Made by a program: the position numbers and the translations under genes. 64,000 nt of DNA from Isoetes taiwanensis (taxonomy: Eukaryota; Streptophyta; Lycopodiopsida; Isoetales; Isoetaceae): positions 620,001-684,000 of the forward strand of contig JAJEKV010000224.1 in NCBI GenBank assembly GCA_021234155.1. The letters run 5' to 3'. Shown here piece by piece: positions 1-64,000 of the stretch. Each line of letters starts with the position of its first letter. Positions within the stretch are counted from its first letter, which is position 1. The notes under the pieces are model-generated. The model saw only the letters and a list, made by a program, of their open reading frames with translations, searched no databases and had not been told where the DNA came from.

Positions 1-6
1 GTTTTC

Positions 7-600
7 CTATAACCTAATAAATCTGTGCACTGGAATCACTTTAGTAAATACATCTGCAAGCTGATCTTCAGTATTTTTGTACTCAACTTCTATAATTCCT
101 TTTGCCACCATATCTCTTATAAAATGAACATGTAGTTCAATGTGCTTTGTTCTTTCATGAAATACTGGATTCCTGGTTATAGCTATACAACTCATATTGT
201 CAATGAAGAGAGTAGTTGGTTTATTCTGTGTTGCACCTAACTCAGCCAACAATCTTCTTACCCAGACCACTTCTCTTGCTGCTAAGGAGCCAGCGTTGTA
301 TTCTGCTTCTACTATTGACATAGCTATACAACTTTGTTTTTACTTCTCCAAGACACTGTGCTTCCTCCAATTTGTAGAAGGTATCCAGACGTGGATGCTC
401 TGGAGTCCAGATCACCTCCCCAGTCTGCATCAGAATATGCTGTTAACTCAAGACTAGTGTTTGTAAATGTTAGTCCTTTATTTTGTGTACCTTTCAGGAA
501 TCTGAGTACATGCCTAGCTGCCTGCCAATGTTTCTTTCTAGGTTGTTTCCATATCGGCTTAACATGTTTACACAAAATGCTATATCAGGTCTGCTGCAAT
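7..600 (-). pseudogene. Copia-1 RNase H
   Basis: RNase H degrades the RNA strand of the RNA:DNA hybrid. Visible motifs are AYSDADWGGD (first Asp), VEAEYNAGSLAAREVVW (Glu) and LFIDNMSCIAI (Asp), followed by RTKHIELHVHFIRD and the end signature TEDQLADVFTK. The frame is broken near 320. The ORF stops about six bases from the window edge, so the polypurine tract and 3' LTR are outside. Confidence 0.85.
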
Positions 601-668
601 TAGCAACATATAAAAGGCATCCAACCAATTCCCTGTATGGATACTTTTCCGTTTCCAATCTTTCCTCT

Positions 669-1626
669 TCATTTGTAGGACTCATGTCTATAGATAATTT
701 CTGACCTAACCATTGCATCTGTCATCCTAAATTTCTGAAGCATGCCTTGAATATTTCTTTCTTGAGTCAATGTTATCCTCTTGTTCTCTCGATCCCTGTG
801 AACTTCAATTCCAAGAAACTTTTGTAGTGGACCTAAGTCTGTCATTTTGAATATGCTATTCAACAGTCCTTTGCATTTGTTTAGGCATTATAAGTCATCA
901 CTTACCATATATTATCATCCACGTATAGTGCTATGATGCAAAAATGAACCTTTTCTCTGTACATATACAAATTACCATCATTTACCATCTTGCTGAATCC
1001 TTGCTCTCTTAAGAACCCATCCATACATAGATACCACTGTCTTGGAGATTGCTTGAGCCCATAAACTGCCTTTTTTAGCCTCCACACCATATTATTTCCT
1101 TGTTCAAAACCCTTAGCTTGCTGCATATAGATTTCTTCATGCAAGTCAGCATTCAAAAAAGCTGTGTTTACATCCATGTGGTGGATTTCAAGATCCAATG
1201 CATTAGCATATGCAAGTAGAATTCTCAAACTTGTTTAACAATAGGGGAAAAAGTCTCATCATAGTCAATACCTTTTCTCTGAGAATAGCCTTGAGCCACC
1301 AATCGAGCCTTGAATTTTTGTTCTCCATCATTGCCAATCTTAAGTTTGTATAGCCACTTGTTTTTAACTATGTTCTTGTCTTTAGGTTTTTCCACCAATT
1401 CAAAGGTTTGAGTTCTTGCAAATGAACTCATCTCTTCTTCCATTGCCCTCTTCCAATGATTTGAATCATCAGAATTTAGTGCTTCCTCATAAGTGTTTGG
1501 CACACTAGGTTGCATAATGGCCATTAGCTCATTAATTTCAATATTTAGATTTTGCAACCTTCTAGATGTACCAGCAGAGGTTCTACCATATTTTTCAAAA
1601 TCTATATCCTTGAGCCCTTCTCTCAA
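669..1626 (-). pseudogene. Copia-1 reverse transcriptase
   Basis: The RT domain is spread over three open segments. The N-terminal segment (1225-1626) carries NKWLYKLKIG and KARLVAQGYSQ. The middle (902-1228) has HHMDVNTAFLNA with the first catalytic Asp, the VYGLKQSPRQWY motif and the YVDD active site at its end. The third (669-863) has the connection segment LGPLQKFLGIEV. Breaks near 900 and 1,227 destroy the frame. The catalytic motifs themselves are preserved. Confidence 0.87.
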
Positions 1627-1704
1627 TTTCTGTACCTCAGTGGTTTTTCTTTTGTTGCTTGTATCATGTATTGCATTTTTGTTAAGTTGATCTTCTTCAT
1701 TTTC

Positions 1705-2560
1705 TCAGCTTTCCTCATTACGGTCTGATTCTGCTGTTATATCTTCCTGATCACCATGAGCCTCAGCTGGTATTTCATCATCATCATCAGTACTGAAGCT
1801 TACTTGACTATCTTTAATCATTGTTTCCTGATTTTCACTACTTCCATATAAGTCTTCTCGTCCATCAATTTCCTTTCTGTTTTTGTATAATATAGATTCA
1901 GTAAATCTCACATCTCTGCTCACAATAATTCTCCTTTCCTCTAGGTTATATATTCTATAACCCTTTGACATTTCGTCATAACCTACTAGATAACCTTTGA
2001 TTGCTCTATTGTCAAGTTTCCTTCTTACTTCTTTAGGAACATGTGAAAAAGCCAAACAACCAAATGCCTTTAAGAATTCATATTTTGTAGGTGTTCTGCT
2101 CCATAAATCTTCAGCTATTTGTCCATTAAGACTTGATGATGGTAGTCTATTCTGGATGTATACAGCTGCTTGTACTGCTTCTTGCCACAGAAAATTAGGT
2201 AATCCAGACTGCTTCAGCATTGATCTTACAGAATCAAGTATATACCTATTTTTCCTTTCGGCTACTCCATTTTGCTGAGGAGTGTGACTACATGTAATTT
2301 GTCTTTTAATCCCTCTCTCTCTGCAATGATTCTTAAATATGTCATTTACAAACTCTCCTCCTCGATCTGTCCTCAAACATTTAATTTTTCTCCCAGTCAT
2401 CCTTTCTGCTTCTGCTTCAAAGATTCTGTAAGCATTGTAAGCCTGAGTTTTCCTTCTAAGAAAGAAACATTTAGTGTGCCTGGAGTAATCATCGATAAAA
2501 GTGATAAAATACCTTTTGCCTTGCAGACTTGTGACATTGATTGGACCACAGAGATCTCAG
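1705..2560 (-). pseudogene. Copia-1 integrase core
   Basis: The first catalytic Asp lies in YFITFIDDYSR at the upstream edge in a different frame. The second lies in CLRTDRGGEF and the Glu in NGVAERKNR, together forming the D,D35E triad that joins element DNA to the host chromosome. The C-terminal part ends with the Copia signature GYDEMSKGYRIYN and an acidic linker rich in Asp and Glu. A frameshift around 2,400-2,420 separates the first catalytic residue from the rest. Confidence 0.85.
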
Positions 2561-3270
2561 TGTACCAATTCTAATAGGTCTCCAGCTCGTTCATGTCTTT
2601 TCTTGAAAGGTAATCTTGTGCTTTTGCCCATCATGCACCTAAAACAAACAAATTCCTTACTTTCAGCTGCTGTTATCAGTCCCCTTTTAACCATTTCCCT
2701 TAGATTGTCTATATTTGCATGACCTAATCTTTCATGCCAGAGTTTTAGAGTTGGAATTTCTACTGAGGTTATGCTTCTAGACAAGCTTTTATTGTGAAAA
2801 CCAAACAAGTTACCAACTCGTTTTGCAAGGAACTTCACTTTATTATTTTCAAACACTTTACAGCAGTGCTTATCGAATATAAGTTTGAATCCCATGTCCA
2901 CCAGCTGGCTGACTGAGATAAGGTTCCTTATAATATTTGGAACAGAAAGTACGTCATGTAGGTTAACTATATTGCCCTCTAAATCAAAGAGTTCAAGCAT
3001 TCCTGACTCGTTTACTTCTTGCAGTTCTCCATCTCCCATTTGAATAAATGTTGATGTTCTTTTCTTCCTTTGCTTGAGAGCATCAGTAGTTCTAACTACT
3101 GATCTCTCAGCTCCACTATCTATCACAAGTATGTCACCAATTTTGTTAGAAGCTTGATTAGAAACAGGGCAAGTAATAGATGTGCTTACCTCAGCATCAG
3201 AATCTTCTCCTTCAGTGTTAGTATCTTGTGTCAAATTGACACTGCTGGCTCCTTCATTTTTACCTCTCAT
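2557..3270 (-). pseudogene. Copia-1 protease and GAG-pre-integrase domain
   Basis: An open frame of 237 codons covers the aspartic protease, with active-site triad Asp-Ser-Gly in VIDSGAERSV near residue 50, and then the integrase zinc-binding region, with the histidine pair in LWHERLGHANIDNL and the cysteine pair in CFRCMMGK. The protease cleaves the Gag-Pol polyprotein. The frame is clean here but is interrupted against gag upstream and against the integrase core downstream, so it is a fragment of a broken polyprotein. Confidence 0.85.
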
Positions 3271-3309
3271 GGTACTATTTTTTCTTCCAGAACTTGTGTC
3301 CCTCTTATT

Positions 3310-4165
3310 TTTATTTTTTCCAATTCCCTTAGGACTGGGGCATGCAGCAGCTATGTGACCATAACCATCACAATTAAAGCATCTATTCTCCCTTCCTTCC
3401 TTCCTTTAGCTTAGGACAGTTGGTTTTCAAATGACCATAAGAATTACATCTATAGCATGGCCCTACCCTTTTTTTCTCATTTCCAAATCGTCCCTTCTTT
3501 TTCCCTGCAAACAAGATCTCAATATTTTCTTCTTCTCCCTTTAAAATTTTCTGCTGTTCAATTTCAGTTCTAATCATTAGCTCAGCCTTTTCACGATTTC
3601 TAGCAACAGTTCTTACCAAGTTGGATAGCTGTTCAAACTCAGAAAATGCTCTTGACAAAGAGAGTACATGAAAATCTCTAGTAATGGGCACTCCAGCAGC
3701 CTCAAGGTCAGTAACAATGTTATCATACTTTTGGAAAAATACAGTCAAGTTATCTTCTTCTTTGAACGTCAACCTTCTTAGCTCTCTATCAAGCAATTCA
3801 ATTTGAGAGGAGTTTTTAACCTCGTAATTTTTTATCAGAAATTCCCACATTTCCTTTGGTGTTTTATTTTTAATTTTAAAGATAATGTTAGAACTTAACT
3901 TACTAGCAATAATGCACCTTGCCTGATGTGATCTTTTAGAGTTGCTTCCACTTGCACCAGCATTGATTGATGCCTCACTTGCACTTCCATCTCTAGTGTT
4001 GGTTGTACTGCTCTCAACTTCTTCAGTATTTTCTCCTGATACAAGATTCCATAGATCTTCTCCCATCAGCACATCTTTCATTCTTTCCTTCCAAGCCTGG
4101 AATCCAGCTTCACCTTGAAACACCTCAACACCATTTAGTAATGATGAACCAAGTCTAGTTGCCAC
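3310..4165 (-). pseudogene. Copia-1 gag with two zinc knuckles
   Basis: Nucleocapsid and particle protein of the retrotransposon. It starts with ATG at 4165 (MATRLGSSLL), has the UBN2/gag helical region with the typical FQAWKERM and LWNL stretches, and reaches a CCHC knuckle CYRCNSYGHLKTNCP near residue 240. A second knuckle, CFNCDGYGHIAAACP, is encoded just downstream near 3,350-3,395 but in another frame, so a frameshift in the purine-rich tract around 3,400 separates the two. Gag packages element RNA in the cytoplasm. The frameshift suggests loss of function. Confidence 0.85.
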
Positions 4166-4170
4166 CTGGA

Positions 4171-4180
4171 TCTGATACCA
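4171..4180 (-). other. Primer-binding site of Copia-1 (initiator-tRNA-Met type)
   Basis: On the minus strand the bases TGGTATCAGA immediately follow the 5' LTR with one spacer base. This is the standard plant Copia site complementary to the 3' end of initiator methionine tRNA, where minus-strand DNA synthesis is primed. Confidence 0.85.
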
Positions 4181-4181
4181 A

Positions 4182-4622
4182 TGTTAAACAAACTCAATTT
4201 GTTAGTAGCCACAGTATTGTGACAATCGATAAACATTGTCTAGCATTCCCCTGCTAAACACGATCCCTGTTTGATGCATCCGGATTCATCTTAATCTTAG
4301 GTTTATAGATCCAATCTAGACCGATAGGAGACGGTTCCAGATTGTTTCCTGCCGGATCGGTTGAGCCTTAGGAGCATGAGACTATTTGGTCGAATTTCAT
4401 TCGAACCCTTAACAACAACTACAATTATATCCTCCTTATCACATATTTTAACCATGCACCTTCATATCTTTTTATCCAACCCATTCACATCATTACTACT
4501 AGTTCCATATTTTAAGCAACCCTAAGGTTGTATCATATGCTTCTAACCTTTGATGTATCCTCCGATCAACTCCTTCAGAACATCTGGCATTAACCATATC
4601 TACTTCTTACGAATATCTAACA
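4182..4622 (-). repeat. 5' LTR of Copia-1
   Basis: The inner edge is fixed by the adjacent primer-binding site. On the plus strand the LTR begins TGTTAAACAAACTC and a matching outer end CTAACA is reached at 4622, so in element orientation it starts TGTTAG and ends TTTAACA, a 5-bp TGTTA/TAACA terminal inverted repeat. The outer edge is inferred because the partner LTR is outside the window. Confidence 0.6.
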
Positions 4623-4949
4623 TTAATAACTCTATCAAGATATGGGCTTCCATCAAGCAATCACTTCAATTAAGAAGGAGATCGTGATGAGGCAAGATGC
4701 AGATAAAGATGATTATGCCACTCTCTTTGCAGCAGGGCATTCAAAGACTCAATCTACCCTAATGGGGATGAGCACGATGAGGAGGAAAAGCACATTGGCA
4801 TAGACTCCCTCTTCCTAGTAAGCATGAAGTAATGGATTTAGATCCTTCTATTTTCTGGATATCAGACAATGTAGTAGCATCCAATAAATAGATGCCAATT
4901 TCTAATATTTCAACACCCAAAGCAACGATTAATAGATATCTCGGCCATT
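4623..4949. other. Unassigned spacer between Copia-1 and Copia-3
   Basis: About 330 bases of mixed composition with several short plus-strand open stretches and no domain I recognise. It directly follows the inferred outer LTR end of Copia-1 and may be eroded 5' sequence of the next Copia element. Confidence 0.3.
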
Positions 4950-5655
4950 GAGCTAGGATATTTTGATGTGGCCTTCATTTCCTCATTTTCAGGCAACGTA
5001 GCAACACTTCAGGTGGCATTCATTTCTGATACTTTGGCGGCGTTGATGCATGGATGCACTCAGGTTCTAACACCTGATCAATTGATTTTTCTGTTCGGAT
5101 TACAGAAACTTCCAGCACTTGTAGCAGTTCTAGCACCTGCAGTGGTTCTAGCACCTGAACTGCTTACAATACACCAGATTCTTGATCACGGTGCAGATCT
5201 TGATACATCCGATCAAGGAGGACATCTTGACCCATCTGATCCAGGAGGTGATTTTGATCATCCTGACAAGGAGGAGTTGAAGAAGAACTTGGTCGAGGAA
5301 AAAGGAGATGTTTTCCTCCTCAAAGATTTGCCTTCTATGCTGAAATTATGCCCAGCATTATGGAATTTTGTGGTGTTGCTATTATCAATGAACCCATCTA
5401 CTATCGTGAAGCTATTTTATATGTTACTGCACCTCATTGGCAGCAGGTAATGGACCATGAAATGGATTCTATTGTTCAAAATGGCATTTGGGATTTTGTT
5501 CCTCTTCCTCGTGATCGGAAGGTTGTTGGTAACAAATGGGTCTACAAATGTAGGCTGCAACCTGATGGCATAAAGAACGCTTGGTTGCACAGGGTTTCAG
5601 CCAACAACATGGCACTGATTACTTGGAAACATTTTCTCCAGTGGCCAAGATGATG
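4950..5655 (+). pseudogene. Copia-3 integrase tail and RT N-terminus
   Basis: The first part reads as a low-complexity linker between integrase and RT, with imperfect Asp-rich repeats such as DLDTSDQGGHLDPSDPGGDF. The RT start follows in a shifted frame from 5,348: the WQQVMDHEMDSIVQNGIWD region and the VVGNKWVYKCR motif of Copia RTs are clear. The frame ends shortly after ITWKHFLQWPR, at the point where the ETFSPV motif should be, and the following sequence is foreign. Confidence 0.75.
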
Positions 5656-7286
5656 AGCAATTTGAAAAATTTGTACAAGTAGATCTCACATTACAGAAAC
5701 AAGAAAAGCCTAGCTGCCATCATTCGAAGGATTTATTCAAGTCACAGCGAGGACTTTAGTATCAGCAAGGGAAGAAGACGAAGGGTCCCCTATTGCTTGT
5801 ACTTCTAGCCAGGACAAAGAAGAAGAAAGTTCAGAGGAGATGGAAGAGCAGCAACCCAAAAAACTTAGCAGGCCAAGAGCCACAATTGCTGCTAAGGAAC
5901 CAAGAAAAAGAAAGGCGCAGCAACCAGGGTTGCCCTTAAGGCCAAATTTGTCTAAGCATAATTTAGAAGGTCGGGCAAATAATCGAGTTGCAAGATTAGT
6001 TATGCTAGCAAATGTTTTCTAGACATGAATATTTTTTATAGAAATCTAGGTCAAGATTTAAGTGTCTTTATTTTCCAAGTGCAATTTCTATGGTGAAATT
6101 TTATTCACCGGCATCTATATTTAATCAAGGACACAAACACATTATAACTATAGTTGCATGATGCAATACCATAAGCTTTGCAAATGATAATGTGGCTTAT
6201 CCTTGTAGATAAAACAAATCTATTAAAAGGGAGATTTGTAAAAAAATGTTCTCCAGTGCATCCTTAGAAATATTTGAAATACAATAGCTACAAAAATAAC
6301 TCTGTAATTATCATATGCACTTGGATGGATATGGAGAATAGATTAGGTTATAAGCCTAGAATATTAGGCGATTCCTTAAGAAATATTCGAGAAGGAGGGT
6401 AGAGGATAAGGCGAATCCATAGTTACGACGCTTAGTGGATGTGGCGATTTCAAGTGGAGTGAGATTTGTTTGTAGAAATATTGGCTAATTTTATTTTTTT
6501 CATCTATAACGGGCCCTACTAAACTATAGCATCAAAATTTCTCGATACCCTTAAAAAATAACCTTTTGGCAAACTTTCGTCCTTAAGGGCTACCCTGGCA
6601 TCAACTGGAAGTGGTGGAAGTCCCCGAGGAACGCATAAAGAAAAGGAAGGGAAACGAAAAAGCACCAGGGGTCGCCATTAAAGAGAAGAAAGTGGATAAG
6701 ACCTCTGAAAGAATGGAGGAAATAAATAGAGAAAAGTTCGTGCAGGGGGTCATATATCTACCAGCCACATGCATGAGGCTGCCCCCTAAAAATGAAATTG
6801 GTGAGAGGCCACTTCAGGTTCACAAGATCTACGTAGACCACTTAAGGAATATGAAAGGAGCAATCCCAATGCTCAAGTGGCACAAATAGTTGTCCTTGTT
6901 GACAGGGAGCAGTGCATAGACCCTTGGGACTATGATAGAGAAAATGCAGTTACTTACATGCATTATGTCCTGCGAGGTAACCACAGCTTTTTACGTGTGT
7001 GGGTTTGGGAACTTCAAAACGAAATATTTACCATGTTTGAATGCGAGGAGTTGAAGAGCACAGGCAAAGAGTCGGCGAAAAAGAAAAGCTCTGACGTGCC
7101 AAAGAAAAAAATGACAATAACAATTTAGAGAAAAATGCAGGGCTTCACAGATACCGAATTGTTAGAAAGGCTGCTCCAAAAGGTTGTTGACAAGGAATTT
7201 ACTTTAGAGGAGATATCCAAAGAATTGCACAAGTAAGTTTGCCTTTAACATAAATGATTATACAATCTTAATGGCAAAACTGCAAA
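5656..7286 (+). other. Unrecognised insert in Copia-3 RT with three basic protein fragments
   Basis: This stretch interrupts the RT after its first quarter. Plus-strand coding-like pieces lie at 5,840-6,022 (Lys/Arg/Pro-rich, 60 residues), 6,611-6,889 (begins MVEVPEERIKKRKG, later GVIYLPATCMRLPP) and 6,877-7,240 (WDYDRENAVTYMHYVLRG, then Lys/Ser-rich, then LLERLLQKVVDKEFTLEEI). The last two overlap in different frames and together look like one frameshifted protein. I do not recognise the family. No terminal repeats or target duplication were found. 6,023-6,600 holds nothing I can name. Confidence 0.4.
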
Positions 7287-7571
7287 CAATGTCAAAACAA
7301 CATTTCTTAATGGCAAACTTGATGAAAAAATATATATGAAGCAATCTTAGGGTTATATAAAAGCTGGTGTTGAGCATTTAGTATGCAAATTGACGAAGGC
7401 ACTTTATAGGTTGAAGCAAGCATCACGTGGACCATAGATTCTTTCTTCCAAGACCAAGGATTCTAGCCTATTGAGGCTGATTCTAATGTCTACATCTGCC
7501 GTCAACGCAAGTTCTTACTCATCATTGCTTTGTATGTGGATGATTCCTTGCTCATAGGCAACAATAATGCC
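7287..7571 (+). pseudogene. Copia-3 RT central block
   Basis: The translated sequence carries the Copia RT motifs FLNGKLDEKIYMKQ, LTKALYRLKQ and the active site LYVDDSLLIG. One in-frame stop follows IYMKQS and a frame change lies near 7,430, so it cannot be functional. It begins directly after the unknown insert, missing about 30 residues of RT, and stops at a perfect 11-bp palindrome. Confidence 0.8.
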
Positions 7572-7572
7572 A

Positions 7573-7600
7573 CGGTTCTATTGCTATCCCAATAGAACCG
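7573..7600. repeat. Perfect 11-bp inverted repeat at RT breakpoint
   Basis: CGGTTCTATTG and its exact reverse complement CAATAGAACCG are separated by six bases. The palindrome lies exactly where the Copia-3 RT homology stops, suggesting a role in the rearrangement or an end of inserted DNA. Confidence 0.6.
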
Positions 7601-8247
7601 ACATTCCTTGGATTGGGACGCCTCACCTCATATCTCCTATTTATTCTGCCTCTTCTCCTGTTCTCATTCATCGGCATTCTCTTTGAGCTAGATTTCTCCT
7701 CCTTCTCTGTCCTACCAGTTTCCCTCATCCTCCCTCCCTGGATGGTTCGTCAACAATAATTCATGCCCATTTTTTCCATTATGACCTTCCATTGTTGAAG
7801 TTTCTCTATTTCTTTTTGGTCGTTTGGGCATATTTAGTTTCTGTCTAGTCTTCTATACTTCTCGAGTCACTCTGCAACCTCCAACATCCTCTATGTTTTC
7901 TTTTCGATGAATTTTGCAAGTGCATATGGCCTTATATTTTATGTTTTATTTTTTCTTCGCGTAGCATTGTAGCCTCTGGGGCATACTTATTAGTTCATTT
8001 TTTCTCGGCGTGGCGCGGTAGCCTCTGAGGCAGCATTAATCGGATGTTTTTCTTCCCCACAATGGTCATTCTGCGGATGGTATCTTGTATTCTCGACATT
8101 GTTATGCTCTCGATGATTGTCTAGTTTTGGAGCATATTTTATTTTCCAAAGTTTTTCAAAAAAAATTTTACCCCTAGTGGGGGGGCACCAATTTGTACTC
8201 AGCATTTTCAAAAGCTTAATGAGAACACCACTCCACTAGCCACTTAG
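7601..8247. other. Unrecognised ~650-bp insert in Copia-3 RT
   Basis: Pyrimidine-rich on the plus strand, with two related short phrases, GTAGCCTCTGGGGC near 7,969 and GTAGCCTCTGAGGC near 8,020. No coding region was recognised. It separates the YVDD block from the following RT connection block, so it is an insertion or a rearranged junction. No clear target duplication was found. Confidence 0.4.
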
Positions 8248-9190
8248 TTGTGTCATAGGACCCATCCTAGGAGTGAGTACATTGTTGAATTCAAGACAAG
8301 GCTTGCTGCTAAGTTTCCAATGGTAGACTTGGATGAAGCTCGTTATTGTTTGGGTTTGCACATTGCAAGAGACCGGAACAAAGGGATTCTTCATATCCCT
8401 CAAAAGAAGTACATTGAAGAAATGCTTAAGCGCTTTGGCATGGTTGATTGCAATCCATCTAAAGTCCCTATGAATCCAGGTTCCCTTCTTACTAAGAAAG
8501 ATTGTCCACAATCTGATGTTACGCATCTTTCTATGGCAAAAGTTCCATTTCGGCAATTGATTGGCATCCTCATATATTGCATTGTTTGCACCAGACCTGA
8601 TATTACATTTGCTGTTATAGCTCTCAGCCAATTTTCGGCAAATCTAGGTCATAAGCATTGAGAAATGGCCAAACATATTCTCAGATACCTAAAGGGTATT
8701 GCTGATTATGGCCTTACATATTGCAACAATAGTGATGCCTTTTCATTTCTGACATACAGTGATTCCTCACTTAACAATGTGATAGATAACTCTAGGTCCA
8801 CATCCCGCATTTATTTTCTGCTTGCCAATGCTGTCATTGCTTGGATCAGCAAGAAACAAGGCCATGTATCTCTTTCATCCACTGAAGCAGAGTATGTTGC
8901 AGCACCTATAGCAGCCCATGAGATCATTAGTTCGGAGGACTTTCTTGCTGGCATTGGGCAACGTACTCCTGGACCAGCAAGGATGCTTATGGATAACAAA
9001 GGTCCGCTGAAGTTTGGCACCCAAAATCTAAGCATGTTCCCAAGCATTATCATTTTGTAAGGGACCTTGTCGCTGATAAACCTTGTTGCAGATCTCTTGA
9101 CCAAGCCTTTGGCTCGTGAGCTATTTGAGCGACATCGACTTGGTATTGGTCTTGATCGATTCCAAATCTCATCTCTAGGAGGAGGAGGTT
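8248..9190 (+). pseudogene. Copia-3 RT C-terminus and RNase H
   Basis: The RT end shows ARYCLGLHIARDRNKG and YIEEMLKRFGM, then the conserved FRQLIGILIYC and CTRPDITFAV. RNase H follows after a stop at 8,659 with YSDSSLN (Asp region), LSSTEAEYVA (Glu) and LMDNKGPL (Asp), and ends near LLTKPLARELF. At least two breaks occur (8,659 and ~9,058). The region is followed at once by a polypurine tract and LTR, as expected for the end of a Copia pol gene. Confidence 0.85.
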
Positions 9191-9216
9191 GAGCATGGAG
9201 ATGGTGACCTCTCATC

Positions 9217-9225
9217 AAGGAGGAG
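9217..9225 (+). other. Polypurine tract of Copia-3
   Basis: The purine run AAGGAGGAG directly precedes TGTCGAGATATATGATATC, the start of the LTR. This is the expected site for plus-strand DNA priming. Confidence 0.65.
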
Positions 9226-9349
9226 TGTCGAGATATATGATATCGAGATCACCATCTTGCTGCTAGACATGATGTATCAGCACTTACAGCAATTATAGCA
9301 CTTAGCTCCTAAGTGCTGACTAAGCACTTTATCAGAGTCTAGCAATGGC

Positions 9350-10403
9350 TTTTGAGACGTCTTCAATTTCCTCCTTTTCAATCTATCAAGTTGCTGGCCA
9401 AAAAATTTGTTCTTATTATGTTTGAAGTAGTGATGTGGTGGACTTTTTGGTATCAAGAGGGATTGATCCACTTGGTGGAGAATATATAATGTACCAGTAT
9501 TATTCTCCTGGCTTTACACCAGATATGGTTCGTGCATTAAAAATGTCTTGCTGGTTCTCGTTGCCTAATCTTCCTCCTGATCTAATGGCTCATCAATTTC
9601 TAGTTGCAATTGCAACGGGACTTGGAGTTCATATTTCACACTCCATCATGAATGGTCCAAGAATTTGTGTTTCTATGCCAGTGGACTCGCCTTTACCAGA
9701 TTGTATAGTTGTGAAGAGCGGGCCTTGGGATAAAAAGCTGGATCTTAAGCTTCTGAATGCTCCAGAATTAGCCCGTCTGTTTCTTGATAAGGAGGCTTTT
9801 GTTAGCTTTCATCGAGGTACTTGTGCATCTCAGGCATCTGTTCAACATTCTTCCCAGGTTCAAGCTCCCATTGTTACTTCTTCATCTATTCATGATCAAC
9901 CTTTGCCGGTTACTTTGCATTCCTCGGCTATGGAAGAGGCTCTACATACAGTTCTGGTGGTGTCACCCTTAGCACCATCAGTTGCAGTTATAGGTTCTAC
10001 TACTCTCCACGACGTTGCTTCTGCCTCTCATGCTTCTGAGGTTGTTATGGCTGATGGTCTTAATCTTCAGTGTGCTAAAGAATCATGGCGACAGGTCAGT
10101 TGGAAGAAGGCAGCGAGGAAGAAGTCTGTTATGTCATCTCACGAGGCTATCTTGCCTTGTACTATTCATTGGCATGATAATTTGATGTCTGTTGATGATC
10201 ATCTCGATGATCCAGAACATGATGATTGCGATGAGGCTATTAAACGCCTCAAGGTGGCACAAGGAGTATGATTATATTCTGTGTATGGGTGGTTTTGCTT
10301 AGTGGACTATTTCGTCCTCTAGGTTTTGAGTTCCATGTCACAGATCCCTTGTATGTATCTTGGTTTTCCTTGATAATAGATTGCCGTCCTCCAAAAAAAA
10401 AAG
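9350..10403 (+). mobile_element. Retroposed LINE-ORF1-like cassette with 13-bp target duplication
   Basis: The 13-bp sequence GTCTAGCAATGGC occurs at 9337-9349 and again at 10,404-10,416, and the second copy is preceded by a 10-base A run. These are the marks of target-primed reverse transcription. The ~1,050-bp insert carries a single open reading frame and no RT, so it is a short derivative of a LINE or a retroposed transcript. It landed in the Copia-3 LTR. Confidence 0.75.
9435..10271 (+). CDS. LINE ORF1 / DUF4283-like protein
   Basis: An uninterrupted 278-codon frame from ATG 9435. Residues ~25-110 fit the DUF4283 pattern found in L1-type ORF1 and related plant zinc-knuckle proteins: WFSLPNLPPDLM, a following GLG turn, and RICVSMPVDSPLP. 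The rest is low-complexity Ser/Val/His-rich, ending with Asp/His-rich sequence near DDHLDDPEHDD. No CCHC knuckle is visible. DUF4283 proteins are thought to bind nucleic acid in element particles. The frame is intact inside a retroposed insert, so insertion is probably young. The family call rests on pattern recall only. Confidence 0.55.
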   Translation: MVDFLVSRGIDPLGGEYIMYQYYSPGFTPDMVRALKMSCWFSLPNLPPDLMAHQFLVAIATGLGVHISHSIMNGPRICVSMPVDSPLPDCIVVKSGPWDKKLDLKLLNAPELARLFLDKEAFVSFHRGTCASQASVQHSSQVQAPIVTSSSIHDQPLPVTLHSSAMEEALHTVLVVSPLAPSVAVIGSTTLHDVASASHASEVVMADGLNLQCAKESWRQVSWKKAARKKSVMSSHEAILPCTIHWHDNLMSVDDHLDDPEHDDCDEAIKRLKVAQGV

Positions 10404-10580
10404 GTCTAGCAATGGCCCACCACTTGTCATAAATAGCTACCGAATAATAGAGAGTGGTTGGTAACGGAAATAATTAATATTGCTTGCACCTTCTGTATAT
10501 CTTGTATTCTCACATACGTTTCAATACAATTCCATTTTGACTTTGCTTTGGGAGCTTGCGCTCTCGGATATCGGTGTGCA

Positions 10581-12713
10581 TCCCCTTCTCTACCATTCTT
10601 GGTGCAACCTTGACAAAATAAAGCAGCCTGAATGCACAGTCTATTTGTATATAACTAAGCTTTTGGTTTCCAATCCATCAAGATTTGGTTTCACCTCACC
10701 ATAATCCGCTTATACAAATACTTTCAGGCATTAATACATCAAATGGAGTAAATGGGTGCTCAGCATAACATTCTCATTAAGTCTATCATTGTTTGGAATA
10801 AGCATATTATATCTAACTTTTAGTTGAAATATATGTTGAGTTTTCCCCCAGATCAAATGATTTATGAACGGCGGACTGCAAGATGACAAAACCCTTAATG
10901 CTCAGATCTCTTATACTGCACATAAATCTTGCCAGTTTAACTTGCAAACCTTTGTCTTCATCTTGAGCATGCATAGATCAAGAGTATGATTATCTTTGAA
11001 AAGTTTGCATGCTATTTTCCTTCCCTCTGACCATTCTCTTTGGTCCTCATCATGATGAATATACACATCTAAATCCAAATAGTTACTGTGGTAAAACAGC
11101 AAATGCACACTTGTTGGTTTGGGCTTGAAAACTCTGGTTTAAAACAAAGCTTGAGCCTATAAGCTTCGGATGAATGAAGGATAAGTAATACCTGATTGTG
11201 AGATTGTGGATATCTGTAACTGAGTGTCAACATCTTGCTTGATCCATCGCAATAAATGAACGCCAGGTATCTAATCATTGATCAACTTAATGTTTCTCAA
11301 CTAATCTTCGATCATGTGGACAGTCGTTCTATTTAAACGTAAGTGCATTGCTACTAACACTGGCTTTGAAGGAAGATAAATCATGTCATCATATGCAACT
11401 AATGTCCAAGCATAAAGAGCATAAAGAGCATACCTAAACATGGTATGGGCCACTGCTGCCATGAAATCCATAGCTCAAAGTACGAACATCGCTCCCTTCT
11501 TTGGTGTTGAGGATGATTTTTGTAGCTTTTTAGGGAATTCCAAGCCTATGTCTTAAGCCCTTTCATAGGCATATCACCACTATGTTTTTCTCCAAGAATA
11601 GAAAGGGTATGTTTTTTTATTCTGGTGCGAAGCCTTCGTTGGTACATCTTTTTAAAGTCGAGGTACATATAACTAGATATTTCTTTTTCTGGTAGCTTGC
11701 AAGTGTGGCTATCCACTCTCTATCTTGTGAGCAATCTGTTGGGTGGTGCAGTAAATTTAATGGTATATCTTTCTTTGCGATGTTAAAATATAAATCGCAA
11801 CAAGAGTAAGAAAATACTCTTGGGTGGTGCAGTAGATAATATTCAAAAGAAATACTTTAGAAAGCACGTTTAGGGGAGCAATGTACACTAGTTTACATAA
11901 GGTCGAGGTTATGACATCCATGTAATAATAACCACACGCTGACTAATTGAGGTTTGTATATATGAAAAAGAGATATATTACATCAGCACCCATCACTACA
12001 TGGAGAAGAAAACATTTCTTATGTACAGTTGAGAAGAACAAGTCCTATAAGATGCGTAAACAACACTTACATTGTTTATTAGCGATGCATATTGTTCTTT
12101 CCTACAATACATTCAAAGACCAACTAACTTTGCCAACCAATTGAATTTGAAGGTTTTTTCGAATAATATATGCCTTCATTTGGAACCAATACGGAAGTGT
12201 AAGAAATTTTCAGGCCTGCTATAGACTAACACAAAGAGAGCTAGAGATAGAGAGGGTTCCAATGAGCATCGTATAAAGTGGTCATTGGGGGGACATCAAG
12301 TTTGTTATTTCAAGTACGATACAAGGCAAGGTAGGTAGGTAGACATCTACCAGGATCCAAAAAGGGTTATGGGATGGACAGAGCATGGGCAAGAAGCACA
12401 AATAATAGAACAGGTCATGGAGGCTTTAAAATCAAATAAAATCAATAATATTATGTACTTAAATTATCTAGACATAGCCAATCCAAACGTTAGAAGGCCA
12501 ATGGCCTAGAATAACTATCACATGCCTCCTGCCGCCCCTTTGCCCATTTTTTTTTTCCAGACGTGCTTCCCACACATTACTAAGCTCCTCCTTGCAATAA
12601 CACAACTGAAGAGGAGAAACGGCCTCCTGCACTGAAAATGTACCCCCTTTAAGGTGGTGGAGTGCATCAATACCTCTTGTTTGTGGATATTGGGGATAGA
12701 AGATTACTTCTAG
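10581..12713. other. No recognised gene
   Basis: About 2.1 kb of AT-rich sequence. Two adjacent minus-strand open stretches (10,911-11,108 and 11,069-11,278) have no recognisable domain. A short direct repeat of TTGGGTGGTGCAGTA-type sequence occurs near 11,738 and 11,820. I see no RNA gene or element termini. Confidence 0.4.
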
Positions 12714-13154
12714 TAACAACCAACAGATAACTACCAGTAACATTAATTAACACAAACCATTGAGTCCAAAATCCCCCTTAAACCCCCCTTGGTTTGGGTG
12801 CATATTCACACGGGGGGTGACTCCGGGCAACGAGAGCTGTTGGATAGGCATATTCACCCCTTATTCCTTAATCTACACTGTACACAAAGTTCCTCGTTTG
12901 TGGGGTATGGATGTACAGAATTTGTTATACTGTATAACAAGTTTTACAAAATACTATAAGATTTCAGGCAATATACTATATGATGTTGATTTTGTACGTG
13001 CAAAACATAATTATAAGGGCTCTCGCTGCCCTACGTCACCCCGTGTGAATATGCACCCAAACCAAAGGTGGTTTAAGGGGGATTTTAATTTAAATGTGTT
13101 GGACCCAATGGTTTGTGTTAATTAATGTTACTGGTAGTTATGTGTTGGTTGTTA
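12714..13154. mobile_element. Fold-back MITE with ~120-bp terminal inverted repeats
   Basis: The left arm (12,714-~12,845) and right arm (~13,015-13,154) are near-exact reverse complements, sharing for example AACTACCAGTAAC, ATTAATTAACACAAACCATT and GGTTTGGGTGCATATTCACA. About 170 bp of non-repeated DNA lies between. Transcription would give a long hairpin. No transposase is present. A convincing target duplication was not seen, so the superfamily is unassigned; arm length would suit a Mutator-like MITE. Confidence 0.7.
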
Positions 13155-13171
13155 TACTTAAAAAAAAATTT

Positions 13172-13186
13172 GGGCCCTTCGGGCCC
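13172..13186. repeat. Short GC hairpin beside the MITE
   Basis: GGGCCC-TTC-GGGCCC is a perfect 6-bp stem in AT-rich surroundings, 17 bases outside the MITE edge and preceded by an A/T run. Function unknown. Confidence 0.5.
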
Positions 13187-13554
13187 TAACAAAAGCAAAC
13201 ATAGGAGAACTTTAAGGACCTATATATCAATACTAAGAAGCTTGGATATTCTAGTTGAACACATGTATAAGAGGGCATGGTTCATGCTAGAACATGGATT
13301 AGTTCAAAGAGGAACATGCAATTTGTCCAGATATAAAGATAGCAAGAATATATTTAATATTGAGCTATGAGTGTATGATAAAATATTGGTTAACATATCT
13401 TTTGAAAAGCCTCCAAATGTTCTCTATAGTCACACCTAGATCTGTTTGAAAACTCCTATGATCTTCTTTCTAAAAGCATGAAATAATTTGTGCCTTTCCA
13501 ACATGCAAATACGTGGCCTTCACTTTCTAATGTCCATGCATATGTGCTCCATGT

Positions 13555-14266
13555 TGGCTAGTGCTTGATATGCTTTGCAAATGCCTGTATATCTCTTCAA
13601 ATACCTATAAGGAAGCCATAATAGTAGGTCATAATATACAAACGCCAATCAGATATCCTGTAAGACATGCATGTAACAGAAATACTTTACTTTATTATGA
13701 AGATGTCGAGATGGAAAGAACATAAAAAGAACAGCCAGCATCATCTTAATAAATCTTAATAAATCACTGTTTAACAAATGATACAGAATATTTTCGAATG
13801 TATAGCACGGTGTGCAAGATTATGGCCGGATTTAAATGCTGCAGCAATGGAATCCAGCATGAGCAAACAAAAGGCAGTGCTTGATATGCTTTGCGAATGC
13901 CTGTATATCTCTTCAAATACCTATAAGGAAGCCATAATAGTAGGTCATAATATACAAATGCCGATCAGATATCCTGTAAGACATGCATGTAACAGAAATA
14001 CTTTACTTTATTATGAAGATGTCGAGATGGAAAGAACATAAAAAGAACAGCCAGCATCATCTTAATAAATCACTGTTTAACAAATGATACAGAATATTTT
14101 CGAGTCTACAGCACTTGGTGCAAGATTATGGCCGGATTTAAATGCTGCAGCAATGGAAGCCAACATGAGCAAACAAAAGGCAGTGCTTGATATGCTTTGC
14201 GAATGCCTGTATATCTCTTCAAATACCTATAAGGAAGCCATAATAGTAGGTCATAATATACAAATG
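13555..14266 (+). repeat. ~306-bp tandem repeats (2.3 copies) upstream of Gypsy
   Basis: The phrase GTGCTTGATATGCTTTGC recurs at 13,561, 13,877 and 14,183. The first interval is longer by about 10 bases because of a small internal duplication of CTTAATAAAT. Units two and three carry the same open frame, beginning MIQNIF with an ARLWPDLNAAAME stretch. The last unit is cut at ~14,267, where it joins Gypsy protease sequence in frame. Confidence 0.85.
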
Positions 14267-14413
14267 CTACATCTTAGATGGACTGTTGGAATAGTCAGTA
14301 ACGTGCCTATTGATGTTGAAGGTATAGTTGTTGCAGCTAACTTTGTTGTGGTTGCATTTGAAGGAATAGAAGACAAGTCAGACATCTATGACTTACTTTT
14401 GGGAAGAAAATAG
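14267..14413 (+). pseudogene. Gypsy aspartic protease, C-terminal half
   Basis: The segment reads GIVSNVPIDVEG then ANFVVVAFEG and ends YDLLLGRK. This is the second half of the retropepsin fold, where the LLGR motif is characteristic. The active-site DTG half is missing because the 306-bp tandem repeat abuts at ~14,267. Confidence 0.65.
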
Positions 14414-14619
14414 CTCTCTACAGTCGATGCTATGCTTGTTTGGTCAAAAGAAAATGCATCATTTCCAATGGCAGAAAGAAGGTAACATTATACAACAAGG
14501 TAGGTGAATTTGAGGCCCTAAATTTCATTGAAGAAGAGATGCTGTTGTCAAAACCATGTGGAGAATTTGAATTAAATGCAAACAATCAGGTGTCCAACAT
14601 GGAACTTCCCATTCAGCTA

Positions 14620-15040
14620 GCACTCCCTAAACAAGATAATTTTGCATACTTATGGTTTGATGGTGGTGTCTCCAAAAGGCTAAGTGTGGCCTCATCTGCT
14701 GCCATTCTCAAAGACTCTTTCAATAGGTTGCTTGCAAAAGTAGGCAGAATTTATCCTAAAACTACCTCTAAATATGGCAGAATACAAAGCTTTGATAGCA
14801 AGTCTCCAAGAAGCAAAGAATTTGAGTATTAATGAAATTGTTATCTTTGGGGATTCTCAACTTATTTGGGGATATTGGGTGAGTATCAAGCCAAGAATGA
14901 AGACATGATCCTGCTTAGAGATCAAGCCATGCATGAATTAAAGAATTTCAAAACTTGGAAGCTCTGTCATGTGCCAAGGGAGAAGAATGGTGAGGCTGAT
15001 GCACTCTGCAGAAGTGTCCTTCTCGAACACTTGACTAAAG
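14620..15040 (+). pseudogene. Gypsy additional RNase H (aRNH type) upstream of RT
   Basis: The fold is spread over three frames but all catalytic positions can be seen: Asp in YLWFDGGVSKR, Glu in NMAEYKALIASL, Asp in IVIFGDSQLI, and the final Asp in HVPREKNGEADALCR. The NMAEY and GDS signatures are those of the archaeal-type second RNase H of Tat-lineage plant Gypsy elements. In elements I know it lies after the RT-linked RNase H; here it lies before RT. Frameshifts occur near 14,765 and 14,865. Confidence 0.7.
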
Positions 15041-15149
15041 GAGCAATTCAGGTGGAAGAACTAGAGAAAAAAGACCTGCAACAACTCTATCCTATTATGG
15101 TAATCAATGCTAGTGAAGAAAAGCAGGTAAAGGAAATCAAACTGAACAA

Positions 15150-16063
15150 GAAAGGTTTAGATAGAGTTCTGTATGTTGGAGATTTGTTTAAAGAAGAAGA
15201 TAGTACCTTTGTCACGAATTTCTTTGATGATTGGAAAGATATTTTTGCCTGGGATTATGATGAATTGGTTGGTGTTGACAAAAGTATTTGTGAGTTTGAG
15301 ATAAAGATTAAAGAAGGTATGAAACCTGTGGTACAGAAACTCAGAAGAATTAATGCATCCTTGTTAGGACTAATTAAAGAAGAGTTATATAAAATGAAGG
15401 ATGCAGGTGTAATTGCAGAAATTGTGAACCCTGAATGGTTATCTTGCATTGTCAGAAAAAAAAATAAAACCATCAGGATTTGTATTGACTATAGAGATTT
15501 AAATAAAGCCACAATCAAAGATTGCTACCCCTTACCATTTCTAAAGGAGGTTTTGCATGCTGTTGCAGGTAAAGATATATATATATTCTTTCTTAGATGG
15601 TTTCTCAGGTTTCAACCAAATAAGCATAAAGGAGGAAGATCAGCCAAAGACCTCATTCTTCACACCATGGGGAACATTTGCCATGAAGAGGATGCCCTTT
15701 GGACTAATGAATGCATCTGCAACATTCCAAAGAGCTATGGACACAATTTCCAAAGACATGCCTGCTAATGCTTTTTCGTGTCTTCTTGGATGATCTTTGC
15801 TTAGGAACCTCCCTCAAGAGTCATTTTGATGTTCTAACTAAGTTGTTTGCCTTGTGCAGGAAAGGGGGAGTCAGCTTGAATCCAAAAAAATGTGTTTTCT
15901 TGTCTTCAAAAGGAGAACTGCTTGGACATGTGGTGTCTACAAAAGGCATTCATGTGGCTGAGACCAAGCTTGAGGCTTTAAAAAAGTTGGCACCTCCCAA
16001 GACACTCAAACAGGTAAAAAGCTTCATGGGAATGACCAGTTTCTTCAGAATGTATGTCCCCCA
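15150..16063 (+). pseudogene. Gypsy reverse transcriptase, interrupted by CACTA
   Basis: The entry region has DIFAWDYDELVG and VQKLRRINASL, typical of Tat-like RTs. Palm motifs follow: IRICIDYRDLNKAT, PFGLMNASATFQ, and the active site VFLDDLCLGT (FLDD in place of YLDD or YVDD). The connection motif ELLGHVVSTKGI and the start of the tether SFMGMTSFFRMYVP come last, where CACTA enters. Frame changes lie near 15,570 and 15,775. The homology resumes at 19,731. Confidence 0.85.
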
Positions 16064-16084
16064 CACTACAAGAGAATGCCATGC

Positions 16085-16515
16085 TCAAGGCCGGAAAATA
16101 CGTCGGAAAAATCTTATGTGTTTTCGGTGAGAATCGCCTAATTTTTTTTTAAAAATTACGGAATTTAAAAAGTTCCGGCGAAAATCGATGAAAAATCGAC
16201 GATAAATTTTTCGACGAAAAGTCCGAGGAATAAAATGACGCAAAATCGGCGAAAATCGGCGATATTTGTGGCTTAAAATTTGTGAAAAATCGTGAATATT
16301 TTTGACGATTAATCGACATAAAGTCGGCCCGAATAAAATGGCGCAAAATCGACCCGAAAAACTTGTGAAATTTTTGGCCTTAAAATTTGACGAAAAAATC
16401 GACGAATATTTTTGGCGATTAATCGGCCTTAAAATCGGCGAATAATGTGACGAATTTTTTTCGACGATTAATCGGCGAAACCGGCGAATGTTCGGCGATT
16501 CGTTGCGTCCAAGAT
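16085..16515. repeat. Left subterminal repeat array of CACTA
   Basis: Dense degenerate copies of CGGCGAAAATCG, GACGAAAA and TTCGACGATTAATCGGC on both strands across ~430 bases. Such arrays are the usual transposase-binding subterminal regions of CACTA elements. Confidence 0.75.
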
Positions 16516-17468
16516 ATTCATCAAAATATTCGTCAGAATGTCTGACATGGATTTGTTAGCTTTAGGTCAACATTACAGGTTTCCAGACTTATTTGTAGAA
16601 GTTGCATGACTTCATACATACCGGATTAATTAAGCATAAGTCATGCCATATGAAGACTTGAAAGATTCAAAACTATAATGCAAGTGTCTACCATGGTCTA
16701 AGCCTTGAAAACCTCATAGAATTCATGACCCTTTGGTTTTTATTCCTTATTAAACCATGGGCGAAGTTTTCCAAAGTCAAGAATACAGGAATATACATGA
16801 TTTATACCATGGAAATACCCTTGGCACTGTATCGTAACCAATGATAGATAGATAGGCAATAAATATTAAAGGTATATTACATACATACTAATACCAATTC
16901 ATCATACAAAATATACCCCCAGGGGGGTTGCATACCTCCTCCATTCGGTATAAAGATTCAAGGGGTAAACATAAAAATACAATAACTAGGGGCTCTCGCG
17001 GTATATGTACAAGCAACCCCCTGCATACATACCCAAATTAGACCATATGCCCATGGGGGACTCTTACCTCCACTGTAGGGAATATTATACAATTCTAAAC
17101 AAGGGATCAATTTGATCTCAAGGCCTTCCATAACATTGAGGCAGGAGGGAAATTCGACATCGATCCAAGAATTTGTATAAGCAATTTATATGTACAAAAA
17201 CTTTAGATTTTTGCGTGTATTTGTATGGAGCACTCTATGTATTTACTGTGTATATATTTAATAACAATGGTTTGAAACAAGGTATTTTGCTAGTGACTTA
17301 ATGGTTGCTAGTTTTCCTTAAATTATCCCGTCTATTTTAATTATACCTTTGCTTACCCTTACATCATGTTAAAATTTGAATACCTAAATCCCTAAAAAAA
17401 GGGAATACCTAAATCCCTAAAAAAAGGCGGAAGCTTTAAGCTGTATCGCGGGCAACTCAAAAGCGGCT
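16516..17468. other. CACTA interior 5' of captured gene
   Basis: No coding domain is recognised. A 19-base phrase GAATACCTAAATCCCTAAA is tandemly repeated near 17,378-17,425, shortly before the RETICULATA-like start codon. This stretch may include the captured promoter, but no TATA element can be assigned with confidence. Confidence 0.4.
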
Positions 17469-18931
17469 ATGGCAGAAAAGGTTTGGAAGATCGAGCCGGC
17501 CATGGCGTGTAGAGTTTTAATGCAGGCTTCCTATTCCGGTGCTTCTGCTGATGGCAAGCTTCTTGGCGATGGCAAAGGCTGCCCCAGAAACTTCCGACAG
17601 CTCCAAGGTACTTTCTTCTTTTCCCCCTTTCGGTTTTGCTTTTGAGAATCTATGATCTATGAATCTTTTCAGAGGCTTATGTGGAGGATCTATGAATCGT
17701 TGGAGTACTGGCGGCTATGGCATATTTGCACATGCTGGATAAGCCAGCGCTGGATAAGAGTTCCTGGGCCAGATTTGGCACGAAATGCGCATTTCCTGTA
17801 TACGATTTTCCTCAGAGGTATTATTTGTTGTTGCTTGCTTGATTCTTGTTCGCTGGCCTGATCTTCAACTATATAAACCATGTCTGTTGGCTCTGTTTAG
17901 AACTAATAGAACACTGGAATACTGAAACAGAGGTAAAACCTGAAGCTATATTAGATGATAGTGATGGTGGATCAGGAAAAGATGGCAGTGATAACAATGG
18001 GTGGGGTCATGGAGGCAGTGGCGGCAGTGGAGGGGATGGATCATGGGGTGACAATGAAGAGGAAGGATGGAGCAAAAGCTGGAATGATGGGTTTTTTGAG
18101 CTTCTATGCAGCGGTTGGCATGCTAGGGTAAGAACTGACCCTCAGTTTCCTTTCAAGCTTCTTACAGAAGAAGTGATTGGAGTTGGTGCATGTGTTATAG
18201 GAGATATGGCATCACGCCCTAATTTTGGTCTTAATGAGCTTGATTTTGTTTTTTCAACACTTGTTGTGGGATGCATTCTCAATTTCGTTCTGATGTATAT
18301 GTTAGCTCCCACATCTGCCAGTGCAGCAGCTGCATCAAAACTTCCTGGTGTTTTTGCTGGCTGCCCCTCAGGCCATATGTTTGAACCAGGTGCATACACT
18401 GTAGTAGATCGAGCGGGGACTTTTTTATATAAGGGAGCTCTGTTTGCTGTAGCTGGCTTTGCTGCAGGTATTGTTGGCACTACCATCTCTAATATGTTGC
18501 TTGATGCTAGGAAGAAGGTTGACACCAATTTTGTGCCGCCAAATAAACCACCGCCAACATTGTTGAACGCAGCTACCTGGGCTCTCCACATGGGTCTCAG
18601 TAGCAACATAAGATATCAGGCTTTGAATGGCCTGGAATTTTCAATGGCAAAGATGCTTAATCCTGCTGTCTTTAAAGTCTGTGTTTTTGTAATCCGAGGT
18701 TTGAACAATGTGCTTGGTGGCACTTCTTTTGTAGTGCTTGCACGATTGACGGGGGCACAAAAGGTGGAGAAACCATCCTTGGACATGGTTGCAATTGAAG
18801 ATGTGAAAGTTCTAGAGCAGCAGGAAAAGAAAGTTCTAGAGCAGCAGGAAAAGCAAAATAAAGAAGGAAGAGCAGCAAAGTTATGCGAGCAGCAGGAAAA
18901 GCAAAAGGAAGGAGGAGCAGCAAAGTTATGA
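17469..18931 (+). CDS. RETICULATA-RELATED (DUF3411) protein, two exons, inside CACTA
   Basis: I model exons 17469-17607 and 17901-18931. The donor is AAG|GTACTT, the acceptor is TTTAG|AACTAA, the phases match, and the joined frame is 389 codons without a stop. DUF3411 proteins are plastid envelope proteins affecting mesophyll and vein development. The N-terminus is small and basic/Ser-rich as for a transit peptide, followed by an acidic Gly-rich linker (~residues 60-105). The conserved core contains GDMASRPNFGLNELDF, VVGCILNFVLMYMLAP, MFEPGAYTVVDRAGTFLYKG and a C-terminal LARLTG. Hydrophobic segments match membrane spans. Odd point: the tail has repeated EQQEK units. A second ATG at 17,502 is an alternative start. 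Expression from within the transposon is unknown. Confidence 0.8.
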
Positions 18932-18950
18932 GATTAGGTTAAGGTCCCTC

Positions 18951-19040
18951 GCCATTCCAAATTTTTCCTCTGATATCGCCATTTGTTAATATATTGCCAT
19001 TCCAAATTTTTCCTCTGATATCGCCATTTGTTAATATATT
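18951..19040 (+). repeat. Exact 45-bp tandem duplication 3' of RETICULATA-like gene
   Basis: A 45-base unit starting GCCATTCCAAATTTTTCC is present twice in exact head-to-tail copies just after the stop codon. The identity suggests a recent duplication. Confidence 0.9.
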
Positions 19041-19429
19041 GCTTTGCCCAATGTTAGAATGAATATGGCAGAGGCCATTGGATTATTTCTGTTGAGAAGA
19101 ATGTGCACTTAGAAGACGCCATATGTGGCAAAAGTACTTTCAGAAATTCTAATGCTGATATTACTTTGATGCAGTTTGCTGGAGTCCATTGCCCATGATC
19201 TTTGTTGGCATTGTACAGATTGTCAATTCTTGACATGTAACTATGATTATATTTGAATACAGAAATTTTTCTTTAATATACACTCTTTATCTCTTTATGA
19301 ATGTATACCCTGTTAAAGCTAAATATCATTATAAAGAAATCATCCAGATAAAATGCAAATATGCCAAAATTATGAAAAAAATGAGAATGCTGAAGAAAAT
19401 GTGCTAAAGCACTTATGAAGCATATGACG

Positions 19430-19727
19430 AATATTGTGACAAACCTGACGAAAAACCTGACGTAAAAAACGGGACGCATGCTATGATTTAATATTTCGAT
19501 GAAAAATATGATTTAAAATTACGACGCTTAACTCGGCGAATATTACGACAAGAAATTTCGATTTAATTTGGCGTCCGAAAACAACGAAAATGCCGACGCA
19601 AAAATCGACGATTTTTCGTCAGAGAATATACGTCAGAATATGCGTCAGCCCTATGAGTCTGGGCAATTGCCTATTTTGTAAAGGGTTTCTGACGATTTTT
19701 CTGACGCAAAACAGGTTTTCTGTTGTA
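19430..19727. repeat. Right subterminal repeat array of CACTA
   Basis: Repeated CGACGAAAA, CTGACGAAAAACC, TTTTTCGTCAG and ACGTCAGAATATGCGTCAG motifs mirror those of the left array and end at the terminal TTGTAGTG. The arrangement supports the element boundaries. Confidence 0.75.
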
Positions 19728-19730
19728 GTG

Positions 19731-20270
19731 CCACTTCTCATACACTATGAATTCAATTTCCAACCTCACAAAGGTTGGAAATTTTTCCAAAAATGAAAGC
19801 AAGCACATTCTGGTTGATTGGAATGAAAAGTGCCAGGAATCTTTTGACAAAATCATTAATGCCATATGATATTCCATCTTGCTAAAACCCCCAGATTTAG
19901 AAAAGCCCTTCAAAGCTTATATCAATGTCACTAAAAAGGCAATTGGTGTTGCTTTACTACAAGAGGATCATATAATTGCTTCTGCAAGCAAAATGTGGTC
20001 AGATACTGAGCTAAGATATCCTAGACTGGAAAAGAGTGCAACAGCTCTCATGTTCCTGATAGAGAGGCAGGGATATTTGCTACAAAACAGCCAAGTTCAG
20101 GTCTTTATGAGGCAAAATCCTTTGTCACTCCTTTTTGCTAAAAAGCAACCCAAAGCAAAGTTGTGCAGGTGGGCCCGTAAAGTCCAAACCTATAATATTA
20201 CTGTAAAAGTTGTCAATTTGGTGGAAAATCCCAGTGCATATCTGCCTTATGTTCTATTTGAACACGAGGA
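19731..20270 (+). pseudogene. Gypsy RT tether and degenerate RNase H
   Basis: Sequence resumes with the RT connection motif DWNEKCQESFDKI, then an RNase H fold with pieces such as KAYINVTKKAIGVALLQ, YPRLEKSATALMFL and LVENPSAYLP. At the positions where RNase H usually has catalytic Asp residues (first strand, the TDH motif and the ADALSR end) this copy shows Asn, Arg-Gln and Ser-Ala instead. Only the Glu is clearly retained. The domain therefore looks inactive, in contrast to the upstream RNase H copy. A stop occurs near 19,868. Confidence 0.75.
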
Positions 20271-20429
20271 TCAAGATGGTTTGTGTAATGATGATCTTGT
20301 TACTAACTTGATTGCTTTTCATGCAAGAGACTTAGACTGGCAGTGTGAGATCAGAAATTACCTTGAAAACAATGAAGTGCCAAAGAATTTGAGCAGTAGT
20401 CAAGAAAGGAGATTTAAAGATAAATGCAA

Positions 20430-21200
20430 AAAATTCAGGCTCATTGAGAATGTATTGTGTAAAGTTGACAAGGAAGGAGTATTGCTGAGATGTGTAGATG
20501 ATGAAGAGGCTAGAATGATCATTGAAGCGTGCCATGAAGGAATATGTGGAGGACATTTTGCTGCTGACACAACTGCAAAGAAAATCTTGAGGTCAGGATA
20601 TTTTTGGCCTACCCTTTTCAAGGATTGTTATAATGCTATAAAATGCTGCCATAAATGCCAAATCTTCGATAGATGAACCTTACACCCAGCTCCCCTCACT
20701 GGTGTAACCTCCCCAATAGATCCACCTTCTTCAGCTCAACACCAATTTATACTTGTAGCCATAGATTACTCACTAAGTGGGCTGAAGCAATTCCCTTGAG
20801 AGAAGCAAATGCCTATGCTACTGCAAGGTTTCTTCATGAAAATATTTGTGCCAGGTTTGGAATTCCTTTTAAGACTATGTCTGATAGAGGAAGTCAGTTT
20901 GTCAATCAAACAACTACACTATTGCTAGCCACCCTGAAGGTCAAACACACTAAGAGCTCGTCCTATTACCCTCAAGGCAATGGTCAAGCAGAGTCAACCA
21001 ACAAAATTCTCAAGTCAATCCTGAAAAAGACTATTAGCATCTCAAAGAAAGATTGGCACCTAAAACTCCATGATGCACTTTGGGCCTATAGAACCACAAT
21101 TAAAGCTTCCACAAAGCACACACTTTTTAGTTTAGTTTATGGCATAGAGTCAGTAGTGCCTGTTGAATTGGAACTTCCTTCACTCAGATTGGCATACTAG
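20430..21200 (+). pseudogene. Gypsy integrase, zinc finger and catalytic core
   Basis: The HHCC finger is seen as ACHEGICGGHFA with CCHKCQIF. The core has the first Asp in LVAIDYS near 20,755 (frame shifted), the second in MSDRGSQFVN and the Glu in GNGQAESTNKIL, so the full D,D35E triad can be found. The order HHCC then core fits Ty3/Gypsy. Stop at ~20,674 and a frame change near 20,770 interrupt the protein. Confidence 0.85.
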
Positions 21201-21344
21201 TTAAATCTGGAAATGGATGAGGCTCTAAAGGAAATGTATGAGATTAATGCAGCTTGAAGAACACAGGTATGAGGCAGAGAATGCTGTTATGATTAAAAAG
21301 GCCAAAGACATTGCAGCTTTCAAAGCTGCTCACAAACTCCAGGT

Positions 21345-21572
21345 ACTTTGAAGACAGGTGAGTTAGTCTTGAAATGGAATAAAGCAAGGGAAGACATAGC
21401 ATCCAAATTTGAAAATCTCTGGGAAGGGCCTTTTGAAGTCATTGGCACAGCAGGAAAAGATTCTTATTGGTTGAGAGATGTATCTGATGGTAGAGAATTA
21501 TTAAATCCTATTAACATTCTGCATTTGAAAAGGTATTGGCAACAACATGTTGCCCTGAGCTTATTCAGTTGA
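21345..21572 (+). pseudogene. Gypsy integrase C-terminal domain
   Basis: This short open stretch has the GPF/Y module: ELVLKWNKAR then FENLWEGPFEVIG, YWLRDV and LHLKRYW at the end. This module closes many Gypsy integrases. It ends with a stop at ~21,570 and marks the end of the pol gene. Confidence 0.75.
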
Positions 21573-22490
21573 GAAGCACTTAGAATTTGTAGGTAGGTCT
21601 AGTTTGATTTGGTTGAATATTATATCAAAAAAGTAAAAAGGAGAAATTAGAAGAAAAGAAGAAAAAAGAGAAATAAAGAAAAAGACAAAAATAATGTAGT
21701 AGTTTCAGGTGTTAAGCTTTAGTTTTCAGATTTTAAGCCCTGGAACTGATCAATCTTCTTAGTTCATCCCAGTGTTGCAAAAGCAAAAGTCTGTGCAGGT
21801 TCTGATCGAGTTGAGATCCAAATCAAGTGCTAACATTGTCAAGACTATGGATTCCATGCAGGAGCATCTGGATTTTACAGTCATCCATCTCATCTTTCAT
21901 TCATTACACTACACACCATCACCCATAGTTGCTGCCACTCCCTTCACAACAACAACTCATTTGAGCTAACAGATCTTATTTCCACATGCAGGTGCATCCT
22001 AATACATGCATTCCACACTCATCTGCTCAAAAGTTGTCCTTGCTCCACATAAAACACTCCATATTTCCATCCAGCAGTCCACTCCATTTCTCATGCAAGT
22101 TCATTTGAAAACCACCTCCATGTTCACATTCATGCCTCACTGAACACTATCACTACCACTTTCCTTCAAATCCATTGCAGGTTCATTGAATTGCCAAACA
22201 CCTCATATTGGCAATTAGCTGGAGTCCTATTATGATTATCAATCATCAAGAAAAAGAGACCAGCCTATTCTTTTAGTTTGGCATAATGCTGCCATGCTAT
22301 GGCAGCATGGAAGAGCAAGGCATATTTCTGACACTTATTCTCACACTTTGATCTGAATTTAGAGGCACAAGAAGAATTCATACTTGCAAACTTCGAAGAC
22401 TTGAAGAGCAAGGTGAGGACATTTGACTAAGGTCACACAAGCAAGGCAAAAAGGAGAATCAAGCAAAGTTTGAAGGATTGAAGACCCCTT
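21573..22490. other. Post-pol region of Gypsy, noncoding
   Basis: It contains a purine-rich run (~21,627-21,690) that may serve as polypurine region, then CA/CT-rich sequence with no gene. Tat-like elements often have a long untranslated stretch here, so it may belong to the element. Confidence 0.4.
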
Positions 22491-25400
22491 GAAGATTTCT
22501 TGATATGTGATGGTATCATTTGAGTTATTGGCATGATTGCACCCTTTGATCCCCTTCCTACATCCTCCTTATCTTTAACCATGATTAAATGCTCATGAGA
22601 TCTCTAGTTCCACACCTAGACCTCATCCCCAAGTCAAATTTAGCTTTGAAGATTTTTTCTAGTCAAAACTACCCCTTCACATGTCATTCACATTCCACAC
22701 ACTCACCATACCATCTCCACATCATTCAAAGCACTAAACTTCACTTGACTTGGTCATACATGTGGTCAAAGGTCAACTTCCTCTCCCTATAAGTCAAAAA
22801 AGGAGAGGGGATGCAAAAATTCCTAAGGGAAACACCCAAAATCAAGATTTGCCTAGAAAATGCAAATATCATGCATTTATGCCAAAATTGACCTATGACA
22901 ACACCACTAAGAGGCAGCCCATTTTTTGCATGTCATATCATGCACGTGTCACTACATTGAGATTATAATTTTTTGCAAAAATCCTTCAAATTACATGTTT
23001 GAATCCATAAGAGTGACACATCATCATGCCACATCATCATCAACACCTCCACATCATCTTCCACATGTCATACACATCATGTCCACCTCACCCAAAGTTT
23101 TGACTAGAAAAAATATTCTAAGCCAAGTTGTTTGACACGTCACCATCCATGTCTGCCATGTCACCCACATGCCATTTTAAAGCCAAAATTTGAAAGTGCT
23201 CTTTTGCAAAAAAAGATTCTAGCATCTTCTAGAGCATATTAAAAGATTCTCCTTGCAAAAAAGAAAATTGAAAAAATCGTTCATCTTGGCCTTCAAATTG
23301 AGTTTCCTGGGAATCGAGCCTTAGACCATGTTGTAAAAAAACTTTCTTATCTACCCCCCCCCCCCTCCCCTCCCCCTCCCCTCCCCTCGGCCTATTTTCT
23401 CTAGCCAATCTCCCCATGCCACGTGGAACATCCGGGCATGTGGGGCGGTGGAGGTACCGAGGCCCACGTGGATATTACACGTTAATATTAAATAATAAGG
23501 GTTTCATTATTTCTTATATACCTTGGTCGCCCAGACTAAATCAGGCCTGTGGGATATTTGTTCTGTATTGCCAAGAACCCTCAATCCGAAAATAGCCAAG
23601 ATCCGTCCAATTTGCCTGAAACAAACATGCAATCATGACTCTGAGATCCCGGAATACCTTGGGCAATGTCAAGAAAGCATCACAATAGCAAAAAGACAGA
23701 CAATCGAACTGAATTAGCCAAGAACGCAACAGAACAGGGGAATTTTAAAAGGTGCTTTTGTGCTCAGTGAAAATGGGAGGGCTTTGAGGTGAAAACGTGA
23801 TTGATTACCTTGAAGAAGGACCGGCTCACATATTTGGAGCTTGATTCTGCCTTCCACATTTGATTCTTAGCTTGAATTATTGACAAATTCATGCAAATTC
23901 CTTGACTGTATATGTATTAGATCCTGTGCCCAAAACTCAGAGCTTGGGATTACTATTGTTTGCCCATGTGTACCTGATTCAAATGAAAATCCGAGCCTTG
24001 AAGATTTCTTGGCATGTGATGGTATCATTTGAGTTCTTGGCATGATTGCACCCTTTGATTCCCTTCCCACATCCTCCTTATCTTTAACCATGATTAAATG
24101 CTCATGAGATCTCTAGTTCCACACCTAGACCTCATCCCCAAGTCAAATTTAGCTTTGAAGATTTTTTCTAGTCAAAACTACCCCTTCACATGTCATTCAC
24201 ATTCCACACACTCACCATACCATCTCCACACCATTCAAAGCACTAAACTTCACTTGACTTGGTCGTACATGTGGTCAAAGATCAACTTCCTCTCCCTATA
24301 AGTCAAAAAAGGAGAGGGGATGCAAAAATTCCTAAGGGAAACACCCGAAATCAAGATTTGCCTAGAAAATGCAAAATATCATGCATTTATGCCAAAATTG
24401 ACCTATGATAAGCATACATGTCACCCACATTTTGCCATGTCATATCATGCATGTGTCACTACATTGAGATTATAAGTTTTTGCAAAAAATCCTTCAAATT
24501 ACATGTTTGAATCCATAAGAGTGACACATCATCATGCCACATCATCATCAACACCTCCACATCATCTTCCACATGTCATACACATCATGTCCACCTCACC
24601 CAAAGTTTTGACTAGAAAAAATATTCTAAGCCAAGTTGTTTGACACGTCACCATCCATGTTTGCCATGTCAACCTTGCTTTGACTAGTCATCATGCCTAC
24701 ATGCCACATCACCTTCCTCACATGCCATTTGAAAGCGCTCTTTTGCAAAAAAGATTCCAGCATCTTCTAGAGCATATTAAAAGATTCTCCTTGCAAAAAA
24801 GAAAATTGAAAAAATCGTTCATCTTGGCCTTCAAATTGAGTTTCTTGGGAATCGAACCTTAGACCATGTTGTAAATTTTTTTTTCCTATCTACCCCCCAA
24901 AAGCCTATTTTTTCTAGTCAATCTCCCCATGCCACGTGGAACATCCGGGCGTGTGGGGCGGTGGAGGTACCAAGGCCCACGTGGATAATACACGGTAATA
25001 TTAATAATATAAGGGTTTTATTATTTCTTATATACCTTGGTCGCCCAGACTAAATCAGGCCTGTGGGATATTTGAACCCTAAATCCGGAAACAGCCAAGA
25101 TCCGTCCAATTCGCCTGAAACAAACATGCAGTCATGACTCTGAGATCCCGGAATACCTTGCACAATGTCAAGAAAGCATCACAATAGCAAAAAGACAGAC
25201 AATCGAACTGAATTAGCCAAGAACGCAACAGAACGGGGGAATTTTAAAAGGTGCTTTTGTGCTCAGTGAAAATGGGAGGGCTTTGAGGTGAAAACGTGAT
25301 TGATTACCTTGAAGAAGGACCAGCTCACATATGTGGAGCTTGATTCTGCCTTCCACATTTGATTCTTAGCTTGAATTATTGACAAATTCATGCAAATTCC

Positions 25401-25499
25401 TTGACTGTATACCTATTAGATCCTGTGCCCAAAACTCAGAGCTTGGGATTACTATTGTTTGCCCATGTGTACCTGATTCAAATGAAAATCCGAGCCTTG
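22491..25499 (+). repeat. Two head-to-tail copies of a ~1.5-kb LTR-like unit
   Basis: Unit one runs 22,491-~23,996 and unit two ~23,997-25,499. Each starts at CTTGAAGATTTCTTG and ends with TTCAAATGAAAATCCGAGCC. Identity is high over most of the length, with local indels: unit one has a C/T-rich tract at 23,350-23,395 that unit two lacks, and unit two has extra bases around 24,660-24,730. They contain no gene; the repeated 67-codon ORFs are part of the repeat. They may be a duplicated Gypsy LTR. Confidence 0.85.
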
Positions 25500-26210
25500 T
25501 TATCAAATTATGAATGCTCTATATCGATTTGGTGACAGAATAACTGTGCTTGCATTATTACCCTGTTGTATTTGACTCCGAAGATTAGAGTAGTTCTAGT
25601 TTTCCATTTGGGCATTTTGAATGCAAGTGTTTCGTAGTCATAATCTTTGTCTGAGCTATCACCACCAGTCTGAGCTTATACTTGGAGTCTTTGAAGCATA
25701 AATCTACTCTCGGCCCAATAATAGTGAACAAAAGTTCTTAGAGTCATTAGATGGTTATTAGAAGGGTTCTGGTGAGGCCGGCATGGCCTGGAGGTTCGAA
25801 TCCTCCAGCCCTGGTGTCAGCAGTTGTCTCTGTCTGTTCTAGAGGTAGAACTAGTTGCCATGACTGTCGAGGAAGAGGATTGACCTGAGAAGACGATTGA
25901 TTCCGGCCTGAGATCATTCAGGCAGTTCGAAATCTTGGAGTCAGAACAGAATTAGTTAGGGCATAGAGGATCCGTTCTGGACTGATGCTTTGATTCTTGG
26001 GCAGCAAGAACAGATGGCTCATTCGGGCTGTCTGTGATCCAGGCAATGGTTTTGTAAAAGTTGTGTGTTTAATATGGCAATGCTGCGAGATCTTAGGTTT
26101 TGGATTTTGTTTTATTTGGCAAAAAAGTCATGAGGCGTTGATGGGGTACAATTTATGAAATATGCTCTCCATCCACGTCCCCCGACAACAATCCTCCATA
26201 AAAACTCCCA
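25500..26210. other. No recognised gene
   Basis: Moderately GC-balanced DNA after the tandem units. Apart from the tRNA-like arm at 25,788-25,808, nothing is recognised. It could be the distal part of the same LTR. Confidence 0.35.
25740..25815 (+). other. tRNA-like / SINE-head fragment (B box)
   Basis: CTGGAGG-TTCGAAT-CCTCCAG is a perfect 7-bp stem with a T-loop, and GGTTCGAATCC inside it is an exact RNA polymerase III B box. The upstream TGGTTATTAGAAGG could be a poor A box. No full cloverleaf can be drawn, so it is not a functional tRNA gene. Confidence 0.35.
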
Positions 26211-26522
26211 TAAAGAACTCTATAGATATTTTTACCTAATCAAACACTTGTTTAACCTCTTAACCCAATTTCATGCATCCCCATGAACTCAAATTCATTG
26301 TTTGCAAAAAATTCCTTACCCTTTAGATTCAACAATTGGAGATGCACGGGCAATGGACTACAATGGCTACAGAATAAAGGATGATCTGCTGCAAAAAAAT
26401 TTCCAAAGTACTTTCTAACCACGATTTTACACCAGTCAAATCCTGGTGAGGGCTTGTTCTTCTTTTTCGTATCATAAGTATTCCATCCCCTGCCTTCTTG
26501 TTTAAAGCTTTGGAAAAAAAAA
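26211..26522. repeat. Dispersed ~310-bp repeat, copy A
   Basis: From TAAAGAACTCTATAG to CTTCTTGTTTAAAGC this matches 30,260-30,559 in the same orientation with scattered differences and small indels. The identity of the repeat is unknown. The two copies lie 4 kb apart on either side of the ACR pseudogene. Confidence 0.85.
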
Positions 26523-28500
26523 TTTCTATTTATTTTGACGGGCAAAATAGCCAAAATGGGTGTGACGGCCGTCAAATTTACACATTGCCCCAGCAATCCT
26601 CCATAAACAAGGTGCTGCGCACAAAGGGTTGCCCTCCAGTTTTTTGAGGGTAATGTGGCTTAAATGAAACCGTGTGGAATCAAAATATCTACTTTAAACC
26701 CCCCACTATATCTAACAACTAAATATTTAATTAAACTAGACATCTACCATATTCTAATGAGTTTGTGGATCCCCTACATTGATCGACAAGCCCGTTCACA
26801 AGTGCCCCTCGATGAAATTGTGTATGTAATGTTGTAGAAATGCGTGAACGTGTTTGATGTCTTCCAGACACAATGTTAGCACTTCCCAGTACTCATTTGT
26901 CACCTGCTTGACAATTTAGATTGAGCTATGTCATAAGCACTTAGCAGACGTCTATATAGATGTATCATCTTCTTCTACAACAGACATTCATATATATCAC
27001 ATGGCACTTGCATTGCAACTGGCGCTAGCATTATGCTTACCGGACACAAGGAAGCTATCTGAATCTACCTTATGGCTCTAAACCATTGTATGTAAGGGAA
27101 TTCAAAATCTTTGTGCGCTAACCCTAGTATGTCCATTATAGATTCAGGATATATGCACACTGGAAAATCTTTTATGCTACCAACTTCTACCCTGCTAGCA
27201 TCAGACACTAAAATTGTTGCTTCCAATTGGTGGTAGAGGATGAGGAGTTTGTGCACAAATAACATTAAAGAACACTGGAGCTTTTCATCGGTAACCTCAA
27301 TAAGACTTATCATGAACTTATGAGGCATATGAAGCTAACCATTTGCCCAAAGACTGTTATTTGAACAGACTATCATTGTAACTGCTATTATCTCCTTAAG
27401 CAGTAAATTAGTGTTCCAGTTTTCTTTGCTTCTCTCTTTTTGCTCTTGGATTTTAAGATTCTATACACTTTATGATTGGAAATTTTTATTTGACGAGCAA
27501 CTGTACATCCATTGCTAGGGGGAAAGATTTTGAACCTCCTACTCCTCGAATGTTCATTGCATCTCGTTGCTTTAAATGTCAAGCTTCAATATATCTTCGA
27601 CATCGTTACGTATCTTTTTAAACTGGCTGGATAAATTTAAATTCACACTAGTGTAAGTATAAACTACATAATCTATAAAAATGAGAAGGGAAGAAATTGA
27701 CTTACTCAATTCGTGGAGGTGGTTCTAGAGCTTTCTTGAAAGGATTCTCCCCTCATTTAAATGCATCTCGAATTTTTGTAATTGATTCGTTGTGTGCTCC
27801 AAAGTATTGGGTGAGTGGTTTTGGTTCTCTTTGATGCTGTTATGTACATGTTTATAACATAAGTATCATATTCTATTCTATTCTATTCTATCAAGAAATT
27901 AAGCAGTGTAGCCACTGACAACATCTGAAATAATAGGTCATACCTGAAGCTTAGGTTCTTTCATTATCGGTTGTTATACAAATCTATTGTTTTGGCTTTT
28001 GTCTTGGTTGCATTTCCACACCATGACTCATGCTAAAGCCATTCCTGAGGTAATGAAAAGATTGGAACAATATGCTGTGTGTAATTTGGCAGGTCCTGGT
28101 GCACATAAACCCGTCAACCGGAGGAGTTTTTTCTCTTCCCCTAGTGAGTTTATACATCTTATACAAACCTGATCAATATTTGAAGGACTGTTTGGATCCT
28201 TGCTCAAGTTCTCATAAAATACACGCAAGTTGTCTCCAGCTGCTATTTGCCAAAATTTGACAAGATCCACTTCATAATGCGCACTGAGAACAATGTTCAC
28301 AATCAGCTCTCGGTGATGTACATGCTACTTTAATAGAGCATGTGCATTACAAGAATGAAGGTACAAATATAATATAGTATGGTCTTCCTTGTAAATGGTC
28401 ATGCCAGAAGCCCTACAGGTTATAAACAAAAATGGATACATAAACAGAACCCTTTCCTAAGTTATGAACATTAAAGATGAAAATTTCTACTTGATTTCAG
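26523..28500. other. No recognised gene
   Basis: AT-rich sequence with a short (TTCTA)n microsatellite near 27,870-27,892. An 87-codon minus-strand frame at 27,065-27,328 has no recognisable domain. No element termini were found. Confidence 0.4.
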
Positions 28501-28521
28501 ACTATAGAAAGGGGTTGTATG

Positions 28522-28917
28522 CATATCATACATATGTTTGATATAGCATGAGATATGCATATGTATGTGAGCATCTGCCAAATAGGGATTGTGAGTCAAA
28601 GTGTTGAAGAGTGTATGCTGGAGTCCATAGGAAATGATGGCATGCGTCGTTGGTTCTCTTTCTTTCCCAATAAAAAGATGTATGCACCAACTACTCATAT
28701 GATGTGCAGATAACAGACGCTTCATATCATACGTATGCTTGATAAAGCATGAGATGTGCTTATGTATATGAGCATCTGCCAAACAGGGATTGTGAGTCAG
28801 ATAGTTGAAGAGTGTATTCTGGAGTCCACAGCAAATGATGCCATGCGTCATTGGTTCTCTTTTTTTCCAATAAAAAGATGTATGCAACTCATATGATGTG
28901 CAGATAATAGAAGCTTC
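28522..28917. repeat. 201-bp tandem duplication
   Basis: Two units begin with CATATCATAC at 28,522 and 28,723 and share the rest with modest divergence, including GAGCATCTGCCAAA and the AATAAAAAGATGTATGCA end. A 138-codon minus-strand frame spans both units and therefore contains an internal repeat; it shows no other sign of coding. Confidence 0.85.
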
Positions 28918-29229
28918 GTATACCTATAGATCAAGAAATGTACAATTCCCATGTGTTTATCAGATGAGATCCTTGACAGACGTATCTTCTTCAGAGATGA
29001 GGGAAAATCACGTCAAGAAACAAAATTTTATATGCCCAGATTATACGTTGCTTTTCTGTCTGTTTGTGCAGCCAAGATGGCAACTTAATAGATTGAAAGA
29101 TCTATACTCTGGATATGATGCTTGGCTGCCTTCTCCTTCTAGTTGACATCTCTTTATGATGACTTTTACTTTGATTATACTATAAAATTTAAGCCCACGA
29201 TGTAAAACTTATCAAGGTTTTTACTACAA

Positions 29230-30040
29230 CATCAATACTGGAGATCATAATATACCTTGACAGATGGGTCAAAAGCAGCAGCACGGAGTTTGCTCAGGTT
29301 CTGAAGTTCCAGATTCTGATCCATCCAATCACAGGCAGGCAAGTCTTTCAGTTTAAAGCTGTAATACACGATGTCCAACCCATGACTCTGATGGATTGAA
29401 CATACCCCCTGATAATAACTGCTGGAAACTTGTACAAGCATGTTCAAAAGCAGAACTGAAAAACATGCATCTTAGCCTGCAAATGATGGTGTCAACAAAA
29501 GATTTTACACTTGAGGGTGACAACTGTATATTGTCTTTTTGGACATTGTTCAACAAGAATTGATGGTCTTTCTACATCTGTTGAGCCTAAAATGGAAGGC
29601 TTGTAATCTCCATCAGCAAGCATCACTTGATGAAGTCTTCGTTCTGTATAAATCGAGCCACTGGAAAGAGAAGCTCTGCTATCACCGACTACATTCAAGA
29701 CCAATGTCAACTGTTCCATCATCCTCTGAAGCTTTTTTACATCTTTAACAGGGCCACCATTGTTTCCATCTGTGATATAAACAAGATAATCCATTCTTCT
29801 GTTATGTGTTCAAACCTCAGCAGATGATACATTGCATTCTAAGTCTTTAAGAACTCGAGTAATCGCATAAGGAAGCCCTGGACGGTCTCCTCCTGTCAAC
29901 TCTAGAACTGTATGTTCGACTGTAGACTGCACATCCACAACTCTGCCAAACATGTTTCTACTTGTATAATGGTTTGTTCTCGTTTGTGAGCTTCTGCCCT
30001 AGCCGATCAGTGACATGAAACACTGCACATCCACGAGAAA
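29230..30040 (-). pseudogene. ACT-domain repeat (ACR) protein pseudogene
   Basis: The minus strand carries several pieces typical of plant ACR proteins, putative amino-acid sensors with four ACT domains. In order: CAVFHVTDRLGQKLTNE, VEHTVLELTGGDRPGL with ITRVLKDLECNVSSAEV, YLVYITDGNNGGPVKD, YTERRLHQVMLADGDY, then YTVVTLKCK and a degenerate next ACT domain. A stop replaces the Trp normally found after the SSAEV stretch, and at least three frame breaks follow. The N- and C-terminal ACT domains are absent. It is a relic of one host gene, possibly moved with the flanking 310-bp repeats. Confidence 0.8.
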
Positions 30041-30259
30041 AAGACAGGATTACCTTGCCGATGGCCTTCGTGCATCCTTCCTTCTTCCGGTTAGCCGGTT
30101 TGCACAGCGCGGCCCAGCAATATAGGCGACCGACAGTTTACAGCTTAGAGCAAGTTTGGAGCAGTTTTTGGCATCTTCTAGGCATATGCTGGCATATACC
30201 AGGAATATGCCAAAACCACACAATGGGATTGCCCCTCTAAGGGCAACCCAAAAATCCCG

Positions 30260-30559
30260 TAAAGAACTCTATAGATATTTTTACCTATTCAAACACTTGT
30301 TTAACCTCTTAACCCAATTTCATGCATCCCCATGAACTCAAATTCATTGTTTGCAAAAATCCCTTACCATTTAGATTCAACAGTTGGAGATGCACGGGCA
30401 ATGGACTACAATGGCTCAGAATAAAAGGATGGTCTGCTGCAAAAATCAAAAATTTTTCCAAAGTACTTTCTAACCACGATTTTACACCAGTCAGATCCTG
30501 GTGGGGGCCTTCCGTATTATAAGTATTCCATCCCCTGCCTTCTTGTTTAAAAGCTTTGC
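30260..30559. repeat. Dispersed ~310-bp repeat, copy B
   Basis: Direct-orientation partner of 26,211-26,522, with the same ends and about the same length. It lies just upstream, in ACR orientation, of the ACR relic. The paired copies could be LTR-like ends of a non-autonomous element or a segmental duplication. Confidence 0.85.
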
Positions 30560-31302
30560 TCGGTTTTAAACTCGAAAGCCCTGTCCTGCAGAACCCACCG
30601 ACGTTTTCCTTCCTTTCCCTGACAGGGGGCATACTTATTCCACATGTACAATCACCGGCAGCACCTCAAGGTATGGTAGAAGCTTCTGTACAATATGTGC
30701 AGATTTAAATGAGACCCCAGGAATATGTAATTTAGTGATTGATCTGCATACCAGCTCTTGATTACAATGGTGTAAATGTGAACTGGTTTCAGTTTTAAGA
30801 TGTCGGCGGTTGCAGCGGCTATATGTTTGATCCATTGTTCGAGGAAGAATGGACCCCAACTTGTTATCCCATGTGGGCGACCACATTCAGCTGGTTATTC
30901 AGATCTATATAGTGCCCATAGACTCCGGCATGCTACTGCTTGCATTGTCCTGTGGAGGATTCCATTTCATCGATCATGTAAGAATGATCTTACAAATTAG
31001 AGTATGGTTATGTTCACATTATAAGGATGTTGATGTAGAAACTATATTAGTAGCAGAGTTTTCTCTCTTGGACAACCAGTCTCAGGTTGTTTTCTCATGC
31101 GATTTGCTTTATGTATGCTGGATTGATTGCATTGCCAAGCTTTTCTTCTTAATAATTAGACAAGGATGCACTGAGCATCTGTAGGGCATTTTGTACAGAA
31201 AAGAAGTTTATCTCTTGCTCTAGTCTTTACAAGAAAGTGTTCTCTGATGTAATGATAAATAATAGAAGGTCAAACTTCTTATGCAGGGCATCCATTGGCA
31301 TC
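30560..31302. other. Upstream region of expansin gene
   Basis: No protein domain is recognised. This interval should contain the expansin promoter and 5' UTR. A possible acceptor-like TTATGCAG at ~31,280-31,287 raises the option of a 5' noncoding exon. No TATA element can be assigned reliably. Confidence 0.4.
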
Positions 31303-32299
31303 ATGCTGGCGATTTTAGCAACTATTTGTCTTGCATTTGGTGAAGGAATCCTTGGCGCAGGGGCATGGAGCAGTGCTCATGCCACGTTCTATGGTGGAGG
31401 TGATGCAGCTGGAACCATGGGTAAGTCTGGTTCCTTTATGAATACCATACCTAACAGTGAAAAAAGACATGAAAAATCTGATGTTATATTAGAGCAAAAA
31501 TTAGAAGGATATGCAATATTCCACAAAGAGCAACGAGTTTTAGTCTAACAATCTGGTATATCTAATGTTGATGGCAGGAGGAGCTTGTGGTTATGGCAAC
31601 CTCTATAGCAACGGCTATGGCACTCATACCGCAGCATTAAGTAGCGCATTATTCAATGGTGGTCTAACATGTGGTGCATGTTATGAAGTAAGATGTGAAA
31701 CAGGGGCAGATCCAAAGTGGTGTCATTCTGGAAATCCTTCAATTGTTATCACTGCAACTAACTTTTGCCCTCCTAATTATGCTTTGCCAAACAACAACGG
31801 AGGCTGGTGCAATCCTCCATTGCAGCATTTTGACATGGCTCAACCAGCATATGAGCAGATTGCCAAGTACAAGGGAGGGATTGTTCCTGTAGAATTCAGA
31901 AGGTACAATTCATTTTTTTCCCCCAAATATTTTAACTTGGTTAAAAAAATTGCTTAACTCCTTGCCTTATGATGATCTGATGGACTTTCCAGAGTTAAAT
32001 GTGTGAAGAGGGGAGGCATCAGATTCACTATTAATGGCCATTCATACTTCAATCTGATCCTAGTTAGCAATGTTGGAGGTGCAGGGGATGTGCATTCTGT
32101 TTTCATCAAAGGATCTAAAACAGGATGGCTACCCCTGGCCAGAAATTGGGGCCAGGATTGGCAAAGCAACAACTTTCTAGATGGCCAGAGCTTGTCATTT
32201 AGAGTAACCACTAGTGATGGCAAGACTGTCAGCTCCTATAATGCGGTACCTCCAAACTGGAGGTTTGGACAGACGTTCAGTGGTAGCCAATTCATCTAA
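31303..32299 (+). CDS. EXPA: Alpha-expansin (EXPA), three exons
   Basis: Secreted wall-loosening protein that disrupts cellulose-xyloglucan contacts during growth. Exons 31303-31420, 31578-31902 and 31993-32299 join in frame (donors G|GTAAGT and AAG|GTACAA; acceptors GGCAG and TCCAG) into 249 residues, the usual EXPA length. A hydrophobic signal peptide ([12 protein letters not shown]) precedes the GH45-like domain with [53 protein letters not shown] and QHFD, the alpha-expansin HFD motif. The CBM63-like domain follows with [15 protein letters not shown] and ends GQTFSGSQF. Upstream in-frame ATGs at 31,237 and 31,249 would add 22 or 18 residues; 31,303 gives the best length. No defect is visible, so it is probably functional. 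A Copia LTR starts 397 bp downstream. Confidence 0.93.
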
Positions 32300-32554
32300 A
32301 CATTTGGTCACATACGCGCTTAAGGTTGAACTTTTTTCCCGCACTCGCACTCAGTTGAATCAGCTGATATTTTGACCTCCTTTACTTCATCATTTTTATA
32401 AAGTAATCTTTTCCCTGCTGCCTGCAATTTGCTGGTGCTTATTCGAATCCAAAGAATAGTTCCTTCACTAAGTCTTATGGGAAAATATATGGGATATTAT
32501 ACAAATATGAACTTTTAAGTTAGATGATATTTAGAGGACTTGATCTAAGGGCAT

Positions 32555-32677
32555 GAGGAGGAGGAGGAGGAGGAGGAGGAGGAGGAGGAGGAGGAGGAGG
32601 AGGAGGAGGAGGAGGAGGAGGAGGAGGAGGAGGACTGGGCTGATGATGATGATGAGGAGGAGGAGGAGGAGGAGGCC
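32555..32677 (+). repeat. (GGA)n / (GAT)n microsatellite 3' of expansin
   Basis: About 27 GGA units are followed by TGATGATGATGATG and a further GGA block. The poly-proline frame on the opposite strand is a composition artefact. The tract ends 19 bp before the Copia-2 LTR. Confidence 0.95.
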
Positions 32678-32695
32678 GGGGGACTGGGCTTTTGA

Positions 32696-33275
32696 TGAAG
32701 TAAATAACGTCTTTAGTTAGATTCAATATTTAATCTCCTATACCATTTCTTATTGAATCAACATTTTGATCACAACATAGTTTATTATCTTCAAGTAGCA
32801 CACAAGTAGATAATGTATTAGCCCAACCATTGAATAGTATCAATAAATCATATATTAACCATTGTAATTTACTGTAGCAATTTTACCGTTCAAATGAGAT
32901 CGATCAAAACATTGTTCATTGGTAATCACAATCTTGAACTCACAAAACTTTAGAAAATACTTGTTTTTGATTCCTGATCCGGCAAAGTACATGCCGAACC
33001 AATCATTGCATGCTTAAGAACTTTGAGATCCATCGGCCTAGGCGAACCGAGCGAATTCAAAATGGATTTGGCTCCATTTTATTCGACCCCATAAAATCAA
33101 TTGTTAATTTTCTTAGGCTTTCTATAAAAGCCTCATTTCTAGAAGTATCATGGCTATAATCTTAGACCTTAGAAATAAGCATCATACCTAGGTCTAGATT
33201 AATATTTAGACCATGAGCATAATCATATCTTGTCATGATCTCAACTTGCTCAACTTGTCATGATCAATTACAACA
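32696..33275 (-). repeat. 3' LTR of Copia-2
   Basis: Plus-strand sequence starts TGAAGTAAATAACGTC and ends CAATTACAACA; it matches 37,606-38,161. In element orientation it begins TGTTG and ends TTCA, giving TG...CA ends. Length 580 bp. Confidence 0.93.
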
Positions 33276-33287
33276 TTCCTCCTTCAT
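33276..33287 (-). other. Polypurine tract of Copia-2
   Basis: On the minus strand the purine run GAAGGAGGAA lies immediately before the TGTTGTAATTG start of the 3' LTR, the correct position for plus-strand priming. Confidence 0.8.
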
Positions 33288-33311
33288 GACAAGTGACAAA
33301 GCAATAGACTG

Positions 33312-33752
33312 TTACAGTATTAGGAGTTGAAATTTACCTTGAGATGTTGAATAAATGTTGTAGTTCCTACCTCCCAGCATTAATTTGAACTTGTGAAACT
33401 TAACCTGTGGTAATGCCTTTGTTAACACGTCTGCAACTTGATCCTCAGTATTTATGTATTCAACTGAGATATAACCTTTTGCAACCAACTCTCGAATAAA
33501 ATGCATGTGGATTTCTATGTGCTTTGTTCTCTGATGCAGAACAGGATTCTTAGTAATGGCCATACAACTGAGACTATCACTTAATAATGCAGTAGGACCT
33601 TGTTGCTCAACTCCAAGTTCTCTTAATAGTCTTCTAATCCACACTATCTCTTTTCCAGCTAGAGTAGTGGCAGCATATTCTGCTTCAGCAGATGACATAG
33701 CCACACTTGTTTCTTTATTTGGCTTCCAACTTACAAAACCTCCTCCTAACAT
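33312..33752 (-). pseudogene. Copia-2 RNase H
   Basis: A 146-codon open frame shows SSAEAEYAATTLAGKEIVW (Glu), ALLSDSLSCMAI (Asp) and RTKHIEIHMHFIRE, and ends with EDQVADVLTKALPQ. The first Asp (AYCDAD) lies just upstream (~33,800-33,815) beyond a stop. Function is lost through the break; the remaining residues are well conserved. Confidence 0.85.
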
Positions 33753-33797
33753 TAGAGAAAATCCTGAAGTAGATTTTCTGTAGTCTAAATCTGATGC

Positions 33798-35060
33798 CTA
33801 GTCAGCATCACAGTAGGCCTTTAGTTGAAGATCATTATTTGAGAATGTGATCCCTTGTTCTAATGTACCTTTCAAGAATCTTAGAATCCTCTTCGCAGCT
33901 ATCCAGTGCTGCTGACCTGGATTACTTGCATATCTACTTAATAAACTTATTGAAAAAGCTATGTCTGGTCGAGTACAATTTGTTACATAAAGTAGACAGC
34001 CAAGCAATTCCCTATAAAGTGTATTAGCCATTTCTGTCATCTCTGTTTCAGTTCTTGGTGACATGGATACTTTTGTGTCCTGGAACAAGAGGTGTTTCAG
34101 CAATCTTACAATTCATCATTCCAAATCTTTGAAGTATTCCTTTGATGTTTGAAGCTTGTGTTAAAATCATTATCTTATGTTCCCTGTCCCTTTTACTTCT
34201 ATTCCTAAAAACTTTCTCAGCTCATCCAAATCTGTCATCTTAAACTTGTCTTTCAAAATTTGCTTGCATCCATCCAAGTAACTCATATCATTTGCCATAT
34301 TATAGAATCATCCACACATAAAGCAATTATACAAATTTTGCCTTGGTCTTTTCTAGCATATAAGTTCTCATCACTTTGGAACTTCTCAAATTCATTCTCT
34401 CTTAGAAATTTATCCATGCAAATATACCACTGTCGAGGTGATTGCTTTAACATATAGACTGCTCTTTTTAATTTCCATACTATGTTGTGTCCTTGTTCAA
34501 ATCCCATAGCTGGTTTCATAAATATTTCTTCCTCCAAATTGGCATTCAAGAATGCAGTACTCACATCCATGTGATGTACTTCAAATTTTTTTGCATTTGC
34601 ATAGGCTAATAACATTCTGATACTTGCAAGTTTGATTATGGGAGAAAATGTCTCGTCATAATCTAAAGCCCTTTTCTGCGAATATCCCCTTGCAACTAGT
34701 CTAGTTTTGTAAGTATTTGATTTTCCATCTGGTCCAATCTTTAGTTTATAAATCCATTTATTGTCTACAATATTCCTGTCACTAGATTTCTCAACCAATT
34801 CAAATGTCCCTGTTCTTTTGAATGCTGAGAGTTCCTCCTCCATTGCAACTTTCCAGCTTTGTGCTTCACTGGAGTTTATGGCCTCATCATAACTGTTGGG
34901 CACATGTGGTTCCATAATTGCCATTATATGGCTTAATTCCTCCTCCTCGTCATGGACATCAATTAGTCTTAGACTTTTTCCTTCCTTATGTCTTCCATAT
35001 TTTCTCACATCAACCTTTGCTTCTTCAAGCAATTTTTCTGCTTCAGTTTTTCTAATTATT
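33798..35060 (-). pseudogene. Copia-2 reverse transcriptase
   Basis: The 250-codon block 34,283-35,032 has NKWIYKLKIG, TRLVARGYSQ, DETFSPIIKL, VHHMDVSTAFLNA and LKQSPRQWY. The active site reads CVDDS in place of YVDDS, a substitution at the conserved aromatic position. The C-terminal part (33,798-34,103) with GCLLYVTNCTRPDIAFS is in a different frame. The break region around 34,110-34,260 also lacks continuity. Confidence 0.85.
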
Positions 35061-35393
35061 CTCTTGGGATCTGGCTGATCATTTTCATGGTTATTTTGAC
35101 CTTCATATTCAAGAGTATCGTTCAGTTTAATACCTAATTCATTCTGTGATGTCTCGATAGTATCTTCATCCTCCTAAGTTTGTTCTAATATTCTGACTTT
35201 TTGCTTCAACTGGTCTTTGAGGTCCTTGAATGACATGCTTGACTTCTCTATTCTTATACAAATAGCTTTCTTCAAAATGAACATCCCTGCTTATGAGTAT
35301 CTATTTTTTTAAGGGATCATATAATTTATATTCCTTTGATTGATTATCATACCCTATCAAATAACAGACTATAGATCTATCATCTAAATGTTT

Positions 35394-36133
35394 TCATGTT
35401 TCCTTCTGGCACATGACAATTAGACATCCATAAGCCTTGTATTTAGAGAAATCAGGTTTAGAGCCATACCACAATTCATCCGGTGCCTTTCCATTTGTAC
35501 TCCTAGATGGTAATTTGTTCTTAATCTCCATTGCAGTGTGTACAACTTCGTCCTCCCGTAGAAAATTTGGTAGGTCTGTGTGTTTTAGCATAGACCTAAC
35601 ATAGTTCAAATTCGATCTGTTTTTTCTTTCTGAGACTCCATTTTGTTGAGGTGTGTATGAGCATGTAAGTTGCCTCCTTATTCCATTTGTGAAGCAATAA
35701 TTGTTAAACCTGCTAGAAATAAGTTCTCCACCTCTGTCAGTTCTAAACATTTAACTTTCTTTCCTGTTTGCCTCTCTACTTCAGTTTGATATGCTTTGAA
35801 AGCTTGAAATGCATGATCTTTATGTTTCAAGGTATAAACCTTTGTTTTTCTGGAAAAATCATCTGTGAAAGTAATGAAATACTTCTTCCCATGAATACTT
35901 CTTATATTCAATGGACCACAAATTTCTTTTGCCCTCTTTCCTTTCTTAGAAAATGGCAATCTGCAGTGTTTACCTTTGTAACAGCCAGCACAACTAAAGT
36001 TTGCTTCTTCAATGTCTGCAACATTTATTTGACCTGCTTTTAGCATGTACTTCAGATTATTTACATGAGTATGGCGTAGTCTCTCATGCCATAGTTTCAG
36101 AGTTGGCATTAAAAGAGCATGTATAGCATTCAC
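35394..36133 (-). pseudogene. Copia-2 integrase
   Basis: The zinc-binding part reads LKLWHERLRHTHVNNL with CAGCYKGK; the core has YFITFTDDFSR (first Asp), then, after a frameshift near 35,700-35,760, FRTDRGGEL (second Asp) and NGVSERKNR (Glu). All three catalytic residues can be traced but not in a single frame. The C-terminal region runs into a further broken stretch (35,060-35,390). Confidence 0.85.
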
Positions 36134-36134
36134 G

Positions 36135-37583
36135 TTACCATTTTGAAACCAAGCAGGTTTGCCAACTTCGTCTTGCTAGAAACTTAATTTTATTATCCAT
36201 CATGACCTTACAATAGTGCTTTTCAAAATGCACGTGATATCCAAGATCTACTAGTTGAGTAACTGAAATGAGATTCTTGACTAATTGTGGGACACAAAGA
36301 ACATTTTCAAGAATAACTGCCTTTCCATTTAGATCAAATAATTCAAGCAAACCAGCCTCTTCCACCTTTTGCAAATTTCCATCTCCCATTTGGACAAAAC
36401 TTGTATTTTTCCAAATCATTTTCTTGAGCTTAAAAGATGATTTAATCACACTTTTCTCAGCTCCACTATCTAACACGTAAAGATCATCATTCTTTAGATC
36501 ACAATTAAAACCAACTGATAATGTTTTAGGGTATCTTACCTCAGCATCCTCTTCGTTGATCTTTTCTGCTGCCATGTTTACTGTTGCAAATTTGCTTCTG
36601 CCCCTCCCAGCATTCATCCTTCCTCCTCGAGTGCCTCCCTTGTTATTGAATCCTCTTCCCCTGCTGGTATTATTTCTAAATCCTCCTCTATTATTGTCTT
36701 TTTGACTAGCGCATTCATTAGCTAAATGTCCATATCCTTGACAATTGAAACACTTATTCCCTTTGCTTAGTTTAGGGCAGTTAGCTTTAAGATGGCCATA
36801 TGCATCATATATGAAACAAGGACCAATTTTACCTTGTATACTTCTTCCTTTATCATTTGAAGTGTATAAAATCTCGCTTTGTTCTTCATCTTCATCATTT
36901 AATACTTCATTCTGCTCTAACTCGGTTTTTATCATCCTCTCTGCTTCCTCTCGACTTTTGGCAACATTTCTAACAAGAGTAGCAAGTTGCTTGTGCTTTG
37001 AAAATACCTTTGCAATGCAATTTATCTGAAACTCCCTAGATATAGGTACTCCAGCTGCCTCCATGTCTGCAATGATATTGTCAAAATTTTCAAAAATATC
37101 TTTTACATCATCTTTATCTCCAAACCTCAAGTCTCTGAGCTCCTTGTCCAAGACATCCAGCTGAGATGAGGACTTTACTTGACATGTTTGCAACATATAT
37201 GACCACATTTCCTTGGGTGACATGCCCCTCATTTTAAGCATGATACTTTATCTTGCTTTTAATTACAGCCTTAGCCTCAAGAATCTTTGCTTTATTTTCA
37301 CATTAATTTCTGGACTACTAACCTTCTGAGAGCCTGATGTTCCACCAGCTCCAACACTTGAACTACCTTCTCTCATTGGACTACTTATTCCTGATGCAGT
37401 AGCAGTTACATAGGTTCTTCCCCTAGTTGCTTGAGCAACCTCAGGAGTTTGTTCTTCACCAAATTCCCATAGATCTTCAACTCTCAACACTTCTTCAATC
37501 TTTTCTTTCCACACTTGGAAACCAGCTCCTCCTTTATAGATTTCAATTGCACTTAGTACTGAAGCTCCTAATCTGCTTGCCAT
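36135..37583 (-). pseudogene. Copia-2 gag and protease
   Basis: Gag starts MASRLGASVL at 37,583 and breaks near 37,250. It continues in a 368-codon frame with a degenerate first knuckle CFIYDAYGHLKANCP (second Cys replaced by Tyr), an intact CFNCQGYGHLANECA, a Gly/Arg/Asn-rich linker, then the protease with YVLDSGAEKSV. The arrangement parallels Copia-1, so the families are related although the LTRs differ. Confidence 0.87.
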
Positions 37584-37593
37584 GATGTCCTGT

Positions 37594-37603
37594 TCTGATA
37601 CCA
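37594..37603 (-). other. Primer-binding site of Copia-2
   Basis: TGGTATCAGA on the minus strand, two bases internal to the 5' LTR, complementary to the initiator methionine tRNA 3' end. Confidence 0.85.
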
Positions 37604-37605
37604 GA

Positions 37606-38161
37606 TGAAGTAAATAATGTCTTTAGTTAGATTCAATAGATCAATTTAATCTCCTATACCATTTCTTATTGAATCAACATTTTGATCACAACATATTAGT
37701 TTATTATCTTCAAGTAGCACACACATAGATAATGTATTAGCCCAACCATTGAATAGTATCAATAAATCATATATTAACCATTGTAATTCACTGTAGCAAT
37801 TTTACTATTCAAATGAGATCGATCAAAACACTGTTCATTGTAATCACAATCTTGAACTTACAGAACTTTAGAAAATACTTGTTTTTTATTCCTGATCTGA
37901 CAAAGTACATGCCGAACCAATCATTGCATGCTTAAGAACTTTGAGATCCGTCGACCGAGGTGAACCGAGCGGATTCAAAATGGATTTGGCTCCATTTTAT
38001 TCGATCCCATAAAATCAATTATTAATTTTCTTAGGCTTTCTATAAAAGCCTCATTTCTAGAAGTATCATGGCTTTAATCTTAGACCTTAGAAATAAGCAT
38101 CATACCTAGATTATCTTGTCATGATCTCAACTTGCTCAACTTGTCATGATCAATTACGACA
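37606..38161 (-). repeat. 5' LTR of Copia-2
   Basis: Matches the 3' LTR from TGAAGTAAATAATG to CAATTACGACA. It lacks a ~30-base stretch present in the 3' LTR near 33,200-33,235 and has a few small insertions such as in ATAGATCAATTT. Length 556 bp. Confidence 0.93.
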
Positions 38162-40339
38162 TTTGGAGTGTATTACCATTTGTGGTGTCTCACAATTTTT
38201 GGGCCCATTAGAATTTCAAAAATATTCCATGCCAGGTCCTCGTGATTCGTCCCCATGCAAATCAAGATGGGGTCAAACAGCCCATGTTGACCCGATTTGC
38301 AAGGAGGCATTTAAAACACAAATCCAATTGTTGTCATTCTCACATCAAGCATACAACATAGCAAACATAATGAACTTCTCACATCAAACCTTTCTTTGCT
38401 TCTATTTCTTTAGAGGAATTGAACCTCCGTGTTTCACCGTAAGACGAACAAAAGAAATATATGCATAATAGAAAACGGAGGAACAACAATAGATCCTAAA
38501 ATGGACACATAAGAAATGTAAGAATCCGGTCCAGGTCTTGGTCAGAGAACTTTTTTTTTTTTTTCTTAGGGGATATGCATATTCCATGGAAATACTTTAA
38601 TTTGGGTGCCACGGTGGTGATGTAAAATATTTGACAAGGGAGTGTGTAGTGCTTTGTTTCTTCATGGAAAGAGTCATGCAACAAGCATTGCATCCCTAGC
38701 ATTAGTATTGCATCCATGGTTCTAGACCATAAATTATTTGAGATATGCTTGTTGTGCATATCTTCATAATGTTTGCTCCAATTTTTGTAAGCTTCTTTCC
38801 AAATTCTCTCTCTTCAAAGGCGTTGGGCCATTGGAGCTATTGGTAGAGATGCACAACAATAAAAAATTGAAATTGGTAGGTGGATAGAATAGAATAGATT
38901 TTTTATCATCCACGGAGACCGATTGGCCTATGGGACCCAAACAAAAAGAGAGCAGCAGTTTATTCTTGTCCAGATTAAAACCCCCGCCCGGCGGTTTTCG
39001 AGGGAAAAACCTTAGCAGTAATAAGTATGCTGGCACACTATACAATTGTATAGGACAGTTCAATACGGTCCCAAGGAACACAACTGTTGAAGGTGTTCCT
39101 GGCAAAACCTTCAACCTCAGTGGTTTAGAACCTCCAGCTTGCTTGAGGCAACCACTCTGAGTAAGAAAGATCCAAGAAAAAGCTCAAACAATTATTTAAC
39201 TTAGCTTTCCCTGAAGGGCAAAAAGTCTGCCTCACAAGAAAGTTTGCCAAATGCAAACCAAATAGATTTTGATCAAGATCCTTGCTTCCATGGCTGTAAA
39301 GACCTATGAATACCTTGGGGCAAAAGTCAGAAAAGTTCTGATAAGGGCAGATGGATCAAAGAGACAATCCTGACCAAGTCAATTTTTGGTCAATATCCCT
39401 GGCAGAGAGCTGAATTTCAAAACTCGATGTTGGCTCCTCTTTTTTGAGACCTGATGCTTTTGCCCTTTTCAGAAATGTCTGCACTCAATGGTCCTTTGTG
39501 ATTTTTGCAGAAAGAGATCTGATTTTTTGATCTTTTGATTTTTGAATGGCTAACTGTAATAGAGTATGAGCAGAAGTAAAAATATGTTCTTTGCTAGTGA
39601 AAATGAATGCACATCTTACCTTTTATGCAATGTCCATGCATGATCCATCTAAGTAAATAAGCCAAATCTAAACCAAGGAGATCGAAGACGCCTCTTTTTG
39701 TCTCTGACATAAGCAATTCTAGAATAAAATGTCTCAGAGATATTGTACTTTCGAGCGCTAAGAAACATGCTAATAGGCATACAACCCTTTCCATCTCTCC
39801 ATAAGAACAAGAATCGCCATTTTGGAGCGTTCAAAGCAGATGCTCATTACAACTTCATAGGGCACTTCAATTCTCGAGTAAGGATCTAAACAGGGGATGG
39901 CTCAAGCACTCAGAATTGATTATGTAACGGCGTTTTCCCTTTCAAACGCTCTGGAATCTCTTCTGCACAGTTGTTGGATTCTTCTTGCACGTAAAAAGAT
40001 TTACTGCACTTCCTTTCATTGCAGAATAGACCTTGCCGGCTCCGTTGGCACCCCTGCCAAAAAAAGAAAGTGGCATGCATTCTTATCCTTCCATTCTGAA
40101 ACCATGCATAAAAACCAAAAAAAAAAAAAAAAAAAAAAAACGCATCCCAGAGCCGATTTTGGAATGCTATTTGTTGGAAGTTTATTTGAGGAAAATGTAT
40201 AATCAAGAATATTTTCTCTCCCTTCATTCATTTTTTGGTCACAAACCATAGTTCTCTCCATTCATTCATTCCTCGAGATGCATGAGATTTGCTTAAGAGC
40301 TTAAATAAGTGTTTTAATATCCTCATATTAATAAGGGTA
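38162..40339. other. No recognised gene
   Basis: Contains T and A homopolymers (~38,550-38,563; A24 at 40,117-40,140) and a 116-codon minus-strand frame at 38,764-39,114 without known domain. The A24 run could be the tail of an unrecognised retroposon but no target duplication was found. Confidence 0.4.
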
Positions 40340-40369
40340 CTAGTAAACGTGTGCCCGGCGTTGCCGGGC
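40340..40369 (-). other. Helitron 3' terminus (hairpin plus CTAG)
   Basis: The 7-bp GC-rich stem with a 3-nt loop (40,353-40,369), nine-base spacer and CTAG at 40,340-40,343 match the fixed architecture of Helitron 3' ends. Such GC-rich hairpins are rare in this AT-rich sequence. Confidence 0.7.
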
Positions 40370-41939
40370 TAATGTCTTGACTTGTGTTTTTACGTGGCCT
40401 TTAATGTCTATTTGTGCAACTTTTGACAACACTACAGGTTGATGCTTGCAATAATGAATATGGTTTACTTATGTAATTGTGGTTCATCACTCGCATATTT
40501 ATGGTGATCCCAATATGATCCTATATACAGGCATACTTCAAGGAGGTAAAAATCTCCTCCCAAAACAACAATGAGTCCCCCATATAATCTGTCACATGAG
40601 CTCCACATCGCAGAGTGTTCTATCCAGTGTTTCATAAACATGTTTATGCATCATTGAGGCTTCATCATAATCATGCTCGTCTCTATTGTCAACTTTGCCA
40701 GCCAGACTGCTTTGAAAAATTGCAAGTTGATGTCTCATCTATATTTATTGGTATTTTGAACCTTGAATGCATGCCCTGGTTGAGCGTTGCTCTTGAGCTG
40801 GCAAGACCATTTGAAAAGTAGATAATGCAAATCCGTATGTGCAGCTGGCAATCCTAACATGTAATACAATTTAGTAGTTCAACAACACTAAATACCTAAA
40901 AGTACAATATAATCTAAAAAAAATTGCCACCTTAATTTCACAAATATCATTACCATTTGAAGTATATGAGAAATGAATGTTTCACTAAATGTCCTAATTA
41001 GCACAAACAAACATCTTGATGTGGAACCACCTCTTAAAAAGACCCTTCAACATTTGTGCAACTGCAGTGTTGCAACAGAAGGCCAATTGGAAGTTTGGCT
41101 GGCCTATCCTCAACATCTTAAGCATCCCGACGAACAGAGTGAATGCGCAACCTGTTATTGTATTTCTTTCTATACTTCCTGCTTTGTCATCTCCTTCTGG
41201 AATAGAATCTTAGATGCTCATACCTTTTTTATGCATGTGAAAGGCTTATGTATCACTTTTGTGGCTTTTCCCATTGGTATCCAGAGCTCCCACTTGTGTC
41301 AGATAAATAGTAGCCAAATAAGATAACTTTTGTCTCTTTAATTAGCAAATTGTAATGAGCTATTACATGAACTATTAAGCAGTCATGTTAGATGTAAGAA
41401 GATCTTGAAACTTCGGGATTTAAATGTGACATGCTTTGTTTCAAAATACGCAGCAGTTATAAATTGCAGAAACATGTTTAAAGTAGGGCCAAATAGTTCA
41501 TGTCATGATCTCATGTATTCCAATGTAGTGCAAAACTTTATTCTGACCATTCCATCCCTAGTAATTGATGCCTGCAGGCAAATTATTTCAAGAAAATCAA
41601 ATCATTACCTAGAGGGAACTATAAAAATGACATCTCCTATGGCTGGAAGGCATGTATCCAAAAGAATCCCTCTGCACCACATTCATATACTATAACTCAT
41701 CTATAACTGCACAAAAATGCAATAATTAAGAGAAAAAACAATGCACTTAAATATAGAAACTCCTTTAGCATACTCTCTACCTCCTTGCCTTCGTAAAAAT
41801 GCAACTGAAAGAGAAAGGATACAAAATTCTTGGTGTTAAATATCTCTATAAACATAAAATACTTAGGACAGGGCAGAAGATACTTATGCATGAACCTAAT
41901 GCTGCTTAGAATATCACCTTGTAGATTCATTTGCAAAAA

Positions 41940-42569
41940 TTGGAACCTTCAAAGTTCGTGATGCTGATGCTGCTGACAACACATGCTTGGATCTGCAACG
42001 ATTGTTGAAAGTAAGCCCTTTTTAATCTACACACGATGTACAAATGCTTCAGTTCAGGTCCAAAATAGAGCATTTCCATTAGATCTATCAGACCCTTATT
42101 TGCAGGAATGGATCAAGGACTCTAACAACCCTATTCTGGTTCCTCCTGAAATAAATGTCTATGATTTTAGGGATCCTACAACTGCTTGGATTGGACATGT
42201 AAAAAATGGAGAATATTGGTAGGATCCTAGAAAAATGGCACTGGATGTGCATTTTTGTATAAGAGTTCAGATTTTTTGAAGTGAGAAAGCACTGATCATT
42301 CTATTCATTTCGTCAATGGAACAGGAATGTGGGAATGCCCTGATTTTTACCCTGTTTCTTTGCAAGGGAAATTAGGGCTAAATACTTCTAACAACGGAGA
42401 ATATGCCAAACATGTTTTAAAGGCTAGCACTGAATCTAGTGATTCATACATGGTAGGAACTTATGATCCAAAAAATGACACTTTCTTGCCTGATGATCAG
42501 AATATTGAAGATGGTGTAGGAATATTGCACATAACACTTAAAAGTGTGCAAAAACAAACAAAAGGGTGA
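41940..42569 (+). pseudogene. GH32 invertase pseudogene (cell-wall type fragment)
   Basis: Acid invertases hydrolyse sucrose to glucose and fructose. Visible pieces in order: LGSATIVESKPFLIYT, NASVQVQNRAFPLDLSDP, VYDFRDPTTAWIG with the RDP substrate-binding motif, a frame-shifted stretch GTGCAFLYKSSDF, then GTGMWECPDFYPV with the acid/base Glu-Cys and the Pro typical of cell-wall isoforms. The nucleophile motif (NDPNG) and the C-terminal beta-sandwich are missing. A stop after NGEYW and a frame change make it nonfunctional. It lies inside the possible Helitron, suggesting capture. Confidence 0.82.
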
Positions 42570-42756
42570 TGCATATCTAAATGACATGACATAGCATACC
42601 ACTATCATGATTGCAACATACCACTATCAGAAATATCAGAAATTGTTTCCTGGGCACACCTATACTATGCACATGATTACAACTTATAACGAACACTTAT
42701 TATGCATTTTAATACCTACAATGTGAAAGAACAAACAGAAAAATATAGATAAGAGA

Positions 42757-45700
42757 TACTCACGTGGAGGCCTCCTTCCAATAAGCCCCAAATACTGTAA
42801 GACTATAAAATCCGTCCACGAAAATCACCTCCAATGAGCTGCAAAACAACATAAAATGTTCATTAAATGCTTCTGCTGGCAAAGGACATGGAAAAGAGGA
42901 AATAATTCTGCCTGAAACCTGAAGTGACACTACACTAAAAAAATGCTACCTGAACCTCCAGTCTGCTCTATGGGCAAGGAAGTAATGTCTGAAAGTGAGG
43001 AATATACAAAAACCACAAACAACAGACTTATATCTTCTATCTGCTTAAGGAAGTTGGCAGATGGAACTTATGCAGAAATAGCCAGCACGCCTTAGATAGG
43101 GATTAAGGGAAGAAATGACAATCTAAATAGACAGTAGCAATTTGGGCATTCTGTAAATTCATATACATTCTTTGCACGTTTTTTCCGAGACATGCATATA
43201 TCTATCAGATTTGTTGCACTTTGAAATAACGAAACTTTACTCTAAAGAATTGAAGAATTAAGGCAATAGTAGTTGTACCAAGAGCCTGAGTAGACTGACG
43301 CACCCGATCGATTCCAATAGCTACTCTGCTCCAAGCAATGACCTGAGTGATGGAGGCCGAATTTGCTTTGTCTCAAGCAAGAAGCAGTGCCTTATGCACT
43401 CCTACTATTTGAGCGACTCCCCTGGTTCAGTGCCTGCAGATAGAAAGCACAAACGCCAATGGATGGCAAATAAATTTACAGCAAGAATCAACCCTAAATG
43501 AAACAGATAATCTACCTGAATGTTTGAATCTGAAGCTCCAGCATGCTATCCGGTACCATGCCTTCTTCAGACGGAATGGAGGAGCGTACAAATTTTTTTT
43601 TACCTCAAGCTTATGTGGGCACCAAAGCAATCTCTGAAAGCAAAGGTGAATGCTGCTGCATCTTGAATGCAAGGAACGCTGCTGCATTTTAAATGCAAGG
43701 AGAAATGAAGGAAGGAGGCGGGATGAGGAAGAGGCGGCATCCTCGGCCTGCAACAAATATTATTACACCCGTTAAATTAGCTGGAGAAAAAAACGTATGT
43801 GGAGCCTTAACCAAAATTGCCTTAACCTAAACCCTTGCCCTAAAAATTTCACATGCCGGATTTTGATTTTCTGATCACAAAATTTCGGCTTTTTGCGGAT
43901 TTTTGTCCCGTCCCTGAGGACGACCGAAAAAAAGGACACCCCAAAAAAAAAAAAAAAAAAACATTTTAAGTAAGTAGATTAGGATGAGGGGGGTTTCTCA
44001 TGCCCTCCCCCCATCACCACCCCATGCATGTATACCATGAATTTCCTTAAATCCCCATCGTCAGCAACAAAAAAGAAGGATCCAGATCTTCACACGTCAT
44101 GCGGGCCATAGAAGGGTCATGGGATGGTCATGCATGAGGCATGTAGACCCATCTCTAAACCGTTGGATGGAGGGGGGTAGGGCCAATCCTAACCGTCAAT
44201 TGTGGAATGCAGGTGCAAGGAAGATGTAGAAATTAGGGCTTTCAATCGTGGCCGTCGATACCAATGCAAAATTGGGGCTTTATGTCCTAGGCGTTCAGAT
44301 TATTGAATGGTCAAGAAACACAAAAGGGGGTATTCGTGGCACATTCAAGAAACACAAAAGGGGGTATTCGTGGCACAGATAAAGTAGTCGGGGCTGTTCT
44401 CCAATCTCATATATGATCTGCTGGAGAAGCTGGAGTCTCGTCGTTTGCTGTCAATGGAACATCTCAGGTAATTTAGGATGCTTTATTAGCGCATACTGAG
44501 GGATATATGCAAATAATGATGCATATCAAGATGTCACGTTATGCAAAGATGCATTCTTTATTGCGGCTTTCTTGGCAAAGCGGCAGGTTGGGATCTATCC
44601 TATTAGAACTCAAGAAATCTTCGTCAGACTAAACTTGGACTGAAAGAGAAGGTGTGTTATTTTTTATGCATCTCTTATTGATTTGTTATGCATTGTTTAT
44701 TTGCAGAGCTTATAGGAAACGTACTCTTACCTCAGCCTCTTTTCACTTGCAGTTGGAGATTACATGAAGAGATATTGCAGGTCGAATTTCTGCGAGGCAC
44801 GTCTCTGTTGTGGGTGAAGAAATGCTTGACCTGATGTACGTTTGTTTAGCTGGAAAATATTTGCATAGGCTAACTGGATTAGGTCCAATTTGAGCAATGT
44901 TCTTTTCTTTTTCTTTGGGCCTACGACCCGTGCATGAAGTGTTAACCACGTTCTATTTCGATGTAACAAGTGCTCAGCATAACAGTCCTTTTAACAGTCC
45001 TTATCGGTTGTTTTCTAAATTGATGCTAAATTGTTCTATCTAACTTGCCAATATCTTACATATTGGGACGCGACAAGGTGTCTGCTAAAAAATCGTTTCT
45101 CCAAAATGCTTGCTTTTGATATGCAGTGATATCCAACGACAAACTCGATGATTCAGCAAAGCTAAAAGGATCATTGTACATATAATTATTTGGCTTCAAT
45201 ACCTTGGTGATTCAGCAAAGGTAAAAGGATCATTGTACATATAATTATTTGGCTTCAAATGCCAGGCTGACTTTGCCAAGATATTAGGAAGCCCTTTTCT
45301 TAGATTTGTAACTTTGGCAGAGTTTGACGTGTCTCCCATCTTTGTCACATCTTTTGGTTTGATGTGTCTCCCATCTTTGTCACATCTTTCATTCCCATTT
45401 TCAAGCCTTTCGTTCCCATTTTCAAGCATTCACCGTAGCTTCTTCCCACAAGTGATTCTTTATCTTCATATATCGTATGTGATTTTGAACCATATGAGCT
45501 ATATGGATGCAGATATAGAATGAGACTGGAATAAAATGTGAATTATGCAGCTTTGATTTAGTAAGTTTAGCTTTGATTTAGTAAGTTTCTCTTGCTTCGT
45601 GTCTTTGTTTTATACCAAAAGATACTATTTAAAAGTTGAACAGGCAAGTGAGACTTCTTTAGCTATAGCATCTGCGATTTGTAGCTTCAACTAGGTATAG

Positions 45701-47779
45701 GTACAGAATGAGAGTTGGGAACAAAATTCGAATTATGCAACTGCCCTTTTATCTTTCAAGGTAATACTTTTGCAAAGCACTTATTAATTTTGAACTTGCT
45801 TGGTTTTCAAATTTGGCTTGATTTAAGCAATTTGGCCTTAGACATTAGTATTAGCTGCAAAACTTATTGTCTTTCCCTCTCCCTCCCCTTTCCCCGTTTA
45901 ATTCAGTAAGTTTCACTTGCTTGGTGTCTTTGTTCTCTAGCAAATTGAACAGGCAAGTAAAACTTCTTTAGCCATAGCATATTTGATTTGCAGCTTGATT
46001 ATATAGTGAAGTAGATGACCAAGTTGGAGCCGCATTGTAGGATATAATGCAACTCTGACTTTCGAGACAACATTTATTTGGATGAGGCAAATTGCACAGG
46101 ATTTGCATAAACAACAGTTGCCATAGTGCCTTTTTTGAATTGTTGAAGGAGTATGCTTTGACCGAATGAATGCAGTAGATTTTGGTTGCACCAACATCAT
46201 TCTGGCGTGTTTTGCACGTAGTGGTAAATACAACTGGTTGGTAGTCAGTGAATAGCCTCCTTAGTGTCCATTGTTCTCCAAGAGATTCTCTTATGCTATA
46301 TCTCTGAATATCGTTCATTCTTACTTTGTTCATGGATCTATGATTTGTATATTTTGCAGTGGTATTAGAGACAGTGATATTAGAGATGTTTGAGATAACA
46401 GGGTTATAACTTCTTTGTGTACATGTATTTATGGGCAAAATAAACTAGTGTATAATGGTCATGAAAATTTGGGGTAACAATTCTAGAATTTTGGCTTTGT
46501 GTTGAGGACTCTTTCATATGGACTGACGCATCTTCCAATACAGATACCTTCAAAGATGCAGACTCTGACGACTTCTATTTTGGATTGCACGAAGTCTACT
46601 CCTCTACTTTCTTTAGCTATTCATTGGCAAGGTATTCATTGCAAGTCTCCATTTTTTGCTGCCAAGGTATTTATTCTCTTTATGTCTATTTAATTATCAC
46701 TTTGTTTGTGGATATTTGAGGATTAGTTTGAGCTTAGATGGAGATGAGGAAAATAAAACAAAGAAACAGTGGTAGAATATATTTTGAGATTAGCATAATA
46801 TATTTGTAGCCTTAGAGGGAAATCTATTCTGTGATATTGTTGTAACTGCCTAAATGGATTGTGATGATCATATGCATTGAGAGTTAAACACCTACTTTCG
46901 AGAAAACTTATATTCATATTGGTTTGGGCTCTCCTTGCTAGACCTAGTTGTTGTGTGCATGATGATTAAATTCTCATTGAGGAAGTCTAGCATGGGTGTT
47001 CACAAGAGTTAATTTGACACAAGAGTTAATTAGAACTTGTTGGAGCATGATTACATGGAAAATGAAAAAGCCATTCCAAGTCTCGGATTCTATATCACAA
47101 AGGTTGGCTTTATTGACCACAGCGTGCTGTTAGAGGTACATAGATTTTTATGAACTTCAACTCTGTTGGTTGCTCTGGTAAATGTTGAGAGAAATGTTTT
47201 CGTTGGAGTATGCATTAATCCCAAATTCTATAGTAAATCTATTTAAGACAGTATTTGGAATAGTATGTAATAAGGGTATTGTAAAAGAGCATGGATTTTG
47301 TTACTTTTGTTTCACATAAGTTAGAGCAAGGGTCTGGTTTGTAGCCTGCCCTGTGGTCATTAATAATTTTCACTAAGTCTGCATCGGTATATCAGCTTAA
47401 GGAGTTTTCTCCATCTTCCATTTGCATAGATTGTCTCTTTAATAATCCTTCTAGACTTTCCAGAATATGCTTTGAGGTGAGGTTCTCTGGCTTCGGCATA
47501 TCTTACAGTCATGTTTATGGTGTTTGTGTGAACTTTGAGATATCCAAGGATGGCAATTTTGCTGTGTGTAGCAAGCAAGATTGCATTCTTGGGTCGTGCA
47601 CCATTATTCCATGAACTTGAATAGATTTCGACATGCTAGATGATTGCGGCATATTAGATGATGCGTGGATCTAATCAGATCTTTGCTTCAAACGATTTGA
47701 GATTTGGTAGTGGGCATGCATATATTGTTTGTATTCTTTCATTTGGATATGTGATGCTTGGTATTCCTGCTCGGAATTA
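42757..47779. other. Long stretch without recognised gene
   Basis: About 5 kb of AT-rich DNA with short ORFs only; none has a domain I recognise. It holds an A18 run near 43,940-43,960, a near-exact 35-bp direct repeat around 44,312 and 44,347, and the small tandem repeats listed separately. I see no RNA genes or element ends. Confidence 0.4.
45149..45428. repeat. Short tandem duplications
   Basis: A 60-bp unit beginning GATTCAGCAAAG is duplicated at 45,149 and 45,209. Nearby, GTGTCTCCCATCTTTGTCAC recurs near 45,330 and 45,364, and CCCATTTTCAAGC at 45,395 and 45,415. Confidence 0.8.
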
Positions 47780-47947
47780 TTTACATATTCAAGGAGTCCT
47801 TCCATCATATATTTTCGAATAAAATGAAAAATCAGACATTGTTGAATTACGGCGTCAATAGCAGGATTGGAGGTCTAGATTAGATTATGAACTGACTCCA
47901 TCTAGAAATAATAGAATCTCCCTTGAAAAATAATTCCAAGTGGTTCA

Positions 47948-48861
47948 TCATGAACCATAATATTTGATCCACCCATAACACCCCTTTAGAAGAACATGAA
48001 TTCTGGGGATGTGGACACTGACAATATGGCCTTTTCTAATTTGGCCATTTAGTTTCATAATTATTATCCCGTGCCTTGCTACCTGTAGGCAAATCTTTTT
48101 TAACCAAAGCAACCATTGGTTCCAGTGCACACTTGTAAGGATCAAATAACCCCAAGGAAAATTTTTGTATAGTTGTTTCTCTCTCACAAACGATAGTACC
48201 CATCCGAGCAAAGTTGGCATATTTATCCATCCATGTGGTATATGAGGATTTATCGGCCTCTATTCCCCCTAAATAACAGTATGTCTCAATAGGTATTGGG
48301 GCAAGCAAGTTAAAGGAATAGAGCTTCCATACTTTATTATCTTTCTCCCCTGCCCATTGCTCAACAAGTATTCGTAGCATTACTGGGGTAGGATATCTCT
48401 GAAAGAATAATAGAGGGTTATTATGTTTCTGTAGTTGCTCTTCAGTATTCTGCATGTGCCTCAACGTCCAAAGTAATTCGCTTTAATTTAGGGCTGAAAC
48501 CATCAGGTGCAATATTTGAGGTTCTTTCATCACATTTAAGTATAGGATAAACTTCTCCATTAGCAAGTTTAAGATCTTTGAATTGTTCCAGGACCAGTTT
48601 ACACATTTCTATATCTCTTTTATCAGATTCCACGAGTTCCCATAGTTTGGTTTCGAATGACTTCAATTTTTGAAGTACATTTCCACCAGATCTGTAAGTA
48701 TGGATCATTTGGAACCAGTGTGGAGCATCTAGATTACTCAAAATGGAGAAATCATTATCCGTAAGGGAATGTTCCCTATGGATGATAAAAACTACAAATA
48801 TCAAATAACATTCCCGTACGGATAATGATTTCTCTATTTTTGAGTAATCTAGATGCTCCAC
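47948..48861 (-). pseudogene. Unknown protein, left arm of inverted repeat
   Basis: Two long minus-strand frames (48,442-48,861 and 48,036-48,464) overlap and together read as one ~280-residue frameshifted protein. Stretches such as SFETKLWELVESDKRDIEM, EQLQKHNNPLLFFQRYPTP, ETTIQKFSLGLFDPYKC and ETKWPN are also found in the right arm, which argues for past coding selection. The family is not recognised. The first 60 residues cross the spacer and include antisense sequence of the other arm, so the start is artificial. Confidence 0.6.
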
Positions 48862-48862
48862 A

Positions 48863-49690
48863 TTGGTTCCAAATGTTTCATACTTACAGAAATGGTGGAA
48901 ATTTCTTCAACAATTGAAGTCATTCGAAACCAAACTATGGGAACTCGTGGAATCTGATAAAAGAGATATAGAAATGTGTAAGTTGGTCCTGGAACAATTC
49001 AAAGATCTTAAACTTGCGAAGGGAGAAGTTTATCATATGCTCAAATATGACGAGAGAACCTCAAATATTGCACCTGACGATTCGAGCCCTAAATTAAAGG
49101 GGATTGTTTTTGATGGTGAGGCACATACAATTTCCAAGGAATATGTTGAAGAGCAGCTACAGAAACATAGTAACCCTCTATTATTTTTCCAGAGATATCC
49201 TACCCCACTAGTGCCACGAAGACCTCTTGAGCAATGAACAGGGGAGAAAGATAACAAAGTATGGAAGCTATATTCCTTTATCCTGTTTTGCCCCAATACT
49301 ATTGGAGGCATACTATTATTTTTAGGGAAATAGAGGCCAATAAATTCTCATATGCCACACATGGGTGGACAAATATGCCAACTCGGGCCAGATGGGTACT
49401 ATTGTTTATGACAGAGAAACAACTATACAGAAATTTTTCTTGGGGTTATTTGATCCTTACAAATGTGCACGGGAACCAATGGCTGCTTTGGTTAAAAGAG
49501 ATTTTCCTACAGGTAGCAAGGCACGGGGTATTGATTATGAAACTAAATGGCCAAATTGGAAAAGGCCATATTGTCGATGTCTACATCCCCGAGTTCATGT
49601 TATTCTAAAGGGTGTTATGGGTGGACCAAATATTATGGTTCATGATTTGGAATTTTTTTCAAGGAGATTCTATTATTTCTAGATGAGTCG
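48863..49690 (+). pseudogene. Unknown protein, right arm of inverted repeat
   Basis: Plus-strand counterpart of the left-arm protein, open from 48,863 to 49,237 and again, in shifted frames, to ~49,682. It shares the LWELVESDKRDIEM and FFQRYPTP stretches and extends further to GSKARGIDYETKWPNWKRPY and GGPNIMVHDLEFFSRRF. Stops near 49,235 and 49,325 break it. No cofactor or catalytic motif could be identified. Confidence 0.6.
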
Positions 49691-49800
49691 ATTCATAACT
49701 GACCTCCAATCACGCTATTGAGGCCTTGATTCAACAATGTCTGATTTTCCACTTTATTTGGAAATATATGATGGAAGGAATCCTTGAATCTATGAATAAT

Positions 49801-50439
49801 CCCAAGGCTATCCAGGCCCATAGGGAGCAATCTTTGTTGTCGTTTAGCAAGTTTGACCTGCAACACTGCTAAAAAACGGCAATAGGAAGAACTGGTCTTG
49901 CCATCCATTCTCCATAATTTCATGAAAGCCATGAATGTTAGCAATTTTAAAAAACCAAGTTTTACGTACAGAATCTCCCCTTATATCCTCTTTGGATGTT
50001 TTCCCGTAGAAGTTCCCAATAGTCTGATATTCGTTTTCTAATAAACAGAGGGAACTTACATTTTATCTTGAAAAACAGGTCTGATAGCAAAAGCATTTGG
50101 TTCCTTAAGTCCATTCAATATTTGGCAGTGGGGGACCTGAACACAGGCTATCAACATTTCAGATGCTTTGAAGCTAAAGGAAGAGCACAAAGGGGAAAAA
50201 CTTACAGCAATTTCAGGTCTTGTCGTATGAATAAGCCTGACCAGCGCACATGTTCGACGCTCGTATTTGTTTGTTCTACCAAGCAAAACATGTTTTGATG
50301 GCCAGTGCCAGCTTCATTTAAGGGTTGTTGACTGTGGACGAGGGCCTTGAATATCCAGCAGAAGATAAGATAGCAGTCCTACATAAACAATACTGAAACT
50401 CACTTAATACAATATGACTGAAACATTAACATAACACAC
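49801..50439. other. No recognised gene
   Basis: Mixed sequence between the large palindrome and the Harbinger flank. Two opposite 76-codon frames at 50,056-50,298 shadow each other and have no known domain. Confidence 0.4.
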
Positions 50440-50682
50440 ATTACACATTAACAAAGCAAATGATGAAAGCCAGAACAACTTTTGTATGCACTTTTTAAGA
50501 TCCGCCTTATCACAAGATCTATGAGCATGTTTTCTTTATTTTGAAGCATTTCCACTACCAATTTGGTAAATATATGCCGAAGATGATTTGTAGGTCTTCC
50601 TGTCCTCTTTCCAACGCATGCTCTCGCACAAAAAATAGAGGTTGTTTATGTGAGTTATGGCCGTGTTTCTAATTAGCTCTAA
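50440..50682 (+). repeat. Left flank of Harbinger insertion (duplicated locus, part 1)
   Basis: This ~240-bp stretch matches 53,796-53,994 in the same orientation, with an extra ~40 bases near 50,463-50,505. It ends at the TAA target site. With 53,490-53,670 it forms the interrupted copy of a duplicated locus. Confidence 0.88.
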
Positions 50683-53489
50683 GGCTGGGATCGCACTTAC
50701 TAGGCTGACCGAAGGTTAAAAGACAAGGATCAAATGGCATAGTGCCATGTGGCAAAATGGAAAGAAGTTCGTATCGCACTTAAACGGCTAAACCGCCTAC
50801 GTTGTTTCGGCGGGCGCCCAAGTTGTGGTGGGGGAGATTGCCTGCCCAAGTTCGGACTGATGCATACGTGGAGGGAATTTGGAGGGAATTGCACCTCGAT
50901 CGGTACGAAGTATAAAGTCTTTGGTGGTGAGCGAAGGCGATTGGTCGAGCTTTAGAAACCCACAAGCAACAATCTGCAAATTCTTGTAAAGCACGTTGAA
51001 TTGCAAATTCTTGTTAAAGCACGTTCAATTATTGCAGGATCTAAAGTGTTGACATTCTTTTGTTTTGCAGATTTGATGATATTGAATCAGCACTTGCACC
51101 CAGGACAGCCAAATGCCATTCTTTCCAAGCCAATTGCCCAGCAATTCCATGTGCACACCCTCCATGCATCCTACTTATGGGATTGCTACTTGCAGCCCTC
51201 TACCATTTGTGTTTCATCGTGACCTAGCAATCCCTCCTTTGGCATTCCAAGCATCACGAATCTACCTTTACGCACCATATGGTGTTCATACTTATTTGAA
51301 ATCCACAAATTTCTCTTTTCGACCTCCAACAAACTATGTGAATTCAGCAAGTTCTCAAGATTCCCCATACATATTGCTGATCCTATTGTGCGTAAGAAAA
51401 AAGAGGTAGGCAGACCCAATGGGAACAATGCCTTTCTGAAGAAAGGCGGGAAGGTAGACTCCAACAAGCACGAGAAAGGTGAGAATGAATCCGATGGCGA
51501 GGAAGGATGTGGTCCTAGAATTTGGCCGGAAGGCATGTCGTTTTGCCCCTTCTTCATGCTAGATGTGAGATGATTGCTGAATTTCAAGAGAAGCCCAAGC
51601 AAGGAGTAGATTTATGGGCTTAAGGTACATACTAAAGTTGTTGCTACTTGTCCTGATTTTAAGAAGGATTCAAAGGCATGCAGGAAAATGTTCTCTTATG
51701 TTTTCAAGCAATACCAGGCTGATGTGACATGGAGCAAAGCATCTCGGGGTAATGATAGGAGGAGTCATGCCCTTACTTTTATACATTAGATGAGTACTTT
51801 TGGTGAAAGAGCCAGCGCGGCGAAAACATGTTCATTCTTGCCGCAATTGACTTGGAGGAGGAGTCTGAGACACTTGAAGGGCAGCAAGCACCACCCGCAG
51901 TGGTCAAGAAAGAGACGCCTGATTTTGTCTTCTCGAAGAAAAAGGCCAAGCAAATGGCTTTAACATTGATGGAGGATGTCATGAAGCAAGGGCAAGAGTT
52001 GAACAAGACTGCGCAAGCAAGTGAAATTTGAGAAGATCGGCATTCTTAAAGACTTCCGTGGCACGTTTTGCTGCCATCCTTAACAAAATGTAGATGTCCA
52101 AATTATTGTTGGTTTTGTGTAGTTCTTTTGTTGATTTTACGTACTTACATTTGTGGGTTGAAGGTGGGACAACAGTGTCTTGCTGTTGGCAATCATGTAT
52201 GGAGAGCCTTCAATATTTCAAAAGCTACTGATTTGTGTCCAAACGATTTTGCAAGGCAATGACTTCCTGAAGCTTCTAATTTGTTTACTTGCAGGTTAGG
52301 CAAAACATGATCAGCGTTCTTTCTTCTCTCATGTTTCCGTTAAAGCAACTTCACATATGAACTGTTACTGGAATTTGGTGTCAGCGTTGTCGAATTGCTG
52401 GACTTTTTTCTTAATATGCACCTACATATTGAATGCCGTTAAGGGAGAACCAATTCCTGGGCCGTTCTATGTGAATCAGGAATAGCAAATGTTGGCATCT
52501 ATTTACAATTTCATATGCTAGAGTGGAGCTAGAGTTAACATGAAGCTGGATTTCTGAACTTTCATATTGAGTTAAGCAAATTCAGATTTCTGAAGCTAAA
52601 TTTCTGAACTTTCAGATTGAGTTAAGCAAATACAAGACTTTGTACTTTGTTTTCTTGTACATCAATCAATGGCTTTGAGTATATAAAATTATCAAGGAAT
52701 TGATGCTGGTTAACCACAACGTTATCTTGAGTGAGCTTAGCGAATTGTGCTACATTCCGCTGTTGCAATTTCACCAGCATGTGCTGCTATGGCTGCCAGT
52801 CAATACAGCCTTAGGATATTCTGCCAAGTTATTCTGCCAGTCAATACAGCCTTAGGATATTCTGCCACAGATTGAATCAAGAAAACACCACATGAAATGT
52901 GTGCAAATGGAACAAGAATATGATCGTTAGTGGAAATTTTAAAACAATGCGAAATGCTGTCATCTATGAACATGTGAATGAGTTGCATTAGAACAATCAG
53001 GAACCTTAAAAGAAGTCTCCTTTTACGCTGAACAGCATTCTGAGAATTGTGATCATCAGAATGTTCAGTGGTTCCATCCTCATAATTCGAGATTGCCTCC
53101 ATTTGCCTACATATAGGAAATGAAACGCTCTATTGGAAAAGCATGATTATATTGGAAAAGCATGAGTGCAGAGAACTACAGAAAAATGCATTTACAAAAC
53201 CTGATTTTCAAGAATGATCTTGCCTGAACTACAAGAACAGACAACAGCAGCTTACCTACAGACGTCTTCGCGCGCGGAGGAGTTCGAAGAAGAAAGAGTT
53301 CGATGGCCAAGTGTTTCGCGCTTCAAGTTTTGGCGCCGTGGAGTTGTTTGCCAACGTGTACCGTTGACGTGGCATTCCGATCCCTCTTTAGTGCGATATC
53401 ATTCCTCGGGCACCCACCTCCAACGAAACCGAAGCCTGCCAAATGACTGCCTAGCGAGTTCGGTCATTGACCTAAGTGCGATTCCAGCC
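50683..53489. mobile_element. PIF/Harbinger-type DNA transposon, 2.8 kb
   Basis: Ends are GGCTGGGATCGCACTTA and, read inward on the right, GGCTGGAATCGCACTTA. After six unmatched bases both continue TGACCGAA, so the imperfect terminal inverted repeat is ~31 bp. The target duplication is TAA at 50,680-50,682 and 53,490-53,492, the TWA class of PIF/Harbinger. A paralogous copy of the insertion locus at 53,796-54,150 has a single TAA, proving the boundaries. It encodes a Myb/SANT-like pseudogene but I see no DDE transposase. Confidence 0.88.
51530..52031 (+). pseudogene. Myb/SANT-like DNA-binding protein of Harbinger element
   Basis: PIF/Harbinger elements carry, besides the transposase, a Myb/SANT-like protein that helps it bind DNA and enter the nucleus. 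Here three frame-shifted pieces line up: EMIAEFQEKPKQGVDLWA, then KVHTKVVATCPDF with SKACRKMFSYVFKQYQ and RGNDRRSH, then a 67-codon acidic/Lys-rich tail from 51,828 with FVFSKKKAKQMALTLMEDV. The spacing of hydrophobic residues and the cysteine before the third helix fit a trihelix-like domain. Stops near 51,615 and 51,787 inactivate it. Confidence 0.6.
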
Positions 53490-53670
53490 TAAAATTGAGA
53501 CATCAAATGTGATTTCATTTATTTGACATGCTTACCTTAGGTATTTCAGAAACATGCACCTAGCATCATTTGTGGACGTCACATTGAGCTCTCCAACAAG
53601 GGCCCTTGCGCCGAGAATGGAGCTTCCCTTTGAAATTTATGCACACCCTTCTAATCTGCTGCCGGCAACG
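53490..53670 (+). repeat. Right flank of Harbinger insertion (duplicated locus, part 2)
   Basis: Starting with TAAAATTGAGACA this matches 53,992-54,150, sharing for example TGACATGCTTACCTTAG and CAGAAACATGCACC. Together with the left flank it reconstitutes the locus present without insertion further right. Confidence 0.88.
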
Positions 53671-53795
53671 AATTTGAGGAGACAATTATCTTATCGATGA
53701 CCTACTATCTCAAACAATACATTAAGAACAACACACCAACAAATGAAGGGCACCAGAATTGCTAACTGGCATAGACATATACTTGTGCATGATGG

Positions 53796-54150
53796 ATTAC
53801 ACATTAACAAAGCAAATGCCTTACCACAAGATCTATATGTATGTTTTCTTTATTTTGAAGCATTTCTGCTACCAATTTGGTAAATATATGTCCAAGATCA
53901 TTTGCCGGTCTTCCTCTCCTCTTTCCAGCGCATGCTCTCACACAAAAAATGGGTTGTTTATGGGAGTTATGGCCGCGGTTCTAATCAGCTCTAAAATTGA
54001 GACAGCAAATGTAATTTCATTTATTTGACATGCTTACCTTAGATATTTCAGAAACATGCACCGAGCATCATTTGTGGACCTCTCATCAAGCTCTTTAACA
54101 AAGGTTCCTTTTGAAATTTATACGCATTCTTCTAATCTCCTGTCGATGGA
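53796..54150 (+). repeat. Paralogous empty site of the Harbinger insertion
   Basis: A single uninterrupted copy of the flanking sequence: CAGCTCTAAAATTGAGACAG spans the junction with one TAA at 53,992-53,994. Left and right halves match 50,440-50,682 and 53,490-53,670. It is either the pre-insertion half of a tandem duplication or a copy that never received the element. Confidence 0.88.
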
Positions 54151-55622
54151 TTCTCTACCTGTGAAGACCTGTTATGGTTAAAAAACATGCATGTAATGAA
54201 GATGAACTAACCTACAAAGCAACAAGAATGAGAGTTCTGAAGGTGTTCCACATTTGCCGCAATATGTGCTACATGGTCTTCATAAAATAGAAGTCCCAAA
54301 ATGGCATCATATAGGCATAGAGAATGCATAAGCTCACTCTAAGTTTAAGAATAGATGCAAAATGCATAGGCTCACTTTGATCTAAAAACAGATTGATCTA
54401 AAAAACAGACATGCCATGCCAATGGCTGACTACATAGCCTGATACAGTATAGAATACATTGCATTGCAGTTATGTCAAATTCTCTATGTCTGCAAAAGGA
54501 GCAATAAAAATTAATAGGAAACCTTGAGGAGAAGGAAGAACTACATAAATTCACTCCAACTATGGCATAGAATCCCAAAATGCCAATGCATAAATGCCAA
54601 AATGCTAACATATAAATCCCATTTGCTCACCTCAAAGTATTTGTTTTTGCAAAGATCGAGCCATGCAAGCTCCTTCAAAACTGAAAAACCAATTTGCATA
54701 AGAGTATAAGCGGAACCTTCAAGAGGTCACGCTTCTAGAATAAATGAGTATATCATCACTATTTTTATGGAAAATGTAGCGGAACCCGATATTGTAAGTT
54801 ATCATGTCGGACGCTATAACACATGCACTCTACATATGAGAGAGCAACATGTATTTTAAGGTCAATTGCAACATGACCCACAGCTGTATGCTTGCAATAC
54901 AAAATACCAAATGAAAGCACATGATACCTCTATATTCATACTGTCATTTCAACAGTTCAGGCTTGTTACAGAACAATTGCATGCAGCTACCAAGTAATGC
55001 AGTCATTCATTATGCCTAATCAGATGGTTTGCTTGATACATTTCCAGCTCCAAATAATGGAGCCCCAACAGTAGCTCCTTTTCAATCATGAAGAAAAGGA
55101 ACGGTTTTCCACATTTCTTTGAATTCACGGTTAAGGTGTCAATAACGAAGGCAAAGCAGGTTGGATTAAGGTTACAATCTTTGATCAAATCAAGAAGATG
55201 AAAGCCCACCGAACAAAAATGAGCAGAACCAATCAAGAAAAGCAAATAAGGGCATCAAACAGCCAGAGAGTAGGCCTAAAGCATACTTAAACTTACACCA
55301 ACACAGAGAAGCTTTATTTTTCATGTTTGAACTCTAAACAACAAGACTTGTTACCTCGCCAAAAAGTATTTCTTGCATCACTTCCTCCATTAACCCGGAC
55401 TTCGCTTGCGTTCTAAAAACCGTGGAAAAGAAAATGTTATGCCTCAATTCATGAATGGCAATTGCCTAAATTAGAGCCCCTCAGTTATCATAATATTTCT
55501 AGGGCCTCTGTAAAACAAAAGGCATATGTGGCATGAAAAAATTATAACCTTGTTTATCTTTGTGCCTTCGTAGTGCATCTGTTCAAAACGTTCAAAAGCT
55601 AAAGCCTCATTATTCTCTCTCT

Positions 55623-55625
<3 letters not shown>
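54151..55625. other. No recognised gene
   Basis: AT-rich sequence with only short unassigned frames. A CT-rich run at ~55,612-55,625 leads into the poly(T) end of the next LINE. Confidence 0.4.
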
Positions 55626-55662
<37 letters not shown>

Positions 55663-55891
55663 AAGGTTTGTTTTATATTACATTTGTAATAGATACATCA
55701 TAAGGTATATCCTAGGGGATATACTAAAAAAGACTAAGCATACTATCCAAAAATCATGGTCCTTATAGAATGGATCCATGAACCAAATTAAAACAGCCAA
55801 CTTAATATATTGTTTATACAATTCCAAGACAGTTATACTTAGTGTAAGCTGCAAAGAACACTGTAACCAGATCATTCCAACAGAGAATAGC

Positions 55892-56554
55892 TCAAGATTC
55901 GTCCAGAAGGTCCTGTAGTGTGAGATCAGCAAATGTCCTATTCCCAAAAATCGTGAGAAGAGTGTCTAGGACAGCTGTCTGGAAGTTGGTGAAGTCTAAC
56001 AGAAGCAAGACATGTGCTTCTCGTTTCTGCTGCCATTTATGATAGAGGTTGGTAAAATATGGTTTGAGACTATTGAATCTCCATACCTCAGTCCTTTTCA
56101 ACACTTTCTTAATTGCTTTTGCATGTACTACCTCCTGTTTAAGTTGAATGTGAATACTTTCTAGTTCAGCTTTAGGTAATTGGAATTCCTCATCCTCCTT
56201 GTTTGCTGCTACTCCCATAGCTCGATCCATGCTTCCAACCCTGTTAAGTCTCCTCTGTGCATCTGTGTAGAACATCATCAGCAATTGTTAGATTAGATAG
56301 TGTAATCCATAGAACCTTCCAAAACTATTCCATGCTGGATCATATTTCTTCCCTTTCAACAGTTTGTGTGCTATTACAGTAATCTGTATGATGTCAATGA
56401 ATGCATGCTTCAGCCAAATTATGGAGGGGGTGTGGTTATTCATGACCACTCTATTTCTATGTAGCCAAATGATCCAGTAGCTCAATGTTCTAGTAGTGAT
56501 TTCGATTCTGCTGCTGGCTTCACTGAAAGTTGATAGATTTAAGTCTGTTTGCAC
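55892..56554 (-). pseudogene. LINE C-terminal region with unusual extension
   Basis: Directly after the zinc-binding part comes YWIIWLHRNRVVMNN, the conserved WxxWxxRN segment of plant LINE C-termini. A further 130-codon frame (55,892-56,284) contains an acidic helix and ELESIHIQLKQEVVHAKAIK, likely coiled coil. I do not know this extension from L1-type elements. Confidence 0.6.
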
Positions 56555-56596
56555 TCCTTTGTTAATATGGGATGCCCAGCTCCAAAATTCTGCTAA

Positions 56597-57070
56597 TTAT
56601 GAGCATGTAAATACATGGTTAGAGGTTTCTACTTCTCCACATAGAGGGCATTGGCTGGAATGTGTGTTGTCATATAAAGCCCGTTTCTGGTTTGTAGGCA
56701 AGCTTTGATGTAAGGCTATCCATCTAAAAGTTTTAATCTTACTGGCCATGTAGCCTGCCCAGCCTTTTGCACATATTCTTGCCAGTTTTTCCTCCTCACA
56801 TTGCCATAGAACACCTGCTCTTGAAGGTTTCAATTGAATGAGAGCCTTATATATGTCTCTAACTGAATATATTTCCTTATCATTCAATTGCCACATGTTG
56901 GAATTGTTGCTTAACTCCTCATACTTTCCAATACTGTTCATAACCAAGTTATAAATCTGTTTATCTAACTCTGATCCTTTGGTTTTATTTGTAACCTCCT
57001 CCCAAGTCATCCATCTGTCCTGTATTCTCAGATCTTCTATTCTCCTTAACCCACACTTATGCCATTGCAT
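56597..57070 (-). pseudogene. LINE zinc-binding region (zf-RVT)
   Basis: A 157-codon frame shows YSVRDIYKAL, ASKIKTFRWIALHQSLPT and the terminal zinc-binding CPLCGEVETSNHVF, which matches the zf-RVT module following plant L1-type RTs. It is thought to bind template RNA. Separated from the RT by stops around 57,075-57,450. Confidence 0.85.
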
Positions 57071-57459
57071 ATATTTTTGGGGATGTTTCCCACATTAACT
57101 GGTGCAAGATCTGGATGCCAGAAAAAATTCAGATCTCTACTTTTGGCATCTATACTTGGGGGTCTGTAGCACAATGCAGCATTGTTCCATGCCTCTAGCA
57201 TTCTTTTTAAGGTGTTTGATGTACATGGACACGGTGTGAGCTAGAAGAAGGCTGAGTCTGGTAATTGGCATTTGAGAGTATGGCTGCCCACTGGTAATGA
57301 CTTCACCAATTGGAGGGTTGAGGATGGCCTAACTGCATGTATAGCCCTCCAGACCATCTTAGCTACCAGTGCCTGAGCTTGAATAAACATGTCCTTGCAT
57401 CCTAGTCCACCTTCCTTCTTAGGTTTAATTAAATCTATCCAGGCAACTTTGTGGGATCC

Positions 57460-58285
57460 CTACCATATGAATTTCCTTATTGCAGCTTCCATGATTCTGT
57501 AAGAATTCTTATCCCCTACTATTGCTGAGGAAAAGTAGACGTGTGTACTGCCAATAATAGCATTGGCAATTTCTACTCTCCCTGCCAAAGATAGGGTAGA
57601 TGTATACATAGACAAAAAAAAATTTTCTTGATCCTCGTCACAATTGGATCCCATAACCCCTGCAGTGAACAATTTAGGGATAAGGGGATACCTAAAATAC
57701 TTGTAGCAGAATTACAGTTCAGAACCCTAATTCCTTGCAATGTAGAATCCTGTGAGTCATAAATGATTGCACTTTTATTCTTATTCAACAGAATCCCTGC
57801 AGCTGCACCAAAATTGTCCATTGCCAATAAGAATTTTTCTAGACTTCTGCCTTTTTTTTTTGAGGAAGACAAAGGTATCATCTGCATATTGCATAATGGT
57901 GAAAAAGCCATCCCCCCCCAAGTTCCAAACTATTTATTTCTCCATCAGTTTGCATTTGCATAATCTTTCTTGTAACCATCTCAGCAACAATTAAGAATAA
58001 ATATGGGGCTAAAGGACATCCTTGTCTTACTCCTCTTTGGCATCTGAATAACTTTGTAGGAGTACCATTTAATATAAAAGCTGAAGATGCATTTATATTA
58101 AAGCTCCATACCTTTTGGTATGCCTTATTGGAGAAACCCATATAATTATTCGTGTAAGTCACACCCATGAAATTCCATGTACGATATAGTTGCCTCAAAA
58201 TTCCTTCCATTGAGGCACCTATACCATGCCATATGAAAGCCATACAATTTACCTCAAAATCCTTCCAGCACAGCATGCTGACCAC
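57460..58285 (-). pseudogene. LINE reverse transcriptase
   Basis: The palm carries FRCQRGVRQGCPLAPYLF, the signature of non-LTR RTs, with ASSAFILNGTPT before it. The catalytic YADDT is present near 57,890 but in a different frame from both neighbours because of an indel beside an A/T homopolymer. The thumb region follows with TSILGIPLS. Further breaks occur at ~57,660 and 57,460. Confidence 0.85.
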
Positions 58286-58290
58286 AGAAC

Positions 58291-59144
58291 TCTAATTCAA
58301 ACCTAAGGCAAATGTAAGCTTTTTATTTTCCGCCAGATTGCATATGTATCCACCAATGTATTTACTGCAAAATTTCAAATTCATGCAAACTCTTTATAGT
58401 TAATGTAGATATGCAACTAAGCACACTCTAAAATAGGAATTCCAGAAGGACATCTTCATCTATCCGGCAGTTTTGGCTATGTATTCAAATGGCTACCTAT
58501 GGAGTATGCAGCAAAGCTTAAGCAAGCTATGTGACAAAGTTAGAGATTGGGAAATTTTGCATCATTCAGAATGCAAACTTTTTTGAGGAAATCGATAACA
58601 AATTGCAAGACAACATGCTGAAAAGAGAACCACTCTTAAATAGGGAACCAGATGAAAGATTTATGCTCTTTGCAGTGCTGCCAATAGAGTATTACAGGTC
58701 TTTGCCATGCTGTCAATGGAGCCTAGACTCAGGTTCAGAGCTACCGTGGTATCACGAATAAAGGAATCTAGAATCAAAATACAACAATACAATGTTAAAA
58801 GCTTCTCAACTCACATCCATTAACAATTGGATTGCCAACCATTATGTTTGACTATCTTAGAGATGGAAACCAGAGGGACCAACATGTTTGCTGGGATAAA
58901 TTATCTCTTACCTATGCGCACCTAAGTAATCTCTTGTGTGTGCATTCTAGCCAAGAATCCGAATGCCCATCCTCATGTGGATAGCCTTCTTATATATTGG
59001 AAAAGGAGGCTCTTTTTTGCATCTATGCATGTGGGATATTCGTACATGCTCTAGATTCTAGAACAATCTTGAACATTCTAGAACCATTAGGGTTGGAGGC
59101 ATCCTTAAACATGTATGAAACATCAATCCTTTTTTCAGTGAATA
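58291..59144. other. No recognised gene
   Basis: AT-rich sequence. A 76-codon plus-strand frame at 58,531-58,761 has no known domain. Near 59,040-59,100 short TTCTAGAA phrases appear, a foretaste of the satellite beyond 60,940. Confidence 0.4.
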
Positions 59145-59212
59145 TAGGCTTGGTCTAGAGGTTAGAATGCGGGGCTTGGGGGGCAATGATTAGGGTTCGA
59201 ATCCCCTAATAA
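59145..59212 (+). other. tRNA-derived SINE head or tRNA pseudogene
   Basis: A-box-like TGGTCTAGAGGTTAG and an exact B box GGTTCGAATCC lie ~30 bases apart, the spacing of internal RNA polymerase III promoters. The B box sits in a 7-bp stem ATTAGGG/CCCTAAT with TTCGAATC as loop. No acceptor stem closes the molecule, so it is a SINE head or decayed tRNA and not a working tRNA gene. Confidence 0.5.
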
Positions 59213-59279
59213 CATAATAACTTTTAAAAGCCTCCCTTTAAGGCCCAAGCATGCAACATGGACGTAGGATCTTGGATCC

Positions 59280-59965
59280 AATCAATTGCAAAGATCGTGC
59301 CACGTGGCATATATCGAAACCAACGCCTAGGATCGCGCCACATGGCGAAGCTCACAGATCGACGATCAAGATCGAAGTCGATGTCGACCGCAGAATAGTC
59401 CACCTCCTCGCCAAGTGGACGGTCAGATCGACACCAACACCTAGGTTCGCACCACGTGGCAGATCTCACAAATCGACGATCAAGATCGAATACGATGTCT
59501 GCCGCAGGATCGTCCACCTCCTCGCCAAGGATTGAAACCAATGCCTAGGATCATATCTCGCAGCTCAACGATCAAGATTGAATTCCATGTCAACTGCAGG
59601 ATCGTCCACCTCCTCGTCAAGTGGATGGTCAGCTCGAAACCACGCTGAGGATTGCACCACGTGGCGTATCTCATAGCTCGACGATCAAGATCGAATTCGA
59701 TGCCGACCACATGATCGTCCTCCTCCTCGCCAAGTGGGCCCGATCGACACCAACGATCGGGATCATGCGTGGCGGATTTCACAAATCGGACGATCAAGAT
59801 CGAAGTCGATGTCGGCCACCGCAGGATCGTTCGCCAAGTGGACGGTTAGATCGACACCAATGCCTAGGATTGCGCCACGTGGCAGATCTCACAGATCGAC
59901 GATCAAGATCGAAGTCGATGCCGATCGCAGGATTGTCCACCTCCTCGCCAAGTGGAGAAAAGAAA
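59280..59965. repeat. GC-rich ~110-bp minisatellite with G-box motifs
   Basis: Six tandem units are marked by ACGATCAAGATCGAA-type phrases at ~59,362, 59,476, 59,568, 59,681, 59,790 and 59,897 (period 92-114). Most units contain GTCCACCTCCTCGCCAAG and, in four units, CCACGTGGC, a perfect palindromic G-box core. Open frames on both strands are by-products of the repeat and its lack of stops. Confidence 0.88.
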
Positions 59966-60129
59966 AATCAACGCGCACCACTGCATCTGAGCCGTCTAGA
60001 GTGACAATGGCACCTTCCACGGTCAGGTTGGCTCGAAATATCGCAGCCTACCACTAATATATATATTTTATATACAAGAAAATTAGCACATCCTATGGTG
60101 CATGTTTCTACGATGCACGCTCCAATTTC

Positions 60130-60945
60130 AGCATATTCCTATGGTATAAGTTGAGATTCTCTTGGATTTTATCAAGATTCCCCTAGATTCTTTATGATAT
60201 TATGAAGATTGCCTTAGATTCCCCTTTAATTATATGACATTCCTCGCTTAGATTCTATGAAGATTCCTCTAGTTCTCCAAGAATCCATTAGATTTTATGA
60301 GATTCCCTTTGATCCTATCAAGATTGCCCTAGATTCTCTATGATGTTATGAAGATTCTCTTAGATTCCCTTCAAATTCCACGAGATTCCCGTAAATTCCC
60401 TTAGATTTGCTTAGATTTTAGGAGATTCTTCTAGGTTCTATTATGTTTCATGCAATTCCCTTAGATTCCCCTTAAATTCTATGAGATTCCTGTAGATCCC
60501 TTTATATTTGCTTACATTTTATGAGATCTGTTACATTTCATGCAAATTCTCCAAGATTCTATGTAGATTCCTTTAGGTTTTATGAAGATTCCTATAGATT
60601 GCATCAAAATTCCCTTAGATACCCTTAGATTTTATGATATTTTATTATAACCTATAAAAATTCCCCTAAATTCTCCATGATGTTATGAAAATCCCTTAAA
60701 TTCCCCTCAAGTTCCATGAGTTGCTGTGAGATTCTCCTAGATTGTCAATTCCCTTAGATTCCCGTCAAATTCTATGAGATACCTGTAAATGCACTTAGAT
60801 TTGCTTAGTTTTTATGAGATTCCCTTAGATTCTGTTACGTTTCCTATAATTTCCTTATGTACTCTGAAGATTCCCCTAGGTTCTTCAAGATTCCATTAGG
60901 TTTTCATAGATTGCCTTAGATTTTGTGAGATTCCCTTATTTTCTA
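60130..60945. repeat. AT-rich degenerate satellite (GATTCCCTTAGATT-type)
   Basis: Endless variants of TTAGATTCCCTTAGATT, ATGAGATTCC and TATGAAGATTCC alternate without fixed period over ~800 bases. No coding potential. Confidence 0.8.
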
Positions 60946-61215
60946 GAATGTTCTGGAAAGTTCTAGAACTTCTAGAAGATTCTAGAGAATTAGAACTTCT
61001 AGAATTCTGGAAAGTTCTAGAACTTCTAGAAGATTCTTGAATGTTCTTTAGAACATTCTAGAACTTTCCAGAATGATCTGTCGAAGATGTTAGAATGTTT
61101 TAGAAAGTTCTAGAACTTCTAGAAGATTCTGGAAAGTTCTAGAACTTCTAGAAGATTCTAGAATGTCCTAGAATATTATTCTAAAACATTCTAGAACTTT
61201 CTAGAATGTTCTAGA
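60946..61215. repeat. TTCTAGAA satellite resembling heat-shock-element arrays
   Basis: Runs such as CTTCTAGAAGATTCTAGAA place TTC and GAA pentamers in alternating orientation at the two-base spacing of heat-shock factor sites. At least four such clusters occur between 60,960 and 61,170. Looser versions continue to ~61,640. It may be simple-sequence drift. Confidence 0.75.
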
Positions 61216-62069
61216 TTCAATTTTCTTTATATTTCTATAGAGTCTCTTATGTTTTATGGGATTGCCTTAGATTTCGTGAGATTTTCTTACTTTCTACAAC
61301 TTTCTAGAAGATTTTACAACTTATGTTTTATTATTCTAGAAGGTTTTATGTTTTAGAACCTCCTAGAAGTGAACTGGAATGTTCATTCTCTTGTCCAATT
61401 TATATACTGTAAAGGGGTCTCTTTTTTGCACGAATGCATGTGGGATATTTGTTCACGAATGCACGGACGAGATAGGCCGCCAGATCTGACGACTCAAATC
61501 GCATCGGCCAAGAAGCTTCCAGAACATTCTCGAACCTTCTAGAGCGTTGTAGAAAATGCTAGAACATTCTAGTCTAGAACATCCTTCAAACATTTTAGAG
61601 CATTCCATAACTATCTAGAGCATTCCAGAACATCTGAGTAGATCATGCTAGAAAATAAAGCTAACGTAAAGCTATGATCTCATATCAAAAATTTAAGAGC
61701 AAAACCATCATCCAATTAAATTGGGATTATGTCAACTCCAAAATCACGTCAACCTGCTGTTGTCTTCTAGGGGGTTTTTGTTTTTTTTATTTTTTTTTCG
61801 GACTTCAAAAATAACATAAGGTTGCGATTCACGTGTGACGTTTCATATGCGAATTGAAATATGCAAAAATGAAGAGCAAGTTGCTAACATAGATGAGACC
61901 AAAATTGCTTGCTCGATAGATGATAATATTAGGTTTGATAATAACAGATTGCATTATTTGCGAGGCAATTCCAAACTCGAAATTATCGATACCTCATACA
62001 AAAATATCATATATTCCAATAAAACATTAAGGGATCAATCCATGTTTTTCCACGTGTTTAACAAGGTGT
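61216..62069. other. Satellite remnants and AT-rich DNA
   Basis: Continuation of degenerate TTCTAGAAC and GAACATTCTAG phrases to ~61,640, then T-rich tract near 61,775-61,798. The plus-strand frame 61,835-62,455 extends over the antisense of the phosphatase relic and is not supported as a gene. Confidence 0.5.
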
Positions 62070-62690
62070 GGTTCCATGTCGGCCGTTCTATCCGGTTCGG
62101 ATATGAATCTAACACTTCACCCACCGTCATCCCCATAGCCAAATTATGCATAATAGACACAAACTTCACCGTAAAATCATCCGCCGCGAAAGTTTTTTGG
62201 ATCGTAAGATGGTGGATTCAGGGCCTGCGTTTGATTGTAGAAGCATTTGAGAGCATCATCATCCACTATGATTATATCATCCTTATTCTCGATACCAAGT
62301 TCGTCCATCATGTTACTCAAGTGTTTGATGAAGATAGGCTTGCCTGTTGGATCCTTGGGATTAGTGAACTTCACACATTTGTTCTCCGATCCCAAAAGGT
62401 CAACCAATGTCACGATTTCCCCCGGTGCCTCCAAAGTATCCTTGATATTCCTTAGTTCCATGGATGACCAAATACCAACTCGAATAACTTTGAATGCCTC
62501 ATCTAGCATCACCTTCAAGTGCGGCCAGCGGATAGATCCACTTGGTGTTTGATTCTACCGGTGTCCGATGAAACCGATCTCTAGCCACTTTATTTTTAGG
62601 GAAAAGTCTTGCAAAGGACTCCGTTTAGGTCGAACACCACAACCTTCTTAGAAACGCAATGCAAGCTGAAACATCAAACATGTATCTGGT
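62070..62690 (-). pseudogene. FCP1/NLI-interacting-factor-like HAD phosphatase relic
   Basis: HAD phosphatases of the FCP1/SCP type remove phosphate from proteins with a DxDx(T/V) nucleophile. Here the first motif reads VVVFDLNGVLC near 62,620 in one frame. After a frame change, 62,177-62,518 gives KVIRVGIWSSM, PIFIKHLSNMMDELG, DDIIIVDDDALKC with the second Asp motif, and NPPSYDP. The first motif has Asn where the second Asp usually stands, a change seen in plant relatives. Frame breaks near 62,530-62,600 and the end at ~62,180 indicate a pseudogene. Confidence 0.65.
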
Positions 62691-64000
62691 CAGCAAGATA
62701 TGATAACACAAACAATACAAACGCGCCAAGCGTGATTTGAGTTAGTCTTAACCAAATCGGGCGGGCGCGGATTTAGTTTCACAATGAAAACTAATCCAGC
62801 GACGCTGACATTTAATTCAAAGGTAATACAAATTAAAACGTAATGCTGCGATTTTTGTGGGCAAGGCCATACCTATCATCTTCAGTTTATTTGGCCGTCA
62901 TCGGCCATTCTCCCTTAGCCACCCTTTAATCTTCGCCTTCTTCTGACTGTTAGAGTTGTTATTTTTTATTAGTTCCTGCGCCCTTCATTAACCGACATTA
63001 TTTTACTATTGATTTGGCAAACTGTGGAATCACTAGAGCCGCCTTTGGTTGCCTTCAGTTTCGTTTTTTCTGTCAATTAGTTCATTGTTAACCGCGGAAT
63101 CTACTCTATTGTTGCTTGCATCACCTCGGAAGGAGGCAAGGATATTCCCTAAGTTCGGGCGCGATCCACGATTCTGAGAGCGTCGGTTTAGCGACTATTT
63201 GTTCATTATTGCTTTCCTTATCAGGCTGCGGATTACTAGTTCCCTCACCGAAGCATCATTCCACTTTCGAATTGACAAGTCTATTTAGACTTTTGATTGC
63301 TGATGATTTCAGGTTGCCATAAGGGCCTTTAGGAGATTTGGCAAAGCACATGCATGAGGAATGGTTCAAGAAAGTCTTTGGTTTGTTCATCACTCACAAA
63401 GCGGTGACATCTTCTAACACCCATAAGAGCCTCTCTCGCAATATAACCTCCAATATGAAGCTCCAAGCAGTTGTATCAATTGGAGCAAATGCCTCGATGA
63501 GGTAAGCAGCCATAGATGGGGAAATCCATTTTTATTTAGGGCCCTTCTCCTTAGTTTGTAGCTCGACTTGATTTCCCCACTTAGGAGGGGGTCCCGATCC
63601 TCATCCTCTTCGACTCATCCTCGCTCGACCGATCCCGATCCGTATGATAGAATATAGTTCTTAAGTCCGGATCATCTAGGAAGAAAACATTCCCATGCAT
63701 CGCTATTGTCACCCTTGGCCTTAGCAATATCATATTCCTGCCCGACAAAGATGGCTATCATAATAAAGATCACATGTGCCATCTTTTCGCTCGCTCGCAG
63801 ACTCATTATCCTTAACATCATATATTAGGCATCCCTCCCTAATAACTTTTTGAGGCACTCCAGATCATGAGCCGGATAGTGCATACAGATGTGACTCCAC
63901 CTGAAGGACAAACGATGACAATAGTGAAGGACCTCTCAGCTTGTCAATCCTATACCTGGTAAAGAAGCATTTGTAGTCCTTCCTCGTTCATGCCCATATC
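62691..64000. other. No recognised gene up to window end
   Basis: Mixed sequence with somewhat higher GC in 63,100-63,700 (several TCGACC/GATCCCGATCC phrases). Short frames such as 63,116-63,322 are unassigned. An element or gene may begin beyond the right edge. Confidence 0.35.

Follow-up and report, generated by a model that had tools for sequence, protein, structure and literature searches.

The lycophyte Isoetes taiwanensis harbors a CACTA-type element that appears to carry a RETICULATA-RELATED (DUF3411) gene with two exons, which raises the question of whether the transposon took up a complete gene and now carries it as a functional second copy, or whether the two exons came together inside the element. 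The element lies at positions 16064–19730 of the stretch of 64,000 nucleotides analyzed here, hereafter the window (G000:C113:620001–684000), and an earlier note, made from the letters of the window, had favored the first of these readings. The genome searched for the parts of the element comprised 1,658,258,908 bases in 1110 contigs; the published I. taiwanensis assembly, based on Nanopore, Illumina, and Bionano data, is described in the text of PMC8566536 as 1658.30 Mb in 204 scaffolds and 909 contigs. As set out below, the element is very probably a non-autonomous Pack-CACTA transposon with nested cargo, and its 389-codon frame a fortuitous fusion. The segments are collected in Table 1.

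Table 1. Coordinates of the features of the element and its flanks in the window.
Feature	Positions	Strand	Evidence
Left flank, Ty3/gypsy pol (reverse transcriptase)	15711..16063	+	RVT_1, under curated cut-off
Target-site duplication, left copy CCA	16061..16063		
CACTA family left end: terminal inverted repeat and subterminal repeats	16064..16622	+	Genome matches; L029/L030 at 81%
29-base filler	16623..16651	+	No match to family members or X at junction
Segment X, repeat at other loci without DUF3411	16652..17922	+	L011–L015, 89–95% identical pieces
Supposed exon 1 (46 codons + 1 base), within X	17469..17607	+	Same open frame in 1/5 relatives
Supposed intron, within X	17608..17900	+	GT...AG present
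5′-truncated single-exon RETICULATA-RELATED (DUF3411) piece and 3′ flank	17923..19166	+	C910/C1055 matches; PF11891
Donor stop TGA, reads TGC here; frame runs 15 codons further, to 18931	18884..18886	+	
45-base tandem duplication in 3′ flank	18951..18995	+	Absent from both donors and three Helitron copies
CACTA family right end	19167..19730	+	Genome matches; L029/L030 at 87–88%
Target-site duplication, right copy CCA	19731..19733		
Right flank, same pol gene (RNase H, integrase)	19734..21200	+	RT_RNaseH, Integrase_H2C2, rve

The element ends, at 16064 and 19730, are CACTACAA...TTGTAGTG, and comparison of CACTACAAGAGAA at 16064 with its inverted partner ending at 19730 showed that 14 of the first 17 bases are identical, forming terminal inverted repeats. 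The motifs CGACGA, CGGCGA, and CGTCAGA, picked after inspecting the sequence, were counted 18 times in the two element ends, where their density in the remaining window sequence would predict about 0.16 occurrences. Two open reading frames of at least 100 amino acids lie inside the element, one encoding DUF3411 and the other, 155 amino acids long, in antisense orientation, and no transposase was found among the frames of this length lying inside 16064–19730. The CACTA termini, the subterminal repeat arrays, and the lack of a transposase described in the earlier note were all borne out in this way, as was the CCA target duplication, present on both sides of the element, and the overall description of a CACTA element with RETICULATA-RELATED cargo was right. 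A target duplication of 3 bases is the usual value for CACTA elements. CACTA target duplications in rice and maize are described in PMC8903248 as 5 nt, and set against that figure the 3 bases found here weigh against a Pack-CACTA origin.

The element is inserted in the pol gene of a Ty3/gypsy retrotransposon, which flanks both of its ends. When the flanks were joined with one CCA retained, a single pol reading frame crossed the site with no stop there, which looks like a clean insertion; the CCA duplication and the continuous pol frame both speak for an insertion at this site.

Genome searches with the left end (16064–16622) gave at least 54 match rows including the window (40 of 99 candidates scored), and most of the long rows stop at query base 559. 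With the right end (19167–19730), at least 44 match rows including the window were obtained (40 of 348 candidates scored), many of which begin at query base 1. After merging of neighboring rows and without the window, these correspond to at least 39 left-end places and at least 41 right-end places, which form at least 20 left-right pairs on the same contig and strand, no more than 40 kb apart and with total spans between 3.1 and 34.4 kb; the widest pairs may perhaps span several elements each. The search for other copies with the same termini, which the earlier note had proposed, therefore revealed a multi-copy CACTA family. The same note had considered that the terminal repeats might belong to different insertions, but both match the ends of members of this one family and the pol frame is continuous, so a single insertion accounts for both.

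Two members out of the 20 pairs were fetched. L029 measures 4790 bases, has both ends preserved, and is flanked by a TTA/TTA duplication; in L030, the first base is altered and the flanking duplication does not match. Both ends of the window element are common to these two members at 81–88% identity, and segment X and DUF3411 are absent from both (2/2). The stretches that L029 and L030 have in common measure about 0.9 kb on the left and 1.55 kb on the right, whereas the window element keeps only 559 and 564 bases, indicating that the family interior was trimmed on both sides and replaced. Transposase_21 is plentiful in the genome, with at least 167 matches when 150 of 2311 candidates were scored, which agrees with a non-autonomous element moved in trans; among the matches listed, none lies between paired ends of the window element's family, a point against a helper from this family.

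The cargo was found to consist of two unrelated parts. A DNA search with 17000–19000 gave matches that divide sharply at 17922/17923. Downstream of this boundary, 17923–19166 matches contig C910 at 98.8% and contig C1055 at 98.1% (main block), and at each of these two loci the donor gene is one uninterrupted, intron-free frame of 414 codons. Around the donor gene, the two loci (L009 and L010) are 97–98% identical for about 8 kb; such a duplication on two contigs would be either a recent segmental duplication or unmerged haplotypes. A protein search of the genome, in which 35 of 35 candidates were scored, gave 23 match rows. The window, C910, and C1055 stood on top, and C4 and C1087, next in rank, were 58–62% identical. 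Among the best 120 of 831 database matches to the donor protein, no near-identical sequence was seen. PF11891 was scanned and found in C1055 and in the window copy, where it covers profile positions 2–177 of 177 with an E value of 6.3e-60, that is, the complete domain. An isolated fragment of the gene, 64 bases identical to window 18366–18429, was also observed at G000:C930:12507499–12507562.

The capture starts at donor residue 95, and the first 94 codons, in which a putative plastid transit peptide is expected, are absent together with the 5′ flank. The captured piece retains the donor GAQ, which fits the GxQ described as a C-terminal motif of RE1 (PMC12449267), and in a crude hydropathy scan the five peaks of the donor recur in the fusion. 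Intron-free members of the family are described elsewhere: AtRER3 and soybean RER3a and RER3c are reported as intronless and RER3b as having one intron (PMC12114778).

Upstream of the boundary, X is a repeat with a distribution of its own. It extends up to 17922 in L011–L014 (17925 in L013) and up to 17720 in L015, with matches starting from 16801 in L011–L013 and from 16651/16652 in L014 and L015, and none of these five loci has DUF3411. X is itself composite, because shorter stretches of it stand alone at C152, C982, C930, C135, C1047, and C1052. The first 22 bases of the supposed exon 2 are also in X. Among the five X relatives examined, the exon 1 frame is kept in L011; it is disrupted by a stop at codon 3 in L012 and L015 and shifted in L013 and L014. 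The GT of the supposed intron is missing from L015, and the AG at 17899–17900 is missing from all four of L011–L014 (TTTATACC there versus TTTAGAAC). A second AG, nine bases downstream and also in phase, is common to the relatives and the window.

X was also considered in two other ways. As a known protein gene it was rejected after Pfam analysis of eight ORFs from X and X-fragment loci, five of which had retrotransposon domains and DUF4216, the only assignments obtained, and three of which had no match (a ninth ORF in the set was the donor gene). As a CACTA part at its other loci it was rejected too, as CACTAC words occur in L011–L015 but no cluster of subterminal motifs was found in L011–L016. 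CACTA-type ends with dense TGACGA/CGTCAG motifs were observed at about 7351–7816 in L017 and about 7651–8159 in L018, a few kb from short X fragments corresponding to window 17715–17808.

Compared with both donors, 17923–19166 has nine single-base differences, a 3-base loss, and the 45-base tandem duplication. The window bases at 18999 and 19001 are common to the three Helitron copies described below, so the donors probably changed there, leaving seven single-base changes. Up to and including the old stop, five codons are private to the window, comprising two silent changes, two replacements, and the change of TGA to TGC, and bases 18859–18860 and 18886 are among those private to it; in the protein search, both donors accordingly show one TGA relative to the window frame. 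As these changes distinguish the window from both donors, either the capture took place before C910 and C1055 diverged, or its source was an allele outside the assembly. Some of the private changes could nevertheless be assembly errors, since the X copies L012–L014, with scattered small indels and odd substitutions, resemble sequence with incompletely corrected long-read errors.

With donor and X in hand, the probability that the element holds an intact, functional copy of a complete two-exon gene is close to negligible. Such a capture would agree with the open 389-codon frame with its GT...AG and with the complete PF11891 domain, but both donors are single-exon genes with 94 additional codons at the start, X occurs with exon 1 elsewhere without DUF3411, exon 1 is open in one of five relatives, the donor stop is lost, and the protein search, with 23 match rows and 35 of 35 candidates scored, showed no host gene of that structure without CACTA ends. 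The claims of the earlier note fared accordingly. The DUF3411 similarity was present on protein search over the full domain, and the frame is indeed open for 389 codons (17469–17607 joined to 17901–18931), but it reaches its stop through a changed donor stop. The intron does have a GT...AG in phase, but it lies in X and the donor is single-exon. The comparison with the donor that the note had called for thus gave a different exon-intron structure, the two-exon gene gave way to an exon 1 and intron belonging to a separate repeat, and the whole gene to one without its 94 start codons and 5′ flank and with an altered stop. What looked like an intact gene in two exons is thus patched together from most of one gene, without its start, and an unrelated repeat.

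A fusion of this kind could still matter if exon 1 of X and the DUF3411 body were spliced and translated, as the protein would then begin differently and might be sent to another place in the cell. The in-phase canonical splice sites, with two alternative in-phase AGs, would allow it, and two published cases point the same way: the soybean CACTA element Tgm-Express1 is described as making chimeric transcripts of captured fragments (PMC1947982), and RE1 with a mitochondrial transit peptide instead of its own is reported to have complemented a yeast transport mutant (PMC12449267). Against these stand the loss of the exon 1 frame in four of five relatives, changes too few to show selection, and a single fusion locus, and a translated chimera is judged very unlikely. 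If true, it would be a recently born chimeric gene, a plastid-transporter-type DUF3411 body whose first exon and N terminus were newly supplied by an unrelated repeat, and a plastid-envelope protein family would gain a member directed elsewhere in the cell. The canonical splice sites and open frame, as in a real gene, and the intact DUF3411 domain do count against a merely fortuitous fusion. Judged from the sequence, the most likely outcome would be at most chimeric transcripts, and a functional protein is unlikely.

The junctions bear on how the cargo arrived. From left to right, the family left end is followed by the 29-base filler, X, the DUF3411 piece, and the family right end, with a few bases at most shared at the joins, and only one locus with the combination of X and DUF3411 was found in the genome searches (protein search, 35 of 35 candidates scored). 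Retrocopies are often 5′-truncated, and the DUF3411 piece, which is both intron-free and truncated at the 5′ side, could be viewed as a processed retrocopy that landed in the CACTA element. The donor is intron-free too, however, so intron loss is uninformative, and there is no A-tract at 19166, where the piece directly abuts the family right end, as it abuts X on the other side. Without an A-tract or a flanking duplication at its junctions, a processed retrocopy was rejected as extremely unlikely.

The junction structure fits end joining after aberrant excision of neighboring elements, which is the Pack-CACTA capture mechanism described in PMC13317346. X and the DUF3411 piece lie head to tail between the family ends. 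Under this mechanism, the DUF3411 piece would have been copied as DNA when neighboring CACTA ends were aberrantly excised and repaired, and the element would have moved by a transposase supplied in trans from other elements. The 389-codon fusion frame would be open mainly because the capture is recent. Cargo-free relatives with the same ends (2/2 fetched) and a donor elsewhere in the genome at 98–99% identity together place the window element among the Pack-CACTAs.

The 3′ end of the same host gene was also found in a second class of transposon. Repeats of about 3 kb at L025, L026, and L028 (C1039, C926, and C1025) cover window 18802–19166 and beyond, and carry about 590 bases of the donor gene 3′ end, 96–99.7% identical to C910. 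All three finish like a Helitron, with a hairpin and then CTAG in front of a T, and L025 and L026 have a TC start in common. A Helitron family has thus separately captured the 3′ end of this gene. A Helitron as the carrier of the window cargo was rejected, as a home-made end pattern had no match in 16064–19730; its single match in the window, a GCCCGG hairpin followed by CTAGT, is at 40343 on the minus strand. Elsewhere in the window, an expansin-like frame was observed at 31565–31957 (DPBB_1, E 4e-22; EXPB1_D1 at cut-off), and the frame just upstream of it (31237–31548) had no Pfam match.

CACTA elements that have taken up host sequence from more than one locus are described for maize and Arabidopsis (PMC8903248) and for soybean (PMC1947982), and captured gene fragments are described in CACTA elements of Chenopodium (PMC8978399). 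Compared with the Pack-CACTAs of Arabidopsis, rice, and maize as presented in PMC8903248, the window element differs in its lycophyte host, its shorter target duplication, and the whole conserved domain held by the captured piece. Like Tgm-Express1 with its five gene fragments, it has several unrelated segments side by side that could in principle be spliced to chimeric frames; in the account of PMC1947982, however, Tgm-Express1 is inserted in an expressed gene, within an intron, and cloned transcripts are available for it, whereas the window element lies in a gypsy pol gene and a transcript from it would be hypothetical. It resembles the Chenopodium elements in having host gene fragments inside a CACTA element, but those are described in PMC8978399 as short fragments beside element coding regions, and here the element's own interior was replaced. 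With RETICULATA and RETICULATA-RELATED proteins, as characterized in PMC12449267 and PMC12114778, the captured piece shares the complete PF11891, a glycine-rich stretch, and a GAQ that fits the C-terminal GxQ, and it differs from its RETICULATA-RELATED donor in lacking the first 94 residues and in a predicted C terminus that is 15 codons longer. No report of a Pack-CACTA in a lycophyte was found by title or opening abstract among the papers listed from an open-licence library.

The window element is therefore another case of the known gene capture by Pack-CACTAs, in a lycophyte host and with donor, cargo-free members, and junctions preserved. Because the donor, the cargo-free members, and base-exact junctions are found in one genome, they give a direct view of the steps by which a CACTA element acquired the greater part of a gene. 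The same case shows how naive gene modeling can mistake such a fusion for an intact gene with two exons, and the presence of the same host gene's 3′ end in a Helitron family makes it useful for asking why genes are captured repeatedly.
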